Shown here: positions 1-64,000 of the stretch, one piece after another
Layout of the letters: each line of letters starts with the position of its first letter
How positions within the stretch are numbered: the stretch's first letter is position 1
NCBI GenBank assembly: GCA_029260495.1
Contig: JAJDDD010000016.1
Location: forward strand, 186,001-250,000
Reading direction: 5' to 3'
DNA length: 64,000 nucleotides
Source of the DNA: Phycisphaerales bacterium
GTDB taxonomy: Bacteria; Planctomycetota; Phycisphaerae; Phycisphaerales; UBA1924
Position numbers and translations under genes: made by a program
Notes under the pieces: generated by a model
Database searches by the model: none
What the model saw: only the letters and a program-made list of their open reading frames with translations
What the model was told of the DNA's origin: nothing

Positions 1-176
1 GTGTTGCTTCACCAACCCGTGACAGGCGTTCTTTCTTGCCCGGCGAGGATGAAAGGTCCAAGTTTACCCGAATAAGGCAAGCGGTCGCGCTACAAGTTGG
101 ATGATGAGGTCCGCCGGGTTTATCACGTCACGCGACCGCGGCCAAGCGTCGATGGTGGGCGTGGAGGATGCTCAGC

Positions 177-902
177 GTGATTGCCCCCGTTGGAGCCAAC
201 TCAGGGACGAATTTTCTACTCGCTCAGCTCAGCGGGAGCGCCGTCGGTGCGCAGGCAGTACGGAGCATCGCTGCCCCCACGAAAGCTGGGGCAGACTCCC
301 TCCGGCCCGAAGAGATCGACACCCTCCATCCGGCGGATCGCTCCTATGACGCCGAAGCAGGTGGGCGCTCTCTCCGAGGCGGAGCCGAGCCGGTCGTTTC
401 GACCGCCTTTCAGCGCAATGCAGACGGTGACGAAGCAAGCTTCTCAAGCCGGGCTGATGACCTCACGCAGGAGGAGCGCCAGCAGGTTGAAAAACTTCGT
501 CTGCGTGATTCAGAGGTGCGCCAGCATGAAGCGGCCCACAAGGCGGCAGCAGGGGGGCTCGCGGTCGGCGGGCCCAGCTTTGAGTACCAGGCAGGACCGG
601 ACGGCAAACGCTATGCAGTTGGCGGGCATGTTCAGGTAGACACATCACCCGGCGCGACGCCCGAGGAGACACTCCAGAAAGCTCAGCAAATCCAGCGGGC
701 TGCGCTGGCGCCTGGGGATCCATCTTCCGCAGATCGAGCGGTCGCAGCCAAGGCGGCGCGCATGGCGGCGGACGCCCAGCAGGAGCTCGCCAGTTCTCAC
801 AAGAACAGCCAAGACGAACGCGGATCTCAAGGCGTCGATGAGCCCAAGCCCGAAGAGACGCCGGCTGTCAACGCATCGATTGGAATCGATCTCTTCGCAT
901 AG
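177..902 (+). CDS. SprA-related family protein with HEAAH motif
   Basis: The C-terminal half matches the SprA-related family: a charged helix, then HEAAH (about residues 117-121), the stretch FEYQAGPDGKRYAVGG, a VDTSP motif and an RAALAP..P..DR..AA helix. HExxH suggests a zinc site, but activity in this family is unproven to my knowledge. The N-terminal ~90 residues are low-complexity and have no recognisable domain. I prefer the GTG at 177 because GGAGG at 163-167 sits 9 bases upstream; the ATG at 168 directly abuts that site. The gene converges on sppA, and a hairpin lies between them. Cellular role unknown. Confidence 0.75.
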   Translation: MIAPVGANSGTNFLLAQLSGSAVGAQAVRSIAAPTKAGADSLRPEEIDTLHPADRSYDAEAGGRSLRGGAEPVVSTAFQRNADGDEASFSSRADDLTQEERQQVEKLRLRDSEVRQHEAAHKAAAGGLAVGGPSFEYQAGPDGKRYAVGGHVQVDTSPGATPEETLQKAQQIQRAALAPGDPSSADRAVAAKAARMAADAQQELASSHKNSQDERGSQGVDEPKPEETPAVNASIGIDLFA

Positions 903-906
903 ACAT

Positions 907-934
907 AAAAACAGGACGGGATTAAATCCCGCCC
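907..934 (-). terminator. Rho-independent terminator for sppA
   Basis: Read on the minus strand, a 6-bp stem (CGGGAT/ATCCCG, 3-base loop), extended by two more pairs across a mismatch, is followed by TGTTTTT. It lies about 60 bases past the sppA stop. On the plus strand no T-run follows, so it serves the minus strand. Confidence 0.7.
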
Positions 935-995
935 CACTTTGCGTATCTATCAAGATGTCAGCGAAATCGCCCAATCGATCATTCGCTGGATTCAC

Positions 996-2792
996 TCAAC
1001 GAAAAATCAACGCTCGCGGCGATGCCAGAAGCACCGGCTCATTACGAAGATGAAGCAGCGCGTTCATCGAATCGCGCAGGCCTGGCCAGGCCCGCGGGCC
1101 GACAAGTTCGCGCAACAATCCCGCGCCCTCGGTAATGATGGCGCTGTGGCTGTTGTCGAGACCCGGCGCGCGAACCGTTCCTGGGATCATGGACTCAAAA
1201 ATCTCCGCCAGACTCTTCGGCGGGGGAAAGTTGACGACGTCATAGGCGCCCTTCGCGAGATTGAGTTCACGCGCGAGGTCATTAATCGCGGTGTCGATGC
1301 CGCCAATTTTGTCGGCCATATTCATCGCGATCGCTTTGTCACCGGAGAAGAGACGTCCCTCAGCGGTCTGCGAGATATCAATGTCAGGGCGACCTGCCTT
1401 GACTCGAGCGACGAACTGTTCATACGTCTCAGCCATGCGCTCACGCACGAGCCCGCGCTGCTCGGGCGTCCAAGGAATGAGTGTGCTCGCGAGGCTCGCC
1501 ATGGGTCCGCGTCCACGGGGAATGACATTGATATTGAGTTTTTCGTACGCCCCTCCAAGGACATACTTGCCGCCGACGACACCGATGGAGCCCACGATGC
1601 TCGAAGGGTTGACATAGATGCGGTCGCCGGAGACAGCAATGTAATAACCGCCCGACGCCGCCATCGAGCCGACAGAAATCCAAACTGGCTTCTTTTTCGC
1701 TACGCGATTCACGCCAAGCCAGATGGATTCACTCGCGATAGCGCTTCCGCCGGGCGAGTCAATGCGAACGATGAGTCCCCTTATCTTCGGCTCATGTTCA
1801 ATGTCCGCCAGCGCTTCGCGCATCGTCAAACTTCCAACAGAGCCCGAGCCTCCGAGAATTCCACCTTCAGTGGATTCACCATCGATGATCGCGCCATTGA
1901 CGTGAAGCACCGCGATGGAGTTTCTGCGCACCGCATTGTCCGGCTCCTCCATGAGCATCTGGAAGATGGCAAATGGGTTCGACATCTCCATGAGTGAGCC
2001 GCTCGCGTTTTCGTTGATTTCAAAATCAAACTCGCCGTACTGTGTCTCAAGATGATCGTTGAGGCTGAGCCGATCAACAGCGGCGTCGACAAGCCCGATG
2101 CTGGCAGCCTCCTCAGATGAAATGAACCAGGCGCGCTCCATCACTTCGTCAAGCTGAGCGCCCGTAAAATTGCGTCCGCGCTCGATGTGTTCCCGAAGTG
2201 TTTCGTAGCGCGAATCAAGAAGCTGGGAGATATTCTGGTTCCACGCTTTACTCGGCTCGGTGTTGACGAGTGTCTCCGCGGCGCCCTTGTAATCGCCGAC
2301 CTGCACAAAATCCGCTTTGACGCCAATCATCCCGAGCGCGTCCGCCAGGTACATCTCTTCCATATAAGCGCCCGGGAGAGAGACAGCGGCGCCGGACTGC
2401 GCGATAACCTCGTCGCAGTATGCTCCGAGGACAAGTTCGACGGGGCCATAAATTTCAGTGAAGAGATGCACGCGCTTGCCAGCGTCGCGCAGGCGGGTAA
2501 TTGCCTCGCCGATCTCTTCGACCTGCGTCATCGTGAGAGCAGGCTGGCGCAGGCGGAGGACGACGCCGTCAAGGTCCGCCCGCGAGGCGGCCTCGTCAAA
2601 TGTCGCGACAAGCTCGCGCAGCGTCGGCTGGGCTTCACCTGACAGAAGGGCGGCCAGCGGCTCGGCGCGCTCCGCCAGAGCTCCCTCAAGCTCCATCCAC
2701 GAGAGGGTCGTCGCCATCGCGATGGGCGCGAACACAGCGGCGGCGAGGGCGCCGACAAGAAAAGAACAAGGGGTCATCGCGGGATTTCGCAC
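996..2792 (-). CDS. sppA: Signal peptide peptidase SppA, 67K type
   Basis: A long-form SppA (598 residues) with two tandem peptidase S49 domains. It degrades leftover signal peptides in the inner membrane. The predicted catalytic lysine is K169 in VGDYKGAAETL and the serine is S380 in SMAASGGYY, the Lys/Ser dyad split across the two domains as in E. coli SppA. An N-terminal hydrophobic stretch (about residues 10-27) acts as anchor or signal. The GTG at 2792 is chosen because GGAG lies 7 bases upstream; the internal ATG at 2777 has no such site. It is a single gene ending at a terminator hairpin. Confidence 0.93.
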   Translation of the reverse strand: MRNPAMTPCSFLVGALAAAVFAPIAMATTLSWMELEGALAERAEPLAALLSGEAQPTLRELVATFDEAASRADLDGVVLRLRQPALTMTQVEEIGEAITRLRDAGKRVHLFTEIYGPVELVLGAYCDEVIAQSGAAVSLPGAYMEEMYLADALGMIGVKADFVQVGDYKGAAETLVNTEPSKAWNQNISQLLDSRYETLREHIERGRNFTGAQLDEVMERAWFISSEEAASIGLVDAAVDRLSLNDHLETQYGEFDFEINENASGSLMEMSNPFAIFQMLMEEPDNAVRRNSIAVLHVNGAIIDGESTEGGILGGSGSVGSLTMREALADIEHEPKIRGLIVRIDSPGGSAIASESIWLGVNRVAKKKPVWISVGSMAASGGYYIAVSGDRIYVNPSSIVGSIGVVGGKYVLGGAYEKLNINVIPRGRGPMASLASTLIPWTPEQRGLVRERMAETYEQFVARVKAGRPDIDISQTAEGRLFSGDKAIAMNMADKIGGIDTAINDLARELNLAKGAYDVVNFPPPKSLAEIFESMIPGTVRAPGLDNSHSAIITEGAGLLRELVGPRAWPGLRDSMNALLHLRNEPVLLASPRALIFR

Positions 2793-2911
2793 AGCAGGTC
2801 TCCTGAGGCTGATTCAAAAAGGGCGCAGCTCGCCCAATGGGGAACTCTCACTGATTCGGACAGTAGCAAGCCGGATTTTAGGCTCATGTGGGCAAATGAA
2901 AGCTAAATGAA

Positions 2912-3307
2912 TCAGGCATACCCAAGATCAGCCAGATCGTCCTCATCGAGCCCGAAGTGATGCCCAATTTCGTGCAGGAGCGTAATACGGATTTCCTCAC
3001 GCACGCGTTCGTCGGCGCCCGTTCTGTCCCAACCGCCGGCGAGCAGGACGATGCCGAGGCGGAACAGGCGAATTTCATCTGGAAATCGGGTGGGATCCTC
3101 AACAGACCGCTCGGTGAGGGCCTGGCCTGTGTGCAGCCCGCAGAGTTCCGCAGGGTCATCAAGCCCCAGTTCGTCCGTCAGCTGCGAGTCCGGCTGATCG
3201 TCAACGATCAGCGGGGTGTCGATCAGCAGGCTGGATAAAGGCTCCGGGAGGCTCTTGAGCACCTGCTCCAGCAGCGAATCGAATCGGGCTTGCTCAGTGT
3301 CGGTCAT
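2912..3307 (-). CDS. Small zincin-like metallopeptidase family protein
   Basis: 131 residues ending in HEIGHHFGLDEDDLADLGY, the signature of the small zincin-like family often annotated as metallopeptidase family protein (Zincin_1/DUF1025-like). H112, E113 and H116 form HExxH; D121 lies where a third ligand is expected. The LFR..I.LLAGG core strand is also typical. No signal peptide is visible, so it is probably cytoplasmic. Substrate and physiological role are unknown. It is transcribed away from the TPR-YggX gene; only about 70 bases separate the two starts. Confidence 0.85.
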   Translation of the reverse strand: MTDTEQARFDSLLEQVLKSLPEPLSSLLIDTPLIVDDQPDSQLTDELGLDDPAELCGLHTGQALTERSVEDPTRFPDEIRLFRLGIVLLAGGWDRTGADERVREEIRITLLHEIGHHFGLDEDDLADLGYA

Positions 3308-3378
3308 TGCTGCGTAGGATAGACGCCCTAGTGGTGAATGCCCCTTGTATCCCTGAACCTTGAGCGGAACACTTTGTG

Positions 3379-4020
3379 ATGGACATCGAGCAGCGAATCA
3401 GTCAGTTCGAGAACATGTGCCGGGAGGATCCGGACAACGATATGGCCCATTTCAGCCTCGCCGGCGCCTACGCGCAGGCAGGACGGCATCGTGACGCAGC
3501 CGAGTCCTATCTGAAATCCGTTCAGGCGAACGCGGAAATGTCCAAAGCTTGGCAGCTCGCCGGGGCTTCACTCATCAAAGCCGGCGAAAAGGATCGAGCG
3601 ATCTCAACGCTGACAGAAGGGTATGCAGAAGCTGCGAAGCGCGGGGACATGCTCCCTGCTCGCGCGATGAAGGAGATGCTTGAAGAGCTTGGGGCCCCGG
3701 TTCCGGAGGTCGAGTCCACAGCGCCGGAAGCAATGCTGGAGGAAGGCGCCTTCGTGTGTCATCAAACAGGCCGCGCGGGAACACAATTGCCTGGTCCGCC
3801 GTTCAAGGGCCCGATCGGCGAATGGATCCATCAAAATATTTCAGCCCAGACGTGGCACGCCTGGATCGGCCAGGGAACAAAAGTGATTAACGAACTGCGA
3901 CTCGATCTTTCGCGCGATGAAGACAGCAAGACGTACGATCAGCACATGCACGAGTTTCTCGGCCTGACCAACGAGCTGATCGAAAAACTGAGCAGGCAGG
4001 AGCAGGGAAGCGCGTCATAA
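3379..4020 (+). CDS. TPR protein fused to a YggX-type Fe(II)-trafficking domain
   Basis: Residues about 15-105 form two to three TPR-like helical hairpins (FSLAGAYAQAGRHRDAAESY and AWQLAGASLIKAGEKDRAI). Residues about 125-198 resemble YggX, the small protein linked to iron-sulfur cluster protection: a single Cys in FVCHQTGRAG, then GPIGEWIHQNISAQTWHAW, a KVINE segment and a C-terminal HEFL. YggX is normally a free protein of about 90 residues, so the fusion is unusual. ATG at 3379 is preferred over the overlapping GTG at 3376. Assignment to YggX is by motif recognition; iron binding here is inferred. Confidence 0.8.
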   Translation: MDIEQRISQFENMCREDPDNDMAHFSLAGAYAQAGRHRDAAESYLKSVQANAEMSKAWQLAGASLIKAGEKDRAISTLTEGYAEAAKRGDMLPARAMKEMLEELGAPVPEVESTAPEAMLEEGAFVCHQTGRAGTQLPGPPFKGPIGEWIHQNISAQTWHAWIGQGTKVINELRLDLSRDEDSKTYDQHMHEFLGLTNELIEKLSRQEQGSAS

Positions 4021-4047
4021 AAACGAGTTCCGGTCCGGCGCAGATCG

Positions 4048-5013
4048 CTACTTCAGCAATCCACGTCGGCGAAGCTGATTGAGCAGCAGCGTCGGTATGT
4101 CCGCGTCTGTGCGAATCAGTTGGTGCGTCATCGAGCGCGACGCGCAGTAGAGCTCAAGACGGGCGCAGTATTGCTCGACGCGCATTTTATATTTCTTGAG
4201 CAGAGGCGCCGTCACCGTCACCTCCGCACGATGCCCCGTTTCAACGTCAACAAGGGCAAGATCGCCGGTGATGCCCGTGTCAAAGGCTTCATCACGCTCG
4301 CTTTCAGGGTCAATCTCGCCGGGGCTGAGCGTTTGCAGGCACCAGGCGTCAAAGCCGCGCGCCCCCGCGAGAAGGCGCAGGCCGTCTTCGAATCCTTCCC
4401 GGAAAAGAAAGTCGCTGATGACGATCATCACCCCAGAACCCACACGGGTGCGGGCGACTGTCTTCATCGCATCCTCGAAGCTGGCGCCGACGCCCGACTC
4501 GTCGGCAGCCGGCTGCACAACGTCCAGAAGGAATGAGCCCAGGCGCTGTGAAGCGCGCCTGCCGCGCGCTTCGGGAAAGCGGAGAAGCTTTTCGCCGCCA
4601 AAGACCGTGACGCCAACCCGATTGTTGGAAACAAGCCCGACATATCCCAGCGCCATCACAAGCTGCTGGGCAAAAATGAGTTTGTCCGGGTCGCCGGCGT
4701 TCATGCTCGCCGAGGCGTCCAAAACAAGATGCACCGAAATATCCTCTTCTTCGAGAAAAATCTTGAGGAAGAGGCGATCCAGGCGCGCGTAGATTTTCCA
4801 GTCCAGACGCCTGGGGTCATCGCCGGGGACGTACTGGCGGTAATCCTCAAACTCGACTGACTGCCCCCGGCGTTTGGAGCGCCGCTCGCCAGGCAGGCGC
4901 CCCGCGAAGATCCTGCGGGTGGCGACGTCCAGCCGATCAAGCCGATGCATCAGGTCGGCGCTGAGCAGTTCGTCGATCGTCTTCGGGCGAGTTGTGGATG
5001 AGCGGACGCGCAT
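4048..5013 (-). CDS. DUF58 domain protein (vWA-like)
   Basis: A typical DUF58 protein of about 321 residues. It has the RRGQSVEFEDYRQYVPGDD signature followed by RRLDWKIYAR, then a vWA-like fold with a MIDAS-type DASASM sequence and a GSGVMIVISDFL strand. DUF58 proteins usually work with MoxR AAA+ ATPases in metal insertion or protein assembly. Here no moxR is adjacent; one lies about 21 kb away (26096-27121). ATG at 5013 is preferred over the upstream TTG at 5040. It converges on the TPR-YggX gene and has no membrane segment. Confidence 0.9.
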   Translation of the reverse strand: MRVRSSTTRPKTIDELLSADLMHRLDRLDVATRRIFAGRLPGERRSKRRGQSVEFEDYRQYVPGDDPRRLDWKIYARLDRLFLKIFLEEEDISVHLVLDASASMNAGDPDKLIFAQQLVMALGYVGLVSNNRVGVTVFGGEKLLRFPEARGRRASQRLGSFLLDVVQPAADESGVGASFEDAMKTVARTRVGSGVMIVISDFLFREGFEDGLRLLAGARGFDAWCLQTLSPGEIDPESERDEAFDTGITGDLALVDVETGHRAEVTVTAPLLKKYKMRVEQYCARLELYCASRSMTHQLIRTDADIPTLLLNQLRRRGLLK

Positions 5014-5117
5014 AATGGCTTGGGTTGACCTCGCGCCCAATGAAAAGCAACGCGGGCGTTGGGCGAGCGTATGCTAGGGCGTCAAGACACTAACTTCACC
5101 CGTCGGAGCGTGAGATC

Positions 5118-5900
5118 ATGCGATGCCTGCCTGCCGGAGTTCTGGTTTCGATCGTCCTGCCTCTCTTTTTCATCGGAGCGCCAGTCAGCGTTTCTGCTCA
5201 GAGCGCCAACGAGTTGCGTCAGGAAAACGAGCGGCTTCGAGCCCGAGTGGCCGAGCTTGACAGTCAGCTTCAGCGCGCCACCCGACGAATCTCGCGCCTC
5301 GAAACCGAAATCCGCAAGCTGCGCCAATCGCGCCCCGGAGCCGAAGCACCCGAAGGGACGCCGCGTGACGGAAATGACCCAGGAGAAGTGTCCGCCGACC
5401 TGCCCGAAGATCCCTTCTCAGCGCCCGACTCGATGTATCAGGCCCTGCACAAGGAATACGAACAGGAGCTCGGCGCCGAACCTCGTGAAACAGCCGCTGA
5501 GATCGGCCGGTTCAAACGAAAAGCGCAGGGCTGGGCCCGGAAGGCGGCGCTTCGGCACCGAAAGCCTGTCCAGTGGCTGCTGCGCGTTATTGACATGCAA
5601 CCCGGCGAGGGACGCCAGGAATTGGTCGTGACGCTCGCCGTTCTCAACCAACAGACGCGACAACCCATCGGCGTCCCGTTTGACTTGACAGTCAACCGGC
5701 GGGAAACGGCGCGGTTTGAGGATGCAGGGAAGAATGCATTGGTTGAGATCGCCGGCGTATTCGCCGCCAAGCCCCGCTACGACGCCGAAGCCGAAGCGTC
5801 AGGTGTGTTTAACGTGCCGCGCCTGGTTGGGCCCTACGTTGTGTTTGATTTCGATCTTTCGATCAACTCATTGCAGGTGATCCAGGAGATCGAAGAGTAA
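5118..5900 (+). CDS. Secreted coiled-coil protein, function unknown
   Basis: 260 residues: a clear signal peptide (residues 1 to about 28, ending VSVSAQ), then a leucine/arginine-rich coiled coil (about 32-75, ELRQENERLRARVAEL), an acidic Pro-rich linker and a C-terminal ~130-residue globular part without a recognised domain. ATG at 5118 has GGAG about 10 bases upstream. It faces away from the DUF58 gene, so both may share the short region 5014-5117. Probably periplasmic; no function can be assigned. Confidence 0.75.
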   Translation: MRCLPAGVLVSIVLPLFFIGAPVSVSAQSANELRQENERLRARVAELDSQLQRATRRISRLETEIRKLRQSRPGAEAPEGTPRDGNDPGEVSADLPEDPFSAPDSMYQALHKEYEQELGAEPRETAAEIGRFKRKAQGWARKAALRHRKPVQWLLRVIDMQPGEGRQELVVTLAVLNQQTRQPIGVPFDLTVNRRETARFEDAGKNALVEIAGVFAAKPRYDAEAEASGVFNVPRLVGPYVVFDFDLSINSLQVIQEIEE

Positions 5901-5946
5901 GCGACAGTTGAATAGTCAATAGTGAGGTTCCATTTCTTCGCAGGAC

Positions 5947-6558
5947 TCAACCCTCGTCGACAAACTCCCAGACCGTGACCGCCAAATCCTGCACGCCCCA
6001 ACGGCGGGCCGCTTCGTGCGTCGGGAAGAGCACATCCAGCCGATCTCCCTTAATCGCACCGCCGCGGTCGAGCACGGGCGTGATCGCGCCCCCGTCATAC
6101 CCCGGGACACTGAGCATCGAGCCAAAGGGAAAAATACTGGTGTCAGCCGCGATGAGCTTCATGCCGTTGGTCCAGATGGACATATTGCTCGCGGTCACGC
6201 CGTCAGCAAAGTCGCCGCACGAGCGATGATCCGGGCTATACGCGGTAACCGTGAGGTTCACGATGCGAGCCGGACGAATCGCACGGCCGTTGTAGAAACG
6301 AATGCGCTCATCATCGAGGAGGCCCGGCGCCGTTTCGTTGATCTCAGTGGTGGGCGTCGCTTCAGTCTCAGCCGTAGCTGCTACGAGCGAGACGAGTGGT
6401 GCGTTATCGACGTGGGCTGGCTCGATGGCAGCAAGCGGAGGCGCATGGACTGCCTGTTTCGTCATCGCAGCTGAGGTCGCCACGAGAAGAGCCAGTGAGA
6501 GGAAGGCGCCCGCTTCAAGGAGAAATCGGGCCCGGATAATCTGCCGGGGAGTCTGCAT
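5947..6558 (-). CDS. 3D-domain cell-wall protein
   Basis: The C-terminal ~105 residues form a 3D domain (named for three conserved aspartates, found in MltA and YuiC/Rpf-like wall enzymes). Visible marks are VTAYSPDHRSCGDFADG, LIAADTSIFPFGS and the hallmark VLDRGGAIKGDRLDV. A hydrophobic N-terminal segment (LEAGAFLSLALLVATSAA) anchors or exports it. It probably acts on peptidoglycan as a lytic transglycosylase-type enzyme, although only the catalytic-type domain is present. The internal ATG at 6558 is chosen because the hydrophobic segment then sits near the start; the frame is open to 6681. Confidence 0.82.
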   Translation of the reverse strand: MQTPRQIIRARFLLEAGAFLSLALLVATSAAMTKQAVHAPPLAAIEPAHVDNAPLVSLVAATAETEATPTTEINETAPGLLDDERIRFYNGRAIRPARIVNLTVTAYSPDHRSCGDFADGVTASNMSIWTNGMKLIAADTSIFPFGSMLSVPGYDGGAITPVLDRGGAIKGDRLDVLFPTHEAARRWGVQDLAVTVWEFVDEG

Positions 6559-6880
6559 CTTCTGTTGTCCCAATGAGTTTCGCGCCGATTCTCGTTCCGC
6601 AGTCCATTGCGGGTTTGAGGCCGGAGACGAAACCCCGAGTCTTGAAGTTATTCCCTCGGGCGCCATCGCCCAAGATGCCATCGTTCCAGCGTACGATCCG
6701 TCTCACCAGATTCTACAGGGACGTTCGGGTTGGCGCGCCGCGCCCGTCAGTCTGTGACGTTTGCACGATCTATAACGGCAGATCACAGAGTCCGATGAAG
6801 TGACGGTGGCTGAATCCGCCGTATAGCCCCCAAAACAGGGGGTCTAAAAAAGAATGACATTAAGGAGCGCGAGTAGCGCT
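6559..6880. other. Intergenic region with a GC hairpin
   Basis: 322 bases between the pfkB-family stop and the 3D-protein start, both on the minus strand. The only structure seen is CCCCC/GGGGG (6827-6831 with 6838-6842). It has no T-run after it on the minus strand, so it is a weak terminator candidate. The rest should hold the 3D-gene promoter; no clear -35/-10 was found. The 3D reading frame stays open to 6681. Confidence 0.5.
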
Positions 6881-7846
6881 TCAGGCCTGCTGGACCATCG
6901 CCATAAACCGGAACTCCTCCACATCGTCCATCTCGACGCCGCCCGCCTCCTGGCCGACAGCGTTCGCCGTGGCGACCGCGAGACCTTCGCGCATCGCCTG
7001 CTCCCAGTCGCCCGTCCGATCCCATTTGCTCACGACGCCAGCCAACAGGGCTTCACCACAGCCGACCGTGCTGACAACCCGGCCCGGATGGACGGAGACC
7101 TGTCCCAGCAGTGTCAACCCTTCGCCAACGAGGATGGCGCCGTCTGCGCCGCGCGTCGCCATGACATGCTCGATATGCCCACCCTCGCGCGTTGTCAGAG
7201 CACGGGCAGCTTCAATCACGGACGCTTCATCATGGACGGGTCGCTCGGACATTTGGGAAAGCTGTCGAACGTTGAGCTTGGCGAGCCAGACAGTCCTCCC
7301 TGCCAGGCCTCGCAGCGCCTCTTCATCGACATTGATGACCACCCGGGCGCCCTGATTCACGCACCGGCCGACCATTCTCCCGAACTGGGCCGGCGAGACG
7401 CCAGGCGGGAGCGATCTGCCAAAGCACATGATCGAGCCCGTTCGGGCGAGCATGCTGAGCTTGCTCGCCATCCGGCGAACATCGTCCTCCGTGACGTTAA
7501 ACGCCTGGTCGCGGATGTGCGTCTCCGTGTCATTGATCGGGTCAACAATCGTGAGGTTGTCGCGCGTTCGATCTCTGCACAAGAGGAACTGGCACACCGT
7601 CCGGCCCTCGCCGGAGCGCTCAAGGTGCTCCTCGAAGAACGCCAACTCAGCTTGGCCGACGAATCCCGTCGCGATCGAGCGATCCCCAAGAACAGCCAGC
7701 ACGCGAGAGAGCGTAATGCCTCCGCCCGTGGGGTACCACGCGACGACACGCCCATCCACCCGTTTCCCGACGGCGAAACCTGGCGCTTCGATCACGCGGT
7801 CTACCGCGGGATTCAGCGTGACAGTGACAATGCGGTTGGTGGACAT
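6881..7846 (-). CDS. PfkB-family sugar kinase, 1-phosphofructokinase-like, altered catalytic motif
   Basis: 321 residues starting VTVTLNPAVDR, the classic opening of the FruK/LacC branch of PfkB kinases, which phosphorylate fructose-1-phosphate or tagatose-6-phosphate. Further marks are GRSLPPGVS and the KLN of the K-x-N motif. Two positions deviate: the GGKGxN loop reads GGGITLS, and the usual GAGD holding the catalytic aspartate reads GCGE (about residues 262-265). Activity is therefore uncertain. ATG at 7846 is chosen; the open frame continues upstream without family similarity. It is transcribed divergently from the TauE-like permease. No PTS or fru operon genes are nearby. Confidence 0.8.
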   Translation of the reverse strand: MSTNRIVTVTLNPAVDRVIEAPGFAVGKRVDGRVVAWYPTGGGITLSRVLAVLGDRSIATGFVGQAELAFFEEHLERSGEGRTVCQFLLCRDRTRDNLTIVDPINDTETHIRDQAFNVTEDDVRRMASKLSMLARTGSIMCFGRSLPPGVSPAQFGRMVGRCVNQGARVVINVDEEALRGLAGRTVWLAKLNVRQLSQMSERPVHDEASVIEAARALTTREGGHIEHVMATRGADGAILVGEGLTLLGQVSVHPGRVVSTVGCGEALLAGVVSKWDRTGDWEQAMREGLAVATANAVGQEAGGVEMDDVEEFRFMAMVQQA

Positions 7847-7929
7847 CGGCGACCGATCGTACACCGCCGACTCCGAGTTCGTGCGTGGGCAACTCTTCCG
7901 AGCAGACAGGTTTGTCGTAGAGTGCTCAA

Positions 7930-8757
7930 ATGGGCGCGATGACAGCACTGGAGTTGGGATTGATTGCTCTCATCGGGCTCGGCGCCGGATCTCTCGGCGG
8001 GCTCCTCGGGATAGGCGGGAGCATCATCATGATTCCCGGGCTGGTCATTCTCTTCAGCGACCGGGGAGCTGAGCATCAGCACATTTTTCAGGCCGCCGCG
8101 ATGGCCGTGAATGTCGCGGTCGCAGTCCCTGCGGCGCTGAGACATCGGATGGAAGGCGCCGTTCGCGCAGACCTTTTCCGCATCCTCCTACCCTCCGCCG
8201 GGGCGGCAATCATCATCGGCGTGCTGCTTTCCAATGCGATCTCAGGAGAGTGGCTTCGAAGTCTCTTCGCTGGTTTTTTGTTCTACGTCGGGTACGAGCA
8301 GACCCGCACATTGATCCGCAGCAAACCAGAGCCCGCCGAAAAAGACGCTCGGGTGACAGTCGGGCGCGGCGCCATCGTCGGCGGCGCGATGGGGCTCGTC
8401 GCAGGTCTTCTCGGCGTGGGTGGGGGGGTCGTTGCTACGCCACTCGCGCAATTGTTATGCAAACTCCCGCTCCGGCAGGCGATCGGAGCGAGCAGCGCCG
8501 CGATGTGCCTGACCGCCGCCGTCGGCGCGACATTGAAGTTTTGGCTTCTCCCCGACGCGATGGCTGGGAGCGAGGCCAGCGTCATCGACCCGCGCATCAC
8601 CGCGGGCGTCATCGCGATCGCGCTGGCGATTCCCGCGATGCTCGGCGCCTGGCTCGGAGCCCGATTGACCCACCTCCTCCCAGTGCGCGTCGTTCGCAGC
8701 GTGCTCATCGTCGTCCTCGCCCTCGCCGCCTGGCGCATGAGCGGCATCACCTTCTGA
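7930..8757 (+). CDS. TauE/SafE family membrane permease
   Basis: 275 residues, about eight hydrophobic helices in two homologous halves. Each half begins with the family motif: GAGSLGGLLGIGGSIIMIP near the start and GLVAGLLGVGGGVVATP near residue 160. The family exports or imports sulfite, sulfonates or other anions. The substrate here cannot be told and no sulfur-metabolism gene is adjacent. ATG at 7930 and ATG at 7939 are both possible. The gene shares an ~80-base divergent region with the PfkB-family kinase. Confidence 0.88.
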   Translation: MGAMTALELGLIALIGLGAGSLGGLLGIGGSIIMIPGLVILFSDRGAEHQHIFQAAAMAVNVAVAVPAALRHRMEGAVRADLFRILLPSAGAAIIIGVLLSNAISGEWLRSLFAGFLFYVGYEQTRTLIRSKPEPAEKDARVTVGRGAIVGGAMGLVAGLLGVGGGVVATPLAQLLCKLPLRQAIGASSAAMCLTAAVGATLKFWLLPDAMAGSEASVIDPRITAGVIAIALAIPAMLGAWLGARLTHLLPVRVVRSVLIVVLALAAWRMSGITF

Positions 8758-8874
8758 GTGCTCCTGTTTGTAGCTCTTAGCCCCCGTCCGCTAAGGAACC
8801 GGAACGACGGGGCGCCAGCAAGAAGGTGGCGATAACGCTTCAGCCGCCGGTGGACTCAGCCGATCTTTCCAGCG

Positions 8875-9702
8875 ATGGACGAGGGAGCACATCACAATCA
8901 GGACCCGAAGCGTCCCTTTGAGCCTCGCTCTGTGTCTCCGAGGCCCACACCCGCGCCTGAGCCTGACGCCGGACCTCTCGCCGCCGACCGAGTCACCGAG
9001 CGCGTCCACGCAATCGCGAAGGAAATGGATCTGCTGCTCGGCAGCGCGTTGGGCTTTGTCTCCAGCGCGCAACAACGGATCAATACGGGCGACGTCCTCG
9101 GATCGCTCGAGCAGGAAATCTGCTCCGAACTGGCGGGCGTCCAGCGATCGCTCGATCAAATGGCCCACCTCATGCGCGATGTCATGTCGCCATTGCGCCT
9201 CAACCCTCCGCCAGAACATCACGAGCACCTTCCCCTCGCCGAAGCGGTGCTTCACGCCGTCGAATCGCAGCGTGCCTTCGCGCATTCGCAGGGAGTCGAG
9301 CTTCACGTCGAGTTCTCCCCGCGCCTGGTCCTTGTTCAAGCAGGCCCAATCTTTACCGCAATCGTCAACGCCCTCCGCAATGCCATCGAGGCGGCAAGCG
9401 AGGGAGGGCGCGTTGATCTGATCGCCGAGATGCTCACGGACGACGACGAGACATCACCGCCGACAGTCCAGATTGATGTGTTCGATGACGGCCCCGGCCC
9501 GCCGCGCGACGCAGGCGACCGTGTCTTTGACCCATGTTTCTCCACCAAACGCCCAGGCCCCGGCCTGGGCCTGGCGCTAGCCCGAGAAATTGTCACTGAG
9601 TTGGGTGGAACAATTCAGCTGCAGCCGCGAACGAGTGACAACGCCCGCCGAGCAAAAGGCGGCGCCCATCTCATGATCCGTTTCTGTGCGCACGCGGGAT
9701 AA
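8875..9702 (+). CDS. Histidine-kinase-like ATPase without visible sensor or phospho-acceptor His
   Basis: The C-terminal half is a GHKL (HATPase_c) domain. The N box is NALRNAIEA (about 165-173), the G1 box DVFDDGPGPP, the F box VFDPCFSTK, and the G2 box GPGLGLALAREIV. The order and spacing resemble NtrB-type kinases. The preceding helical region (about 40-105) looks like a DHp hairpin, but where H-box histidine and E/N are expected it reads VQRSLDQMAH. There is no membrane segment and no response regulator gene is adjacent. It may be a degenerate kinase or an orphan ATPase. The N-terminal 35 residues are Pro-rich. Confidence 0.8.
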   Translation: MDEGAHHNQDPKRPFEPRSVSPRPTPAPEPDAGPLAADRVTERVHAIAKEMDLLLGSALGFVSSAQQRINTGDVLGSLEQEICSELAGVQRSLDQMAHLMRDVMSPLRLNPPPEHHEHLPLAEAVLHAVESQRAFAHSQGVELHVEFSPRLVLVQAGPIFTAIVNALRNAIEAASEGGRVDLIAEMLTDDDETSPPTVQIDVFDDGPGPPRDAGDRVFDPCFSTKRPGPGLGLALAREIVTELGGTIQLQPRTSDNARRAKGGAHLMIRFCAHAG

Positions 9703-9731
9703 AACAGCTTCCCGCTGTCCACCTCTATCGC

Positions 9732-10379
9732 TTACGACCTCACCCGCGCCAGACCCACGCTGCACCAGGCGTTGCCGATGCGATCCGTCATCGCAAAACC
9801 TCGCACGACAGGCGACTGTACGTTCAGCCCCTGATCGAGACAATGATGCGCCCATGCGATCAAGTCATGCTCAGCGACACTTTTGTCCACAGCAAACAGA
9901 ACAATCAGCATCGCCCGCCAAGGCAAAGACGCCGCCCCGCTTATCTTGCGCACATCCTGCGTCGCCTGCTGTAGCAGTTGCGATGTGTATGGAACCCCGT
10001 CCTTCACAGCCCCATCGATAACCGCAAACTGATGAACAACCTTCACCTCAATCCAAAACGCATCTTCAGCCCGGGCTCCGTGACCCGCAAAAAGTGTGTC
10101 CGCAAGCAGCGGGTCGATCAAATCCTCCCCCGGCGAGCGCGTCAGAACAATGTCACACCGCTCACCATGGCTGCGCCGCTTCTTCTCACGATCAGCCGGA
10201 TACCGCTGCTCCGCCAGCACGTTGTAGCCGCCCTCAAGAAGACCGCGACGCATGAGCGGGTGCAACTGAACTTCATCGAGTGTGTCAATTCCAGTCGGTG
10301 TCTGCTCAGCGTCACACTCCAGAGCCCTCGCCGAGAGTCCCGCCATCGCTGTTTCACAAACATGCGCTACATCCCACAT
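9732..10379 (-). CDS. Hypothetical protein with PD-(D/E)XK nuclease-like motif
   Basis: About 215 residues from ATG at 10379. No family is recognised by name. A candidate PD-(D/E)XK core is visible: an early helix with an AEQRY segment, then RCDIVLT (Asp) and, after a short loop, AFWIEVKVV (Glu-x-Lys). This is the usual spacing of the D...ExK active site on beta strands. The C-terminal half has VLFAVDKS and a helix. The open frame extends to 10526, but the terminator at 10435-10468 argues that transcription starts downstream of it. It converges on the GHKL ATPase gene. Function is inferred from a weak motif. Confidence 0.5.
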   Translation of the reverse strand: MWDVAHVCETAMAGLSARALECDAEQTPTGIDTLDEVQLHPLMRRGLLEGGYNVLAEQRYPADREKKRRSHGERCDIVLTRSPGEDLIDPLLADTLFAGHGARAEDAFWIEVKVVHQFAVIDGAVKDGVPYTSQLLQQATQDVRKISGAASLPWRAMLIVLFAVDKSVAEHDLIAWAHHCLDQGLNVQSPVVRGFAMTDRIGNAWCSVGLARVRS

Positions 10380-10434
10380 GCCGCCATTGTGACGTCTGAT
10401 AGCCAACCGCGCGAGCACGCAGGCGCATGCGCAT

Positions 10435-10468
10435 AAAAAGAGCCCCAGGTTTGGAAACCCAGGGCTCT
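10435..10468 (-). terminator. Rho-independent terminator of the AGCS symporter gene
   Basis: On the minus strand AGAGCCC...GGGCTCT forms a 7-bp stem, continued after a 2-base mismatch by GGTTT/AAACC, followed by a TTTTT tract (plus-strand AAAAA at 10435-10439). It starts about 35 bases after the symporter stop codon. Confidence 0.85.
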
Positions 10469-10503
10469 GTGAAATCTCTTGGATAACCGCCCAGCTACAC
10501 CAC

Positions 10504-12249
10504 CTACTCGACGTCCGAGCCTTCAATCACATCAGTGATCGGCGGAGCCTTGTGCGGATGGAACTCCCCAGCCTTCAGCCGGCGGAAATAGCTGTGGTAC
10601 GCAGTCATCGCCGTCACACCAAAGATCAGCATGATCGGAATGTTCGCCCACAGCATCACGCCCGTGCCCAGCGCCGTGAGGTTGTCCAACTCCTCATCCG
10701 TCTTGATGAATCCCAGACACGAAACGAAGATCAGCAAGCAATAGATAAACTTGTACGGCAACACCGACTTGTCGCCGAAAAGGAAAACAACGCCCTGCTC
10801 CCCGTAATAGCTCCACGAAATCATCGTCGAAAGCGCAAACAGCCACGACGCAATTGTTACCAGCCACATCCCAAGACCCGGCGCGACAGCGTCAAACGCC
10901 TTCGCCGTAAGCGTCGCGCCGGAGAAGTTCGCAAACCCGCCATACCCGCCGTCAGGTTCAGCGACCAGCGTTGGCTTCAGGTCTCCTTCGAGGGAATCCC
11001 ATGTGACCGTGAAGGCGCCATCATCGCTCTCTTGAACCTCTCCGGTAATCATGTGCATGTCATTGGCGGTTTCTTCATTGGCGCTCGCGTTGACTTTGAC
11101 CTTGATCTGATCACCGTCCCGCCATTTGCGGTCCGCCCGTTCGCCGAGTTCTCCTGTTTGCAGCGTCCATCCACCCTCGACCTGAACAACCGCAGGCGCC
11201 TGCTCAAAGACAGTGTCCGGCGCCCGGTTCCACACACCGCTGGATAAAATCACCAAACTCGTCAACGTGCACACGACAATCGTGTCAATGAAGGGTTCAA
11301 GCCCCGCGACAACCGCCTCGCGGACGGGCTCATCAGTCTTCGCAGCAGAGTGCGCGATGGGTGAAGACCCCTGCCCAGCTTCCGATGAGAAGAGAGCCCG
11401 CTTCATACCCCACAGGAACGCGTAGCCCCACGCCCCGCCGATGAACGCTCCCTCGGCTTCGAGCGGACCGAAGGCGCCCTCGAAGATCAAGCCGAACATC
11501 TCAGGGATGTCCCCCGCCTTGAGAACGAGCACATAGATCGCCGCCAGCAGATACATCCCGCACATGAAGGGCACGAGCCGGCCCGCAACTGCTCCGATGC
11601 GCTTAATTCCACCAAGGATGACCGCCCCGACCATCACCGCCAGAACAATCCCGATAAAGGGCCGCGGCACATTGGCATATTCATTGGTCACTTCACCAAC
11701 GTTCCACGCCTGGAACATGTTGCCGCCCGTGATCGCGGAGATGAGCAGCGTGATCACAAAGATGCCGCCGACAATCTTGCCAACGCCGCCAAGCCCCATC
11801 TTGGCAAACCCCTTGCTCGCGACGTACATCGGCCCGCCGTGCGGGTTGTCCGGATCATCGGTGTTGCGGTAGATCATCGAGAGTGTCACTTCAGTGGTCT
11901 TCAGCGCCATCCCCGCCAGACCAATCATCCACATCCAGAAGATCGCGCCGGGGCCGCCCAGCGCGATCGCAACCGCGACGCCGCCGATATTGCCCAGCCC
12001 GACAGTCGCCGAGAGCGCCGCAGAGAGGGCCTGAAAGTGGTTGATCGCGCCGGGGTCGTTTTTGTCGTCATACTTGCCGCGAATGACGGAGATGCCGTGC
12101 GTGAGCGCCCGGTATTGGCAGAAAACGCTCCAGAGCGTAAAGAGCACACCGACGCCGAGGACAGCGTAGAGCACATAGTTATGCCAGATGACGCCGTTGA
12201 TCTTGCCAAGGGCCTCGTTGAAGCTTTCGAGGAATCCGTTGCCGTTCAT
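10504..12249 (-). CDS. Sodium:alanine/glycine symporter (AGCS family) with extra loop domain
   Basis: 581 residues. Family marks include QALSAALSATVGLGNIGGVAVAI (about 73-95), GGPGAIFWMW, the MKRALFSSEAGQGS motif (about 282-295) and FALSTMISWSYYGEQ (about 471-485). It imports alanine, glycine or a related amino acid with Na+. Usual AGCS proteins are about 450-480 residues. Here an extra segment of about 100 polar residues (roughly 341-441) sits between VILSSGVWN and GATLTAKAFD and looks like an external beta-rich domain. ATG at 12249 has GGAGA about 8 bases upstream. It ends at a strong terminator. Confidence 0.92.
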   Translation of the reverse strand: MNGNGFLESFNEALGKINGVIWHNYVLYAVLGVGVLFTLWSVFCQYRALTHGISVIRGKYDDKNDPGAINHFQALSAALSATVGLGNIGGVAVAIALGGPGAIFWMWMIGLAGMALKTTEVTLSMIYRNTDDPDNPHGGPMYVASKGFAKMGLGGVGKIVGGIFVITLLISAITGGNMFQAWNVGEVTNEYANVPRPFIGIVLAVMVGAVILGGIKRIGAVAGRLVPFMCGMYLLAAIYVLVLKAGDIPEMFGLIFEGAFGPLEAEGAFIGGAWGYAFLWGMKRALFSSEAGQGSSPIAHSAAKTDEPVREAVVAGLEPFIDTIVVCTLTSLVILSSGVWNRAPDTVFEQAPAVVQVEGGWTLQTGELGERADRKWRDGDQIKVKVNASANEETANDMHMITGEVQESDDGAFTVTWDSLEGDLKPTLVAEPDGGYGGFANFSGATLTAKAFDAVAPGLGMWLVTIASWLFALSTMISWSYYGEQGVVFLFGDKSVLPYKFIYCLLIFVSCLGFIKTDEELDNLTALGTGVMLWANIPIMLIFGVTAMTAYHSYFRRLKAGEFHPHKAPPITDVIEGSDVE

Positions 12250-12409
12250 GGTCTCTCCTGCATCGCCGGAGCCCGGCCGGCGCCAGATGCGCCAGCCTGT
12301 CTCAGGGTGGACTATTCTCGGACAATCCCTGCCAACCTACCAGACGGACGCGATTGTTTCACCATCCCCGATCCATCGCGGGCGCCCGGAGACTCTTCAT
12401 TGAGGCAAG

Positions 12410-13597
12410 ATGAGAGGCTGGCGCGCCGATCTGTTGGAATCTCACCCACTGACGAATCCCGGACTCAGCAACAGCCCAGAGGTACCATTGGTGACAACGT
12501 TTCCCCCTCCGAGCGACGCACTCTTGTCTCAATCCAAGCTTGATACGTCGATCACGAGAATAACCAAAGGGGACTTTGCCTTTCCACTTGGCGTCTACCC
12601 CGTCGAGGAATGTGCGCCGACGCCCGGGTACGCCGTCCAGTTTGAAGCTGCCGACGGCGCCGACGGCGAAGCAGACTGGGAAGAATGGCCCGACCGCTAC
12701 GTCTACGACATCGTCATCACCGCTGACCGCCTGCCCAACTTCGCTCGATCTCTCTTCGCCCTGCTGCCTCAACGGATATTTCCGATTCTCGATGTGCTCG
12801 GCAATGACGCCTTCCGGGAGATCGATCCCTACATCGCCTATGACCTCGTCGGCTTTGACCGGTTCGTCGAGGAGTTGCGCCGGCATGGCGCCTGGTTCTT
12901 CGAGGATGGGATGGTGGGCTTTGGAGCCATGTCCCTCGAGCCCTTTCTCTACATTTTCATTGATGAGCACAAGGTCGTCACCATCCGCGCGGAAATCGCC
13001 CTGCGCGACAGAGTCGAAGCCGTCCTCGCTGCTTACGACGTTCCCGCGATTGAGGATCCCCAAGGCGCAGATGCAGCAGCCCATGAGCATCGCTGTGTGC
13101 TTGTGACGCCGCCCGAGCAGCAAGACATCCTGACGCCGGAAGAAATTACGGAAGAGCTGCTCGATAGCTGGCGCCTCCGTCTCAATATCGATCGCTCCAA
13201 TAACGTTGACGATGAGGGCGCTGAGCTTGAAATTACCGCCTGGCGTTGCCTCATCCGGCTCTCAAGCCGGCAGGGACGCCGTCTCTACGCTGAGATATTG
13301 CTGACCGCGGCCTCCCTGAGTGAACTCGATGATCTTGTCCAGGATGAAGTCGAACGGCACATTCATCAGCTTGTGTCCGCCCCGTCAAGCACCCTGGCCG
13401 AGTCAAACGAGATGGACGCGTTTGAAGAGCTTGCGCTCATTTTTTCCGATCGCATCACCCCCCCGGAACTGGAAAAGCTCCTCAAGGAAATGGCGCCGAT
13501 GGCCGCCCGCGCAAAGACCGCCGAAGAACTGCTTCAGGGAAGCGGGATCCACGCCCTTCACTGGCTGATCGACGGAGAGCCCGGCGCCAGCGAGTAA
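12410..13597 (+). CDS. Hypothetical protein, function unknown
   Basis: Up to 395 residues, acidic, soluble, with no signal peptide or membrane helix and no family I can name. Visible features are DITAD-like mixed strands near residues 105-125, a FIDEHKVVTIRAE strand, and a long helical C-terminal third rich in Glu and Leu (SLSELDDLVQDEVERHIHQL). The start is uncertain: ATG at 12410 has GAGG 5 bases upstream, while GTG at 12491 has AGAGG 8 bases upstream. It converges with the RsbW-like gene, separated by one base. Confidence 0.7.
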   Translation: MRGWRADLLESHPLTNPGLSNSPEVPLVTTFPPPSDALLSQSKLDTSITRITKGDFAFPLGVYPVEECAPTPGYAVQFEAADGADGEADWEEWPDRYVYDIVITADRLPNFARSLFALLPQRIFPILDVLGNDAFREIDPYIAYDLVGFDRFVEELRRHGAWFFEDGMVGFGAMSLEPFLYIFIDEHKVVTIRAEIALRDRVEAVLAAYDVPAIEDPQGADAAAHEHRCVLVTPPEQQDILTPEEITEELLDSWRLRLNIDRSNNVDDEGAELEITAWRCLIRLSSRQGRRLYAEILLTAASLSELDDLVQDEVERHIHQLVSAPSSTLAESNEMDAFEELALIFSDRITPPELEKLLKEMAPMAARAKTAEELLQGSGIHALHWLIDGEPGASE

Positions 13598-13598
13598 G

Positions 13599-14045
13599 TC
13601 ATCCCGCCTCAGACGCCGACGGACGCTCATACGTCAGCGTCACGCGATTACCTTTTTCATTGAACTCCACCCGCGACATATACGCGCGAATAAGCATGAG
13701 CCCCCGCCCAGACGGCTTTTCGATGTTTTCTTCCAGCGTCGGGTCCGGGATCGCTTCCGGATCAAAGCCCGGCCCGTTGTCTTCTACAGTCAGCCGCACT
13801 TCATCCGGCCCAGCCCGCCAACTCACCTGAACCGGCTCATCAGGCAACGCGGCATGCCCATGGCGGAAGGCATTGATCACCGACTCCTCAAACGCCAGGC
13901 GAAGCGCGAAAGTCGCAGCCTCGGGGTACGCGTACGAACCAACATCTTCCGTAAAGGCGATCTCTGCGCGCTTGATCGCTTCGCGATCATTGTGGAGGAT
14001 CAACGTCACCTCATTCTCGCTGCCGTTGGGATCACGACCAGTCAT
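13599..14045 (-). CDS. RsbW/SpoIIAB-like anti-sigma serine kinase
   Basis: About 149 residues, a compact GHKL ATPase of the anti-sigma type (HATPase_c_2). The N box reads LAFEESVINAFRHGH, the G1 box VEDNGPGFDPEAIPDP and the G2 box SGRGLMLIRAYMSRVEF. Such proteins bind a sigma factor or another target and phosphorylate a STAS antagonist. Its likely partner is the STAS protein encoded just upstream on the same strand, 86 bases away. No sigma factor gene lies next to them. ATG at 14045 is preferred; a GTG at 14084 is also possible. Confidence 0.88.
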   Translation of the reverse strand: MTGRDPNGSENEVTLILHNDREAIKRAEIAFTEDVGSYAYPEAATFALRLAFEESVINAFRHGHAALPDEPVQVSWRAGPDEVRLTVEDNGPGFDPEAIPDPTLEENIEKPSGRGLMLIRAYMSRVEFNEKGNRVTLTYERPSASEAG

Positions 14046-14131
14046 CGGCGAAAAGCCACCACCCCTGTCCTCCTCGAAAAACACACAGACGCAAGCGCAC
14101 GCCTAGCGGCGAGCCGCCAACGCGACGCTGC

Positions 14132-14488
14132 TTAGAATGCCCCCAGCGCCTGCTCAGCCGTGTCGTAAATCTGGAACAACCGATTCAACTTCGTAATGAC
14201 GAAGACCTCATAAATCTGCGGGTCAATATTCGTCAGACGCAGCTCTCCCCCTTTGCCCTTCACCTTGGTGTTGAGCGTGATCAGCGTTCCCAGCGCCGCG
14301 CTGGAAAGATGATCCACATTGGAAAAGTTAATCAGGATTTTGGGATCAGCCTCAGCATCAATCAACGCTGATATTTCATCGCCAATCTGCTGGATGTTCG
14401 CTTCATCGAGGATGTTGCGGTCAACGAACTCGACTTGCGTCACATCGTTCTCTTTTTGTACTCGTAGCCGAGATTCTCCAGACGCCAT
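14132..14488 (-). CDS. STAS-domain anti-sigma factor antagonist
   Basis: 118 residues, a single STAS domain. The central KILINFSNVDHLSSAALGTL is the family signature; a serine of DHLSS is the likely phosphorylation site used by RsbW-type kinases. The edge segment GGELRLTNIDPQIYEVFVITKL is also typical. It should pair with the adjacent RsbW-like kinase in a partner-switching module. ATG at 14488 is supported by AGGAGG 8 bases upstream. The gene starts downstream of the secretin terminator, so the two-gene unit probably has its own promoter in 14489-14574. Confidence 0.92.
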   Translation of the reverse strand: MASGESRLRVQKENDVTQVEFVDRNILDEANIQQIGDEISALIDAEADPKILINFSNVDHLSSAALGTLITLNTKVKGKGGELRLTNIDPQIYEVFVITKLNRLFQIYDTAEQALGAF

Positions 14489-14574
14489 CAAGTCAACCTC
14501 CTTGCCACACAGGGCGGACAGCCCAAAACGCTACTCGGGATTTGCTCTGTCTGTCAAGATACACCAGCGCAATG

Positions 14575-14604
14575 AAAAGACCCGCAGGACGCCGCCCACG
14601 GGTC
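14575..14604 (-). terminator. Rho-independent terminator of the secretin gene
   Basis: On the minus strand GACCCG...CGGGTC (6 bp, extended inward by four more pairs with two wobbles to a 6-base loop) is followed by TTTTC. It lies about 45 bases after the secretin stop and before the STAS start. Confidence 0.75.
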
Positions 14605-14648
14605 ATGGAAGCAGTTCGTCTGGACGCTGACCGGAAAAGCCGGCCGGC

Positions 14649-17600
14649 TCAGAAGCCAGCGTCAAACCGGTTTTGGAGCGAATCGAGCAGACCCGGGAAG
14701 TTCCGCTCCTCCTCCTCGTTCTGAATGATAATCGTCGGCTTGATCAGAATAAACAGCGTCATCTCTTCCTTCGACTCAATCCGATTCGTGAAAAATCGAT
14801 TGATGATCGGCAGCTTGCTCAGGACAGGCACGCCCGACTCAACCTCAGCCTCATTCACAATGCGCTGCCCACCGATCATGAGCGTGCCTCGATCCGGAAT
14901 CGTCGCGCCTGTCGAGATGCTGGTGATCTGAATCGCCGGCGCTTCAAAAGAAGCCGTCACAGGCGGGCTGCCAGTGCCATCCTGAGTGCCCCCACCCGTC
15001 TGCGCTGTCACCGTTGGATTTGGAGATGGGTTCGGAATTTCTTCAGCAAGGGCTGTGTCGATGGTCAGCGTGACATACCGACGATCTGCGGAAACGACAC
15101 CATCGAGTTGAAGAGAGAAACCCGTGCTCAACACACTGAGCTGTGGATCAAACGCGACGGAGTTTGTTCCAACAATCGGATTGAGATCCGACACAAACGA
15201 CCGCTGAGATGTCACAAAGATATTCGCAGTGTGTCCATTCGTGAACGTAAGCCGCGGAGCAGTCAGCACAATGCTTCGCCGATCCGCCTGCGTTGCTTCA
15301 ACAAGGAAATCCACCTGCACATCGTCCAGGAACGTGCCTGCAAGCTGAAGCGCGGGCGTCAAGCCGTCCGGCCCAACAAAGTTTGAGGCGAACGGCGAAC
15401 TGATCAGCGACTCAACAATGCTCGCGCTGTTTTGGTTCACCGGAATCATGCTGGTCCGGTTCGGCGCGGTTGCGGCAAACGGCGTCGCCACCAGTCCGGG
15501 CACGGACCCCGGGCCAGGGTCCGTGTCCTGAAACTCCTGCGTCGCTCCAGTTCGGTTCCCAGCCGCGCTTGAAAAGAATGCATTGACAATATTGGATGGG
15601 AGCAATGTCGTTCTGCCGCTGGGGATGTCCACCGTGGGCGAGAAGATGTCCTGCTGCGCAAGAGCATCCTCAAACTGACTGTTCTGAGCGTTGAAAATGA
15701 CGTCGACATCAAATCCAATCTGCTCGAAGAACTCTTGCGTCACCATGAGGAACCGAGCTTCGACATTAATCTGAATCGAACGAATCTCTCTCAGCTGTCG
15801 AAGCAGGCCGCTGATGCGCCGGTGGTTCCGCGCCGTGTTGGTGATAATCAGATTGTCGTTCAGCTCCTGAATGATTCCAGTGTCGCCGCCGTTGTCACGC
15901 CACCCCTCGAAGTCCACATTGGTTTGCAGAATTTCAATAAGGCGCTCGCGCAGCTCCTGCTTGGTGATTCGCTCATCATCCTCATCTTCTTCATCAAAGA
16001 TGCTGCCGGAGCCGCCGCCTCCCTGGCCCTGGTTGAGGACGCTGTCAAGATCAAGCTCCGGAGCATTGTTGAAATCAGGGATCTGATAGAGGAGATCGCG
16101 CACATCGTAAATAACGATAAACGTATTTTTGCGCAGGTCCGCATCCGAGGCGACGACGAGCACACCATCGTTCACCGCCCAACTCGCTCTGCTGAAGCTG
16201 TCCGGACTCACCTTCTCAAGCACGCGATCCAGAATCACCTTGGCGGGCAAAGCTTGCAGATTAAGTGACACCAACGTGTCACGATCAACGCCGATGTCTG
16301 AGAGTGATTCCCAATCGATATCGACATTCAAGTTCGTCACTGTTGCGACAAACTCAAGCACGTCTTCAAGTGTATTGTCAGCAAAAGTCGCAGGGACGCG
16401 CTTCGCTTCCAGCGCCGCCAGCACGCGGCGGTCCGCTGCAGATTCTGTAAACGCTGTGGGTTCACCGCGCCGGAAGCTCAACTCAGGCCAATCCGGAGGA
16501 TAGTCGAGAATGTTTCTCGGAATGACAAGCTCATTCTGCATGTTCACGCTCTCTCGAGCGTAGCCGTAGTGCTTTTCCCGTTGCAGGCGGTCAAACTCGC
16601 GGAAGAGAATGACATCACGAAGCGTATCTCGAAGCAAAAGCCCCGCTGGATCCTGAGGATCAAGGAACAAGATTTGATCTACGACCTGCAAGGCCTCTTC
16701 GTATTTCTGCTCAAGCTGAAGCGCGCGTACGCGATCCAGCGATTCATTGATCTGGACCCGCTTCTCCTGACGACGAAGTTGCTCCTGCTCCTGCGCTTCA
16801 TCTGCGATTTTTGACGAGCGTTCATCAGCCTCGTTGAGTCGTGACGTCTCCTCCGCCGTGATGATCTCCTGAATCAGCGCCGTCTGTTGCACGGAGAGGT
16901 TATTGAACTCAGTTTCCGAGAACAGCCCCCGCACATCGGAGAGGCGAATACGCGCTTGCTCAGCCAACGTGCGCGAGCGATTAAAATCACCCGCAACAAG
17001 AGCCTCGCGAGACTGAATTAGAAAATCTTGAAACTCTGCTCGCGCCTGCTGCACGATGATGCTGCGCGTATCAGTCTGTTGCTTGAGCGCTCCCGCGCCA
17101 GGTTGCTGAAGCATCACGCGCGATTCATCGATCCGAAGCTCCGCCCGCTGGACATCGTCATTGCTGACAAATCCGCGGAACGGGCCGAGAATCTCCTGGT
17201 ATTTCCGGATCGCTTCGTTGTAGCGCGACGCGCCAAAGGCAGCATCCGCCTCCGCAAGCACGCGCTGCGCTTCCATACTCAGCATGTCCTGGAAATCCTG
17301 ATCGCCCGCATCCCCAGGATCAGTCAACTCAGCGTCCTGGAAGCCATCATCCATAAAATCATCATTGATGTCGACGAACCCCTCATCCTCAATGATGGGC
17401 TCCTCGAAAATGACATCATCAGGCTCATCAATCTGCGAATCGTCTTGTTGCCCCCGGGCGTCATCCCGCCGTGTGATCCGCCCCGGCTGGAACATGCCAA
17501 GTGAGACAGACTCAAACGCAAAGGGCTCTCCTCGGTAGCGCTCAAGCTCAGCGACGCGCTGGCGATGCCGATCAATCTCCCGAAGCTGTGCTGGAGTCAG

Positions 17601-18137
17601 CTCAACTCCCGATCGATACACGCTGTCAAGCCCGGTCTTCGCGTCGGCGTAATCGCCAGCGTTGAAGTCCGCGATAGCGCGCTCAAGCGCCGGATTAACG
17701 AGCGGCGCCAACTCCTTCTTGAGTTGTTCGGAGCGCTTCAGGATGAACTCAGCCGCATCGCGCTGCGGGCGAGTCGCTCGCTCAGAGCGCCTCGCTGCAT
17801 GCGCTTGCCGATCCGCCTCCCGAAGATTGCCAGCCTCCATCGCGAGCTCAGCCTTCTGGAGACTCAAATCGACAGGGTCAGCGTGCCGGATTCGACGCTC
17901 GATCGAGGTCAGCAGGTCGAACGCACGCTCGCGCTCGTACTCATTCATCTCATTACGATTCAGTTGGACAAGCTCTCGCTTGGCTGCGATGAGCCGGCCC
18001 TCAGCCATGAGCGTCGCCGCTTCGTCGATCGTGGAGGCGGCCAGCTCGTCTGCGCGGGTCAGGTCAACCCCCGCCCAACAGACGCACACAACTGCTGCGA
18101 GGATCATGCCTGTCACACGTCGGCTTCTTTGCTGCAT
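14649..18137 (-). CDS. Long secretin (GspD/PilQ superfamily) with N-terminal helical repeats
   Basis: About 1162 residues, far longer than usual GspD (650-800). Order: signal peptide (RVTGMILAAVVCVCWAG), an N-terminal ~500 residues of TPR-like and charged helices with an acidic stretch near 250-290, an N-domain region (ATFADNTLEDVLEFVATVTN), ring-building repeats with an acidic Gly-rich insert, then the secretin core. The core ends VPVLSKLPIINRFFTNR with MTLFILIKPTI, the canonical secretin signature. It should form an outer-membrane pore for type II secretion or pili. ATG at 18137 has GGAG 7 bases upstream. No other secretion genes are adjacent except a distant MshEN-domain gene at 27508. Confidence 0.9.
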   Translation of the reverse strand: MQQRSRRVTGMILAAVVCVCWAGVDLTRADELAASTIDEAATLMAEGRLIAAKRELVQLNRNEMNEYERERAFDLLTSIERRIRHADPVDLSLQKAELAMEAGNLREADRQAHAARRSERATRPQRDAAEFILKRSEQLKKELAPLVNPALERAIADFNAGDYADAKTGLDSVYRSGVELTPAQLREIDRHRQRVAELERYRGEPFAFESVSLGMFQPGRITRRDDARGQQDDSQIDEPDDVIFEEPIIEDEGFVDINDDFMDDGFQDAELTDPGDAGDQDFQDMLSMEAQRVLAEADAAFGASRYNEAIRKYQEILGPFRGFVSNDDVQRAELRIDESRVMLQQPGAGALKQQTDTRSIIVQQARAEFQDFLIQSREALVAGDFNRSRTLAEQARIRLSDVRGLFSETEFNNLSVQQTALIQEIITAEETSRLNEADERSSKIADEAQEQEQLRRQEKRVQINESLDRVRALQLEQKYEEALQVVDQILFLDPQDPAGLLLRDTLRDVILFREFDRLQREKHYGYARESVNMQNELVIPRNILDYPPDWPELSFRRGEPTAFTESAADRRVLAALEAKRVPATFADNTLEDVLEFVATVTNLNVDIDWESLSDIGVDRDTLVSLNLQALPAKVILDRVLEKVSPDSFSRASWAVNDGVLVVASDADLRKNTFIVIYDVRDLLYQIPDFNNAPELDLDSVLNQGQGGGGSGSIFDEEDEDDERITKQELRERLIEILQTNVDFEGWRDNGGDTGIIQELNDNLIITNTARNHRRISGLLRQLREIRSIQINVEARFLMVTQEFFEQIGFDVDVIFNAQNSQFEDALAQQDIFSPTVDIPSGRTTLLPSNIVNAFFSSAAGNRTGATQEFQDTDPGPGSVPGLVATPFAATAPNRTSMIPVNQNSASIVESLISSPFASNFVGPDGLTPALQLAGTFLDDVQVDFLVEATQADRRSIVLTAPRLTFTNGHTANIFVTSQRSFVSDLNPIVGTNSVAFDPQLSVLSTGFSLQLDGVVSADRRYVTLTIDTALAEEIPNPSPNPTVTAQTGGGTQDGTGSPPVTASFEAPAIQITSISTGATIPDRGTLMIGGQRIVNEAEVESGVPVLSKLPIINRFFTNRIESKEEMTLFILIKPTIIIQNEEEERNFPGLLDSLQNRFDAGF

Positions 18138-18367
18138 CCCTGGTCTCCGAACGCACTTGTCATTGCGCGAGTCAATTCTCTGTCTGTCGCGCCGGGTCGC
18201 CAACATCTGGCGCCGACAGCGCGGCCAGCCCCTGCGCCCTACGGGCGAAGCAAGCCGGGCGGACCATAACTTCCGTATATTGCCCTCGCAACCGCCTTCG
18301 GTTCCATTGAGTACGCAACCTGAGCCGTTTCAATGGGTTCCCCGGATCGACGCCCAACTCGCTGAAA

Positions 18368-18388
18368 TGAACACCACAAGGGTGTTCA
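18368..18388. promoter_or_regulatory. 8-bp inverted repeat upstream of priA
   Basis: TGAACACC and GGTGTTCA flank a 5-base loop, 33 bases before the priA start and in the divergent region shared with the secretin gene. An overlapping pairing GCTGAA/TTCAGC is also possible. It could be an operator or a 5' UTR hairpin; no T-run follows. Confidence 0.45.
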
Positions 18389-18421
18389 GCCCATTCTCAC
18401 GCCCGCTACTCTTTATCCATT

Positions 18422-20728
18422 GTGCCCGCATCTTTGTTCCATTCTCGTGATCCCGACGCCCCGATCTGCTGCGCACAAGTCGCGGTGGAGCGGGCGGCTG
18501 ATTTTCCCGACGGGCTGACTTATCTCATCCCCGAAGGGTTCGGCTCGGTTCAGGTGGGGGATCGTGTGCTGGCGCCGCTTGGGAAGGGCGATCGTCCTGC
18601 AGCGGGGTTTATCATCGATATCGATGTGAAATCAGGGGTTTCACTGGATCGGCTGAAGCCGATTCTTGGTCGGGCTGCGGGAGCGTTGCCTCCTTCGCTG
18701 GTTGAACTCGCGCGTTGGATATCGCGGTATTACTGTGCGCCGTTGGGTGTGACATTGGCGACAATGCTTCCAGCCGCCGTAAAACGGTCTGTTGGGGTGC
18801 GCACAAGAACACTGCTTGAGCGCACCGACGTTGCACTTGAAGGGCGGCTGCCGCCTGTCACTGCCAAGGTCTGGGCCCGGATCGAGGAACTGGGTGCGGG
18901 CGTGTTTCCGGTGGAGCCGCGCCAGCTTGCGCAACTTGTTGAATCCAAGTCACTTGCGCCGATCAATCGACTTATTGCCGCGGGTGCGCTGCGCACAAAA
19001 AAATCACATATCGTCCGGGCGAGCTTCGATGGCGCAGACCTCGCCGACCTCGTTCCCGTCACACTCACAGACGAACAGACTCGCGCGGTCGGCGCGATCA
19101 GCGCGGCGCTTGGCGCCTTCAGCGTCCACCTGATTCGCGGTGTGACGGGCTCGGGCAAGACCGAGGTCTATCTGGATGTCATCGCGCGGGTGCTGGAGCG
19201 TGGTGAGGGCGCGCTGGTGCTTGTCCCTGAGATCAGCCTGACGCCGCAGACCGCTGCTCGGTTCACCCGGAGATTCAGGGACTCTGGAGTCGCGGTATTG
19301 CACTCGGGGCTCACGGCGGCGCAGAGGCACCATCAGTGGCAGGCGGTCGCGACGGGGGAGGCGAAGCTGGTCGTCGGGGCGAGATCTGCGGTGTTTGCCC
19401 CGTTTGGAGGTGAAGCGAGTTTGCCGTTGGGGATCATCGTTGTCGATGAGGAGCACGATGGGGCCTACAAGCAGGAGGAGGCGCCGCGCCACCACGCGCG
19501 GGATGTGGCGATCAAGCGGGCTCAGATGGCTGGGTGTCCGATTGTGCTTGCTTCGGCGACGCCTTCTCTGGAGTCGTGGCGGAACGCGACTGAGGGGGGC
19601 TGGCGGCTGCATGAGCTCCTGGAGCGTCCTGCCGGAGCGAAGTTGCCACGGGTGGAGATTGTTGATTTTGTTGAGGAGCGCCGGCAGGCGAGCCAACTTT
19701 CGCGGCAGGCATTGATCGGGCCGCGTCTGACTCGGGCGATTCAGCAGACGCTCGATCAGAGGGCTCAGGTGATTTTGCTGCTTAATCGGCGGGGCTACGC
19801 CAACTACATTTGCTGCCCTGACCAGCGGTGTGGATTCGTGCTCAGTTGTGATGACTGCGATGCGACGATGGTTTATCACAAACTGAAGAAGCTTCCTGAT
19901 GGCGGGCTGGTCCGCTGTCATCACTGCCTGGCGGAGATCAAGCTTCCGAAGGTCTGCCCGGATTGTGGCAAGCGGATTTCAGCTTTTGGGATGGGAACGC
20001 AGCGGGTTGAAGAGGAACTCGCCAGGCTTTTTTCGGAGTTGATTCCGCGCGAGACGATGCTTCGGCTGGATTCGGATGTCATTCGCTCCTCGAGCCAGTG
20101 GCGCGAGGCGCTTGATCGCTTTGCGCGAGGCGAGGTGCGTTTGCTTGCGGGAACGCAGATGATTGGCAAGGGGCTGGACTTTCCAAACGTTCGTCTTGTC
20201 GGCGTGATTAATGCAGATACAGCGCTTAACCTGCCGGACTTTCGCGCATCGGAGCGCACGTTTCAGCTTGTGACGCAAGTCGCGGGAAGAGCTGGGCGGA
20301 CAGCGGCGGCGCCGGGTCGTGTGATTGTGCAGACGTTTTCGCCGCACGCTCCTGCGATTCAGTATGCAGCGAACCATGACTATCGCGGATTCGCTGAATG
20401 GGAGCTGAAGTTGCGCAAGCGAGCTGAACTGCCTCCGGCGACGCGTATGGCACGCATCGTGGTGCGCGACAGGGATCACACGAAGGCGGCGGCGCTAGCG
20501 CGGACGATTCGCGAGTCTTTGCGCGTGTGTGCGCCGGCGGCGGTTGATATTCGCGGGCCGATGCCTTGCCCGATATCGCGGATAGCGACTCAACACCGTA
20601 TTGCGATTGAGCTGACGGCTCCGAGCGCAGGCGATATTCAACAAGCACTAACAGCGGCGCGCAACGATCGCACGCTGCGTTCGAATAAGCACGTCGCGAT
20701 TGATGTCGATCCGATTATGTTGCTGTAG
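18422..20728 (+). CDS. priA: Primosomal protein N' (PriA helicase)
   Basis: 768 residues, a superfamily 2 helicase that restarts stalled replication forks. Walker A is GVTGSGKTE and the Walker B/DEAH-like box is VDEEHDGAYKQEE. Two zinc-binding clusters follow (CPDQRCGFVLSCDDC and CHHC with CPDCGKRI). Helicase motifs V and VI appear as GTQMIGKGLDFPNV and QVAGRAGR. The N-terminal DNA-binding part begins VAVERAADFPDGLTYLIP. The start is a GTG at 18422, in phase with that domain. It is transcribed divergently from the secretin gene. Confidence 0.96.
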   Translation: MPASLFHSRDPDAPICCAQVAVERAADFPDGLTYLIPEGFGSVQVGDRVLAPLGKGDRPAAGFIIDIDVKSGVSLDRLKPILGRAAGALPPSLVELARWISRYYCAPLGVTLATMLPAAVKRSVGVRTRTLLERTDVALEGRLPPVTAKVWARIEELGAGVFPVEPRQLAQLVESKSLAPINRLIAAGALRTKKSHIVRASFDGADLADLVPVTLTDEQTRAVGAISAALGAFSVHLIRGVTGSGKTEVYLDVIARVLERGEGALVLVPEISLTPQTAARFTRRFRDSGVAVLHSGLTAAQRHHQWQAVATGEAKLVVGARSAVFAPFGGEASLPLGIIVVDEEHDGAYKQEEAPRHHARDVAIKRAQMAGCPIVLASATPSLESWRNATEGGWRLHELLERPAGAKLPRVEIVDFVEERRQASQLSRQALIGPRLTRAIQQTLDQRAQVILLLNRRGYANYICCPDQRCGFVLSCDDCDATMVYHKLKKLPDGGLVRCHHCLAEIKLPKVCPDCGKRISAFGMGTQRVEEELARLFSELIPRETMLRLDSDVIRSSSQWREALDRFARGEVRLLAGTQMIGKGLDFPNVRLVGVINADTALNLPDFRASERTFQLVTQVAGRAGRTAAAPGRVIVQTFSPHAPAIQYAANHDYRGFAEWELKLRKRAELPPATRMARIVVRDRDHTKAAALARTIRESLRVCAPAAVDIRGPMPCPISRIATQHRIAIELTAPSAGDIQQALTAARNDRTLRSNKHVAIDVDPIMLL

Positions 20729-20737
20729 TGCAGAGTC

Positions 20738-21136
20738 TTAATCGAGCGATTCAGCTTCGATACTCGCCGACTCGCCTTTGCGTTTCTTTTCGATGTAGCG
20801 CTCGATCCAGCGTTCAAAGCTTTTGCCGTGGGCGGTGTCCTTGCCGGTGAACTCGATGGACACGATGTCCGCGTAGCTCACTGCGATCTTGTCGTCTGAG
20901 TCATTCGGCATGAGACGCAGGGAGGAGTCTGCCAAGCCTTCTCCGCGATGCCGGTCGAAGATATAGCCATCGAGTCTCTGGCCGGTGTCGAGATTGAGTG
21001 AGACATCGCCGCGATAATCAAAGGCTTTTTCCAGAGCATCGAGCAGTTCCTGTTCATCATTGCGACAAGCGACGAGCCCCTGAAGATTGGTTTCGGTGGC
21101 GACGGGGCTCGGTTTGGATTTGGTTTCCTGGGGCAT
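20738..21136 (-). CDS. Small conserved-looking protein with SH3/Sm-like core
   Basis: 132 residues with no named family. The central part (about 38-95) reads as a small beta barrel: YRGDVSLNLDTGQRLDGYI, then SLRLMPND and KIAVSYADIVSIEFTG, reminiscent of Sm-like or SH3-like folds. The C-terminus is a highly charged helix (SFERWIERYIEKKRKGE). ATG at 21136 is preceded by AAGGA. It lies 6 bases downstream of another short gene on the same strand, so the two are very probably co-transcribed. Function unknown. Confidence 0.7.
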   Translation of the reverse strand: MPQETKSKPSPVATETNLQGLVACRNDEQELLDALEKAFDYRGDVSLNLDTGQRLDGYIFDRHRGEGLADSSLRLMPNDSDDKIAVSYADIVSIEFTGKDTAHGKSFERWIERYIEKKRKGESASIEAESLD

Positions 21137-21142
21137 TTTTTT

Positions 21143-21478
21143 CTATCCTTCTGTCGAAGCTCGCTCGCCTCCGAACGTTCTGCCGGTTTCCGGGTCCATC
21201 ATGGCCCAGCCAGTGGATCGGCACAGGCGATTGAGGACATGCCAGGCGATCTCCTCTTCAAGCAGTGTAACCATTGCCTGCATGACATCGTCCTTGTCAT
21301 CGACCATTGGGAGTTCGACGCGCAGGCCGGGGCCGTGGGCCATCCCAAAGCTCTCAGCGGAGCCGTCGGGAGCAGTGTTGAACCCGCGCAGGGTGCGCAT
21401 CACTGAGCGTTTTGTGCCCAAAGGTTCGGCGCCGTTCTCGGATGGGTTGACCAGGATGACTTGGCGGGGAGATGGCAC
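21143..21478 (-). CDS. Small hypothetical protein
   Basis: 111 residues from a GTG at 21478. No named family. Residues about 55-105 look globular: LPMVDDKDDVMQAMVTLLEE, EIAWHVLNRLCRSTGWAMMD and PETGRTF. The start and end are disordered. It is 6 bases upstream of the Sm-like small protein gene and 92 bases downstream of the acyltransferase, all on one strand, which suggests an operon. No function can be assigned. Confidence 0.65.
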   Translation of the reverse strand: MPSPRQVILVNPSENGAEPLGTKRSVMRTLRGFNTAPDGSAESFGMAHGPGLRVELPMVDDKDDVMQAMVTLLEEEIAWHVLNRLCRSTGWAMMDPETGRTFGGERASTEG

Positions 21479-21570
21479 GGGGCCAGAAGTATGGGCGGGA
21501 GGCGTCTATTGGGCAATGCCGGGATTCATTTTTCTTAGCCGGATAGCCAGAAGAGGAGCCCTGCGCCCGT

Positions 21571-22635
21571 TTAGCGTTTTGGCGAGCCTGGGAGATATTC
21601 TCGCGCATCTCGAGCTGACCGCTCGACGATTCGTTCGAGCATTTCATCAGAAATCCAGGGGAGTGAGCGAATTTTCTCACGCAGCGCATCGGGGAAGGGG
21701 TCGCCCTGGCGTTCATGGCGCGGGCGGCTTTTCCAGTAGCGGTGCATCCAGAGGTACTGCTCAGGCGAGTGTCGGACCATCATTTCGATTGCCCGTCGAT
21801 AGCGGGCGGTGATATAGAACAGCGGGTCGGGCTGATCGCGCCAGTGTTCGGGGCGAATGACATCGACGACGTTGATTTGATACGCGAGGCGCGCGGTGCG
21901 CGATCCGCCCCGGCGCACGGCGTGAGAGCAGATGATTGGCATTTCGTAGCGCATCGCGAGGAGGCCGATGGTTTTGTACGCCGATGCGAGCCGGTTGAAA
22001 AAGGGGACAAAGAGGCCGCGGTCGCCGGCGTTTTGATCAGCGATGAAGCCGACGGACTCGCCGCGCTCGATGCAGCGGGGAAGGGTTTCGGTGGCGCCAA
22101 ATTTGTCAATCAGGCTGAGCCCGAAACGGGCGCGCGATTGTCGGACCCACTTGTCTACGGGGGTGACATCAAGCGGGCGATAGAGAGCATGCGTGCGCAG
22201 GCCCAGCATGCCAACGGTGGCGCCGAGCAACTCCCAGTTTCCGCAGTGGCCGGTGATGAGGAGTTTGGGCTGGCGGCTGATGATGAGTTCGAGTGAATCG
22301 CGCATGTCGCCGATCTGGATGCGCACGGGCCAACCATCTTGGGTGAGTAGTCGCGGAGCGCGGGCTATCTCGATTGCGAGTCGGAAGAGGTGGCGGTATC
22401 CCGAGAGCGCACACTCGGCGACGCGCTGTTCTGTCCAGTCCGGAAAGGACCAGCGGATGTTGTCATGCGCGCGAGCGAGTCTGTCGCGGTTGAGCTTGGA
22501 ACGGGCCCATGAGTCGCCGATGCGATCGATCACGAGGAGTGTGTCGTCGATGCTGAGGATATTGCTCGCGCCAGCGATAGCGCGCACGCTGGCATAGAGC
22601 AGCGGATGCGTGATTCTTTTCAGAGCGGCGGGCAA
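21571..22635 (-). CDS. LpxL/HtrB-family lysophospholipid acyltransferase
   Basis: 354 residues, resembling lipid A late acyltransferases, which add a secondary acyl chain to lipid A precursors at the inner membrane. The catalytic HxxxxE motif is HCGNWE (H130, E135) after a beta strand PKLLITG. Downstream marks are IADQNAGDRGLFVPFFNRLAS and a C-terminal PEQYLWMHRYWKSRP, matching the family's W..H.RW/K end. The TTG at 22635 is the apparent start and has no clear ribosome site. The gene is 39 bases downstream of the BRCT-like membrane protein gene. The acceptor lipid is unknown. Confidence 0.88.
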   Translation of the reverse strand: MPAALKRITHPLLYASVRAIAGASNILSIDDTLLVIDRIGDSWARSKLNRDRLARAHDNIRWSFPDWTEQRVAECALSGYRHLFRLAIEIARAPRLLTQDGWPVRIQIGDMRDSLELIISRQPKLLITGHCGNWELLGATVGMLGLRTHALYRPLDVTPVDKWVRQSRARFGLSLIDKFGATETLPRCIERGESVGFIADQNAGDRGLFVPFFNRLASAYKTIGLLAMRYEMPIICSHAVRRGGSRTARLAYQINVVDVIRPEHWRDQPDPLFYITARYRRAIEMMVRHSPEQYLWMHRYWKSRPRHERQGDPFPDALREKIRSLPWISDEMLERIVERSARDAREYLPGSPKR

Positions 22636-22674
22636 AGGGGATTATTCCCGGGTGACTGAGAAGTAGATGGCTGC

Positions 22675-24054
22675 TTAGTTGGCGCCGGTGTACCCCGTGA
22701 GTGTGTAGAGGCGGTTTTCATTAAGGATGGGAATGTTGGTCTGGACAGCGGTGCGGAAGAGTCTGTCGTATTCCTCGGCGCCGCGCTGTTGGTGGATGTA
22801 GGCCTGGATGACGGCGATATCGGCATCTCCGGGGGGGGCAGGTGGAACGATCGGCTTTTCTCCGAGCACGAGAAAGTCTGTGCGGCCGTTGATGTCGTCA
22901 GTGACGCGGCCGCCCCAGGATTTGATAACGCTCTTGATGGAGTTGGCTTCGTGAGGCGTTGAGAGTCCGTCGCGGTTGGCGTCATAGTTGCCGAAGACGA
23001 CGAATTCATAGGTTTTGTTGGGGTCGTATATCGCGTTTGCGAGGATATCGCCGGTGACGATCGGATTGCCACGGCGTCCGCCGCCGATGATTCGGCAGAC
23101 TGAGGATGTTTCATCGACACGGATAACCTCGACGATGCCCTTGCCGGAGGGATATTCGCCGCTGGCGTCTGGGCGGATGCTTGACGCTTCGGAGTACACC
23201 TTGAAAGTCATACCGAGGACGACGCGATTGTTTCTGCCGATGTCGATAAAGACACGGCCGCTTTGGGGATCGGTGGAGATAATGCGCGCATCAACGAGGG
23301 TCGCTTCGTCGGCAGGTTGAAGCGTGTTTCCTCTTTGTGCGAGGCGCAGGCTTTCGAGTGTATCTGTTTGAATCAGGATTGTTTCATTGAGTTCGCGCAC
23401 GCGCTCGCGGAGAGCGTTCTCAGTTTCGCTGGCGTTGTTGCGGATAGCTGAAACACGCTCATCATTGGCGCCGATGGTGTCGTGGACGGAGTTGCGATAG
23501 ACCTCAAGCTCGCTGCGGTAGCGGCCGATTTCGTCGTTGAGGGCGGCGAGCGTTGCGGTGTGGTCATCGCGCAGGCGGGACACACGATCGACTTCGGCCT
23601 GGAGATCGCTTTGGGCGGCCTGCTGGGCGGCGTTGGCTTCCTGGAGTGAGCGGTCGAGCCCCGTGATCTGGCGGTCGCGCTCGGAAATGACGCGAAGGAG
23701 TGAGCTGGTGTCTGCGCCTTCGACAGATTGGATTTTCTGTTCAAGGTCAGCCAGTGAATCGGAAGCATTGCCGGTCACGCGGCGCATGGTTTCTCGCCGG
23801 GAGTCTTTGAGATACATGACGAGGCTTTGTCCCGAGCGCTGAGATTCAGAGAGCAGTGCTGCGATTTCGTCATCGTTTTCCTCTCCGGCTCTGACGATCG
23901 CGGCGTGTTGAGCGCGAAGGTCGGCGGTGTCTTTTTCCGCTCGCTGGGCCTTGCCGTAGAAGACGACTGCGGTGATAAAAGCAGCGATCAGCAGCGCCCC
24001 CGTGAGGGTCATGGTGATAGCGATGCCTGGGCCCATCGTGGTGCGTGAAGCCAT
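22675..24054 (-). CDS. Membrane-anchored coiled-coil protein with a C-terminal BRCT-like domain
   Basis: 459 residues. One N-terminal transmembrane helix (about 11-33) is followed by a long coiled coil (about 35-240), then a beta-rich region (about 250-342, with NNRVVLGMTFKVYSE). The C-terminal part (about 348-455) looks like a BRCT domain: YEFVVFGNYD, a helix SIKSVIKSWGGRVTDDI, then RTDFLVLGEK and a final helix/strand with PILNENRLYTLTGY. BRCT domains are normally found in DNA-repair proteins and ligases, so a membrane location is odd. GGAG lies about 10 bases before the ATG. It heads a run of four same-strand genes. Confidence 0.8.
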   Translation of the reverse strand: MASRTTMGPGIAITMTLTGALLIAAFITAVVFYGKAQRAEKDTADLRAQHAAIVRAGEENDDEIAALLSESQRSGQSLVMYLKDSRRETMRRVTGNASDSLADLEQKIQSVEGADTSSLLRVISERDRQITGLDRSLQEANAAQQAAQSDLQAEVDRVSRLRDDHTATLAALNDEIGRYRSELEVYRNSVHDTIGANDERVSAIRNNASETENALRERVRELNETILIQTDTLESLRLAQRGNTLQPADEATLVDARIISTDPQSGRVFIDIGRNNRVVLGMTFKVYSEASSIRPDASGEYPSGKGIVEVIRVDETSSVCRIIGGGRRGNPIVTGDILANAIYDPNKTYEFVVFGNYDANRDGLSTPHEANSIKSVIKSWGGRVTDDINGRTDFLVLGEKPIVPPAPPGDADIAVIQAYIHQQRGAEEYDRLFRTAVQTNIPILNENRLYTLTGYTGAN

Positions 24055-24215
24055 GGGGGAACAACTCCTGAGTCTTGATTGATCGCAGCCGGAGCCGACG
24101 GGGCAGCCTTCTGCGAGCCGAACGCGCCTGCATATATTCAGTCCGGGGTCTGCCGGAATCTTCGTGCAACAGCCGCCTTCGGTTCCGGGCAGTGTCCCGG
24201 TCTGCCGTCAAAGCG

Positions 24216-25694
24216 TCAACCAGAGGCCAGGTTGAGCCATCCCTGAAGTCTATAAGCGAGTCCGAGAAAGGTGAAGAAGCTGGCGGTGTCGGTCAGCATG
24301 GTGACGAAGATGGAGGAGCCTGTCGCGGGGTCAAACCTGAGGCGATCGAGCACCAGCGGGATGGCGGTCCCGACAAAACATCCGATGGAGAGAGATCCCG
24401 CCATCGAGATTGCAGCAATGGCGCCCAGCTTCCATCCGGCTTCGTCATGCAGACCCGCGGCGCCCATCACGGCGAGAGCCAGCCCAATAATGAATCCGAT
24501 CACCGCGCCAGAAAAGAGTCCGAGGAGCGTCTCGCGCATCAGCAGAGGGCCGGTTCGTCCTCGGCGGACTTCCTTCAGGACGATCCCGCGCAGCGTGACC
24601 GCGAGGCTCTGATGACCGGCATTGCCCGCCTGATTGGCGATGATGGGCATGATGACAGCGAGAATCGCGATTTCATCAATCAATCCTTCGAATGTGAGCA
24701 CCACCAGCGCCGCCATCGTCGCCATTCCAAGATTGATGAGCAGCCATGGGAACCGGCTTCGGATTTTGGTGGTGAGTGAAGCGTAGACGGATTCAGCTTC
24801 ACTGGTGACGCCGACCTGCCTGAAGGCGTCTTCGGTGTGCTCCTCGCGGATGATGTCGATCACATCGTCAATGGTGACGACGCCGAGCAGACGCTGGTGT
24901 TCATCGATGACGGGCAGATCCAGATAGTCGTACCGATCAAAGGCCCGAGCGACATCTTCCCGGTCAATCTCGGGTCGGAGCGCCGGCACCTCGGCATCCA
25001 TCACATCCTTGATGCGCTTCTCGGGGTCATTGAGGAGCAGGGCCCTGAGCGTGATGGCGCCGGCGAGTCGTTGCTTGTTGTCGACGCAATACACCCTGGT
25101 TTGCGCGAAGTCTGTTTTTGCGTGGATTCTGAGATTCTGGATCGCCTGGCCAATGCTCGAGTCCGCGGCGAACCTGACGAGATCGGTGGTCATGAGGCCG
25201 CCGGCTGTCTCGGGGTCGTAGACGGCAAGTTGTGCGAGCGTCGCGGCCTTGAGCCGGGGCATGTTTGCGAGGAGGAGCTGGGCCTGCTCGTTATCGACGC
25301 TTTGTAGCAAGTCCGCGGCGTCGTCGGGGTCCATGAGGGCGAGATATCTCGCTGCTTCATCAGCGGGCAAATCTTCAATCACCCCGGCGGCAAGGGGGAG
25401 TTCCATGTTGGCGAGGGCCTCGGCGGCGGCCTCATCATCCATGGAGTGGAGCACTTCTGCGGAGTCGCTGGACTCGAGCGTTTCCAGTGAGTCGGCTGCA
25501 TCAGCCGGCTCCTGTGCTTGGAGGTTGCGCGCCAGTTCTGCCGTAGGCGCATGGGCGTCGACGAGGGCTGTAAAGCGATCAACCTCCGTTGTTTCAATGG
25601 CGCCAGCCTCGCGAATGACGGTTTCGCCGGTCTGAATTTCACCGGCGGCGAGTGCTGACTCGCTGCGTGCTGGATTGTGTTGGTCGTCGGCCAT
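24216..25694 (-). CDS. mgtE: Magnesium transporter MgtE
   Basis: About 492 residues: N-domain of helical repeats (LHSMDDEAAAEALANMEL and PADEAARYLALMDPDDAADLL), two CBS domains, and a C-terminal membrane part of five helices with MPIIANQAGNAGHQSLAVTLR and FVGTAIPLVLDRL. It is a Mg2+ channel gated by cytosolic Mg2+ through the N and CBS domains. The start is uncertain: the frame is open to 25862, and a start at ATG 25802 would add a hydrophobic stretch unlike MgtE. The internal ATG at 25694 gives a normal cytosolic N-domain. No good ribosome site marks any option. Confidence 0.92.
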   Translation of the reverse strand: MADDQHNPARSESALAAGEIQTGETVIREAGAIETTEVDRFTALVDAHAPTAELARNLQAQEPADAADSLETLESSDSAEVLHSMDDEAAAEALANMELPLAAGVIEDLPADEAARYLALMDPDDAADLLQSVDNEQAQLLLANMPRLKAATLAQLAVYDPETAGGLMTTDLVRFAADSSIGQAIQNLRIHAKTDFAQTRVYCVDNKQRLAGAITLRALLLNDPEKRIKDVMDAEVPALRPEIDREDVARAFDRYDYLDLPVIDEHQRLLGVVTIDDVIDIIREEHTEDAFRQVGVTSEAESVYASLTTKIRSRFPWLLINLGMATMAALVVLTFEGLIDEIAILAVIMPIIANQAGNAGHQSLAVTLRGIVLKEVRRGRTGPLLMRETLLGLFSGAVIGFIIGLALAVMGAAGLHDEAGWKLGAIAAISMAGSLSIGCFVGTAIPLVLDRLRFDPATGSSIFVTMLTDTASFFTFLGLAYRLQGWLNLASG

Positions 25695-26095
25695 CGCGAT
25701 GGATGCTACCGAATGCATGGCCAGCGCAGGGAGCAAGAGGGCGATTGAAGCGAGAAAGAGAGCTCTGGTTGCAATCCATCCACGCTGAAAACAGCGACCC
25801 ATGACCAACGAAGCCACAGGTCGCCGGAGGGAGAGACATGTTGGTGGCCAAGCCAGCTCCAACCGGCGCGAGGAAACAAAACGGCTCGTCGCCGCTGGCT
25901 CAGTTCACACACCTGATCAATCTTTCTCCCCATCCGCGACTCGTCTGAGGGGAAGCGCCTCAGCACGGACGGGTCACATTGTGGATACGCGGCGTCTTGC
26001 TGGCCGGTTCCGAAAAAGCACGCAAAGACCAACCTAAGATTCGCCGACGGGGCAGCTCGACAGTTCATCAACTGAAGACCGGCTTGAAACGACGC
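25695..26095. other. Region between moxR and mgtE; start-site ambiguity
   Basis: 401 bases if mgtE starts at 25694. The frame to 25862 remains open and could add a hydrophobic N-terminal extension. A short hairpin CTGAGG/CCTCAG (25947-25965) lies downstream of moxR; it lacks a T-run. Nothing else was recognised. Confidence 0.45.
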
Positions 26096-27121
26096 TTACT
26101 CCGAGTCGTCGAGCATGCCGCGAGTTTCGCGGAGCACGCGATCGACGATGTCGTCCGCGGTCACGCCTTCCGCACTCGCGGCGTAGTTCAGCACGAGCCG
26201 ATGCCGGAGCGTCGCGGGCGCTAATCGCTGGACGTGATGAGCGCTGGGCGTGGGCTGCCCTTCCATGGCGGCGAGGCATTTGGCTGCGAGGACGAGCATC
26301 TGCCCGGCGCGGGGTCCGGCGCCCCAGCTGACATATTGTCTTACGGATTCTGGACATAAGTCATCCGTCGGCCTCGTTGCTCGCGCCAGACTGACGGCAT
26401 GGTCAATCACATGCTCAGCGACGGGAACGCGTGCGATCAGCCGGCGAAGTTTGATAAGTTCTGTCGCATTAAAGAGCGGTTTGATTTGAGAGGCTGCCTC
26501 CATAATGCGTTCAGATTCAGCGACGATTCGCCGCTCTTCAGCTGCCTTGGGGTACTCCATCTGCAGGCCGAACATGAAGCGATCGAGTTGTGCCTCGGGG
26601 AGCGGATACGTTCCCTCATGTTCGATTGGGTTCTGTGTGGCGATGACGATGAAGGGCTCATCGAGTTGATGTGTTTCACCGCCGATAGAAACCTGGTGTT
26701 CAGCCATTGCCTCGAGGAGGGCTGCTTGTGTTTTCGGGGGGGTTCGGTTGATTTCGTCGGCGAGAAGGATGTTGGTGAAGACGGGGCCGCGCACGAAGTC
26801 GAGCGAGCGCTCGCCGGTGGCTGGATCGGTTCGGATGAGTTCGGCGCCGAGAATGTCCGAGGGCATCATGTCGGGCGTGAACTGAACCCGCTTGAACGTC
26901 AGTTTCAGGGAAGAAGCGAGTGCGCGGACGAGGAGCGTCTTGGCGAGCCCGGGGACGCCGACAATCAGGACGCTGCCTTGGCAGAAGGTCGCGATGAGCA
27001 ACTGTTCGACAACGTCCCGCTGGCCCACGATCACTTCGCGAAGCTGCTGTTGAAGTTCGCTGCAACGGTGGGTGAGCTGATCGAGTTGCTCCACTTCACG
27101 CTCAGTCGTCAGGTCTGGCAA
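26096..27121 (-). CDS. MoxR-family AAA+ ATPase
   Basis: 341 residues. Walker A is GVPGLAKTLL, Walker B LLADEINRTPPKTQAALLEAM, and the sensor region ATQNPIEHEGTYPLPEAQLDRF; the C-terminal helical lid includes RQYVSWGAGPRAGQ. MoxR ATPases remodel or activate partner proteins, usually with DUF58/vWA proteins encoded next door. Here the nearest DUF58 gene is about 21 kb away. The start is a TTG at 27121 with GGAG 8 bases upstream; no ATG gives a full-length N-terminus. It is divergent from the MshEN-domain gene. Confidence 0.95.
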   Translation of the reverse strand: MPDLTTEREVEQLDQLTHRCSELQQQLREVIVGQRDVVEQLLIATFCQGSVLIVGVPGLAKTLLVRALASSLKLTFKRVQFTPDMMPSDILGAELIRTDPATGERSLDFVRGPVFTNILLADEINRTPPKTQAALLEAMAEHQVSIGGETHQLDEPFIVIATQNPIEHEGTYPLPEAQLDRFMFGLQMEYPKAAEERRIVAESERIMEAASQIKPLFNATELIKLRRLIARVPVAEHVIDHAVSLARATRPTDDLCPESVRQYVSWGAGPRAGQMLVLAAKCLAAMEGQPTPSAHHVQRLAPATLRHRLVLNYAASAEGVTADDIVDRVLRETRGMLDDSE

Positions 27122-27507
27122 AGAGTTGGCTCCGATTTTGAGATGCTGCAGGCGTCCGAGAAAGCTTGAGGAAATAGTAGCGGGCCTTGGTCCGGCTTTC
27201 GGTCAGGCGGATATTGGTCCTGGTGCGAGCGATTCGGGGGCGGGTTTCGTGTTTTCGGACGTGATTGGTCCCAGAGCCCGGGTGGCGCCTCCAATACCAT
27301 TCAGCCGGCGTCAAGGAGCGGGTAGCGAAAATCAGCGTTTCGCCCATCGCCCATGCGCACTTTTCTGCGTGTTCGTGAGCTTCCGCGGAAGAGTTTCAGC
27401 CCATCGTCGAGAGAGGCTTTTCGTGCGCCATGGGTGTGGGCTGGAAGCGCCAACGCCGATGGCAGGGGTGGCATGGATGTTCACTTGTGTTAGTCGGAGG
27501 ATGCGCG
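27122..27507. other. Divergent intergenic region with a 12-base palindrome
   Basis: 386 bases between moxR (minus) and the MshEN gene (plus), so it should carry both promoters. A perfect palindrome CTTCCGCGGAAG lies at 27380-27391. Open frames here have no recognisable product. No tRNA or clear -35/-10 pair was found. Confidence 0.45.
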
Positions 27508-28008
27508 ATGCCTGTTCGTATTGGCGAAGTCATGGTTCAGAACGGCCTGCTCACACCAGATCAGGTCAAGATCATTCTGAAGGAACAGCAGGAGTTGCAA
27601 CGGCCGTTTGGCGAACTCGCTGAACGGTTGTTCAATGTTGGGGAGCGCGACGTTGAACGGGCCTGGGCACTTCAATACGCAGAGATCGTCGAGCATGTCG
27701 ATCCCTATAACTATGACATCGAAGCGAGCGCAGTGGGGCTGATTACGCGCCGGCAGGCGTGGCAGTTTCGCATGATGCCTCTTTCACACGATGCAGCGGA
27801 GGTCGTGGTCGTCACCGTTGTTCAGCATCTGCCTCGCGCGATGCGCTTCGCGATGAGGCAGTTCGAGGCGCCTTGCTATTTTGTTCTGACGGACGCTGAG
27901 TCGCTCTCGGACATTTTGACAGATCACTATCCGCTCGACGGCATGGGGCTGGAACATGTCATTAGTAAGGCTTCGGCTCCCTTTGGTGAGATTGGGATGC
28001 GCGCCTGA
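27508..28008 (+). CDS. Stand-alone MshEN / GspE N-terminal domain protein
   Basis: 166 residues consisting of the domain usually found at the N-terminus of type II secretion and type IV pilus assembly ATPases (GspE/PilB, MshEN). It opens RIGEVMVQNGLLTPDQVKIIL with FGELAERL and, further on, the second half VGLITRRQAWQFRMMPLSHD. In MshE this domain binds cyclic di-GMP. No ATPase domain follows. ATG at 27508 has GGAGG 7 bases upstream. It may act as a free adaptor or second-messenger receptor; ligand binding here is inferred from family only. Confidence 0.8.
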   Translation: MPVRIGEVMVQNGLLTPDQVKIILKEQQELQRPFGELAERLFNVGERDVERAWALQYAEIVEHVDPYNYDIEASAVGLITRRQAWQFRMMPLSHDAAEVVVVTVVQHLPRAMRFAMRQFEAPCYFVLTDAESLSDILTDHYPLDGMGLEHVISKASAPFGEIGMRA

Positions 28009-28028
28009 ATCTCTGAGCGCCTTTTGCG

Positions 28029-28952
28029 TTACTCGCGAGAAGAAGGCTTGGGGAAGATCCATTCTTCCCCTGGCGTGTATTCGAGCATGTCGTATAGTTC
28101 TTTGCGCGTCTGCATTTGATCGAGGACGGCTGTGACATCGCCGCGCTTTTTGATTGAATCGAGCGCCCGCGTGACAGCGCCCATCGCGATGCGCAGGGTC
28201 GTCACCGGGAAGATTACGCACGAGTAGCCAAGATCCGCGAAGCGTTTGAGCGGGATGATCGGCGTTTTACCGAACTCGGTCATGTTCGCGAGGAGGTAGA
28301 CGCCGCCTGCGGCCCCATATCCTCGGAGCGATTGGGCGAAGCGGTTGAACTCATCTTCGCTCGTCAGCCCTTCGGGAAACAGCATGTCGGCGCCGGCATC
28401 GACGTAGGCCCTGGCACGCGCGATCGCGTCATCAAGGTTTGTCACACTCGCGGCATCCGTTCGCGCGCAGATGATGAATGAGCCGCCGGAAATCGCGTCC
28501 CTCACTTTGGCAGCGCTGGCGATTTTTTCCTGAAAATGATCTGTCGCTACGAGTGTTTTCCCTTCGAGATGGCCGCAACGTTTGGGAAAGACCTGGTCTT
28601 CCAGATGCAGTCCGGCCGCCCCGGCGCGGTGGTATTCGGCCACAGTTCTCGCGACCATTTCCTGCTCGCCAAATCCCGTGTCAGCATCAGCAATCACAGG
28701 CAGGCCGGAACTGTCAGCGACCTGCTGGATGATCTCACAGAACTGATCCAGGGAGCGAAGGCCAACGTCCGGCACGCCGGCTGCGGCGCTCATTGCTCCG
28801 CCGGAGACATAGCAGGCCTCGAAGCCGGTTTGCGCGACCGCCCGCGCCACAAGCCCGTTAAAGGCGCCGGGAAGGCTGACGCAGTGATCGTCCATGAGAG
28901 CGCGAAGGCGGGCGCCGGGGTGTTCGTGTGGGTTCGGTTTCATCAGACCCAT
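28029..28952 (-). CDS. prpB: 2-methylisocitrate lyase (PrpB)
   Basis: 307 residues of the isocitrate lyase/PEP mutase superfamily. The catalytic loop EDQVFPKRCGHLEGK (KRCGH at 124-128) is the PrpB signature; Mg-binding DADTGFG is at 89-95, and ANMTEFGKTP matches PrpB. It cleaves 2-methylisocitrate to pyruvate and succinate, the last step of the methylcitrate cycle of propionate breakdown. It lies 63 bases downstream of prpD on the same strand, so the two form an operon. Two close ATGs (28952 and 28943) could start it. No prpC gene is in the window. Confidence 0.93.
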   Translation of the reverse strand: MGLMKPNPHEHPGARLRALMDDHCVSLPGAFNGLVARAVAQTGFEACYVSGGAMSAAAGVPDVGLRSLDQFCEIIQQVADSSGLPVIADADTGFGEQEMVARTVAEYHRAGAAGLHLEDQVFPKRCGHLEGKTLVATDHFQEKIASAAKVRDAISGGSFIICARTDAASVTNLDDAIARARAYVDAGADMLFPEGLTSEDEFNRFAQSLRGYGAAGGVYLLANMTEFGKTPIIPLKRFADLGYSCVIFPVTTLRIAMGAVTRALDSIKKRGDVTAVLDQMQTRKELYDMLEYTPGEEWIFPKPSSRE

Positions 28953-29015
28953 CTTACGCGGAGGGCGGATTAACTCAACGAATGTGTTGTTCGCAGGATA
29001 TATCCAGCCTTTGCG

Positions 29016-30617
29016 TTAGTCATCGATGCTGGGGCCGATGGTCAAGCGAAAATCATTCAACTGTGAAATTTCGCTGGCAGACTTGGCGCCGACGTTGTCG
29101 TATCGTTCGATGAGCTGCGTCGCATCGGTGGCTGCGAGACTTCCGAGTAGTTGAAATTTGTGTTGCAGGATGGATACAAGATTTGCCGTCGTGTTGCGCG
29201 CATGGCCGGATGGGTACATCACAAGCCCGGAGCCATGCTCAGCTCCTGAATCGTCGGTGATTACGATGGACGTTGGTATTCCATCGGGATAGCGATCGTC
29301 ATATTCCTTGCCACCGTGCTCGAAGCGAATCTTTTCCATCAGACCGCGGGTCGTGCTGTCGAAGATCGCGTTTTTGTTGAAATCGGCGGGTGCCAGCATG
29401 AGTTGTTTCCATGCGCTGTCGGAATCCGGGCCGACGGGTTCGTTGCGCGAGGCCCGGTCTATCGCCTTCTTCAGCATGGTGGAAACTATGTAGACCATCG
29501 AGTGATCGGCGCTCTGGCGAGTCTTCGGATCGCGTTTAGCGGGGTTTCCGATGATGCCAAACGCCGGCTCATAGGCAACGATCTTGATATCGCGAATCTT
29601 CTCGCCACCCGCGTCAGCCAGCAGATGCGGGTTCTGTGTGATGAGATCAATCAGCCCCTGCAGGGCGCCGGCGGATTGATGTTCGTAGAGCCCGAGCTTG
29701 AAGTGCATGCCCATGACTGCAAAGTCATCGCCGGAATGGCTCAGAACCAGGCTGAAGGGGCTGGGCGCTTGTTCAGTCCAGCGCTGGGCGCCCTGAGTCG
29801 TTGGTTCGAAGAAGCGAAAGATTGCTTCGGGATTGCGGAAAATATCGCGCGGGCCGCGAAAGCCGCGCATGGCGCGCTGCATGGAAAGGACAGCAACTTC
29901 CGTGCTGATCGCTGCGGAGGCGCCCTTGGAATCGGAGAGCTGTTTGCCGGCGCGGATGGCGCGCCACGGGATGTAGTGCGCAACAACCATGCCGATGGCG
30001 CTTTCGATTTGATCAGGCGCAGCGCCGAGCATCGCGCCGTAGGTTGCCGCCGACGCGATCGCGCCGTGGACCACATGGTCGATCTTGTATGTCTTCAGGC
30101 TAAAAACTTCCGAAAGTCGACCGCGAATTTCATCGAGCAGAATCATGCCGCGGAGCGCGGCTTTTCCATCGAGCCCGGCGACTTGCGCCGCTGCGATGCA
30201 CACGGGATAAAAATCGTTATGACCGAATTCTCCTGCGGTGTGCCCGAGCTTTGGATTGAAACCGAAGTTGGTGCCGTTGGAATCCCATTCACGGACAGCG
30301 GAGCTGTTGGCAACGATCGCCTTCTCCGGCGCCACCTTTTCTTGTGAGCCGAAGACGGTGGCTCCGGGCTGGCCCGCGCGAACGGGATAGTCGAGGGCTT
30401 CGGCGCGCAGCACATTGGGAGCATTGGTTCCGAGGGCAAGGGCGGATAGGCCGCAAAGCGTCGCGTCTGTGTGAAATATCTCGGTGCGGCGGCGGACGAC
30501 TTCATCGGGCTCGCCGATCCGTCCGGATAGAAAATCGACAGCGAACTCCGCGATGCCCGCTGCCTGGTTGGAATCCGCGGAGAGTGTGACAGCGGTGTCG
30601 GTCTGAGTGGCGGGCAT
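29016..30617 (-). CDS. prpD: 2-methylcitrate dehydratase (PrpD, MmgE family)
   Basis: 533 residues from the ATG at 30617, which has AGGAG 8 bases upstream; the longer frame to 30692 is not needed. Family marks are IFHTDATLCGLSALALG, AIVANSSAVREWDSNGT, GHNDFYPVCIAAAQVAG and the KIDHVVHGAIASAA segment. PrpD dehydrates 2-methylcitrate to 2-methylaconitate or directly supplies PrpB. The gene is immediately upstream of prpB and divergent from a thiolase gene, with about 225 bases between starts for both promoters. Confidence 0.92.
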   Translation of the reverse strand: MPATQTDTAVTLSADSNQAAGIAEFAVDFLSGRIGEPDEVVRRRTEIFHTDATLCGLSALALGTNAPNVLRAEALDYPVRAGQPGATVFGSQEKVAPEKAIVANSSAVREWDSNGTNFGFNPKLGHTAGEFGHNDFYPVCIAAAQVAGLDGKAALRGMILLDEIRGRLSEVFSLKTYKIDHVVHGAIASAATYGAMLGAAPDQIESAIGMVVAHYIPWRAIRAGKQLSDSKGASAAISTEVAVLSMQRAMRGFRGPRDIFRNPEAIFRFFEPTTQGAQRWTEQAPSPFSLVLSHSGDDFAVMGMHFKLGLYEHQSAGALQGLIDLITQNPHLLADAGGEKIRDIKIVAYEPAFGIIGNPAKRDPKTRQSADHSMVYIVSTMLKKAIDRASRNEPVGPDSDSAWKQLMLAPADFNKNAIFDSTTRGLMEKIRFEHGGKEYDDRYPDGIPTSIVITDDSGAEHGSGLVMYPSGHARNTTANLVSILQHKFQLLGSLAATDATQLIERYDNVGAKSASEISQLNDFRLTIGPSIDD

Positions 30618-30843
30618 TGATAGCTCCTTAGATGTGATTGTCGCGTTCGTGAAAGTGGGGCGCCGCGCTGTTGAACTATCCTGCCATGGCAAACCTGGCG
30701 AGTGGATACAGAGCGCAGCGAGGCCGCTACTATAGGGGACTTCCCATGACGCGGGAACCGGATCGCGATTCGCTTGCCCAGGCGATCCAGCGATTCACTT
30801 GAAATACATTTCCGAGACGAACACACCGGAGGAGCCCAACGCC

Positions 30844-32025
30844 ATGTCCGCCGACCGCACGCCTGTCATCATCGCAGCCAAACGCACTCCAGTCGGCCGG
30901 TTTCTCGGCGGGTTGAGCCGCACACCCGCGCCGCAACTCGGCGCGTTCGCAATCGACGCCGTCCTGAAGGAGGCGCCAGCGGTGCGCGATCATGTGGAAG
31001 AAGTCATCATGGGGTGTGTGCTGCAAGCGGGGCTGGGGCAGAACCCAGCGAGGCAGGCGGCGCTCAACGCGGGGCTCTCTGCGACGCTTCCGTGTGTGAC
31101 AGTCAACAAGGTGTGCGGCTCCGGGCTGAAGGCGGTCATGCTGGCTGCCCAGGCGATTAAGGCTGGAGACGCAGAGACGGTCATTGCGGGCGGTCTTGAG
31201 AATATGTCGCTCGCGCCGCATTTCGCTCACGTCCGGGCTGGGGTGAAGTTTGGAGATACGCCGCTGATTGACCACATGCTGGCGGACGGGTTGACATGCG
31301 CCATTGAGAACTGGGCGATGGGCTGCGCTGCGGAGTGGGTCGCCGATGAGTTTGAGATCTCACGGGAGGAGCAGGATCGGTTTTCAGCCCAGTCCCATCA
31401 GCGGGCTGCCAAGGCGACTGCGGAGGGTTGGTTCAAGAAGGAAATCGTTCCGCTCGAAGCGGCGGCGATCAAGCAGAAAAAAGATGTCCTTGCAGACGAA
31501 GGCATCCGCGAGGATTCGACCGCCGAGGGTCTTGGCAATCTGCGCCCCGCCTTCAGCAAGGAAGGGTCTGTCACCGCTGGCAATGCGAGCCAAATTTCAG
31601 ATGGCGCTGCGGCGCTCGCGGTGACGACGGCTGCGAAGGCTGAGCAGATGGGCGTTGAACCCATGGCGCGCATCACCGGCTACTACACATCGGGGGTAGC
31701 GCCGAAGGAACTGTTCACCGCTCCTGTTCTCGCGATCGCTGAACTCTTGCGCAAGACCGGCGTCGGGCGCGACGAAGTGGACCTTTACGAACTCAACGAA
31801 GCCTTTGCTGTCCAGGCGCTGCAGAACGCGAAGAAGCTCGAGATACCCGAAGAAAAACTCAACATCTGCGGCGGCGGCGTCGCGCTGGGGCATCCGATCG
31901 GCGCCAGCGGGGCTCGCGTGCTGGTGACGTTGATTCACCAGCTTCGGCGGCTGGACAAGAAGCGCGGCGTCGCAGCGTTGTGCCTGGGTGGCGGGAACGC
32001 TGTCGCGATGATGGTTGAGCGGTAA
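30844..32025 (+). CDS. Acetyl-CoA acetyltransferase (thiolase)
   Basis: 393 residues, a full-length thiolase. The acylated cysteine is in NKVCGSGLKAVM, the catalytic His in GGGVALGHPIGASGAR, and the second catalytic Cys in ALCLGGGNAVAM near the C-terminus. It condenses or cleaves acetyl-CoA/acetoacetyl-CoA. ATG at 30844 is preceded by GGAGGAG about 10 bases upstream. It is divergent from prpDB, and hbd lies about 2 kb further on, consistent with acyl-CoA metabolism. Biosynthetic or degradative direction cannot be told. Confidence 0.94.
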   Translation: MSADRTPVIIAAKRTPVGRFLGGLSRTPAPQLGAFAIDAVLKEAPAVRDHVEEVIMGCVLQAGLGQNPARQAALNAGLSATLPCVTVNKVCGSGLKAVMLAAQAIKAGDAETVIAGGLENMSLAPHFAHVRAGVKFGDTPLIDHMLADGLTCAIENWAMGCAAEWVADEFEISREEQDRFSAQSHQRAAKATAEGWFKKEIVPLEAAAIKQKKDVLADEGIREDSTAEGLGNLRPAFSKEGSVTAGNASQISDGAAALAVTTAAKAEQMGVEPMARITGYYTSGVAPKELFTAPVLAIAELLRKTGVGRDEVDLYELNEAFAVQALQNAKKLEIPEEKLNICGGGVALGHPIGASGARVLVTLIHQLRRLDKKRGVAALCLGGGNAVAMMVER

Positions 32026-32053
32026 ATAGTGATGGGCGAATGATCGTTGTGTG

Positions 32054-32422
32054 CTATTGATCGTCGTTAGAGAGTAGCGCCACTTGAACTTCCAGCCGTT
32101 TGACTTCGCGCAGGATCGAGTTGCGGTTCATTGACATCCAGACCCACATTTTCATCATCCCTACGCCGTTCATGAAAAACAGAAACGCCATGGCATAGCC
32201 GACCATCTCTTTCGTTGTTTCAGCCTGAAAGAAACGCACGAGGACGAAGACTGAAGCGGCGAAGAAGACAAAACCCCAGAGGTGGATGAGCACCATCCAC
32301 CACTTTTGCTTGCCGTGAAGCGTCGTCGCGAACATTTCCCACATTCCCTGATCGGGCCCATCGAGTTCGCCGGCGCCCATATCCTTGATGGCCTGTCTGA
32401 TTCTTTTTTCATCATCGTTCAT
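32054..32422 (-). CDS. Small 2-TM protein coupled to an ECF sigma factor (DUF6768-like)
   Basis: 122 residues: a charged N-terminal helix, a GMWEMFATTLHGKQKW segment, two membrane helices (about 43-65 and 75-92) and a cytosolic tail RNSILREVKRLEVQVALL. It resembles short two-helix proteins annotated as DUF6768 by memory. Its start overlaps the ECF sigma stop by 4 bases (ATGA), so it is translationally coupled. Position suggests that it could be the sigma factor's membrane regulator, although no anti-sigma motif such as HxxxCxxC is present. Confidence 0.72.
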   Translation of the reverse strand: MNDDEKRIRQAIKDMGAGELDGPDQGMWEMFATTLHGKQKWWMVLIHLWGFVFFAASVFVLVRFFQAETTKEMVGYAMAFLFFMNGVGMMKMWVWMSMNRNSILREVKRLEVQVALLSNDDQ

Positions 32423-32988
32423 GATTTTTTTCCTTCCAGAAGTAGGCGCAGGTCGTTGCGCGCTTTGTGCAGTCGGGACTTCACAGTGCCCAGCGGGATA
32501 TCCAGCGCCGCGGCGATTTCGATCACGCTGAGCTCCCCGAGATAGCGCATCGAAAGGATCGCGCGTTGTTCGAGGGGCAAGCGCCAGAGCGCTCGCTGGA
32601 TATCACTTTCTTCATTTATTGAGTCGCATGGCGCGGGTGGTGGGTTCACAGATTTCGGTTCATTCCTGACGCCGTCCAGGAGCTTGCGTTCGCGCTGATT
32701 GGCGCGGGTCCAGTCTGCGCATTTGTGAGTGACGATGCGGTAGGCCCAAGCCCGGAAGAAAGCTGGGTCATTGAGTTGGCGCAGGCCTCGGGCGATGGCG
32801 AGCCAGGCTTCCTGGGTCACATCGCGGGCCGCCTCGGGGTGGCGGGTCAGACGCCAGGCGTGGGCGCGGAGTCTGCCATCCCACCGATCCACAAGCACCC
32901 GCAGCGCAGCCGGCTCCCCATCCTGACATCGCAGGACAAGCCATTCGTCATAGGCTCTTTCAGCAGGTGTGGGCATGGCTCTTGTCAT
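32419..32988 (-). CDS. ECF-type RNA polymerase sigma factor
   Basis: About 189 residues. Region 2 includes DVTQEAWLAIARGLRQLND and AFFRAWAYRIVTHKCADW; region 4 includes LPLEQRAILSMRYLGELSVIEIAAALDIP and GTVKSRLHKARNDLRLLL. These are classic sigma-70 r2 and r4_2 signatures. Starts at ATG 32988 or 32976 are both reasonable. It is the first gene of a two-gene unit with the 2-TM protein and is divergent from the PhzF-like gene. The regulon is unknown. Confidence 0.93.
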   Translation of the reverse strand: MTRAMPTPAERAYDEWLVLRCQDGEPAALRVLVDRWDGRLRAHAWRLTRHPEAARDVTQEAWLAIARGLRQLNDPAFFRAWAYRIVTHKCADWTRANQRERKLLDGVRNEPKSVNPPPAPCDSINEESDIQRALWRLPLEQRAILSMRYLGELSVIEIAAALDIPLGTVKSRLHKARNDLRLLLEGKKS

Positions 32989-33119
32989 TGAGTCGCCAGC
33001 CGTCCTTGCTGGGTTCGCGCGGAAGGTTGTAGCGGGCAATAATGTTCGCTGTGGAGACCGGTGTGAGCTGGCTACGATGGCGCTGAGGCAGTTCGTCTAA
33101 CAGCCAGTGAGAATGATCC

Positions 33120-34028
33120 ATGAGCAACCTAAGTGACATAGTTGAACTTCGCGTCTTCTTCGTTGATGCCTTTACGGATCACGTGTTTTCCGGTAATGGC
33201 GCCGCGGTTGTGCCGCTTGAAGACTGGCTTCCGACCGAGACGCTTCAGCTTATGGCCCGCGAACACAATCTTTCGGAAACCGTCTTTCTCGTTCCGACTC
33301 CGGATGATGCGGAGCATGATTATCACATACGCTGGTTCACGCCGACGGTTGAGGCGCAGATTTGCGGGCACGCGACGCTCGCTGCGGCCCACACGCTGTG
33401 GAGGCATCTGGGGTACGGGGGGGATCAACTCCGACTTCGCTCGCGCTCAGGGAGGCTGAAGGTCGAGCAGGATATTGAAGGTCGGCTTGTTTTGAATTTT
33501 CCAGTTTTTGAAGTTTCGCAGGAAGATGACACTGCGTTGATCAATCAAATAGTAGATGCGATTGGATCCCGCCCTGTCGAGATTCACAAAGCGACGTCGC
33601 CCGTGAATGATCTTTGCGAGACGATCGCCGTATTTGATCGCGCGTCAGACGTGCAGGTATTGGCGCCGAACTTTGCGAAGGTGGGGGAGGTTCCGCGGAG
33701 CGCGATCATTGCGACGGCGCCGGGTGAGGCTGGCTCTGAGCTTGATTTCGTCTCTCGATATTTCTGCCCGCAGTCCGGCATTGATGAAGACCCGGTCACC
33801 GGGACGGGCCACTGTGTGCTGACGCCCTACTGGTCCAGCCGGCTTGGCCAGAAATCGCTCCGGGCCCGGCAGATTTCGGCGCGCGGAGGCGATGTTCTTT
33901 GTCAGTTTGTTCCGGACGATCCTTCCGGGCTGGCGCGGGTGCATCTCGCGGGGCGGGCGGTCACCTATATGGAGGGCGTCGCACGGATTCCTGTTGACAC
34001 CGTCCAACCGGCTGCTGCGGGTCGCTAA
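33120..34028 (+). CDS. PhzF-family isomerase/epimerase
   Basis: 302 residues with the diaminopimelate-epimerase-like double fold of PhzF. Marks are FVDAFTDHVFSGNGAAV near the start, LSETVFLVP (the family glutamate), WFTPTVEAQICGHATLAAAH and, in the second half, GIDEDPVTGTGHCVLTPYW. Family members isomerise small metabolites; only true PhzF acts in phenazine synthesis, and no phz genes are here. Substrate unknown. It lies 41 bases upstream of hbd and may be co-transcribed with it. Confidence 0.92.
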   Translation: MSNLSDIVELRVFFVDAFTDHVFSGNGAAVVPLEDWLPTETLQLMAREHNLSETVFLVPTPDDAEHDYHIRWFTPTVEAQICGHATLAAAHTLWRHLGYGGDQLRLRSRSGRLKVEQDIEGRLVLNFPVFEVSQEDDTALINQIVDAIGSRPVEIHKATSPVNDLCETIAVFDRASDVQVLAPNFAKVGEVPRSAIIATAPGEAGSELDFVSRYFCPQSGIDEDPVTGTGHCVLTPYWSSRLGQKSLRARQISARGGDVLCQFVPDDPSGLARVHLAGRAVTYMEGVARIPVDTVQPAAAGR

Positions 34029-34069
34029 ACTCTTCGCCCGAACACCGACACCAGCAAGATGAGGCACAG

Positions 34070-34936
34070 ATGTCTGAAGTGAAAAAACTCGCCGTGATTG
34101 GCGCGGGCCAGATGGGCGGCGGGATTGCCCAAGTCGCCGCGCAAGCCGGAATCGAAGCCGTCGTTTTTGATTCGTTCGCCGACTCGATTGAAAGGTGCAA
34201 GGCTCTCCGCGCTAAGCTCTTGAGCCGGGCTGTTGAGAAAGGACGGATGACGGCTGAAGAAGCCGAAGCCGCGTCGATGCGCATCAGCTACACGCAGAGT
34301 ATCGATGAGATCGCGGGCGCTGACTGGGTTGTCGAAGCGATCGTCGAGGAGAAGGCGGTTAAATTTGATCTTTTCAAAACGCTCGCAAAGATGTTTCCTG
34401 ATGAATCTGTTGTGCTTGCCTCCAACACCAGTTCGATCAGCATTACAGAGATTGCGACCAGCGCGGGGGGCGCCGCGAGCCGGGTCGTCGGGATGCACTT
34501 TTTTAATCCGGTTCCTGTGATGAAGCTTGTTGAAGTGATTCGCGGCATGCAGACAGCAGATTCCGTCGTCGAGCGCACACTCGCGCTCGCCGAGCGTCTG
34601 GGCAAAACACCGCTCGCCGCGAACGATCGCCCCGGCTTTGTCTCCAATCGCGTCTTGATGCCTTTGATCAATGAAGCTTTTTATGCGCTGATGGAGGGCG
34701 TCGCGGAGCCCGAGGCGATTGACGGCATCATGCAGCTCGGCTGCAACCACCCAATGGGCCCATTGCGTCTTGCGGATTTTATCGGGCTGGACACCTGCGT
34801 GAACATCATGAATGTGCTCTACGAAGGGCTGGGCAATCCCAAGTATGCGCCGTGCCCGCTGCTTAGGCAGTACGTCGCCGCAGGCCGGCTTGGCGATAAA
34901 ACCGGCGCGGGCGTCTACGAGCATCGTAATAAGTAG
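34070..34936 (+). CDS. hbd: 3-hydroxybutyryl-CoA dehydrogenase
   Basis: 288 residues, the short single-function form. The NAD-binding motif VIGAGQMGGGIAQVAAQAG is at the start; ASNTSSISITEIA, HFFNPVPVMKLVEVI and NDRPGFVSNRVLMPLINEAF are family signatures, the H being catalytic. The C-terminal domain reads DGIMQLGCNHPMGPLRLADFIGLD. It interconverts acetoacetyl-CoA and 3-hydroxybutyryl-CoA and would work with the thiolase at 30844-32025. Confidence 0.95.
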   Translation: MSEVKKLAVIGAGQMGGGIAQVAAQAGIEAVVFDSFADSIERCKALRAKLLSRAVEKGRMTAEEAEAASMRISYTQSIDEIAGADWVVEAIVEEKAVKFDLFKTLAKMFPDESVVLASNTSSISITEIATSAGGAASRVVGMHFFNPVPVMKLVEVIRGMQTADSVVERTLALAERLGKTPLAANDRPGFVSNRVLMPLINEAFYALMEGVAEPEAIDGIMQLGCNHPMGPLRLADFIGLDTCVNIMNVLYEGLGNPKYAPCPLLRQYVAAGRLGDKTGAGVYEHRNK

Positions 34937-34984
34937 GTATTCGCCAGACGATTCAGATGATGCACATGGAGCCGTCTGATTCAT

Positions 34985-34998
34985 CGCCTGCGCAGGCG
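34985..34998. repeat. 14-base perfect palindrome
   Basis: CGCCTGCGCAGGCG lies between hbd and the first 3-TM paralog. It is followed by GTTCA rather than a T-run, so it is not a standard terminator; it may be a protein-binding site or a weak hairpin. Confidence 0.5.
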
Positions 34999-35074
34999 GT
35001 TCACATTGGCGCTTGAGTTGAATCCTCCTTCGATGTTCGTCGATGCCTTTATGGATCACGATGGAGGGAGAGCG

Positions 35075-35860
35075 ATGAGTCACGGTTCATCTATTGGCGC
35101 GGTTGTCGGCGGTCTTATCGGCGGGGCGGTTGGCGCCGGCCTGTGGGCGATTGTCAGTTATCTGACCGGCTATGAGATCGGCTGGATTGCGTTAGGGATT
35201 GGCTTCGTTGTCGGCGCCGGCGTGCGCGCGGGTGCGGGTTCCACCGGCGGCGCGCTGACTGGCGCTGTTGCGGTGGTCATCGCATTCGTGTCTATCTTTG
35301 CTGGCAAGTACGCTGCGATTCAGATTGAGTATGGCGACCTGCTCACCGCCGGCCTCACTGACGAGCAGGTTATTGCGATCGTGGCGCGCGACATGGCGCA
35401 CGAGCGCGAAGGCGCTGGTGAAGTTCTCGACTGGCCTGCGAATGTTTCGGACGCAGCGCCGGACGCTGCTTACTTTCCGCCCGAGATATGGGACGAGGCG
35501 AACACTTACTGGCTCATGCTTGACGACTCCCAACAGGCGCAGGTGCGCGTGGCTGTTCTGGCTGAGTTTGAGCAGCTGCGCGATCAGTATTCCGGAATCG
35601 CATTCCTGTTTAGCTTTGGAATGATGGATTTTCTTTGGTTCGGACTCGCCGGCGTGACAGCGTTCAAGCTGGGCGCGACGCGCGAAGAAGAGCACGAGGG
35701 TCAGCAGCACGTTCACGTTGACGGTTCCACACGGATGGAAAATCCGTCCTTCGCGCCCGCCCCGGAGGAGGGCATGGCGACAGGATTTTCATCAAGAGGC
35801 GCAGAGCCGCCAATAGCAGAATCCGAAGATGGTCTACCTCCTCTTCGCAGAGCGAGCTGA
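35075..35860 (+). CDS. 3-TM membrane protein, paralog A
   Basis: About 261 residues. An N-terminal pair of Gly-rich membrane helices (GAVVGGLIGGAVGAGLWAIVSYLTGYEIGW, then a helix ending AGKYAA), a soluble acidic middle containing FPPEIWDEANTYW, a third helix (FLWFGLAGVTAFKLG) and a low-complexity tail unique to this copy. It shares this order with the genes at 37404 and 38066. ATG at 35075 has GGAGGGAG just upstream; the frame begins earlier at 35006. It converges on the MgtC/DUF4010 gene. Function unknown. Confidence 0.75.
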   Translation: MSHGSSIGAVVGGLIGGAVGAGLWAIVSYLTGYEIGWIALGIGFVVGAGVRAGAGSTGGALTGAVAVVIAFVSIFAGKYAAIQIEYGDLLTAGLTDEQVIAIVARDMAHEREGAGEVLDWPANVSDAAPDAAYFPPEIWDEANTYWLMLDDSQQAQVRVAVLAEFEQLRDQYSGIAFLFSFGMMDFLWFGLAGVTAFKLGATREEEHEGQQHVHVDGSTRMENPSFAPAPEEGMATGFSSRGAEPPIAESEDGLPPLRRAS

Positions 35861-35877
35861 CCTGTGAAATGGCATCA

Positions 35878-37173
35878 TTAGCCGATTGCGGGCCAGAAAA
35901 TAAGTATCGCGGCGCCCACGGCGATCACGACGCCGAAAAACGCGGTGACGATCGCAAAGAGCCGGCGTCCGCCGAGCACATAGGCGATGCCGCACTTAAA
36001 GACGAGGCCGGTGAGCGAAGCGAGCATGATCGCCCGCCACGCGGTGTCCGCTCCGATCGCTCCTTCGTGAGACTTCACCAATCGCGCTGTTGAAAGCGTG
36101 ACGGCGTGCATGTTTGTCAGGCCCGACACGCCCGCGACAGTGAACACTCCAGCATCACCGAATTGCTGCGTGCCCCAGGCGGTCGCGATGAGCACAATCG
36201 CGTAGAGCAAACCAAAGAAAATCGCGGACCGCAGCTCGCTTGGATTCTCGCGTTCGGGTAGATCATCTTCGGTCCGCCGGACGACCAGCCATAAGCACAG
36301 CGAGAGCACCGCCATTAAACCCAGCATCGCGCCTATGGGCGCGGCGGCTACTTTAAAGAACTCACGATCGACAATCGCAATCTCCACCAGCACGCGCGCG
36401 TACATCATGGTGGAAGCGACAATAATCGCGAGCGTCGCAGCGTTGATCGCGCCGTTCGAGCGAGCTTCCTTGGGGATGTGCTTGGCGTAGCTGACGGTGG
36501 TCGCGGTGCTGGAAATCATCCCGCCGAACAGTCCGCCGAGAATAGTGCTGGCGCGTTTTCCAAGAAACTTGTATGCGATGAAGCCGCCCAGGCTGATTCC
36601 AACCACAAGAACAACCATCATCCACACCTGCCTGGGGTTCAGCACGCGTAGTCCCTCAGGACCATAGAACTCGTTCGGCAGCACCGGGAAAATCACGAAG
36701 CTGATCAATACAAACTGCATGATCGCGCGAACATCTTTGTCCGCGAGTTTGTCGGTCCATCTGTGGAGGACGCCCTTGGCGTGCAGCAGCACAGCCACAA
36801 CGCCACTCAGCGCCACCGCGATGATCCAGGGGCCATGCGCGATGAAGACGCCGACCGCGAACATGAGCAGGATTGCAATCTCGGTGGTGATGCCAGGCGA
36901 CGCGTCGTCTGACCGCATCTGAAAAACATTTCCCACCACGTTTGCTGCGACGACGCCGATGATCCCCGCCACCACCACCCACGGCCCCAGTGACATCGCG
37001 AGCATCCCCGTCAGCGTGCCCAGGAGCGTAATGAGAGGAAATGTTCGCACGCCTGCGACCGGCGTGTCCACATACTCCCGCTGTAGACCCACCAGAAGCC
37101 CTAGCCCCAGTGAGAGCCCCAGCGCCTGGAAGCTCCATTGGACGTTTTCAGGGGCGAGTAGGGGGGAAGTCAT
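35878..37173 (-). CDS. MgtC/SapB and DUF4010 membrane protein
   Basis: About 431 residues, roughly a dozen membrane helices. The N-terminal MgtC-like part opens with LGLGLLVGLQREYVDTPVAGVRTFPLI, the family signature. The rest is DUF4010-like, with GLFGGMISSTATTVSYA and GVSGLTNMHAVTLSTARL. Function in bacteria is poorly defined, possibly transport or Mg2+/acid stress. ATG at 37173 is preferred over the TTG at 37191. It is flanked on both sides by members of the 3-TM paralog family. Confidence 0.9.
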   Translation of the reverse strand: MTSPLLAPENVQWSFQALGLSLGLGLLVGLQREYVDTPVAGVRTFPLITLLGTLTGMLAMSLGPWVVVAGIIGVVAANVVGNVFQMRSDDASPGITTEIAILLMFAVGVFIAHGPWIIAVALSGVVAVLLHAKGVLHRWTDKLADKDVRAIMQFVLISFVIFPVLPNEFYGPEGLRVLNPRQVWMMVVLVVGISLGGFIAYKFLGKRASTILGGLFGGMISSTATTVSYAKHIPKEARSNGAINAATLAIIVASTMMYARVLVEIAIVDREFFKVAAAPIGAMLGLMAVLSLCLWLVVRRTEDDLPERENPSELRSAIFFGLLYAIVLIATAWGTQQFGDAGVFTVAGVSGLTNMHAVTLSTARLVKSHEGAIGADTAWRAIMLASLTGLVFKCGIAYVLGGRRLFAIVTAFFGVVIAVGAAILIFWPAIG

Positions 37174-37403
37174 CCCACAGAGCTTACGCAATCCTGACGA
37201 AAACGCCGCGCCAGCCTTTTCAGGGCGGGTCTGGGAGGTTGGGGGGTAGCACGGAACGGGCTTGTTAGTGCTGCGGGGGTGGCTTGCAAGTTGGCGCCAA
37301 ATTCTTGCATTCCGGTGAACAACCCGCGAGACTGGAGGCGTGGCGCCTCATCCCTACCAACTGAGATTGAGGCCTTGAGAATCCATGTAAGAAAGGATCC
37401 CAG

Positions 37404-38045
37404 ATGAGTAATGTCGCCGTGTTGCTTCGTGCTTGTGTGGCGGGTGTGATAGCCGGCCTGGTTGGCGCCGCCATTTGGGCGACGATTTCTTACTACACCG
37501 GTTTTGAGATTGGCTATGCCGCGTGGGGAATCGGCTTGATCGTGGGGGTCGCGGTCGCGGCCGCCTCGGAAGGTGGAACCGGACTTGAGACAGGGGTCAT
37601 CGCGGTTGTCATTGCTGTTGCTTCGGTTGTCGGTGGAAAATATGCAGCGTCGCACATGCTCATTCGTCAGGCCATGGCGGATACATCAGTTGGTGGTGTG
37701 CCAAATGATGAGTTGCTGATTTCATTTCTTGCAGAAGGCATTTGGTCCAAGAAATCGGAAGCTGGCTTGGAAATAGAGTGGTCGGAGGACATGAGTGCGG
37801 ATTTGGGGGATGTCGAAGCAGACTTTCCACCGGAAATCTGGAGCGAGGCAGTCGCGAACTGGCATGCGATGACGATCGACGAGCAGGAAACGATGCGCGA
37901 GCAGTTCACATTCGACGCGGAGTTGATGTCTGCGAATTTCACTCTCCAGGATTTCAAGAACAGTTTCGGTGTCTTTGACTGGATCTTTTTCCTTTTGGCT
38001 GCTGCAACGGCCTTCCAAATCGGCGGCAATATGGGCGACGATTGA
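37404..38045 (+). CDS. 3-TM membrane protein, paralog B
   Basis: 213 residues, homologous to the genes at 35075 and 38066. It has two Gly/Ala-rich helices (CVAGVIAGLVGAAIWATISYYTGFEIG and a helix ending VGGKYAAS), a soluble region with DFPPEIWSEAVANW and IDEQETMREQF, and a C-terminal helix with IFFLLAAATAFQIGG. ATG at 37404 has AAGGA a few bases upstream. It is 20 bases upstream of paralog C, so the two probably share a transcript. Function unknown. Confidence 0.78.
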   Translation: MSNVAVLLRACVAGVIAGLVGAAIWATISYYTGFEIGYAAWGIGLIVGVAVAAASEGGTGLETGVIAVVIAVASVVGGKYAASHMLIRQAMADTSVGGVPNDELLISFLAEGIWSKKSEAGLEIEWSEDMSADLGDVEADFPPEIWSEAVANWHAMTIDEQETMREQFTFDAELMSANFTLQDFKNSFGVFDWIFFLLAAATAFQIGGNMGDD

Positions 38046-38065
38046 TTGGAGCGAAAGGGAATGCG

Positions 38066-38710
38066 ATGAATATCGGTGTTTTGCTTCGCGCAGGCGTGGC
38101 AGGGTTGATCGCAGGTCTAATCTGCTCGGCTATCTGGGCTGCGATTGGATACTACACGGGATACCGGATCAGCATTTTCATACTGGGCATGGGCGTTCTA
38201 GTCGGACTAGCAGTGGTGAAGGTAGCGCGACATGACGCTGGCATGCAGACGGGCTTTCTTGCTGTGATGATCGTTCTTTCATCTGTTATTGCTGGAAAGT
38301 CAGCGATGGCGTACATGCTTCTGCAAAATGCTGTGGAGGAGGCAGCACATGAACAATGGGATGGTGCGCCAAGCGATGGCTCTATGATTTCGATTGTCGC
38401 CGCCTACATTGTGGATGAATATATGGAGACTGGCCAAGAGATTGTCTGGCCTGAGGATGTTGGCACAGATGGCACGTCACTCGATGTGTATCCACTGGAT
38501 ATCCAAACGGAGGCGCTGGCGCGATGGAAAGCGATGTCCGACGAACAACGCCAGGCATTGCGCGAAGAGTGGACATTTAGCCCGGACATGTTGTCCGCGC
38601 ACCTTGTGTTCCATAATTTCTACCCGAAATTTGCCACTATGGAGTGGGTCTTCGTTGCATTGGGCGCCGTGGCAGCTTTTAAGATTGGAGGAGGGCTGGG
38701 CAGTGATTGA
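38066..38710 (+). CDS. 3-TM membrane protein, paralog C
   Basis: 214 residues, closest to paralog B: LLRAGVAGLIAGLICSAIWAAIGYYTGYR near the start, a second helix ending VIAGKSA, a soluble domain containing YPLDIQTEALARW and DEQRQALREEWTF, and a last helix VFVALGAVAAFKIGGGLG. The FPPEIW motif of A and B is changed to YPLDIQ. Base use looks slightly less GC-rich than in its neighbours, by eye only. ATG at 38066 follows a GAAAGGGA site. Confidence 0.78.
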   Translation: MNIGVLLRAGVAGLIAGLICSAIWAAIGYYTGYRISIFILGMGVLVGLAVVKVARHDAGMQTGFLAVMIVLSSVIAGKSAMAYMLLQNAVEEAAHEQWDGAPSDGSMISIVAAYIVDEYMETGQEIVWPEDVGTDGTSLDVYPLDIQTEALARWKAMSDEQRQALREEWTFSPDMLSAHLVFHNFYPKFATMEWVFVALGAVAAFKIGGGLGSD

Positions 38711-38773
38711 AATCTAGACAGCGTTCGTTCATCCCCGACGCTGCGGCTCGCTTTGACCCGCTAGAATGTTCCC

Positions 38774-40459
<1,686 letters not shown>

Positions 40460-40490
40460 GGCCCTATCGGGTCGGTGGCGATGCTTGTTG

Positions 40491-40518
40491 TTGACATTGG
40501 CCTGCTATTGGCGATAAT
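40491..40518 (+). promoter_or_regulatory. Sigma-70-like promoter of the rrf2 gene
   Basis: TTGACA (40491-40496), a 16-base spacer and GATAAT (40513-40518) precede the Rrf2 gene start at 40561 by about 40 bases. The match is near consensus. No strong ribosome site lies before the ATG. Confidence 0.65.
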
Positions 40519-40560
40519 GTCCTCTGTTATGCATTACTGCGCCAAGCCATCGCCAAAAAT

Positions 40561-41034
40561 ATGATTTCCCAAACTTCCGAATACGCATTGCGAGCGGTGG
40601 TGATTCTCGCTCAGATGCCGCAAGTGCCGGCTGCTGCCCAGGAAATCGCAGAAGCGACGCAGGTTCCGGTGGGGTATTTGCAGAAGGTGCTGCGGATGCT
40701 CGCCCGGGCTGGGATTCTTGACGCCCAACGCGGGGCTGGCGGGGGATTTTCGCTGGCCAAGTTACCGTCGGCGATTAGCGTGCTTGATGTGCTGGCTGCG
40801 ACGGATAGCAGCATTTCTCGCATAGAAAAGTGCCCTTTGGGCATTGATGGGCACACGAAACTCTGCTCGGTTCATCGGCTGCTGGACAATGAGATTGCGC
40901 ACGCTGAGCGTGTCTTCGGGGCGACATCGATTGCGGATTTGGTGAACGATTTCCGCCCACTGTGCGACGCGCGGCAGGTGATTCCGCTTTCGAGTCCTGA
41001 GGCACAGGCTCAGCGACCCGATAAAACTGATTAA
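40561..41034 (+). CDS. Rrf2-family transcriptional regulator (NsrR/IscR-like)
   Basis: 157 residues. The N-terminal winged helix reads SEYALRAVVILAQ, AQEIAEATQVPVGYLQKVLRML and GAGGGFSLAK, as in IscR and NsrR. The Fe-S region has C91 and C102 at the same numbers as E. coli NsrR, but the middle position (96) is Asp instead of Cys. His98 and His105 are nearby. Rrf2 proteins sense NO, redox state or cluster supply. It stands just upstream of the nos cluster on the same strand, so control of nos genes in response to NO or N2O respiration is a fair inference. Confidence 0.88.
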   Translation: MISQTSEYALRAVVILAQMPQVPAAAQEIAEATQVPVGYLQKVLRMLARAGILDAQRGAGGGFSLAKLPSAISVLDVLAATDSSISRIEKCPLGIDGHTKLCSVHRLLDNEIAHAERVFGATSIADLVNDFRPLCDARQVIPLSSPEAQAQRPDKTD

Positions 41035-41051
41035 TAGATATTCAGCTCCAC

Positions 41052-41080
41052 TTGACCGTTATTTCAGGATGTGCTAGTCT
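41052..41080 (+). promoter_or_regulatory. Candidate nos operon promoter
   Basis: TTGACC (41052-41057), a 17-base spacer and TAGTCT (41075-41080) lie about 90 bases before the cytochrome start. The following leader to 41169 is AT-richer, with near-repeats ATGCCATTT/ATGCC and a CTGCATT half-element that could bind the Rrf2 regulator. Confidence 0.5.
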
Positions 41081-41169
41081 CCCTATCCGAAAAGTAGATA
41101 TGTGCATCGACAATGCCATTTATGCCTCCAAATCTGCATTCTAGCAGGTGAAAAAGGAGTTCGAGTGAG

Positions 41170-42027
41170 ATGAGTCAGCAAGCGAATGATCGACCGGAAG
41201 CGGTCCAAGGGACAGGCGAGGCTGAACATCCCGATCCCTATCGGTGGGCCACGATTGGGCTCGGGCTGCTCTTCGCGTTGATGATACCGGTCATATTTGT
41301 GGTGATGATCGCCTTCCAGCCGGCGCCTCAGGTTCTCCCGTGGGTGACGGAGGCGAGGCAACTTGGCGTTGAGCCGCTTCAACTCGTGCGTGGTGAGTTG
41401 ACCTTCAAAGGAACGTGCGCAGTGTGCCACGGGCAGGACGCGCAGGGAGTGGTCAGGCTGGGCAAGCCCCTGCGCAACAGCGAGTATGTGCAAGCCCACA
41501 CTGACGAAGAGCTCTTCGATGTGATCGCGCAAGGGCGCACGGCGGCGGACCCTGTCAACACAACGGGGACAGCGATGCCCCCTCGCGCGGGGAATCCCCG
41601 GCTTCGCGATAAGCAGCTTCGCAACGTGGTGTTCTATCTGCGCACGTTGCAGGATCCATCTGTCGAGCCGGTGACGCTTGAAGACTGGATCGCGAAGACA
41701 ACAGAGGCGGCCGGGCAGCAGGTGGCTGGACTTGTAGGCGCTGCGTCGGGAATTGGGCATGACGTTTTTCTGGCGTCGTGCTCAGCATGCCACGGCCCGG
41801 GAGGCGAAGGGATGGAAGGGCTGGGCAAGCCGCTTGCTGGAAGTGACTTCGTGAAGTCAAGGAGCGACAAGGAGTTGGTGGCGTTTATCAAGACGGGGCG
41901 TCCGATCTGGGACGCTGAGAATACGACAGGCGTCGACATGCCCGCGAAGGGTGGGAATCCGGCGCTCTCTGATGAAGAGATTGACACGATTATCACATAC
42001 ATCCGCGCGTTGCACGCCGGCGAATAA
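41170..42027 (+). CDS. Membrane-anchored di-heme cytochrome c of the nos cluster
   Basis: 285 residues: a short cytosolic N-terminus, one membrane helix (about 26-48), then two cytochrome c domains with CAVCH (83-87) and CSACH (204-208), each followed by a distal Met in AMPP/DMPA segments. It should pass electrons from the quinol pool or bc complex to periplasmic NosZ. ATG at 41170 has AAGGAG 10 bases upstream. It is the first gene of the nos unit, 47 bases before nosZ. Comparable c-type cytochromes are common in clade II nos clusters. Confidence 0.92.
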   Translation: MSQQANDRPEAVQGTGEAEHPDPYRWATIGLGLLFALMIPVIFVVMIAFQPAPQVLPWVTEARQLGVEPLQLVRGELTFKGTCAVCHGQDAQGVVRLGKPLRNSEYVQAHTDEELFDVIAQGRTAADPVNTTGTAMPPRAGNPRLRDKQLRNVVFYLRTLQDPSVEPVTLEDWIAKTTEAAGQQVAGLVGAASGIGHDVFLASCSACHGPGGEGMEGLGKPLAGSDFVKSRSDKELVAFIKTGRPIWDAENTTGVDMPAKGGNPALSDEEIDTIITYIRALHAGE

Positions 42028-42074
42028 TGCTGGTCCGTGTGCATCAAGAAGCGGGAACATTAAGGAAAGGGATC

Positions 42075-44057
42075 ATGAAAGCGCACAAGAACAGTAAAAG
42101 GACACTGATTGCGTCATTGGTCATTGGGGCTGTCGCGTGCTGTGGATCAGCCGCGTTTGGTCAGTCGATGAGCGACGTGCAGAAGGTCGCCAAGGCCCGC
42201 GGGCTGAGCACCGCGGATCTGATGGCTGCCGCCAAGACCTTCACACCCAGCGGGCAGAAGGATGAGTACATCATGTTCTCATCCGGTGGTCACAGTGGGC
42301 AGGTCTTCGTGATCGGCGTCCCGTCGATGCGAATGTTGCGGAGCATCGCGGTCTTCACTCCCGAGCCCTGGCAGGGATGGGGCTATGGGGTTGGCGAAGA
42401 AATTTTGGCGGAAGGCTACGTCGACGGTAAGGAAAACCTCTGGGGCGACACCCACCATCCGGCGCTTTCCGAGACAGCTGGCGACTACGACGGCGAGTGG
42501 CTCTTTATCAATGACAAGATTAATGCGCGCATCGCGGTGATCGATCTTCGAGACTTCGAAACGAAGCAGATCATCAAAAACCCGCTGACGGTGAGCGATC
42601 ATGGCGGAACATTTGTCACGCCGAACACGGAGTATGTCATTGAGGGCGGGCAATACGCCGTGCCCTGGGGTTTCGAATATGCGCCCATCAGTGAATATAA
42701 GGAGAAGTACAAGGGTTCGGTGACATTTTGGAAGTTCGACCGGAAGAAGGGTCGGGTTGACAAGACAAGATCTTTCGCAATGGAACTGCCGCCTTATTGG
42801 CAGGATTTGTCGGACGCTGGCAAGCTCGTGAGTGATGGCTTCCTGTTCATGAACTCCATCAACACCGAACTTGCGGTCGGCGGCATTCAGGACAAGAAGC
42901 CGCCATTCGAGGCGGGTGTGAGCAAGAATGCGACGGACTACCTGCACATCATCGATTGGAAGAAGGCAGAGCGGGTTTTCAAAGCCGGCAAAGTGGAGAT
43001 GATCGAGGACTTCCCCGTTATCACGCTTGCGACGGCGATTGAGGAAGACCTTCTGCACCTGACGCCTGAACCGCGAAGCCCACATGGTGTGGATGTGGCG
43101 CCGAAGGGTGACTTCATCGTCATCTCAGGAAAGCTCGATCCACACACCACTATTTATTCGTTCGAGAAGATCAAGAGGGCGATCGCATCGCGCGACTATT
43201 CCAGCCATGACGAATTCGGCGTGCCCGTGCTTAACTTTGACTCCGTTGTCGAAGCGCAGGTCGAGGTCGGCCTCGGTCCGCTGCATACGCAGTTCGGTCC
43301 GGACGGCTACGCGTACACATCGCTCTTCCTCGATTCCGCAGTCGCTCGCTGGACTCTGGGCGGCTCCTACGGCAAAGGAACACCCGAGCCTGACTGGACG
43401 CTCGTCCATAAAACACCGGTCCATTACAACGTCGGGCACATTGGCGTCGCTGAGGGCGACACAGTGAGCCCGGATGGCAAGTATCTGATCGCGTTCAATA
43501 AATGGTCGGTCGATCGTTTCTTCCCGCCCGGACCGCTGCTCCCACAGAACTTCCAGCTGATTGATATCACTGAGAGCGGGACAAAGATGCCTGTGATCTA
43601 TGACATGCCGATCGGTGTTGGCGAGCCGCACTACGCGCAGATTATCAAGGCGGACAAGCTCAATCCCTGGACGGTCTATCCGGAAATCGGCTGGGATCCG
43701 CATACGCAATCACTCGATCCGCAGGCGCCGAAAGCCAAGATGGAGCGGGTGGAGCGCAAGGGCGACACTGTTGAAGTGTATATGACTGCGATTCGCAGCC
43801 ACTTCAACCCCGAGCACATCACCGTCAAGCAAGGCGACAAGGTTGTGTGGCGGATCACGAACATTGAACGTTCGATCGACGCCACTCATGGTTTCGCGGT
43901 GCCGCAGTACAACATCAACTTGAGCCTGGAGCCGGGCGAGACGGCGAAGGTTGAGTTCATCGCGGATATGCCTGGCACGTTCCCGTTCTACTGCTCTGAG
44001 TTCTGCTCAGCGTTGCATCTGGAAATGGTTGGCTACTTCATGGTCGAGCCCAAGTAA
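42075..44057 (+). CDS. nosZ: Nitrous-oxide reductase NosZ, clade II (Sec-type)
   Basis: 660 residues. The signal peptide (LIASLVIGAVACCGSAAFG) lacks the twin-arginine motif, which marks the Sec-dependent clade II. Copper Z-site histidines are visible in GDTHHPAL, SDHGG, SPHGVD, GPLHTQF, NVGHIG and GEPHYAQ around the beta-propeller. The C-terminal cupredoxin CuA site is CSEFCSALHLEM, with the upstream His in DATHGFAVP. It reduces N2O to N2 in the periplasm. ATG at 42075 has AAGGAAAGG upstream. A 12-bp hairpin follows the stop codon. Confidence 0.97.
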   Translation: MKAHKNSKRTLIASLVIGAVACCGSAAFGQSMSDVQKVAKARGLSTADLMAAAKTFTPSGQKDEYIMFSSGGHSGQVFVIGVPSMRMLRSIAVFTPEPWQGWGYGVGEEILAEGYVDGKENLWGDTHHPALSETAGDYDGEWLFINDKINARIAVIDLRDFETKQIIKNPLTVSDHGGTFVTPNTEYVIEGGQYAVPWGFEYAPISEYKEKYKGSVTFWKFDRKKGRVDKTRSFAMELPPYWQDLSDAGKLVSDGFLFMNSINTELAVGGIQDKKPPFEAGVSKNATDYLHIIDWKKAERVFKAGKVEMIEDFPVITLATAIEEDLLHLTPEPRSPHGVDVAPKGDFIVISGKLDPHTTIYSFEKIKRAIASRDYSSHDEFGVPVLNFDSVVEAQVEVGLGPLHTQFGPDGYAYTSLFLDSAVARWTLGGSYGKGTPEPDWTLVHKTPVHYNVGHIGVAEGDTVSPDGKYLIAFNKWSVDRFFPPGPLLPQNFQLIDITESGTKMPVIYDMPIGVGEPHYAQIIKADKLNPWTVYPEIGWDPHTQSLDPQAPKAKMERVERKGDTVEVYMTAIRSHFNPEHITVKQGDKVVWRITNIERSIDATHGFAVPQYNINLSLEPGETAKVEFIADMPGTFPFYCSEFCSALHLEMVGYFMVEPK

Positions 44058-44068
44058 TACATCTCACA

Positions 44069-44096
44069 CCGCTCCGCGTCGAAAGATGCGGGGCGG
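44069..44096 (+). terminator. GAAA-capped hairpin after nosZ (attenuator or processing site)
   Basis: A 12-bp stem (44069-44080 with 44085-44096, two G-U wobbles) closed by a GAAA tetraloop begins 11 bases after the nosZ stop and is followed by CCTTTCTC. The T-run is short, so partial termination or a 3' stabiliser fits better than a full stop, because nos accessory genes follow on the same strand. Confidence 0.6.
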
Positions 44097-44161
44097 CCTT
44101 TCTCGCTGCGGACTGACCCGCATCAAACACAACACCAGTTCAAATGTAAGGACAACGATAC

Positions 44162-44830
44162 ATGGCAGGTTCATTGCTAGATCGAATCATCGGTCCACGG
44201 GTCAGGTCAGACGATCTGGCGAAGGGCGGGCTTCGCTATGGCGTCCCGAGTTTTCTGCTTCTCGTGGCGCGCATTCTAATTCTCGTGTCGCTCTTCCTGC
44301 CTTACTGGCACATGGATCTCGTCGCGCCGCAGTACCCCGACAACCTGCATCTCACCGCGTTTGTCAACCATCTCACCGGTGATGTCGCTGAGATTGATGG
44401 GCTCAACCACTACATCGGCATGCGCTCACTTGAGGAGGCGGCCCGGATCGAACGCCGGATCGGCGTCTACCTGCTCATTGCGCTCGTCGTGATGCTTGAA
44501 CTCGCATCGTGGATACACAGCCGATGGGCGGTTTTGCTTGTACTGCCCGCAGCATTATTTCCAGCGACGTTCCTGCTGGATCTCCACCTCTGGATGAGTC
44601 ACTTTGGGCAGAATCTGGACCCCGATGCGCCGCTCTCATCCGCGATTGATCCATTCGTGCCTCCCATATTGGGATCGGGGATGGTTGGGCAGTTCGAGAC
44701 GATCGCGTCAGCCGGCGCCGGACTTATTCTGGCGACGATCGCGTCGGTCGTCATGATTGCGGCGCTCTTTTTTCATCGGCGCGCTTATATGCCGCTGGTC
44801 AAAGCGGCGCGCCAAGCGGAGGCGGCGTGA
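44162..44830 (+). CDS. nos-cluster integral membrane protein
   Basis: 222 residues, four predicted membrane helices (about 29-46, 101-118, 121-141 and 180-203). Between the first and second lies a periplasmic loop with HLTGDVAEIDGLNHYIGM; a later loop has LWMSHFGQNLDPDAPL. I recall similar proteins with the GLNHYIGM motif next to nosD in clade II nos clusters, but no activity is known to me. The His/Met-rich loops suggest copper handling or electron transfer, by inference. Its stop overlaps the GTG start of nosD. Confidence 0.8.
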   Translation: MAGSLLDRIIGPRVRSDDLAKGGLRYGVPSFLLLVARILILVSLFLPYWHMDLVAPQYPDNLHLTAFVNHLTGDVAEIDGLNHYIGMRSLEEAARIERRIGVYLLIALVVMLELASWIHSRWAVLLVLPAALFPATFLLDLHLWMSHFGQNLDPDAPLSSAIDPFVPPILGSGMVGQFETIASAGAGLILATIASVVMIAALFFHRRAYMPLVKAARQAEAA

Positions 44831-46239
44831 AGCTTCAACGTGCGATTGTGACCTTCGCGCTTTTCGTGGCTGGCGCAACGATGACGCCGGCGATCGCAGC
44901 GGAATACGTCTCAACGGTCGGCGCGATCGAGAAACTGATCGAGTCCGCTGATCCGGGGGCGACCGTTCGTGTTCCTGCTGGTCGATATACCGGAAATCTG
45001 CGCATCACCAAGCCGATCGTTCTCGAAGGCGCCGGAGTTGTCACTCTTGACGGCGGCGGCGAAGGCACAGTTGTCGAACTGCTCGCGCCAGACATTACCT
45101 TCCGCGGATTCACTGTCACAGGCTCCGGAGCCGGGATTGATCGAGAGCCAGCCGGAATACGCGCCGAGACCGGGCCGGTGACGATCGAAGACAACCGCAT
45201 TGAGGATGCGCTCTTTGGGATCGATTTGCGCGAAGCTCCAAACTCGGTAATCCGTCAGAACCAGATTCGTGGGAAGGACATGGAGCTCGGACGACGAGGC
45301 GATGGGATTCGCCTGTGGTGGAGTCACGGGTGCGTGATTGAAGACAACATCGTGCACAGCACACGCGACATGGTTTTCTGGTATTCCGAAGACCTGATGA
45401 TTCGTCGCAATCGCGTCGAGGACAGTCGGTACGGATTGCACTTTATGTATAGCCATCACACCGTGCTATCAGAAAATGTGTTGCTGCGCAACTCCGTGGG
45501 CATCTATCTGATGTACAGCAACGAGATCACAATCGAAGGCAACACGCTGGCGCAGAATCGCGGCGCCAGCGGGTACGGGATCGGCCTGAAAGATTGCGAT
45601 GGGATAGTCGTTCGCAACAACAGCTTGCTCGCCAACCGCGTTGGAAGCTATATCGACAACAGCCCGTCGTCAGTAGATTCGTCTGGGGTATTTGAAGGGA
45701 ACCTGATTGCATTCAACGAACGGGGAATGCTGATGACACCCAACACTCATGATGTCATTCTCACGGGGAACGGGTTTGTCGAGAACGAAGAGCAAGTTGC
45801 GGTGCATGGCAGAGGGGATCTGACGCTCAATACATTCACTCGCGATGGGCGAGGCAATTTCTGGTCGAATTACGCCGGTTTCGATGCTGACGGAGACGGA
45901 ATTGGTGACTTTCCGTATGAAGCCGCCAGTCTGTTTGAGAGTTTGATCGCCAGGGAGCCCAACCTTCGGCTCTTCGTACATAGCCCTGCGCAGCAGGCGA
46001 TCGAGTTCACCGCCCGCGCTATGCCAGCGGTGCGCCCGTCGCCGAAGTTCGCAGACACAGCGCCCCTCATGACGCCGCCTACGGTTGAGATTGTCCAGAT
46101 TCAAAGATCACACGCGGGCTTGATGACGGTGTGCGCTATCTGCTTAGTTGGCGTCGCGGTGCTCGTGCTGAACGTGATGGGTCGATCAGCCGTTCTTCCC
46201 GGACCTGTCGCTGCCCTTAGTTCGGAGGTGCTCGTATGA
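44827..46239 (+). CDS. nosD: NosD copper-site maturation protein
   Basis: 470 residues: signal peptide (about 1-24), then a right-handed beta helix of PbH1 repeats (IEDNRIEDALFGIDLR, IRRNRVEDSRYGLHFMYSHH, LLRNSVGIYLMYSNEI and others), typical of NosD, and a final hydrophobic segment near 430-450. NosD acts in the periplasm with NosF and NosY to mature the CuZ site of NosZ. The YGLHFMYSH repeat is a family hallmark. The GTG start at 44827 overlaps the preceding stop; its end overlaps nosF by 4 bases. Confidence 0.94.
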   Translation: MKLQRAIVTFALFVAGATMTPAIAAEYVSTVGAIEKLIESADPGATVRVPAGRYTGNLRITKPIVLEGAGVVTLDGGGEGTVVELLAPDITFRGFTVTGSGAGIDREPAGIRAETGPVTIEDNRIEDALFGIDLREAPNSVIRQNQIRGKDMELGRRGDGIRLWWSHGCVIEDNIVHSTRDMVFWYSEDLMIRRNRVEDSRYGLHFMYSHHTVLSENVLLRNSVGIYLMYSNEITIEGNTLAQNRGASGYGIGLKDCDGIVVRNNSLLANRVGSYIDNSPSSVDSSGVFEGNLIAFNERGMLMTPNTHDVILTGNGFVENEEQVAVHGRGDLTLNTFTRDGRGNFWSNYAGFDADGDGIGDFPYEAASLFESLIAREPNLRLFVHSPAQQAIEFTARAMPAVRPSPKFADTAPLMTPPTVEIVQIQRSHAGLMTVCAICLVGVAVLVLNVMGRSAVLPGPVAALSSEVLV

Positions 46240-47117
46240 TTCATGTCAAGGGCGTCATCAAGAAGTTCGGTCCCGTCGCCGCGGTTGATGGAGTTTCGTT
46301 TCATATTGACGAGGGCGAGTCGATTGCGCTGTGGGGAAGCAACGGAGCAGGAAAGACGACGCTTATCCGTTGTTTGCTCGGAGTGCTCCGGTTTCGCGGC
46401 CGCATCGTTGTCGGTGACGAGAATGTCAAACGACGAGGCAAGATGGCGCGCCGGCTGATCGGTTATGTGCCGCAAGAACTGGCGTTCCATGACGATACGC
46501 GTCTTGGGGCTGCGATGATCTTCTTCGCGAAGCTTCGTCGGGTTGATCCCGCGCGATGTGTCGAGTTGCTTGAACAGGTTGGGTTGACAGGCCATGAGCG
46601 CAAGCGCGTTCGCGATCTTTCCGGCGGCATGAAGCAGCGACTCGCGCTCGCCGTCGCGATGCTTGCTGATCCGCCGATTATTATCCTTGATGAGCCCACA
46701 TCGAACCTTGACGCTGTAGGCCGGAGCGAAGTCTTTGAAATGCTGCAAGTTCTGAAACGCAAAGGCAAGACGATCCTCTTCGCCTCACATCGGCCAGATG
46801 AGGTAATTGGTCTTGCTGACCGCCTGCTTGTGATGGAAAAGGGGCGGTTAGTGCGCGACACAACGCCTGCAAGCCAATGGCCGGCCGCCGGCGCTGTGCA
46901 AACAATGCGACTTGTTGTCGCAGGCGAGCGCGAAGAGTCCGCCGCCACCTTGCTTCGCGACGCTGGTCACATTGTGCATCTCAATGGTCGCGGGTTATGC
47001 GTTTTGGCCCCTCATGACAAAAAGGCTCTGCCGATCCGGCTGCTCGCCCAAGCTGGCGTCGATATTCATGACTTTGAAATCCTTGAAGACTTCAATAATG
47101 AGGAGGGCGCGCGATGA
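46236..47117 (+). CDS. nosF: NosF ABC transporter ATPase
   Basis: 293 residues. Walker A is GSNGAGKTTL, the signature LSGGMKQRLALAVAML, and Walker B IIILDEPTSNLD, followed by the ASHRPDEV H-loop. Length and context match NosF, the ATPase energising NosD-linked copper or sulfur delivery to NosZ. The C-terminal ~75 residues form an extra domain seen in this subfamily. Overlaps of 4 bases (ATGA) with nosD and nosY indicate translational coupling. Confidence 0.94.
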   Translation: MIHVKGVIKKFGPVAAVDGVSFHIDEGESIALWGSNGAGKTTLIRCLLGVLRFRGRIVVGDENVKRRGKMARRLIGYVPQELAFHDDTRLGAAMIFFAKLRRVDPARCVELLEQVGLTGHERKRVRDLSGGMKQRLALAVAMLADPPIIILDEPTSNLDAVGRSEVFEMLQVLKRKGKTILFASHRPDEVIGLADRLLVMEKGRLVRDTTPASQWPAAGAVQTMRLVVAGEREESAATLLRDAGHIVHLNGRGLCVLAPHDKKALPIRLLAQAGVDIHDFEILEDFNNEEGAR

Positions 47118-47989
47118 CGCAGGTTGGATTGAGTTCGCCTTCTCTGCCGATGTGTCCATCAGCAATGCGAACCACGCTGGCGTTTGCGCGGCGGGAGCTG
47201 CGTGAAGCGCTAACCAGTCGCTGGTTCTTGTTGTATACCGCCGCCTTTGCTGTGCTCGCAGTGGCGACTTCATTTATGTCGCTCGCAGGGACGGGTTCGC
47301 ATGGATTTGCAGGCTTTAGCCGAACCGCCGCGGGTCTTCTTAATCTTGTCATGCTCGTCGTGCCGTTGATGGCGATGACCGCCGGCGCGACATCAGTCGC
47401 CGGTGAGCGTGAGCGTGGCACACTGCTCTATCTTCTTGCGCAGCCCGTCTCACGGCTGGAGTTGCTGCTCGGAAAATTCATTGGTCTGAGCGCGGCGCTC
47501 TGCGCTTCGCTGTGCATCGGGTTCGGCTTGAGCGCGGGCGTGCTCGCCTGGAGAGCAGGGGGGGCGGGCGTCGGCTCCTTCCTGTCGCTGGTCGGGTTTA
47601 CATGTCTACTTGCTGTTGTGACGCTCTCAGTTGGCCTGCTTATTTCAGTGTCAACACGAAAAGCGAGCGTCGCGACGGGCGTTGCGGTGTTTGTCTGGCT
47701 TACTCTCGTCTTTCTCAGTGATCTTGGGCTGATGGCGGGATCCCTGCTGTTTAAGTTTCGCGTGCAGGAGCTTTTCTCACTCGCGATTATCAACCCGCTG
47801 CAAGCCTTCAAGATGTCAGCGATCCTCGGGCTCAATGCATCACTCGATGTGCTCGGGCCAGCGGGCGTCTACGCCTCGCGCACATTCGGCGCCGCCTTGC
47901 CGTGGATGCTGGCGGGTGTGCTCGCAGCATGGGGCGCCCTGAGCTTCCTGGCGGCTGCATTGATCTTCACACGGAGGGCGCCGGTATGA
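47114..47989 (+). CDS. nosY: NosY ABC transporter permease
   Basis: 291 residues with about six membrane helices, of the ABC-2 type. It begins with TLAFARRELREALTSRWFLLYT, and carries TSVAGERERGTLLYLLAQPVSRLELLLGKF, the standard permease signature. It pairs with NosF. The start at 47114 overlaps nosF and the end overlaps nosL by 4 bases. The short N-terminal lead-in before MRTTLAFARREL could be skipped by an internal start at 47165. Confidence 0.93.
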   Translation: MTQVGLSSPSLPMCPSAMRTTLAFARRELREALTSRWFLLYTAAFAVLAVATSFMSLAGTGSHGFAGFSRTAAGLLNLVMLVVPLMAMTAGATSVAGERERGTLLYLLAQPVSRLELLLGKFIGLSAALCASLCIGFGLSAGVLAWRAGGAGVGSFLSLVGFTCLLAVVTLSVGLLISVSTRKASVATGVAVFVWLTLVFLSDLGLMAGSLLFKFRVQELFSLAIINPLQAFKMSAILGLNASLDVLGPAGVYASRTFGAALPWMLAGVLAAWGALSFLAAALIFTRRAPV

Positions 47990-48474
47990 TCCGCTCACTT
48001 TTCGTATTGACGATCACCATCTTGTCGTTGTTCATCGTGGCCGGCTGCGGTGATGACGCCGCCGACGGACCGCCGGTTGTTCATCTCGGCGAGGATGTGT
48101 GTGCTGAATGCGGGATGATAATTAGTGATGAGCGATTCGCAGCAGCGACCATCATCGAAGATGAGCGGGGCGGTGCAACATCACTGCTCTTTGACGATTT
48201 CAACTGCCAGATCAACCACGAGATGAATCATCGTGAGACGGTCATCTTTAATCGTTGGGCCCATGACCACAGCACAATGGAATGGCTGCCTGCCACGGAC
48301 GCTGTGTACGTTCGAGCGCCGGATCTACGAACGCCGATGGCGTCGCATATCGCTGCATTCGCCAAGCAGGCCGACGCCGAGGCGCTCCAGACCGATCTTG
48401 GCGGCGATATTCTCAACTTCGAAGCAATGCGAGACATCGTTTCGGGCGGCAGGAGCAGCGCAAAGAGCCCGTAG
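47986..48474 (+). CDS. nosL: NosL copper chaperone lipoprotein
   Basis: 162 residues. A lipoprotein signal (LTITILSLFIVAGC) is followed by the NosL metal motif CAECGMIIS, with FDDFNCQINH and a later Met/His-containing core. NosL binds Cu(I) and supplies the nos apparatus in the periplasm. ATG at 47986 overlaps the nosY stop (ATGA); the longer frame from 47902 lies inside nosY and is not used. It is the last gene of the nos unit. Confidence 0.93.
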   Translation: MIRSLFVLTITILSLFIVAGCGDDAADGPPVVHLGEDVCAECGMIISDERFAAATIIEDERGGATSLLFDDFNCQINHEMNHRETVIFNRWAHDHSTMEWLPATDAVYVRAPDLRTPMASHIAAFAKQADAEALQTDLGGDILNFEAMRDIVSGGRSSAKSP

Positions 48475-48673
48475 CAGCATCTACAATCGCTGTTCCAATT
48501 GAGCTTGTGCGCTACGGCACTTCATTACAGATCAACCCATCCGCGAACCCGGCTATTTGATCGCCGGTGAGTTCACGGTAGGCTCTGTCCATGCCAGCTT
48601 TGGTCAGTGCCATCGCGTTGCGCTCGCTTGCACTTGAACACGAGGAGATGAAGGCATCGAATCTGACTCAATC

Positions 48674-50200
48674 ATGAAGTTGCTCGCCGTCGGGCTGTAC
48701 TGCTTTGTTCTGCTCATTCTCGGGCATCTGGCTTCAAAGCGAATGCACGACATCCGCGATTACTTCGCAGGCGGCAAAAAGCTCGGATTTATCAATGTCG
48801 CCTTCTCCGCGCGCGCGACGGGCGAATCTGCCTGGCTGCTCCTTGGACTGACCGGAGTCGGTTTCGCACTCGGTGTACAGGGATTCTGGGTAGTGCTTGG
48901 TGAATGCATCGGCGTTGGAGGCGCGTGGCTGCTCCTGGCGGGTCGGTTCAAACGCCTGACCGACCGATACGATTCCATTACGATCCCCGATTATCTGGAG
49001 TCACGCTTTCGTGACACTTCACACTGGCTTCGCCTCATCGCAGCGGGATCGCTGATCATCTTCGTTCCGATCTACGCCGGCTCACAAGTCTTCGCGACCG
49101 GCGAAGCGTTCAACGCGTTTCTATCGTGGAATCACTATCTCGGCGCGACGATCGGTTTTCTTGTTGTGCTCTTCTACATCACCAAAGGCGGGTTCCTCGC
49201 TGTCGTCTGGTCGGATGTCTTCCAGGGAACACTGATGTTTGCTGGCTTGGTGTTTCTGCCGATTGTTGGCGTGCTCGAAGCCGGCGGCGTGACAAACGTC
49301 CTCGACATTCTTCGCACAGATCACATCAGCCATCTTTCATGGACAGCAGGGCAAGAATGGAATCCTCTGGTGGTCGCGCAGATCATCGGCTTCGTGGCGA
49401 TCGGGATTGGTTTTCTTGGATCCCCCCAGGTGTTTGTTCGTTTTATCTCACTTCGAAGCGCTTCCGAACTTAAGAAAGGCGCCGCGGTCGCCTTGGGGTG
49501 GACAGTCCTGGCTGACTCAGGCGCCGTGCTGGTGGGTATGGTCGGGCGCGCACTGTATACGCACGCTCAGATCGGCAGTGACTCAGAAAATATCTTGCCG
49601 TTCATGTCACAAGACCTGCTTCCCGCATTTCTTGCTGGCCTGTACATCGCGATGGTCCTCTCAGCGATTATGTCCACGATCGACTCACTGCTCGTTGTCG
49701 CATCAAGCGCCGCTGTCCGTGACTTCTGGCAGAAGACGCGACATCCGGACATGAGCGATGCTTCGCTTATGAAACTAAGTAAGCGCCTCACCCTTATACT
49801 CGCGCTCATCTCGTTTGGCATCGGAATCGCGATTACCAACTATAACAAAGATGAAGGCATCTTCTGGGTCATCATTTTTGGATGGTCCGGCATCGCAGCG
49901 ACATTCTGCCCTGTCATGATTCTCAGTCTCTTCTGGTCACGCTTGACGGCGCTCGCCGCGCGTTGGGCCATGATCGCGGGGTTCCTCGGCGTGCCGTTCT
50001 TTAAGTTCGCGGCGCCAGCTTTGCTCGCTATGGCGGAAATGCCTAAAGCCAAGGCACAAGTGGAAGCGATTGATGTTCTTCTTCCTGCATTTCTGGTTTC
50101 AATCGTCGTCGCGATCGCTGTCAGTCTTGTTGATCGCGCCGGCCGAGCCAAGCTGGAAGGCATACGCGAAGATCTCTCTTTCAGTCGAACTCGCGAATAG
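48674..50200 (+). CDS. Sodium:solute symporter (SSS family)
   Basis: 508 residues, about 13 membrane helices. Family marks are DYFAGGKKLGFINVAFSARATGES near the start, DRYDSITIPDYLESRF, a GGFLAVVWSDVFQGTLM segment and GWSGIAATFCPVMILSLFW. It is closest by eye to proline symporters (PutP) because of the ATGESAWLLLGLTG motif. The substrate is not certain. It follows nosL on the same strand after about 200 bases that hold no gene; a functional link to denitrification is not implied. It converges on the Ser/Thr kinase gene. Confidence 0.9.
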   Translation: MKLLAVGLYCFVLLILGHLASKRMHDIRDYFAGGKKLGFINVAFSARATGESAWLLLGLTGVGFALGVQGFWVVLGECIGVGGAWLLLAGRFKRLTDRYDSITIPDYLESRFRDTSHWLRLIAAGSLIIFVPIYAGSQVFATGEAFNAFLSWNHYLGATIGFLVVLFYITKGGFLAVVWSDVFQGTLMFAGLVFLPIVGVLEAGGVTNVLDILRTDHISHLSWTAGQEWNPLVVAQIIGFVAIGIGFLGSPQVFVRFISLRSASELKKGAAVALGWTVLADSGAVLVGMVGRALYTHAQIGSDSENILPFMSQDLLPAFLAGLYIAMVLSAIMSTIDSLLVVASSAAVRDFWQKTRHPDMSDASLMKLSKRLTLILALISFGIGIAITNYNKDEGIFWVIIFGWSGIAATFCPVMILSLFWSRLTALAARWAMIAGFLGVPFFKFAAPALLAMAEMPKAKAQVEAIDVLLPAFLVSIVVAIAVSLVDRAGRAKLEGIREDLSFSRTRE

Positions 50201-50233
50201 CGAGTCGCCCGATGCGGGGGCCGCATGGGAGAG

Positions 50234-52489
50234 TCACTTGGCAGTCACAATATTCAGCGCCTTAGCTGCACGGCGGGTTTCATCGGCGTCGGGGCCATGT
50301 GTCCGGGTGAAGCTTGCCACCGCTCTCAGAAGATTTACTGTAGCGCTTTCAAAATCACCCTGCGCCACTTGAGCACGACCGATCGCGCTGACCGCTTCAG
50401 CGATGCGCCAATCCTCTTCCGGCAGCGCAGATTCACGCAGATGCAGGCACTTTCTAAAATATTCGATAGCTCCGCTTGGTTTGCCTTGTTCAAGAATCGC
50501 TTCACCCAGCGCAAGATACGAGCGAGCGATATCCGGATGCTCCGGATGGAGGGAAGCCAGACGCAGACGCAACGCTTCCTGATGGAGTGCTTCTGCGCCA
50601 GTCGCATCGTGGCGCTCAGCCTTTGTTTGGGCGATCCGATAGATGCACATTGCTACATCAGGATGCTCAGGGCCAAGATGATCGGTGCGAATGTCTCGGC
50701 ATTTCACAAAATACTGCTCAGCGTCGTCAAACTGCTCTCGCCGAACATGTAGATTCGCGATGTTGTAGTAGGACTGACCGGTTTCGATGGATTGCGCGCC
50801 GACATGGGTGAGTCGGATTGCAAGCGCGTCATCAAAAAGCCGCTGAGCGTCGTCAAGCTCGCCTTGGTCGCTGCGAAGCAGGCCAAGAAGATTGAGAGCC
50901 CGCGCGGTTTGGGGGTGAGAATCGCCGAAAAGCGATCGGGTGAGGTTCAGCGCGATGGTAATTTGGACATCAGCTTTGTCATACAGACCCAACGCGCGAT
51001 AGCTGGCGCCAACTGTTGAACGGAGAGAAGCTGCGATTTCCGGTTGATTCGCCAGCGCAATCTCGACCCAATGCACAGCTTCGTCGAGAGTTTCGCGCAT
51101 GGTGACCTCGCGCCCCGGCGTCCCACTCACTGAGGCGAATGTGTCCTGAAGAAAAATGTTGACCTGCCTTGCTTTGGCGGCTTCAGCAGCGGCGCGACCG
51201 TAGAGCGATGTCACAGTGATTGTAAAAATCGTGAATGCGAGAATCACTGTGATAACAATCGCGGTCACAGCCTTATGCCGGCGCACAGTCGTGCGCAAGA
51301 CATACCAACCGCTATCACGTCGGGCTTCAATTGGAAGACGGTCGAGCCAGCGAACAAGATCATCCATCAAAGCCGCTGCGGATTGATACCGCCGATCCTT
51401 CTCCTTCGCCAGAGCCTTGAGGGCGATCGTGTCGAGGTCCGCGTCGAGGCGCCAGGAGAACGGCGAATCTTCAGCGTCAGCCAGAGCACGACTCGGCGCA
51501 ATCAAAGCGCCCTCTTCGATTTGGCGCAGCGTCGCCCGCATGGATTCTGCGACGATAGGTGAGCATCCCGACAGAGCTTCGTAGAGCATCACTCCAAGCG
51601 CATGAACATCGGTGCGCACATCCACGGCGCTGGGATCTCCGGCAACCTGTTCGGGCGCTGCGTAGGCGAGTGTGCCGAGAAACTCACCAGATTTCGTCGC
51701 AAGTGAGGCATCTTCCTGTAACTCCGTTGGCCTCGCCAAACCGAAGTCAAGAACGTGCGGCTCGCCGGTCTCATCAACAAGAATATTGTTCGGTTTGAGA
51801 TCGCGGTGAATCACGCCGCGACTGTGCGCATGTGCGACGGCGCGCGAAATCGTAACGAACAGTTGAATCACAGCGCGAAGGCGATGAGCAGGTGTGTGAT
51901 CGCCGCGTTGTGCGATAGTTGCAACGTATAGATCGACTGGAACACCATCGATCAACTCCATTGCGATGTACTGCCGGCCATCATCAAGAGCGCCAGAGTC
52001 ATACACCGTGACGATATTCGGATGGCGCAGGCTGGCGGCGAGATCAACCTCACGTTCAAAGCGCATACGTTGTTTCCGCGTCGCGAGTGATCCTGCGAGC
52101 AGGAGCTTGAGAGCAACCTCTCGCTTCGCGCCGCGTTGCCGAGCGCGATAGACCACGCCTTGAGCCCCACGATGGACTTCCTCGATAATCTGATACCCGC
52201 TCGGCGCATTGGAGATACTTGTTGAGCTGGCCAAGGCAGATATTGCATCACTCGACTCTTCGTGCACGGGCCACTGGCTCTGCGATAGAGCACTGCGAAG
52301 CGTCGTTAGCAGCGCGTTATTTTTACGAAGTGACTCGATTTCCTGCTGACAGCGTGAGCATCTATCAATGTGGTTCGCGAGCGGATCTGACGGCCTCTCC
52401 TCTTCCTCATCGAGCACGAGAAACGCCTCCAGCTCAGCTAGGTCCGGGCAGGCGCCATGCATGTCAAAGTCGTTCCTGTCTTCAGTCAT
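50234..52489 (-). CDS. Zinc-finger/Ser-Thr kinase/TM/TPR signalling protein
   Basis: About 751 residues in four parts. Residues about 35-52 form an anti-sigma-like zinc finger (HIDRCSRC, HxxxCxxC). Residues about 100-385 form a Ser/Thr kinase with VALKLL lysine, HRDLKPNN and DFGLARP. A membrane helix lies near 408-430. The C-terminal part is a set of TPR-like repeats (RALNLLGLLRSDQGELDDAQRLF and similar). The start ATG at 52489 overlaps the ECF sigma stop (TGATG). The pairing with an ECF sigma factor suggests that the kinase controls it, as in the ECF groups of planctomycetes that are linked to kinases. Confidence 0.92.
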   Translation of the reverse strand: MTEDRNDFDMHGACPDLAELEAFLVLDEEEERPSDPLANHIDRCSRCQQEIESLRKNNALLTTLRSALSQSQWPVHEESSDAISALASSTSISNAPSGYQIIEEVHRGAQGVVYRARQRGAKREVALKLLLAGSLATRKQRMRFEREVDLAASLRHPNIVTVYDSGALDDGRQYIAMELIDGVPVDLYVATIAQRGDHTPAHRLRAVIQLFVTISRAVAHAHSRGVIHRDLKPNNILVDETGEPHVLDFGLARPTELQEDASLATKSGEFLGTLAYAAPEQVAGDPSAVDVRTDVHALGVMLYEALSGCSPIVAESMRATLRQIEEGALIAPSRALADAEDSPFSWRLDADLDTIALKALAKEKDRRYQSAAALMDDLVRWLDRLPIEARRDSGWYVLRTTVRRHKAVTAIVITVILAFTIFTITVTSLYGRAAAEAAKARQVNIFLQDTFASVSGTPGREVTMRETLDEAVHWVEIALANQPEIAASLRSTVGASYRALGLYDKADVQITIALNLTRSLFGDSHPQTARALNLLGLLRSDQGELDDAQRLFDDALAIRLTHVGAQSIETGQSYYNIANLHVRREQFDDAEQYFVKCRDIRTDHLGPEHPDVAMCIYRIAQTKAERHDATGAEALHQEALRLRLASLHPEHPDIARSYLALGEAILEQGKPSGAIEYFRKCLHLRESALPEEDWRIAEAVSAIGRAQVAQGDFESATVNLLRAVASFTRTHGPDADETRRAAKALNIVTAK

Positions 52490-53082
52490 CACATCACATC
52501 GTAGAGTTCACGAAGCTCAGCCACACGTTCACGAAGCTTCTTCAAGCAACGATGCTTAGCGAGATACACGTCGTTCACTGATATCGAAAGCTGGTCAGCC
52601 ACTTCGCCAGGCGTCCGGTTATGGACCGCGATCAACTCAAACGCATGAACGTTGGTTTCCGAAATACGCGAGTGCTGTCGAAGCTCAGCCATTGATCGCT
52701 CCAGGAGCACGCGCTCAACTTCATTATCCCAAAGCGGTTCAATATCCGCCTCAGCCGGCAGGTCAACAATCGCTGACACCCCGCGCACCTCTCGTTTGGC
52801 GTATGCCTTCCGCTGCATCTCAACGACGCAGTTGCGCGCGATGCCCAGCAACCACGATCTCAACTTGCCGCGCGTCCGGTCATAATCACCCCGGCGAAAG
52901 CCAGCGACAAATCGCGCGAGCGTCTCCTGGGCAGCGTCGGCAGCATCTTCTTCACGTAGCCCCAGCCGGCGGGCAAGCCCGAAGAGCGCCGGACGGTAGC
53001 GTTCATCAAACTCGCGCCAGACCGCTTCGTTGGCGGGATCGACCAGATCTTCGAGCAGGGCTGTAGTGGTTCGGGTGAGCAT
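52489..53082 (-). CDS. ECF-type sigma factor linked to a Ser/Thr kinase
   Basis: About 197 residues. Region 2 reads WREFDERYRPALFGLARRLGL and DAADAAQETLARFVAGF; then RGKLRSWLLGIARNCVVEMQR. Region 4 is unusual, with ISETNVHAFELIAVHNRTPGEVADQLSISVNDVYLAKHRCLKKLRE. This is the pattern of sigma factors in ECF-kinase pairs. ATG at 53082 is preferred. It is the first gene of a two-gene unit and is divergent from the large secreted protein at 53303, with about 220 bases between starts. Confidence 0.92.
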   Translation of the reverse strand: MLTRTTTALLEDLVDPANEAVWREFDERYRPALFGLARRLGLREEDAADAAQETLARFVAGFRRGDYDRTRGKLRSWLLGIARNCVVEMQRKAYAKREVRGVSAIVDLPAEADIEPLWDNEVERVLLERSMAELRQHSRISETNVHAFELIAVHNRTPGEVADQLSISVNDVYLAKHRCLKKLRERVAELRELYDVM

Positions 53083-53302
53083 TTGAAATGGATCTGCGTG
53101 GCAAGACGCCACCGAAGAATCCTAGATATCGGGCCGGAGTCGGGCTTTTGGGTGGTTTCTGGGAAGAAAGCTCAAATTCAACTGCAAGAAGAGGCATCGC
53201 CGCGCAAAGGAACTACTGGAGGCGGGTTGTGAAGCCTCCCACGTCAGACCAATACGTCGTCGTGTTTCGACATGTTCCTTCCCAGCTCGTGAGGAGAGCG
53301 CC

Positions 53303-56116
53303 ATGCAACTTCTACCTTCAATAACACATTCTTTCACCACGAATCTACCTCAGACCCGCTGGATCGCCGCAGCCGGCGCCCTGGCTGTGTGCGCTTGCGT
53401 CACCGCTCAGACGCCGACATTTTCCATCATCTCGCGCAATGCCTCCGGGCTGAGCCCAAATGCCCCTGGACTGTTTCCAGCGATTTCACCCTGCGGCCGC
53501 TTCGTCGCCTACAAATCAGCAGCGACGGACATCGTCTCGCCGGACGGAAACGGGCCGACACCCGACGTCTTCCTGCGCGATCGCGTGACGGGGCAAACCA
53601 TCCGCATCAGTGAAACGCAAGCCGGCGCTCAGGCGCCTTTCGGAGAGGCAACGCTCGGTTCAGTCTCCGCGTTCGGCGCATGGGTCAGCTTTTCTTCGCG
53701 TGGAGCACTCACAGCCGGCGACATCAACGGCCTGCACGATGTCTTTGCCAAGAATCGTCTGACCGGCCAAATCGTGCGCGTCAGCGTCTCCAGTTCAGGC
53801 GCCGAAGGAGACGGCGCCAGCACCGGCGGCGCCATGAGCGTCCAAGGCAACAGCAGCGGACAAGGCATCATTGACGCCCGCCATGTCGTCTTCATCAGCA
53901 CCTCGACCAATCTTGTTCCCAACGACACCAACAATGGCCGAGACATCTTCGTTCATGACCGCGACCTGGACGTTGATGGTGTTCAGGATGAGGCGGGCGC
54001 GATCTCCACCGTCCGCGTCAATGTTAAGTCTGATGGCTCCCAGCCCAACGGACAGGCTCTCGGCGACCCGTCAATCAGCGCCGACGGGCGCTTCGTCTCT
54101 TTCTGGATGAACACCAACAACCTTGTGCCCAATGACACAAACCTTCAGGACGATGTATTCGTGCATGATCGTGACACAGACAACGATGGCCTTTTCGATG
54201 AACCCGGCGCCATATCCACAACTCGCGTCAGCGTCTCAACAGCAGGCGTCGAACAGAACGAAGACCATACGCTGCCTCTACAACCGATCGCGCTACCTGT
54301 GCAGCAGATATCCGGCGACGGAAACCATATCGTCTGGGCTACTTTTGCAACGAATCTCGTCACCGGCGACACGAACAATGTGAAGGACGTCTTCGTCCAT
54401 CACCGCGTGACTGGCGTCACAACACGCATGAGCATTTCCTCATCGGGCGCCGAAGCTGACTTTGACTGCTTCGGTCCTTCCATTTCCGGCGATGGTCGAT
54501 TCGTCACATTCATCTCACAATCAACAACGCTTGCACCATCAACATCGGGGTTGGCCCACGCCTTTCTTCACGACCGTGATACAGACAGTGACGGCATCTA
54601 CGATGAACCGGGCGCCATCGCCACAACCGTGATCTCAGCCGTCAGCCTGACTGACAATACGAATCTTCTGCGCTCCGGTGTTTCACTTTCGCGCGATGGG
54701 TCAGCCATCGCTTTCAATACGAGCTTCTCTCCCGTGGGCGGCAGCGACGGAAACTCTTTTCCTGATATCTACACGAATGACACGCCGCTCGACACAGACG
54801 GTGATGCGCTACTTGACGCCTGGGAAACTGTCGGAATCGATGCCAACACAGACGGAATACTTGACAGCCTCACATTCATGAACGCGGCAGACGGATCAGC
54901 GCCAAGTCCATTGCGCAAGGATCTGTATGTCGAGGTGGACGCGATGGTCGGCCGCGCGCCGACGCAAACGACGATGAATCAACTCGCCAGCGCCTTCGCG
55001 CTCGCTCCGGTCCTGAATCCCGACGGCTCTACCGGCATCACACTGCGCAACCAGAGCAGTGTTCCTGGCACGATTGTCCTTGATGAAACAAACATCGCTT
55101 TGACCGGCTGGACATTTAATCCGCCGGCCATTCCCTGGCCTCCCGAGTTTGCTGGAACAAAGAACAGCTTCTTCGGAACGTTAGCCGAGCGTGCAGATTC
55201 AAACTGGGTCAATATCCGCGCCGCCAAGCTCATGGTCTATCGGTACGGAATCTACGCCGACCTTCTTGGAGCGACCAGCGTTTCAGGCGTCGCGGAGATG
55301 CCCGGAAACGACTTTATCATCACGCTCGGCGCCTGGACAGATGGCCAGGGCGGCTTTGGCGGCAGAACTTCCGATCAGAGCGGCCTTTTCATGCACGAAC
55401 TCGGGCACAATCTCGGGCTCGATCATGGCGGGTGCGATTCGATCAACTACAAGCCCAACTACAAGTCCGTCATGAACTACACCTGGATAACTCCGCCGGG
55501 TCTGCCCACCAACAACATTGGCTACTTCTTCAGTTGGACGCTCGACTATTCCAGCGTTGTCAGACCAACGCTTGATGAATCCAATCTCAGTGAAATCGCT
55601 GGCATCGGTGGAATGCCGGGCAGCTTTGTTCCCATCGGCGGCCAGCCCTCCGTCATTCGACGCGAAACAGGCCCCGCTGACTTCAACAGGGACGGCGACT
55701 CGACCGATACCGCTGTCACTGTGGATCTGAGCTATGTCATCGCCGACTCCAACGGTGACGGCCTCGTCAATGCCGCGGACACTTCGCCAGGCCAAACGCT
55801 TGTTGGCTATGACGACTGGTCCAACTTGCGCTTTGCGCTCGGCGGAAGCTCAAACTACTCCAACGGCGTCCATGGCGCCGTTCTGCCCACCGGTTCGGAA
55901 ATGACCAAAGAGATTCACGACGCACTCAGTGTGATTACCGGTGACGAAGATTGCATCGCCGACCTCAACGGCGATGGCGCTGTCGGCAGCGCAGACCTCG
56001 CCGTCGTGCTCGGTTCATGGGGACAAGCCGGCGTCGCAGCAGATCTCAACGGTGACGGCGCCGTCGGCAGCGCAGACCTGGCGCTCATTCTCGGATCATG
56101 GGGCGCATGCCCATAA
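53303..56116 (+). CDS. Large secreted zinc-metallopeptidase-like protein with TolB-like and dockerin-like repeats
   Basis: 937 residues. A signal peptide (about 1-35) is followed by four or five TolB/PD40-type beta-propeller repeats (ISADGRFVSFWMNTNNLVPND, DVFVHDRDTDNDG). A zincin-like part has the metzincin-type HELGHNLGLDH (H698, E699, H702, H708). The C-terminus carries two tandem DLNGDGAVGSADL repeats ending LGSWG, which bind calcium in dockerin-like or EF-hand-like modules. These ends are frequent in secreted Phycisphaerae proteins. GAGGAG lies upstream of ATG 53303. Proteolytic activity and substrate are inferred only from the zinc motif. Confidence 0.88.
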   Translation: MQLLPSITHSFTTNLPQTRWIAAAGALAVCACVTAQTPTFSIISRNASGLSPNAPGLFPAISPCGRFVAYKSAATDIVSPDGNGPTPDVFLRDRVTGQTIRISETQAGAQAPFGEATLGSVSAFGAWVSFSSRGALTAGDINGLHDVFAKNRLTGQIVRVSVSSSGAEGDGASTGGAMSVQGNSSGQGIIDARHVVFISTSTNLVPNDTNNGRDIFVHDRDLDVDGVQDEAGAISTVRVNVKSDGSQPNGQALGDPSISADGRFVSFWMNTNNLVPNDTNLQDDVFVHDRDTDNDGLFDEPGAISTTRVSVSTAGVEQNEDHTLPLQPIALPVQQISGDGNHIVWATFATNLVTGDTNNVKDVFVHHRVTGVTTRMSISSSGAEADFDCFGPSISGDGRFVTFISQSTTLAPSTSGLAHAFLHDRDTDSDGIYDEPGAIATTVISAVSLTDNTNLLRSGVSLSRDGSAIAFNTSFSPVGGSDGNSFPDIYTNDTPLDTDGDALLDAWETVGIDANTDGILDSLTFMNAADGSAPSPLRKDLYVEVDAMVGRAPTQTTMNQLASAFALAPVLNPDGSTGITLRNQSSVPGTIVLDETNIALTGWTFNPPAIPWPPEFAGTKNSFFGTLAERADSNWVNIRAAKLMVYRYGIYADLLGATSVSGVAEMPGNDFIITLGAWTDGQGGFGGRTSDQSGLFMHELGHNLGLDHGGCDSINYKPNYKSVMNYTWITPPGLPTNNIGYFFSWTLDYSSVVRPTLDESNLSEIAGIGGMPGSFVPIGGQPSVIRRETGPADFNRDGDSTDTAVTVDLSYVIADSNGDGLVNAADTSPGQTLVGYDDWSNLRFALGGSSNYSNGVHGAVLPTGSEMTKEIHDALSVITGDEDCIADLNGDGAVGSADLAVVLGSWGQAGVAADLNGDGAVGSADLALILGSWGACP

Positions 56117-56159
56117 AGCTGTAGGAGAACAATCGCCACGGCGCCTCAACTATCGAGAA

Positions 56160-57326
56160 TTACCGCACCGCGGATTTCAGCGCCTCAGCTTTGTCCAGCC
56201 GTTCCCATGTGAAGTTGTCGCCATCCGGCTTTCTACCGAAGTGACCATGACAGGCGGTGGCGGTGTAGATAGGCTTGCGCAACCCGAGCGCCTCGATAAT
56301 CCCGCGCGGCGTCAGCTCAAATATCTCACGCACCGCCTTGCCGATCGCATCTTCACTCACCTTCGCGGTTCCCTGGCAATCAACATGCACGCTGGTGGGC
56401 TCAGCCACACCGATCGCATACGAAAGCTGGATTTCGCACACATCCGCAAGCTCCGCCGCAACGATGTTCTTTGCGATATAGCGCGCCATGTACGCTGCCG
56501 ACCGGTCCACCTTCGTCGGATCCTTGCCCGAAAAGGCGCCGCCTCCGTGGCGACCCATGCCGCCATAGGTGTCGACGATGATCTTCCGCCCAGTCAGCCC
56601 CACATCCCCGTGCGGCCCGCCGATCTCAAAACGCCCCGTCGGATTCACATGAATCGTAATATCATCACTCCACCACGCCCCAAGCGTCGGCTTGATGATG
56701 TGCTTGACAACTTCGCGCTTCAGCCCCGCCTGATCGTCATTCCAGTGCGGCGCGTGCTGCGTGGAAAGAACCACAGTGTCGACCCGAGCCGGCTTCCCCG
56801 GCGCATCGTACTTCAACGTCACCTGGCTCTTCGCATCCGGCCGCAAGCCCTCAACCGTGCGCGACTCGCGCACCTTCGCGTGGCTCTCAACCAGCCGATG
56901 CGAGAGATAAATAGGCAACGGCATCAGCGCCTGCGGGTCCAACTCATCCGTCTCCCGACACGCGAACCCGAACATCATGCCCTGATCGCCCGCCCCTTCC
57001 CGATCGACCCCCTGCGCAATGTCCTTAGACTGCTGCTTCAGGCTCACCAGCACGGCGCACGTCTCATGGTCAAACGCCATCGCCGGCTCGGTGTACCCAA
57101 TCCGCCGGACAGTCGCCCGCACGATGTCCGGAATCTCAACGTACGCCCTAGTCGTCACTTCCCCCGCCACGACCGCCATCCCCGTCGAGACCATCGTCTC
57201 GCACGCCACCCGCGAAGTCGGGTCTTCTTTGAGCATCGCGTCGAGGATCGCATCAGAAATCTGATCTGCGACCTTGTCTGGGTGGCCCATCGAGACAGAT
57301 TCAGAGGTAAAGAGGTAAGAAGCCAT
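56160..57326 (-). CDS. metK: S-adenosylmethionine synthetase
   Basis: 388 residues, a full-length MetK making SAM from Met and ATP. Signatures are [28 protein letters not shown] (the hexapeptide GAGDQG) and [19 protein letters not shown] (the P-loop-like nonapeptide). ATG at 57326 has GGAGAG about 9 bases upstream. A 245-base region shared with the divergent rsmD gene contains hairpins that may form a structured metK leader. It converges on the secreted metallopeptidase gene. Confidence 0.97.
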
Positions 57327-57380
57327 ATCGGAAGCTCTCCAAAGCAGGTGGGCGGCAGGTCGGTATCAGTTTGATCGAAT

Positions 57381-57436
57381 CATCCGGATGGCCGGATGAA
57401 AGGCCGGTCAGTCTAGGAGCCTGCTCAAAGGCAGGC
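57381..57436 (-). promoter_or_regulatory. Structured leader candidate of metK
   Basis: Upstream of metK on its own strand are three elements: GCCTGC/GCAGGC (57419-57436, 6-bp stem), GGCC/GGCC (57390-57405) and the palindrome CATCCGGATG (57381-57390). They could form a small fold 55-110 bases before the start. It does not match the SAM-I or SAM-II layouts I know, so a riboswitch is unproven. Confidence 0.35.
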
Positions 57437-57571
57437 AACCACAGCGCCTTACAGATTGGCCTTTCCGCTGTTGATTCTACTGATTTTCGCGCCGCACCCC
57501 TCACTTCCACCGGGAGCCTTTCGGCAAGGCCGGCTTGACGCGCCCGCCACATCCGGCTTCCATCACTCGCC

Positions 57572-58204
57572 ATGCTCAAGATCACTGCGGGCGAGCTTCG
57601 TCGCCATACGCTCAATTCGCCGCCGGACGCTGAAAAAACCCGTCCCATGCCCGCGCGCGTTCGTGAAGCCCTCTTCAACCTTCTCCGCGGCCACGTCGAA
57701 GACCAACCAGTCGCCGACTTCTTCGCAGGGTCCGGCGTCGTCGGCTTGGAAGCAATTTCGCGCGGCGCCAGCCGGTGCGTCTTCTTCGAACGCGATCGCG
57801 ACATCGCAAATCTTCTCAGGTCCAACATCGAAAAGCTCGGCGTCGAGGATCGGTGCGAGGTCGTGCAAAGTGATGCGCTTGGCGCTGGCGCCCTGGCCCG
57901 CACGCCGCGCCCATCGCACTTAATCTTCTTCGATCCGCCATATCCCCTGATGCGCAACCTCGCCAGCCGCGCCCGCGTACTGAACCAGTTTGCCCGCACA
58001 GTCCAGCTTCTCGATGATGATGGGTTCGCCATACTGCGCACGCCATGGCCACTCTTCGTCAGTGAAGACCGAAGCCAGCCCAACGCCGATGAGCCTGCGA
58101 GTCTCAAAGTAGAAAACGCCGATGGCCCCGAAACCCACGTCTACCGCGCGACAGCAATCCATCTCTACATGAAGCAACGAGCTGCTGACGTTTGTGGGGT
58201 ATGA
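57572..58204 (+). CDS. rsmD: 16S rRNA (guanine966-N2)-methyltransferase RsmD
   Basis: 210 residues. It opens LKITAGELRRHTL with RPMPARVREALFNLL, and the SAM site is VADFFAGSGVVGLEAISRGA. The catalytic motif FFDPPYPL is clear. It methylates G966 of 16S rRNA. ATG at 57572. The stop codon overlaps the next small membrane gene. The C-terminal ~50 residues are longer than in E. coli RsmD. Confidence 0.93.
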   Translation: MLKITAGELRRHTLNSPPDAEKTRPMPARVREALFNLLRGHVEDQPVADFFAGSGVVGLEAISRGASRCVFFERDRDIANLLRSNIEKLGVEDRCEVVQSDALGAGALARTPRPSHLIFFDPPYPLMRNLASRARVLNQFARTVQLLDDDGFAILRTPWPLFVSEDRSQPNADEPASLKVENADGPETHVYRATAIHLYMKQRAADVCGV

Positions 58205-58455
58205 AAATGTCTGGTCGCGGCAGACTTTTTCTAGCTTGGTTGATCAAGTGGCTTATCGTGTTGAACGTAGCGCTTGCAATCGCTGGCAACCTGTTGGAAC
58301 TTGCGAATAATTCGATTGGAACAACGGTTCTGGCGCTGGGCGTGCTTGTGTGGATTGTCGCCCTGTTGCTGGATCGCTGGACAGTCGGCCGACAAATAGA
58401 CTATCAAGACTCGCATGGTATCGACGGCGCCGACGGAGCAGAATATTTTGAGTAA
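58201..58455 (+). CDS. Small 2-TM protein coupled to rsmD
   Basis: About 84 residues: two hydrophobic helices (WLIKWLIVLNVALAIAGNLL and TTVLALGVLVWIVALLL) joined by a short turn, and an acidic tail DSHGIDGADGAEYFE. ATG at 58201 overlaps the rsmD stop (ATGA), which supports it being translated; ATG at 58207 is also possible. No family is recognised. Confidence 0.55.
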   Translation: MKMSGRGRLFLAWLIKWLIVLNVALAIAGNLLELANNSIGTTVLALGVLVWIVALLLDRWTVGRQIDYQDSHGIDGADGAEYFE

Positions 58456-58716
58456 AGCCAACGATACGATCTCAACATGAACTCAAGGTTTACACTGCCG
58501 CGTCCGGTCACCCGTCTCGTATTTGGAATCAACGATTTCTCTCGTCAAAATCAGTCACTTGCCGCGATCACCTTCTCTAAAATGGCAACCATCAGCCCAT
58601 CGGCAGAGATTTGAAACAAGGCTGCGTTCCGAAAATCGATTCGCAGGTCCTCTGCGGTAAACAGCGGACCAGCGGGTTTTCGGAAGCCTACTGGAAACCG
58701 ACGCCGGAATGGTCGA

Positions 58717-58722
58717 TATAAT
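58717..58722 (+). promoter_or_regulatory. -10 element of the metal-efflux operon
   Basis: A consensus TATAAT lies 8 bases before ATG 58730, within an otherwise AT-poor area. No good -35 hexamer was found at 17 bases. Transcription would begin close to ATG 58730, so the message may be leaderless. Confidence 0.45.
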
Positions 58723-58729
58723 GGATGCC

Positions 58730-59158
58730 ATGCATAGGCGAACCATCGCAATCCTGGTTCTTGTAGCCATCGCCGTCCAGGCGGCGTTCGGCGGAGTCAG
58801 CGGTGGCGTCGATATATGCCTTGGCGGCGGCCACGAACACAGCCAGGGTGAGATCGCTGCGGAGTGTGCGATTGCGTGCGAGCATGAAACAGGGCTCCCG
58901 ACCCCGGCGCCGACCGATGACCATGACGACGACGACTGTGGCTGCATCGATATCGAACTGACGATTGTTGATTTATTGGCTAGAGGTCGGGATGTCTTTG
59001 ACGAGGCGGAGTTGCCAGCCCCAACCCTGGCGCTGTTTTCCCTTATCAACATTAACTCCGGCAACGCATGGTGGCGCGGACCTCCTCAAAGTCACTGTAG
59101 TGATCCGGGCGGAACACATCGTCTAGCCGCCCTGCGAACGACTCGATTAATAGTCTAA
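58730..59158 (+). CDS. Secreted His/Asp/Cys-rich protein of the metal-efflux operon
   Basis: About 142 residues from ATG 58730 (the frame opens at 58709). A signal peptide (RRTIAILVLVAIAVQAAFGG) is followed by CLGGGHEH, CAIACEHE and DDHDDDDCGC, a potential metal-binding cluster. The C-terminal 60 residues are unremarkable. It precedes the channel, adaptor and pump genes on the same strand, so a periplasmic metal-sensing or -binding role is likely, by inference. No named family is recognised. Confidence 0.68.
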   Translation: MHRRTIAILVLVAIAVQAAFGGVSGGVDICLGGGHEHSQGEIAAECAIACEHETGLPTPAPTDDHDDDDCGCIDIELTIVDLLARGRDVFDEAELPAPTLALFSLININSGNAWWRGPPQSHCSDPGGTHRLAALRTTRLIV

Positions 59159-59248
59159 TTTCCTGTCTGAACCTTGACCCCGTGTGCCCGGTGCGGTGAT
59201 CGCTGCGCGGCTTTCGGATTGTTGTCGTTCCGGACAGGAGATGCATTG

Positions 59249-60715
59249 ATGCTATCGACATGGCGCCTTCAATGGCGGCGGATAGTTTATTTCGGCGTGT
59301 GTATTGGATGGCTGGCATGCGCGCCCTTTGGCTGCCAGTCGTATACACCGGCGCCGCTCGACATTGCGACATATCGCGACGAGTTGGAAGCCAGATTTTT
59401 TGATTCAGAGCCTGTCTCAGCGTTTGCGGAAAGATTGCGGTCAGCGGGCGCAGACGCTCCAGATCGCTTTGATCCTTCGGACGGACTCACGCTGGCAGAG
59501 GGGGAGGCGCTGGCGCTGTTCTATAACGCAGACTTGCGACTCGCCCGGCTTAGAGCTGGCGTCGCGCTCGCAACGTTTGAGAACGCGGGATTGTGGCAGG
59601 ATCCGGTCTTCGGGTTCGACGGCGCTGAGATTCTCTCCCCCACCTCTCCATTTGAGTTCGGGCTTACGCTCAGCCTCACCATTCCAGTCTCCGGTCGACT
59701 CAGCGTCGCAACGGACCGCGCTGGCGCACTGTATGAGGCGGAGCTTCGACGCATTGTTGATGCTGAATGGTCAATGCGCGCGCACGTGCGCCGGGGGTGG
59801 GCGAAGTGGACCATCGCCGAAGAGCGCGCGCGCCTTCTGGACGACATTGTCGCACAAGTCGAGCGGATCAGCTCAATCACCAACCGGCTGGAAACAGCAG
59901 GAGAACTCAATCGAGTTGAGGGCCGGCTGTTCCGTGTGGAGCTAGCCAGCCGACGCGCCGCACTGAACGAAGCGATACTTCAAGCGCAGCAAGCCCGATT
60001 TGAGTTGCTCAGATTAATGGGGCTCCCCCCCGATGCGCTTGCAGAACTCGTCTCTGCAATTCCAACCACTGAAGCGCCAACGGCAGATGATGATGTCCGA
60101 CGCTTAATCGAATCGAACACTGAAATTGCGATCAAACGGGCTCAATATCATGCAGCAGAGGAATCTCTGCGGCTGGAGATCCGCAAGCAGTACCCGGACA
60201 TTACCATTGGATCAGGATATGGCAGTGAAAACAACGATGATCGTCTGCTTCTCGGCGTTTCAGTTCCGATTCCAGTTCTGAACGCAAATCGCGCCAACAT
60301 CATGGAAGCTCGCGCAGAGCGCGAAGTTGTTCGCGCTGCTGCGGAAACGACATTTGAGCGATTAATATGGGAGCTTGCAACAGCGAATGCAACGCTTGAG
60401 GCGACGCGTACTCAGCGAAGCGCCGTCGAATCGCAAATCATCCCGATGCTCACCGAACAAGCAGAAGAAGTTGAGCAGATTGCTGAACTTGGCGAGGTCA
60501 ATGCGCTGCTGTTGCTTGAAACTGTGACACGACAGTTTGGCGCCAAGGCGCAGCTTCTTGATCTTCGGCTCGCCGAGCTGGGCGCGGCGATCTCAATCGC
60601 ACAACTCCTCGGCCCTGACGCTGCGCTCGCCCCAGCGCCTATAGCTGACGGCGCGACAGCAAACGAAACTCAACAACACGACTCCGCAGGCGACGCTGCG
60701 GGAGGTGATCAGTGA
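59249..60715 (+). CDS. TolC-family outer-membrane efflux channel (CusC/CzcC-like)
   Basis: About 488 residues. A lipoprotein-like signal (CIGWLACAPFGC) is followed by the long coiled-coil/beta-barrel fold of outer-membrane efflux proteins, with LTLAEGEALALFYNADLRLARL and YGSENNDDRLLLGVSVPIPVLNANRANIMEARAE typical of the CusC/CzcC branch. ATG at 59249 has AGGAG 8 bases upstream. Its stop overlaps the GTG start of the next gene. It exports metal ions across the outer membrane with the adaptor and pump that follow. Confidence 0.9.
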   Translation: MLSTWRLQWRRIVYFGVCIGWLACAPFGCQSYTPAPLDIATYRDELEARFFDSEPVSAFAERLRSAGADAPDRFDPSDGLTLAEGEALALFYNADLRLARLRAGVALATFENAGLWQDPVFGFDGAEILSPTSPFEFGLTLSLTIPVSGRLSVATDRAGALYEAELRRIVDAEWSMRAHVRRGWAKWTIAEERARLLDDIVAQVERISSITNRLETAGELNRVEGRLFRVELASRRAALNEAILQAQQARFELLRLMGLPPDALAELVSAIPTTEAPTADDDVRRLIESNTEIAIKRAQYHAAEESLRLEIRKQYPDITIGSGYGSENNDDRLLLGVSVPIPVLNANRANIMEARAEREVVRAAAETTFERLIWELATANATLEATRTQRSAVESQIIPMLTEQAEEVEQIAELGEVNALLLLETVTRQFGAKAQLLDLRLAELGAAISIAQLLGPDAALAPAPIADGATANETQQHDSAGDAAGGDQ

Positions 60716-62175
60716 ATTTCAAGAAACTCTCTTTCGCTTTATTATCAATCGCAATGCTCGTGAGTGGCGGTTGTGAAAACAACCCTGACAAGACCGAACA
60801 CACTGACACTCCCATGAACAATACCCATACGGGCGAAACTGCGGCAGCGCCGACGAACCGCGTAGATATCCCTCCGGCGGTGCGCCAGAACCTTGGCATA
60901 ACTTTTATCAAGGTTGAACCGCGAAAGGTGGAGCAGACCCTTCGTGTGCCGGGACGTTTCGAGTTCCTGCCGACAGCGAAGCGTGAATATCGCACCATGC
61001 TTCCAGGCCGCGTTGAGTTGCTGGTTGAACAATATGAACATGTTGAAGCTGGAATGCCGCTGTACCAAATTGATTCACCCGCCTGGCGTGAACTGCAAGG
61101 GCAGGTGACAGACGCGGAGGCGATGATCGCGCGCCTCACGACGCGCCTCGCGAGCTTCGGCCCTCTTTTTGATGCGCACCGCAATCACGAGCAACAACTG
61201 GAAGAAGTTATTGCGATCCGCCGCGAGCGGATTGTTCAACTTCAGAGTGTCGCCGAAGCCGGGGGCGGTCGTCTGGCCCAGCTCAACGAAGCCCGTGGCG
61301 CCGTCGCGACTGCAGAGGCCCAACTCGCTGAGATTCTGGAGAAGGAGGCAGGACTCGAAGCCGATGAATCAGAGGCGCGGTCGGAGCTGGCTGCGGCAAT
61401 TACGAAGCGAGACTTTCTGCTCGATTCTGCAGCGTCGCTGCTTCAGACTTCCGTAAACGAACTGCGTGAGGAGATTGATTCCCTCCAGGATCGGCGGCCG
61501 CGATGGCGAGCGATTACGACGATCATCGTCCGAGCCGAAGACGCGGGCGTGGTTGAATCGCTCGGACTGACAAATGGCGCGTGGGCAGACGAAAAAGCGC
61601 CAGTCCTTACTGTTGTTCGACCAGACCAACTCCGTTTCCGTGCGACCGCCTTGCAGAGTGACCTCGGAAAGCTGCGTGATGGCTTACCTGCGAGAATTGT
61701 TGCGCCGTCGCCGACGCGCGCAACTGGGGCAATCGATATCTCAGATACGATGTCCGGGGCATTGACGCTTGGGATTTCCGGCGACCCTGACGAGCGCACT
61801 GTCGACCTGATCGTTGTTCCTTCCGAACTCGCATCATGGGCGCGCCCGGGCGTCTCAGCCCAAATGGAGATCGTGACGGATGACACTGGATCGCCTGTGC
61901 TCGCGATCCCCAGAGCGACGGTTCAGCGTGACGGGCTTGTTCCTGTCTTCTTCCGTCGCGATCCAAAGAATCCCAACAAAGCCATCCGTATCGAGGCGGA
62001 CCTCGGCATCGACGATGGACGATGGATCGTCGTAAACAGTGGTGTGCGTCTGGGTGACGAGGTCGTGCTCGACGGAGCGTTCCAGCTCATGCTTGCGACC
62101 GCGATGGGAAGCGGGCAGCAAAAAGGCGGGCATTTCCACGCTGACGGCACATTCCACGACGAAGACGATCATTAA
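60712..62175 (+). CDS. Heavy-metal efflux membrane fusion protein (CusB/CzcB-like)
   Basis: 487 residues. Lipoprotein signal (LLSIAMLVSGGC), then a barrel-sandwich hybrid domain (LPGRVELLVEQYEHVEAG), an alpha-helical hairpin (about 130-260) and a beta-barrel part, ending in a His-rich tail HFHADGTFHDEDDH. This periplasmic adaptor links pump and channel. The GTG start at 60712 overlaps the previous stop. The His-rich end could bind the exported metal; the metal itself is not identified. Confidence 0.92.
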   Translation: MNFKKLSFALLSIAMLVSGGCENNPDKTEHTDTPMNNTHTGETAAAPTNRVDIPPAVRQNLGITFIKVEPRKVEQTLRVPGRFEFLPTAKREYRTMLPGRVELLVEQYEHVEAGMPLYQIDSPAWRELQGQVTDAEAMIARLTTRLASFGPLFDAHRNHEQQLEEVIAIRRERIVQLQSVAEAGGGRLAQLNEARGAVATAEAQLAEILEKEAGLEADESEARSELAAAITKRDFLLDSAASLLQTSVNELREEIDSLQDRRPRWRAITTIIVRAEDAGVVESLGLTNGAWADEKAPVLTVVRPDQLRFRATALQSDLGKLRDGLPARIVAPSPTRATGAIDISDTMSGALTLGISGDPDERTVDLIVVPSELASWARPGVSAQMEIVTDDTGSPVLAIPRATVQRDGLVPVFFRRDPKNPNKAIRIEADLGIDDGRWIVVNSGVRLGDEVVLDGAFQLMLATAMGSGQQKGGHFHADGTFHDEDDH

Positions 62176-62189
62176 AGGGAGGGGCCGTG

Positions 62190-64000
62190 ATGCTCAAAGC
62201 TCTGATCAAATTTTCATTGAGCTACTCATCGTTCGTGCTGATGGCTGCGCTGCTTCTGGTTGGCTACGCCGCGTATCGCGTGCCGCGCATGAGCGTGGAC
62301 GTATTCCCCGAACTCAACGCGCCAACCGTCGTGATCATGGCCGAGGCCGGCGGTCTTGCCGCCGATGAGGTTGAGCAGTACGTCACATTCCCGATAGAAA
62401 CCGCGGTCAATGGTCTGAGCAACGTGAGGCGCGTGCGCAGCGCCAGCGCGATCGGCCTGTCGATCGTCTGGGTGGACCTCGACTGGGGCGCCGATCTGTA
62501 CCGCGCGCGCCAACTCGTGGCCGAGCGTTTGGCTGCGGTGCGTGAAGATATCCCCGATGGCGTGCATGTCGAGCTCACGCCGATCAGTTCGATCGTCGGC
62601 GAGATCATGCTTATCTCACTCTCCTCGCCCGATGGATTGGCGACTCCAATGGAGCTTCGCTCGTACGCAGAGTTTGTGCTGCGCAACAAAATCCTCTCGG
62701 CGCCAGGTGTGGCTCAAGTCGTCGCGATCGGCGGCGAGTTGCCCGAGTATCAGGTAAATGTCGATCAGGAGCGTTTGCGCCTTTATGATTTGACGATCTC
62801 AGACGTCGTCGAAGCGGCCCGCGGCGCCCACAGCACCGCGAGCGGCGGCTATCTCACTGATGCTGGAAACCTTGAAATTCCGCTGCGTCAACAGAGTCGC
62901 GTAACGGAAGCAGCCGACATTGCGCACACCATTATCAAGCACCACAATGGTGCGCCTGTCACGATCGGACAGGTCGCGGATGTGCGCCTGGGCCCGGCCT
63001 TGAAGCGCGGAACGGGGTCTGAAAGCGGCTTGCCTGCGGTCATTCTTTCGATCAAAAAAACGCCGGGAACGAACACACTCGCGCTGACCGCTCAGATTGA
63101 CAAGCTACTGGATCAAGTCGAGCCCGTGCTGCCAGCGGGCATGGCGCTCAATCGCGATGTCGTGCGACAAAGTCACTTCATTGATCGCTCGATCGACAAC
63201 GTGCTCCATGTGCTCCGCGACGCCGTGATTATCGTCGCAATCATCCTCATTCTGTTTCTGATGAATGTTCGCACGACAATCATCACTTTGACGGCCCTGC
63301 CTATCTCGATCGCAGTTGGCCTTCTGCTCATGGACTGGATGAATCTTGGGCTCAATGTCATGACCCTCGGCGGGCTTGCGGTTGCGATCGGAGTCCTGGT
63401 CGATGACGCCATCATCGACGTTGAGAACGTCTTCAGACGACTCAAACAAAATCAAGCCAAGCCGGAAGCTGAACATCGCTCCCTGATGAAAGTCATTTTT
63501 GATGCAAGCAATGAGATCCGCCCCGCCATGGTCTTCGCAACGATCATAATCGTCATTGTCTTTGTTCCGCTACTATTTCTGCAAGGGCTCGAAGGCCGTT
63601 TCTTCCGACCACTTGCGCTGACGTACATGGTTTCGATCCTCGCGTCGCTTCTCGTTGCGCTCACTGTGACGCCAGCCCTGTGCCAGCATCTCCTTCGGGG
63701 GCGGCTTGGAGCAAAGCGCGAGGAGCACGACGGTTTTCTGGTTCGGTGGCTTAAGCGACTGTATGAGCCAGCGCTCCGTCTGGCAGTTCGCCATCGAGCG
63801 TGGACGCTTGGTGGAGCAGCGATCGCCACAGCGTTGGCGCTGCTGCTAGCGTCCACGTTCGGCACATCATTTCTTCCGAGTTTCAACGAAGGAACATTCA
63901 CTGTATTCTTGTTTGCGCCACCTGGAACTTCGCTCGCTGAAAGCGACCGTTTGGCGCGGAATGTCGAACAGCGACTAACGGAAATAGACGGCGTTCACAC
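62190..64000 (+). CDS. Heavy-metal RND efflux pump (CusA/CzcA-like), cut at window end
   Basis: About 603 residues are present, in frame to the last base. Start ATG at 62190 has GGAGG 7 bases upstream. The sequence opens with ALIKFSLSYSSFVLMAALL, then porter-domain text (YRVPRMSVDVFPELNAPTVV). The TM4 region carries the HME-RND signature GVLVDDAIIDVENV, with adjacent aspartates for proton relay. It drives periplasmic or cytosolic metal out by proton antiport. The missing C-terminus holds the second half; Cu/Ag versus Zn/Co/Cd specificity cannot be judged. Confidence 0.93.
   Translation, partial: MLKALIKFSLSYSSFVLMAALLLVGYAAYRVPRMSVDVFPELNAPTVVIMAEAGGLAADEVEQYVTFPIETAVNGLSNVRRVRSASAIGLSIVWVDLDWGADLYRARQLVAERLAAVREDIPDGVHVELTPISSIVGEIMLISLSSPDGLATPMELRSYAEFVLRNKILSAPGVAQVVAIGGELPEYQVNVDQERLRLYDLTISDVVEAARGAHSTASGGYLTDAGNLEIPLRQQSRVTEAADIAHTIIKHHNGAPVTIGQVADVRLGPALKRGTGSESGLPAVILSIKKTPGTNTLALTAQIDKLLDQVEPVLPAGMALNRDVVRQSHFIDRSIDNVLHVLRDAVIIVAIILILFLMNVRTTIITLTALPISIAVGLLLMDWMNLGLNVMTLGGLAVAIGVLVDDAIIDVENVFRRLKQNQAKPEAEHRSLMKVIFDASNEIRPAMVFATIIIVIVFVPLLFLQGLEGRFFRPLALTYMVSILASLLVALTVTPALCQHLLRGRLGAKREEHDGFLVRWLKRLYEPALRLAVRHRAWTLGGAAIATALALLLASTFGTSFLPSFNEGTFTVFLFAPPGTSLAESDRLARNVEQRLTEIDGVH

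Follow-up and report, generated by a model that had tools for sequence, protein, structure and literature searches.

The window analysed here is a 64,000-nucleotide stretch of contig JAJDDD010000016.1 from a Phycisphaerales bacterium with a 3.2 Mb genome. An open reading frame on its minus strand (24054..22675) begins with ATG and encodes 459 amino acids plus stop, and in the encoded protein a short basic tail precedes a transmembrane helix, which is followed by a coiled coil, a FlgT_C-like beta domain and a BRCT domain (Table 1). A preliminary description had read a transmembrane helix, a coiled coil of about 200 residues, a beta domain and a C-terminal BRCT layout from this gene, and all of them are present; since the same layout recurs in 59 of 61 genomes of the order sample and 148 of 150 genomes of the class sample, the architecture is not a product of chance. 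Residues 36-245 contain no proline and are 32% charged, and none of 2000 shuffles reached their hydrophobic periodicity of 3.56 residues. The matches of this region to coiled-coil models (SMC, myosin, DivIC and Filament) were taken as composition and not as homology. Directly downstream, after a gap of 39 bp, lies an LpxL/HtrB-like acyltransferase gene, followed by genes for proteins of 111 and 132 amino acids, neither of which had a Pfam or NCBIfam match. Linkage to the secretin gene in the window was rejected, as the secretin is not near the BRCT-protein gene in 80 relatives, and the signal-peptide-like start of the neighbouring MgtE was discarded as the product of a wrongly placed start codon in the ORF list, because its relatives have no such start.

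Table 1. Features of the BRCT-protein gene and its surroundings, in window coordinates
Feature	Position	Strand	Basis
Whole gene: transmembrane helix, coiled coil, FlgT_C-like and BRCT domains	22675..24054	-	ORF; full length kept across order and class
N-terminal transmembrane helix, residues about 9-33; signal anchor, predicted N-in/C-out	23956..24030	-	Hydropathy and flanking charges
Coiled-coil rod, residues 36-245	23320..23949	-	Periodicity, absence of proline; profile hits to coiled coils such as myosin
FlgT_C-like beta domain, residues 251-342	23029..23304	-	PF16538 in class members; VIA matches to 8z5n and 3w1e
BRCT domain, residues 343-459	22678..23028	-	PF00533 above cut-off; AlphaFold2 model; structural matches
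EF-hand-type loop DANRDGLSTPHE, residues 358-369, BRCT beta1-alpha1	22948..22983	-	Column counts over 79 aligned rows
LpxL/HtrB-like acyltransferase, probable operon partner	21571..22635	-	PF03279, E 5.6e-31
111-aa protein, third gene of conserved neighbourhood	21143..21478	-	Near the gene in 46 of 80 relatives, often next after the acyltransferase
132-aa small protein	20738-21136	-	ORF
Secretin-domain protein, 1185 aa, large N-terminal region	14649-18206	-	4 kb from the BRCT-protein gene

The C-terminal domain of the 459-residue protein is a BRCT domain. PF00533 matched the whole protein at 22.2 bits (Pfam gathering score 21.3), the C-terminal domain alone at 26.3 bits and, in a genome-level search of the host genome, at 25.6 bits; it also matched 62 of 72 relatives at E up to 1. 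Of 14 members from the phylum's other classes, 11 gave a match with an E-value no higher than 0.01, the best being 1.6e-17. A profile of these other-class members found the BRCT domains of LigA (1l7b, E 8.6e-10) and RFC1 (E 9.5e-8). The AlphaFold2 model of the region, computed with 72 aligned relatives (pLDDT 94.2, pTM 0.84), has the element order beta1-alpha1-beta2-beta3-alpha2-beta4-alpha3, as in BRCT, and shows the sheet of the superfamily, in which four strands are flanked by alpha1/alpha3 on one side and alpha2 on the other. Foldseek placed a LigA model and the RFC1 BRCT at the top, with E-values only near 1e-3, and almost all of the best 50 VIA rows were BRCT domains (best Z 8.7, rmsd 2.5, 75 aligned residues), with Z values for RFC1 (8.7), LigA (8.5) and MCPH1 (8.3) that are moderate and stand beside the profile evidence. 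The Gly-Gly turn between alpha1 and beta2 is kept in most of the 79 aligned rows (G381 in 73, G382 in 78). AlphaFold2, Foldseek and VIA thus all return the BRCT fold that the preliminary description had read from three motifs, and these map to beta1 and the following loop (VVFGNYD), the end of alpha1 with the Gly-Gly turn and beta2 (SWGGRVTDDI), and beta3 (TDFLVLGE). In the class sample, PF00533 matches comprised LigA-length frames, the membrane-anchored BRCT family and a few short extra frames near some ligA genes. Such short BRCT-matching frames, of 310-332 aa, lie beside ligA in three class genomes (L242 on G086:C70; G062:C1:2164792-2164998; G094:C45:3359-3538).

The family extends throughout the phylum, so that the motif is not confined to the window protein. 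Among the Planctomycetota of the phylum sample, 148 of 199 genomes carry it, a count from a single-sequence search that is a lower bound and in which 13 of the 199 are class members. The scan of contigs with the single protein as query gave no matches; with a close alignment as query, it found the relatives. The gene is usually present in a single copy per genome, and no match to the protein was found in the plasmid collection. This near-universal, usually single-copy presence suggests a housekeeping structural role. Tandem pairs occur in several genomes of other classes (L185, L187, L188, L189, L192 and L198), and their products could possibly form hetero-oligomers. One family member (L069:1102-2493) has two consecutive BRCT domains. 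Two contigs entitled Leptolyngbya sp. PLA1 and Cyanobacteria bacterium CYA (L112 and L139) carry the gene, and because it stands there in Phycisphaerales synteny, these MAG records look mislabelled.

The beta domain that precedes the BRCT resembles the C-terminal domain of FlgT, a domain otherwise known from periplasmic flagellar ring proteins. In a two-domain AlphaFold2 model of the C-terminal part (pLDDT 88.4), its top VIA matches were FlgT structures (8z5n, Z 10.0 over 77 residues; 3w1e, Z 9.3), and, of 44 class members, 17 have a PF16538 (FlgT_C) match with an E-value of 0.01 or lower, the best being 6.3e-7; the window protein itself had no such match in its Pfam scan. F1-ATPase beta barrels came next at Z 8.4, and therefore the fold is that of a common small barrel. 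No flagellar genes were found in the neighbourhoods checked, and the three-domain FlgT architecture is absent.

In textbooks, a BRCT domain marks a protein as one of DNA repair or checkpoint signalling. The phosphate pocket of bacterial BRCT domains binds phosphates at DNA nicks and ends (PMC10504179). In LigA BRCTs of the same class, TG after beta1 and GSK before alpha2 are each present in 24 of 24 sequences. In the membrane-anchored family, residue 354, at the position of the pocket threonine, is mostly F, Y, A or W, no Thr or Ser precedes the beta1 glycine in any of the 79 rows, among the residues listed, and the lysine of the GSK motif at alpha2 is not conserved. The mean net charge of the domain is -3.9, against +0.8 in LigA BRCTs. 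Given the loss of the pocket Thr and Lys together with the acidic charge, DNA binding by the known pocket route appears unlikely.

The location of the domain could be predicted from the charges that flank the membrane helix. The net charge of the N-terminal flank, with the amino terminus included, is higher than that of the 15 residues past the helix in 145 of 170 homologues, lower in 4 and equal in 21; this excess on the N side holds for net charge only, and K and R counted by themselves do not show it. By the charge-difference rule the more positive flank lies inside, thus the protein is predicted to be N-in/C-out and its BRCT would be periplasmic. The preliminary description had considered a BRCT either on the outer face or tethered to the membrane, and the flanking charges make the outer-face version the better-supported topology. 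Depletion of Cys was dropped as a sign of periplasmic location, because LigA BRCTs of the class, which are cytoplasmic, contain just as little Cys. To our knowledge, every well-studied BRCT is cytoplasmic or nuclear. The suggested link to chromosome or envelope processes could be kept for the envelope; its chromosome part is not supported, in view of the missing pocket residues, the acidic charge and a predicted topology in which the BRCT is extracytoplasmic.

The beta1-alpha1 loop of the BRCT has in the order the consensus D-x-[ND]-x-D-G-x-x-[TS]-x-x-E and is followed by a helix. Over the 79 aligned rows, D358 is kept in 79, N or D at 360 in 68, D362 in 68, G363 in 69, T or S at 366 in 75 and E369 in 66, so that ligands at positions 1, 3, 5 and 9, Gly at 6 and an acidic residue at 12 follow the EF-hand-type pattern, whereas position 8 does not hold the usual hydrophobic residue. 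The strict form D.[DN].[DN]G was found in 69 of 92 order members and 29 of 41 other class members (98 of 133 in the class), but in only 2 of 55 members of other classes, which have a short loop. L195 and L196, which carry a DxDxDG loop although they lie outside the class, are perhaps close sister lineages. According to PMC3123361, the proteins in which Dx[DN]xDG motifs are known show a strong bias towards a secreted, surface or periplasmic location. From this motif, the loop of the Phycisphaerae BRCT is predicted to bind Ca2+, and since BRCT is absent from that survey (PMC3123361), such a site, if true, would be a structural context that the survey does not contain.

It could be argued that the protein is inverted (N-out/C-in), so that a membrane-tethered cytoplasmic BRCT would hold DNA or a repair or replication factor at the membrane. 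LigA and RFC1 BRCTs, the nearest in sequence by the E-values above, bind DNA, and polA lies divergently upstream of the gene in some class members. Nevertheless, the charge bias runs the opposite way in nearly all homologues, and the extracytoplasmic type of the Ca loop, the lost phosphate pocket, the acidic domain and the adjoining FlgT_C domain all speak against this orientation, which we regard as unlikely.

The gene neighbourhood points to the envelope but differs between lineages. The LpxL-like acyltransferase gene lies near the BRCT-protein gene in 59 of 80 relatives and is usually adjacent, and some of the remaining loci are truncated. Conservation of this adjacency in Phycisphaerales and the short gap in the window would fit a role in lipid A or outer-membrane assembly together with the acyltransferase, for instance as a tether between inner and outer membrane; the adjacency is nonetheless limited to the order, being seen neither in sampled class members outside it nor in other classes, and this role seems quite improbable. 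In other classes, 13 of 20 loci have tatC as the next gene downstream, in the same orientation, raising the possibility that the protein is a periplasm-facing accessory of TatC and works for the Tat export machinery or for Tat substrates. Yet tatC is absent within about 8 kb in 20 class loci and sits on other contigs in the host genome, although the protein is equally conserved there, and the other-class loci also have cinA downstream and coaE-rho divergently upstream, an arrangement that suggests an ancestral cluster of housekeeping genes more than an operon dedicated to Tat; a Tat accessory is therefore judged a distinctly poor prospect. With LpxL-like in the order, polA in some class members and tatC in other classes, a single conserved partner gene was rejected, and since neither the LpxL nor the tatC link spans the phylum, the neighbours suggest an envelope setting and not a partner.

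Based on the charge bias, the Dx[DN]xDG loop of the class, the FlgT_C domain, the lost pocket, the acidic BRCT, the envelope neighbours (LpxL-like, TatC) and the near-universal distribution, we consider it somewhat more probable than its negation that the protein serves Planctomycetota in general as a periplasmic scaffold or tether, anchored in the inner membrane, and that its BRCT head binds protein and not DNA. The scaffold role is drawn from architecture and context, on computed features that comprise folds (predicted, and matched to solved structures), conservation, the loop pattern, pocket loss and synteny. The N-terminal helix would fix the protein in the inner membrane and leave a short tail in the cytoplasm, and the roughly 200-residue coiled coil, judging from its heptads, would oligomerise into a rod across the periplasm. 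This rod could present a head of FlgT_C-type beta barrel and BRCT, which might bind another envelope protein or itself, with the BRCT probably no longer using its pocket for phosphates or DNA ends. In Phycisphaerae, the beta1-alpha1 loop may bind a Ca2+ and so stabilise or gate the head. Counting against the scaffold, the adjacent genes differ between lineages and indicate no single partner, K and R counts do not share the bias of the net charge, and the well-studied BRCTs known to us are all cytoplasmic or nuclear. We would give about even chances to the fuller scenario, in which planctomycetes moved a BRCT of DNA-repair type into the periplasm as the binding head of a phylum-wide envelope rod and one class later acquired an EF-hand Ca2+ site within it, producing a calcium-stabilised or calcium-gated BRCT.

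A literature search yielded no paper that dealt with a BRCT in the periplasm, with BRCT combined with FlgT or with such a BRCT in planctomycetes, and we found no published description of the architecture of transmembrane helix, coiled coil, FlgT_C and BRCT. If true, a conserved BRCT working outside the cytoplasm would break the DNA-repair rule and call for caution, in that not every BRCT protein should be annotated as DNA repair. Planctomycetota differ from model bacteria in envelope and division, and this gene, being near-universal and usually single copy in the phylum, is a concrete candidate for a general envelope component.

Several known systems share parts of this protein. With the BRCTs of LigA (1l7b) and RFC1/p140 (2ebu, 7u1a) it has in common the predicted fold, the Gly-Gly turn, the TDxLVxG motif of beta3 and profile similarity, whereas here the domain sits at the tip of a membrane-anchored coiled coil, lacks the pocket Thr and Lys, is acidic and has a long beta3-alpha2 insertion and, in Phycisphaerae, the EF-hand-type loop. 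The C-terminal domain of FlgT (PF16538; 3w1e, 8z5n) shares the beta-domain fold and the Pfam matches in class members, but unlike FlgT of the flagellar H ring, this protein is without the N and middle domains and is fused to a coiled coil and a BRCT. MreC is periplasmic and consists of a transmembrane helix, a coiled coil and beta barrels; the layout of inner-membrane anchor, coiled coil and C-terminal beta domain is common to both, while the beta domain here is another one, the head is a BRCT and the MreC Pfam domain had no match in the window protein (Pfam scan, E up to 0.1). Finally, EF-hands, dockerins and calcium blades (PMC3123361) share the ligand pattern of the Dx[DN]xDG loop and the helix after it, whereas in this protein the loop links a beta strand to alpha1 of the BRCT fold.
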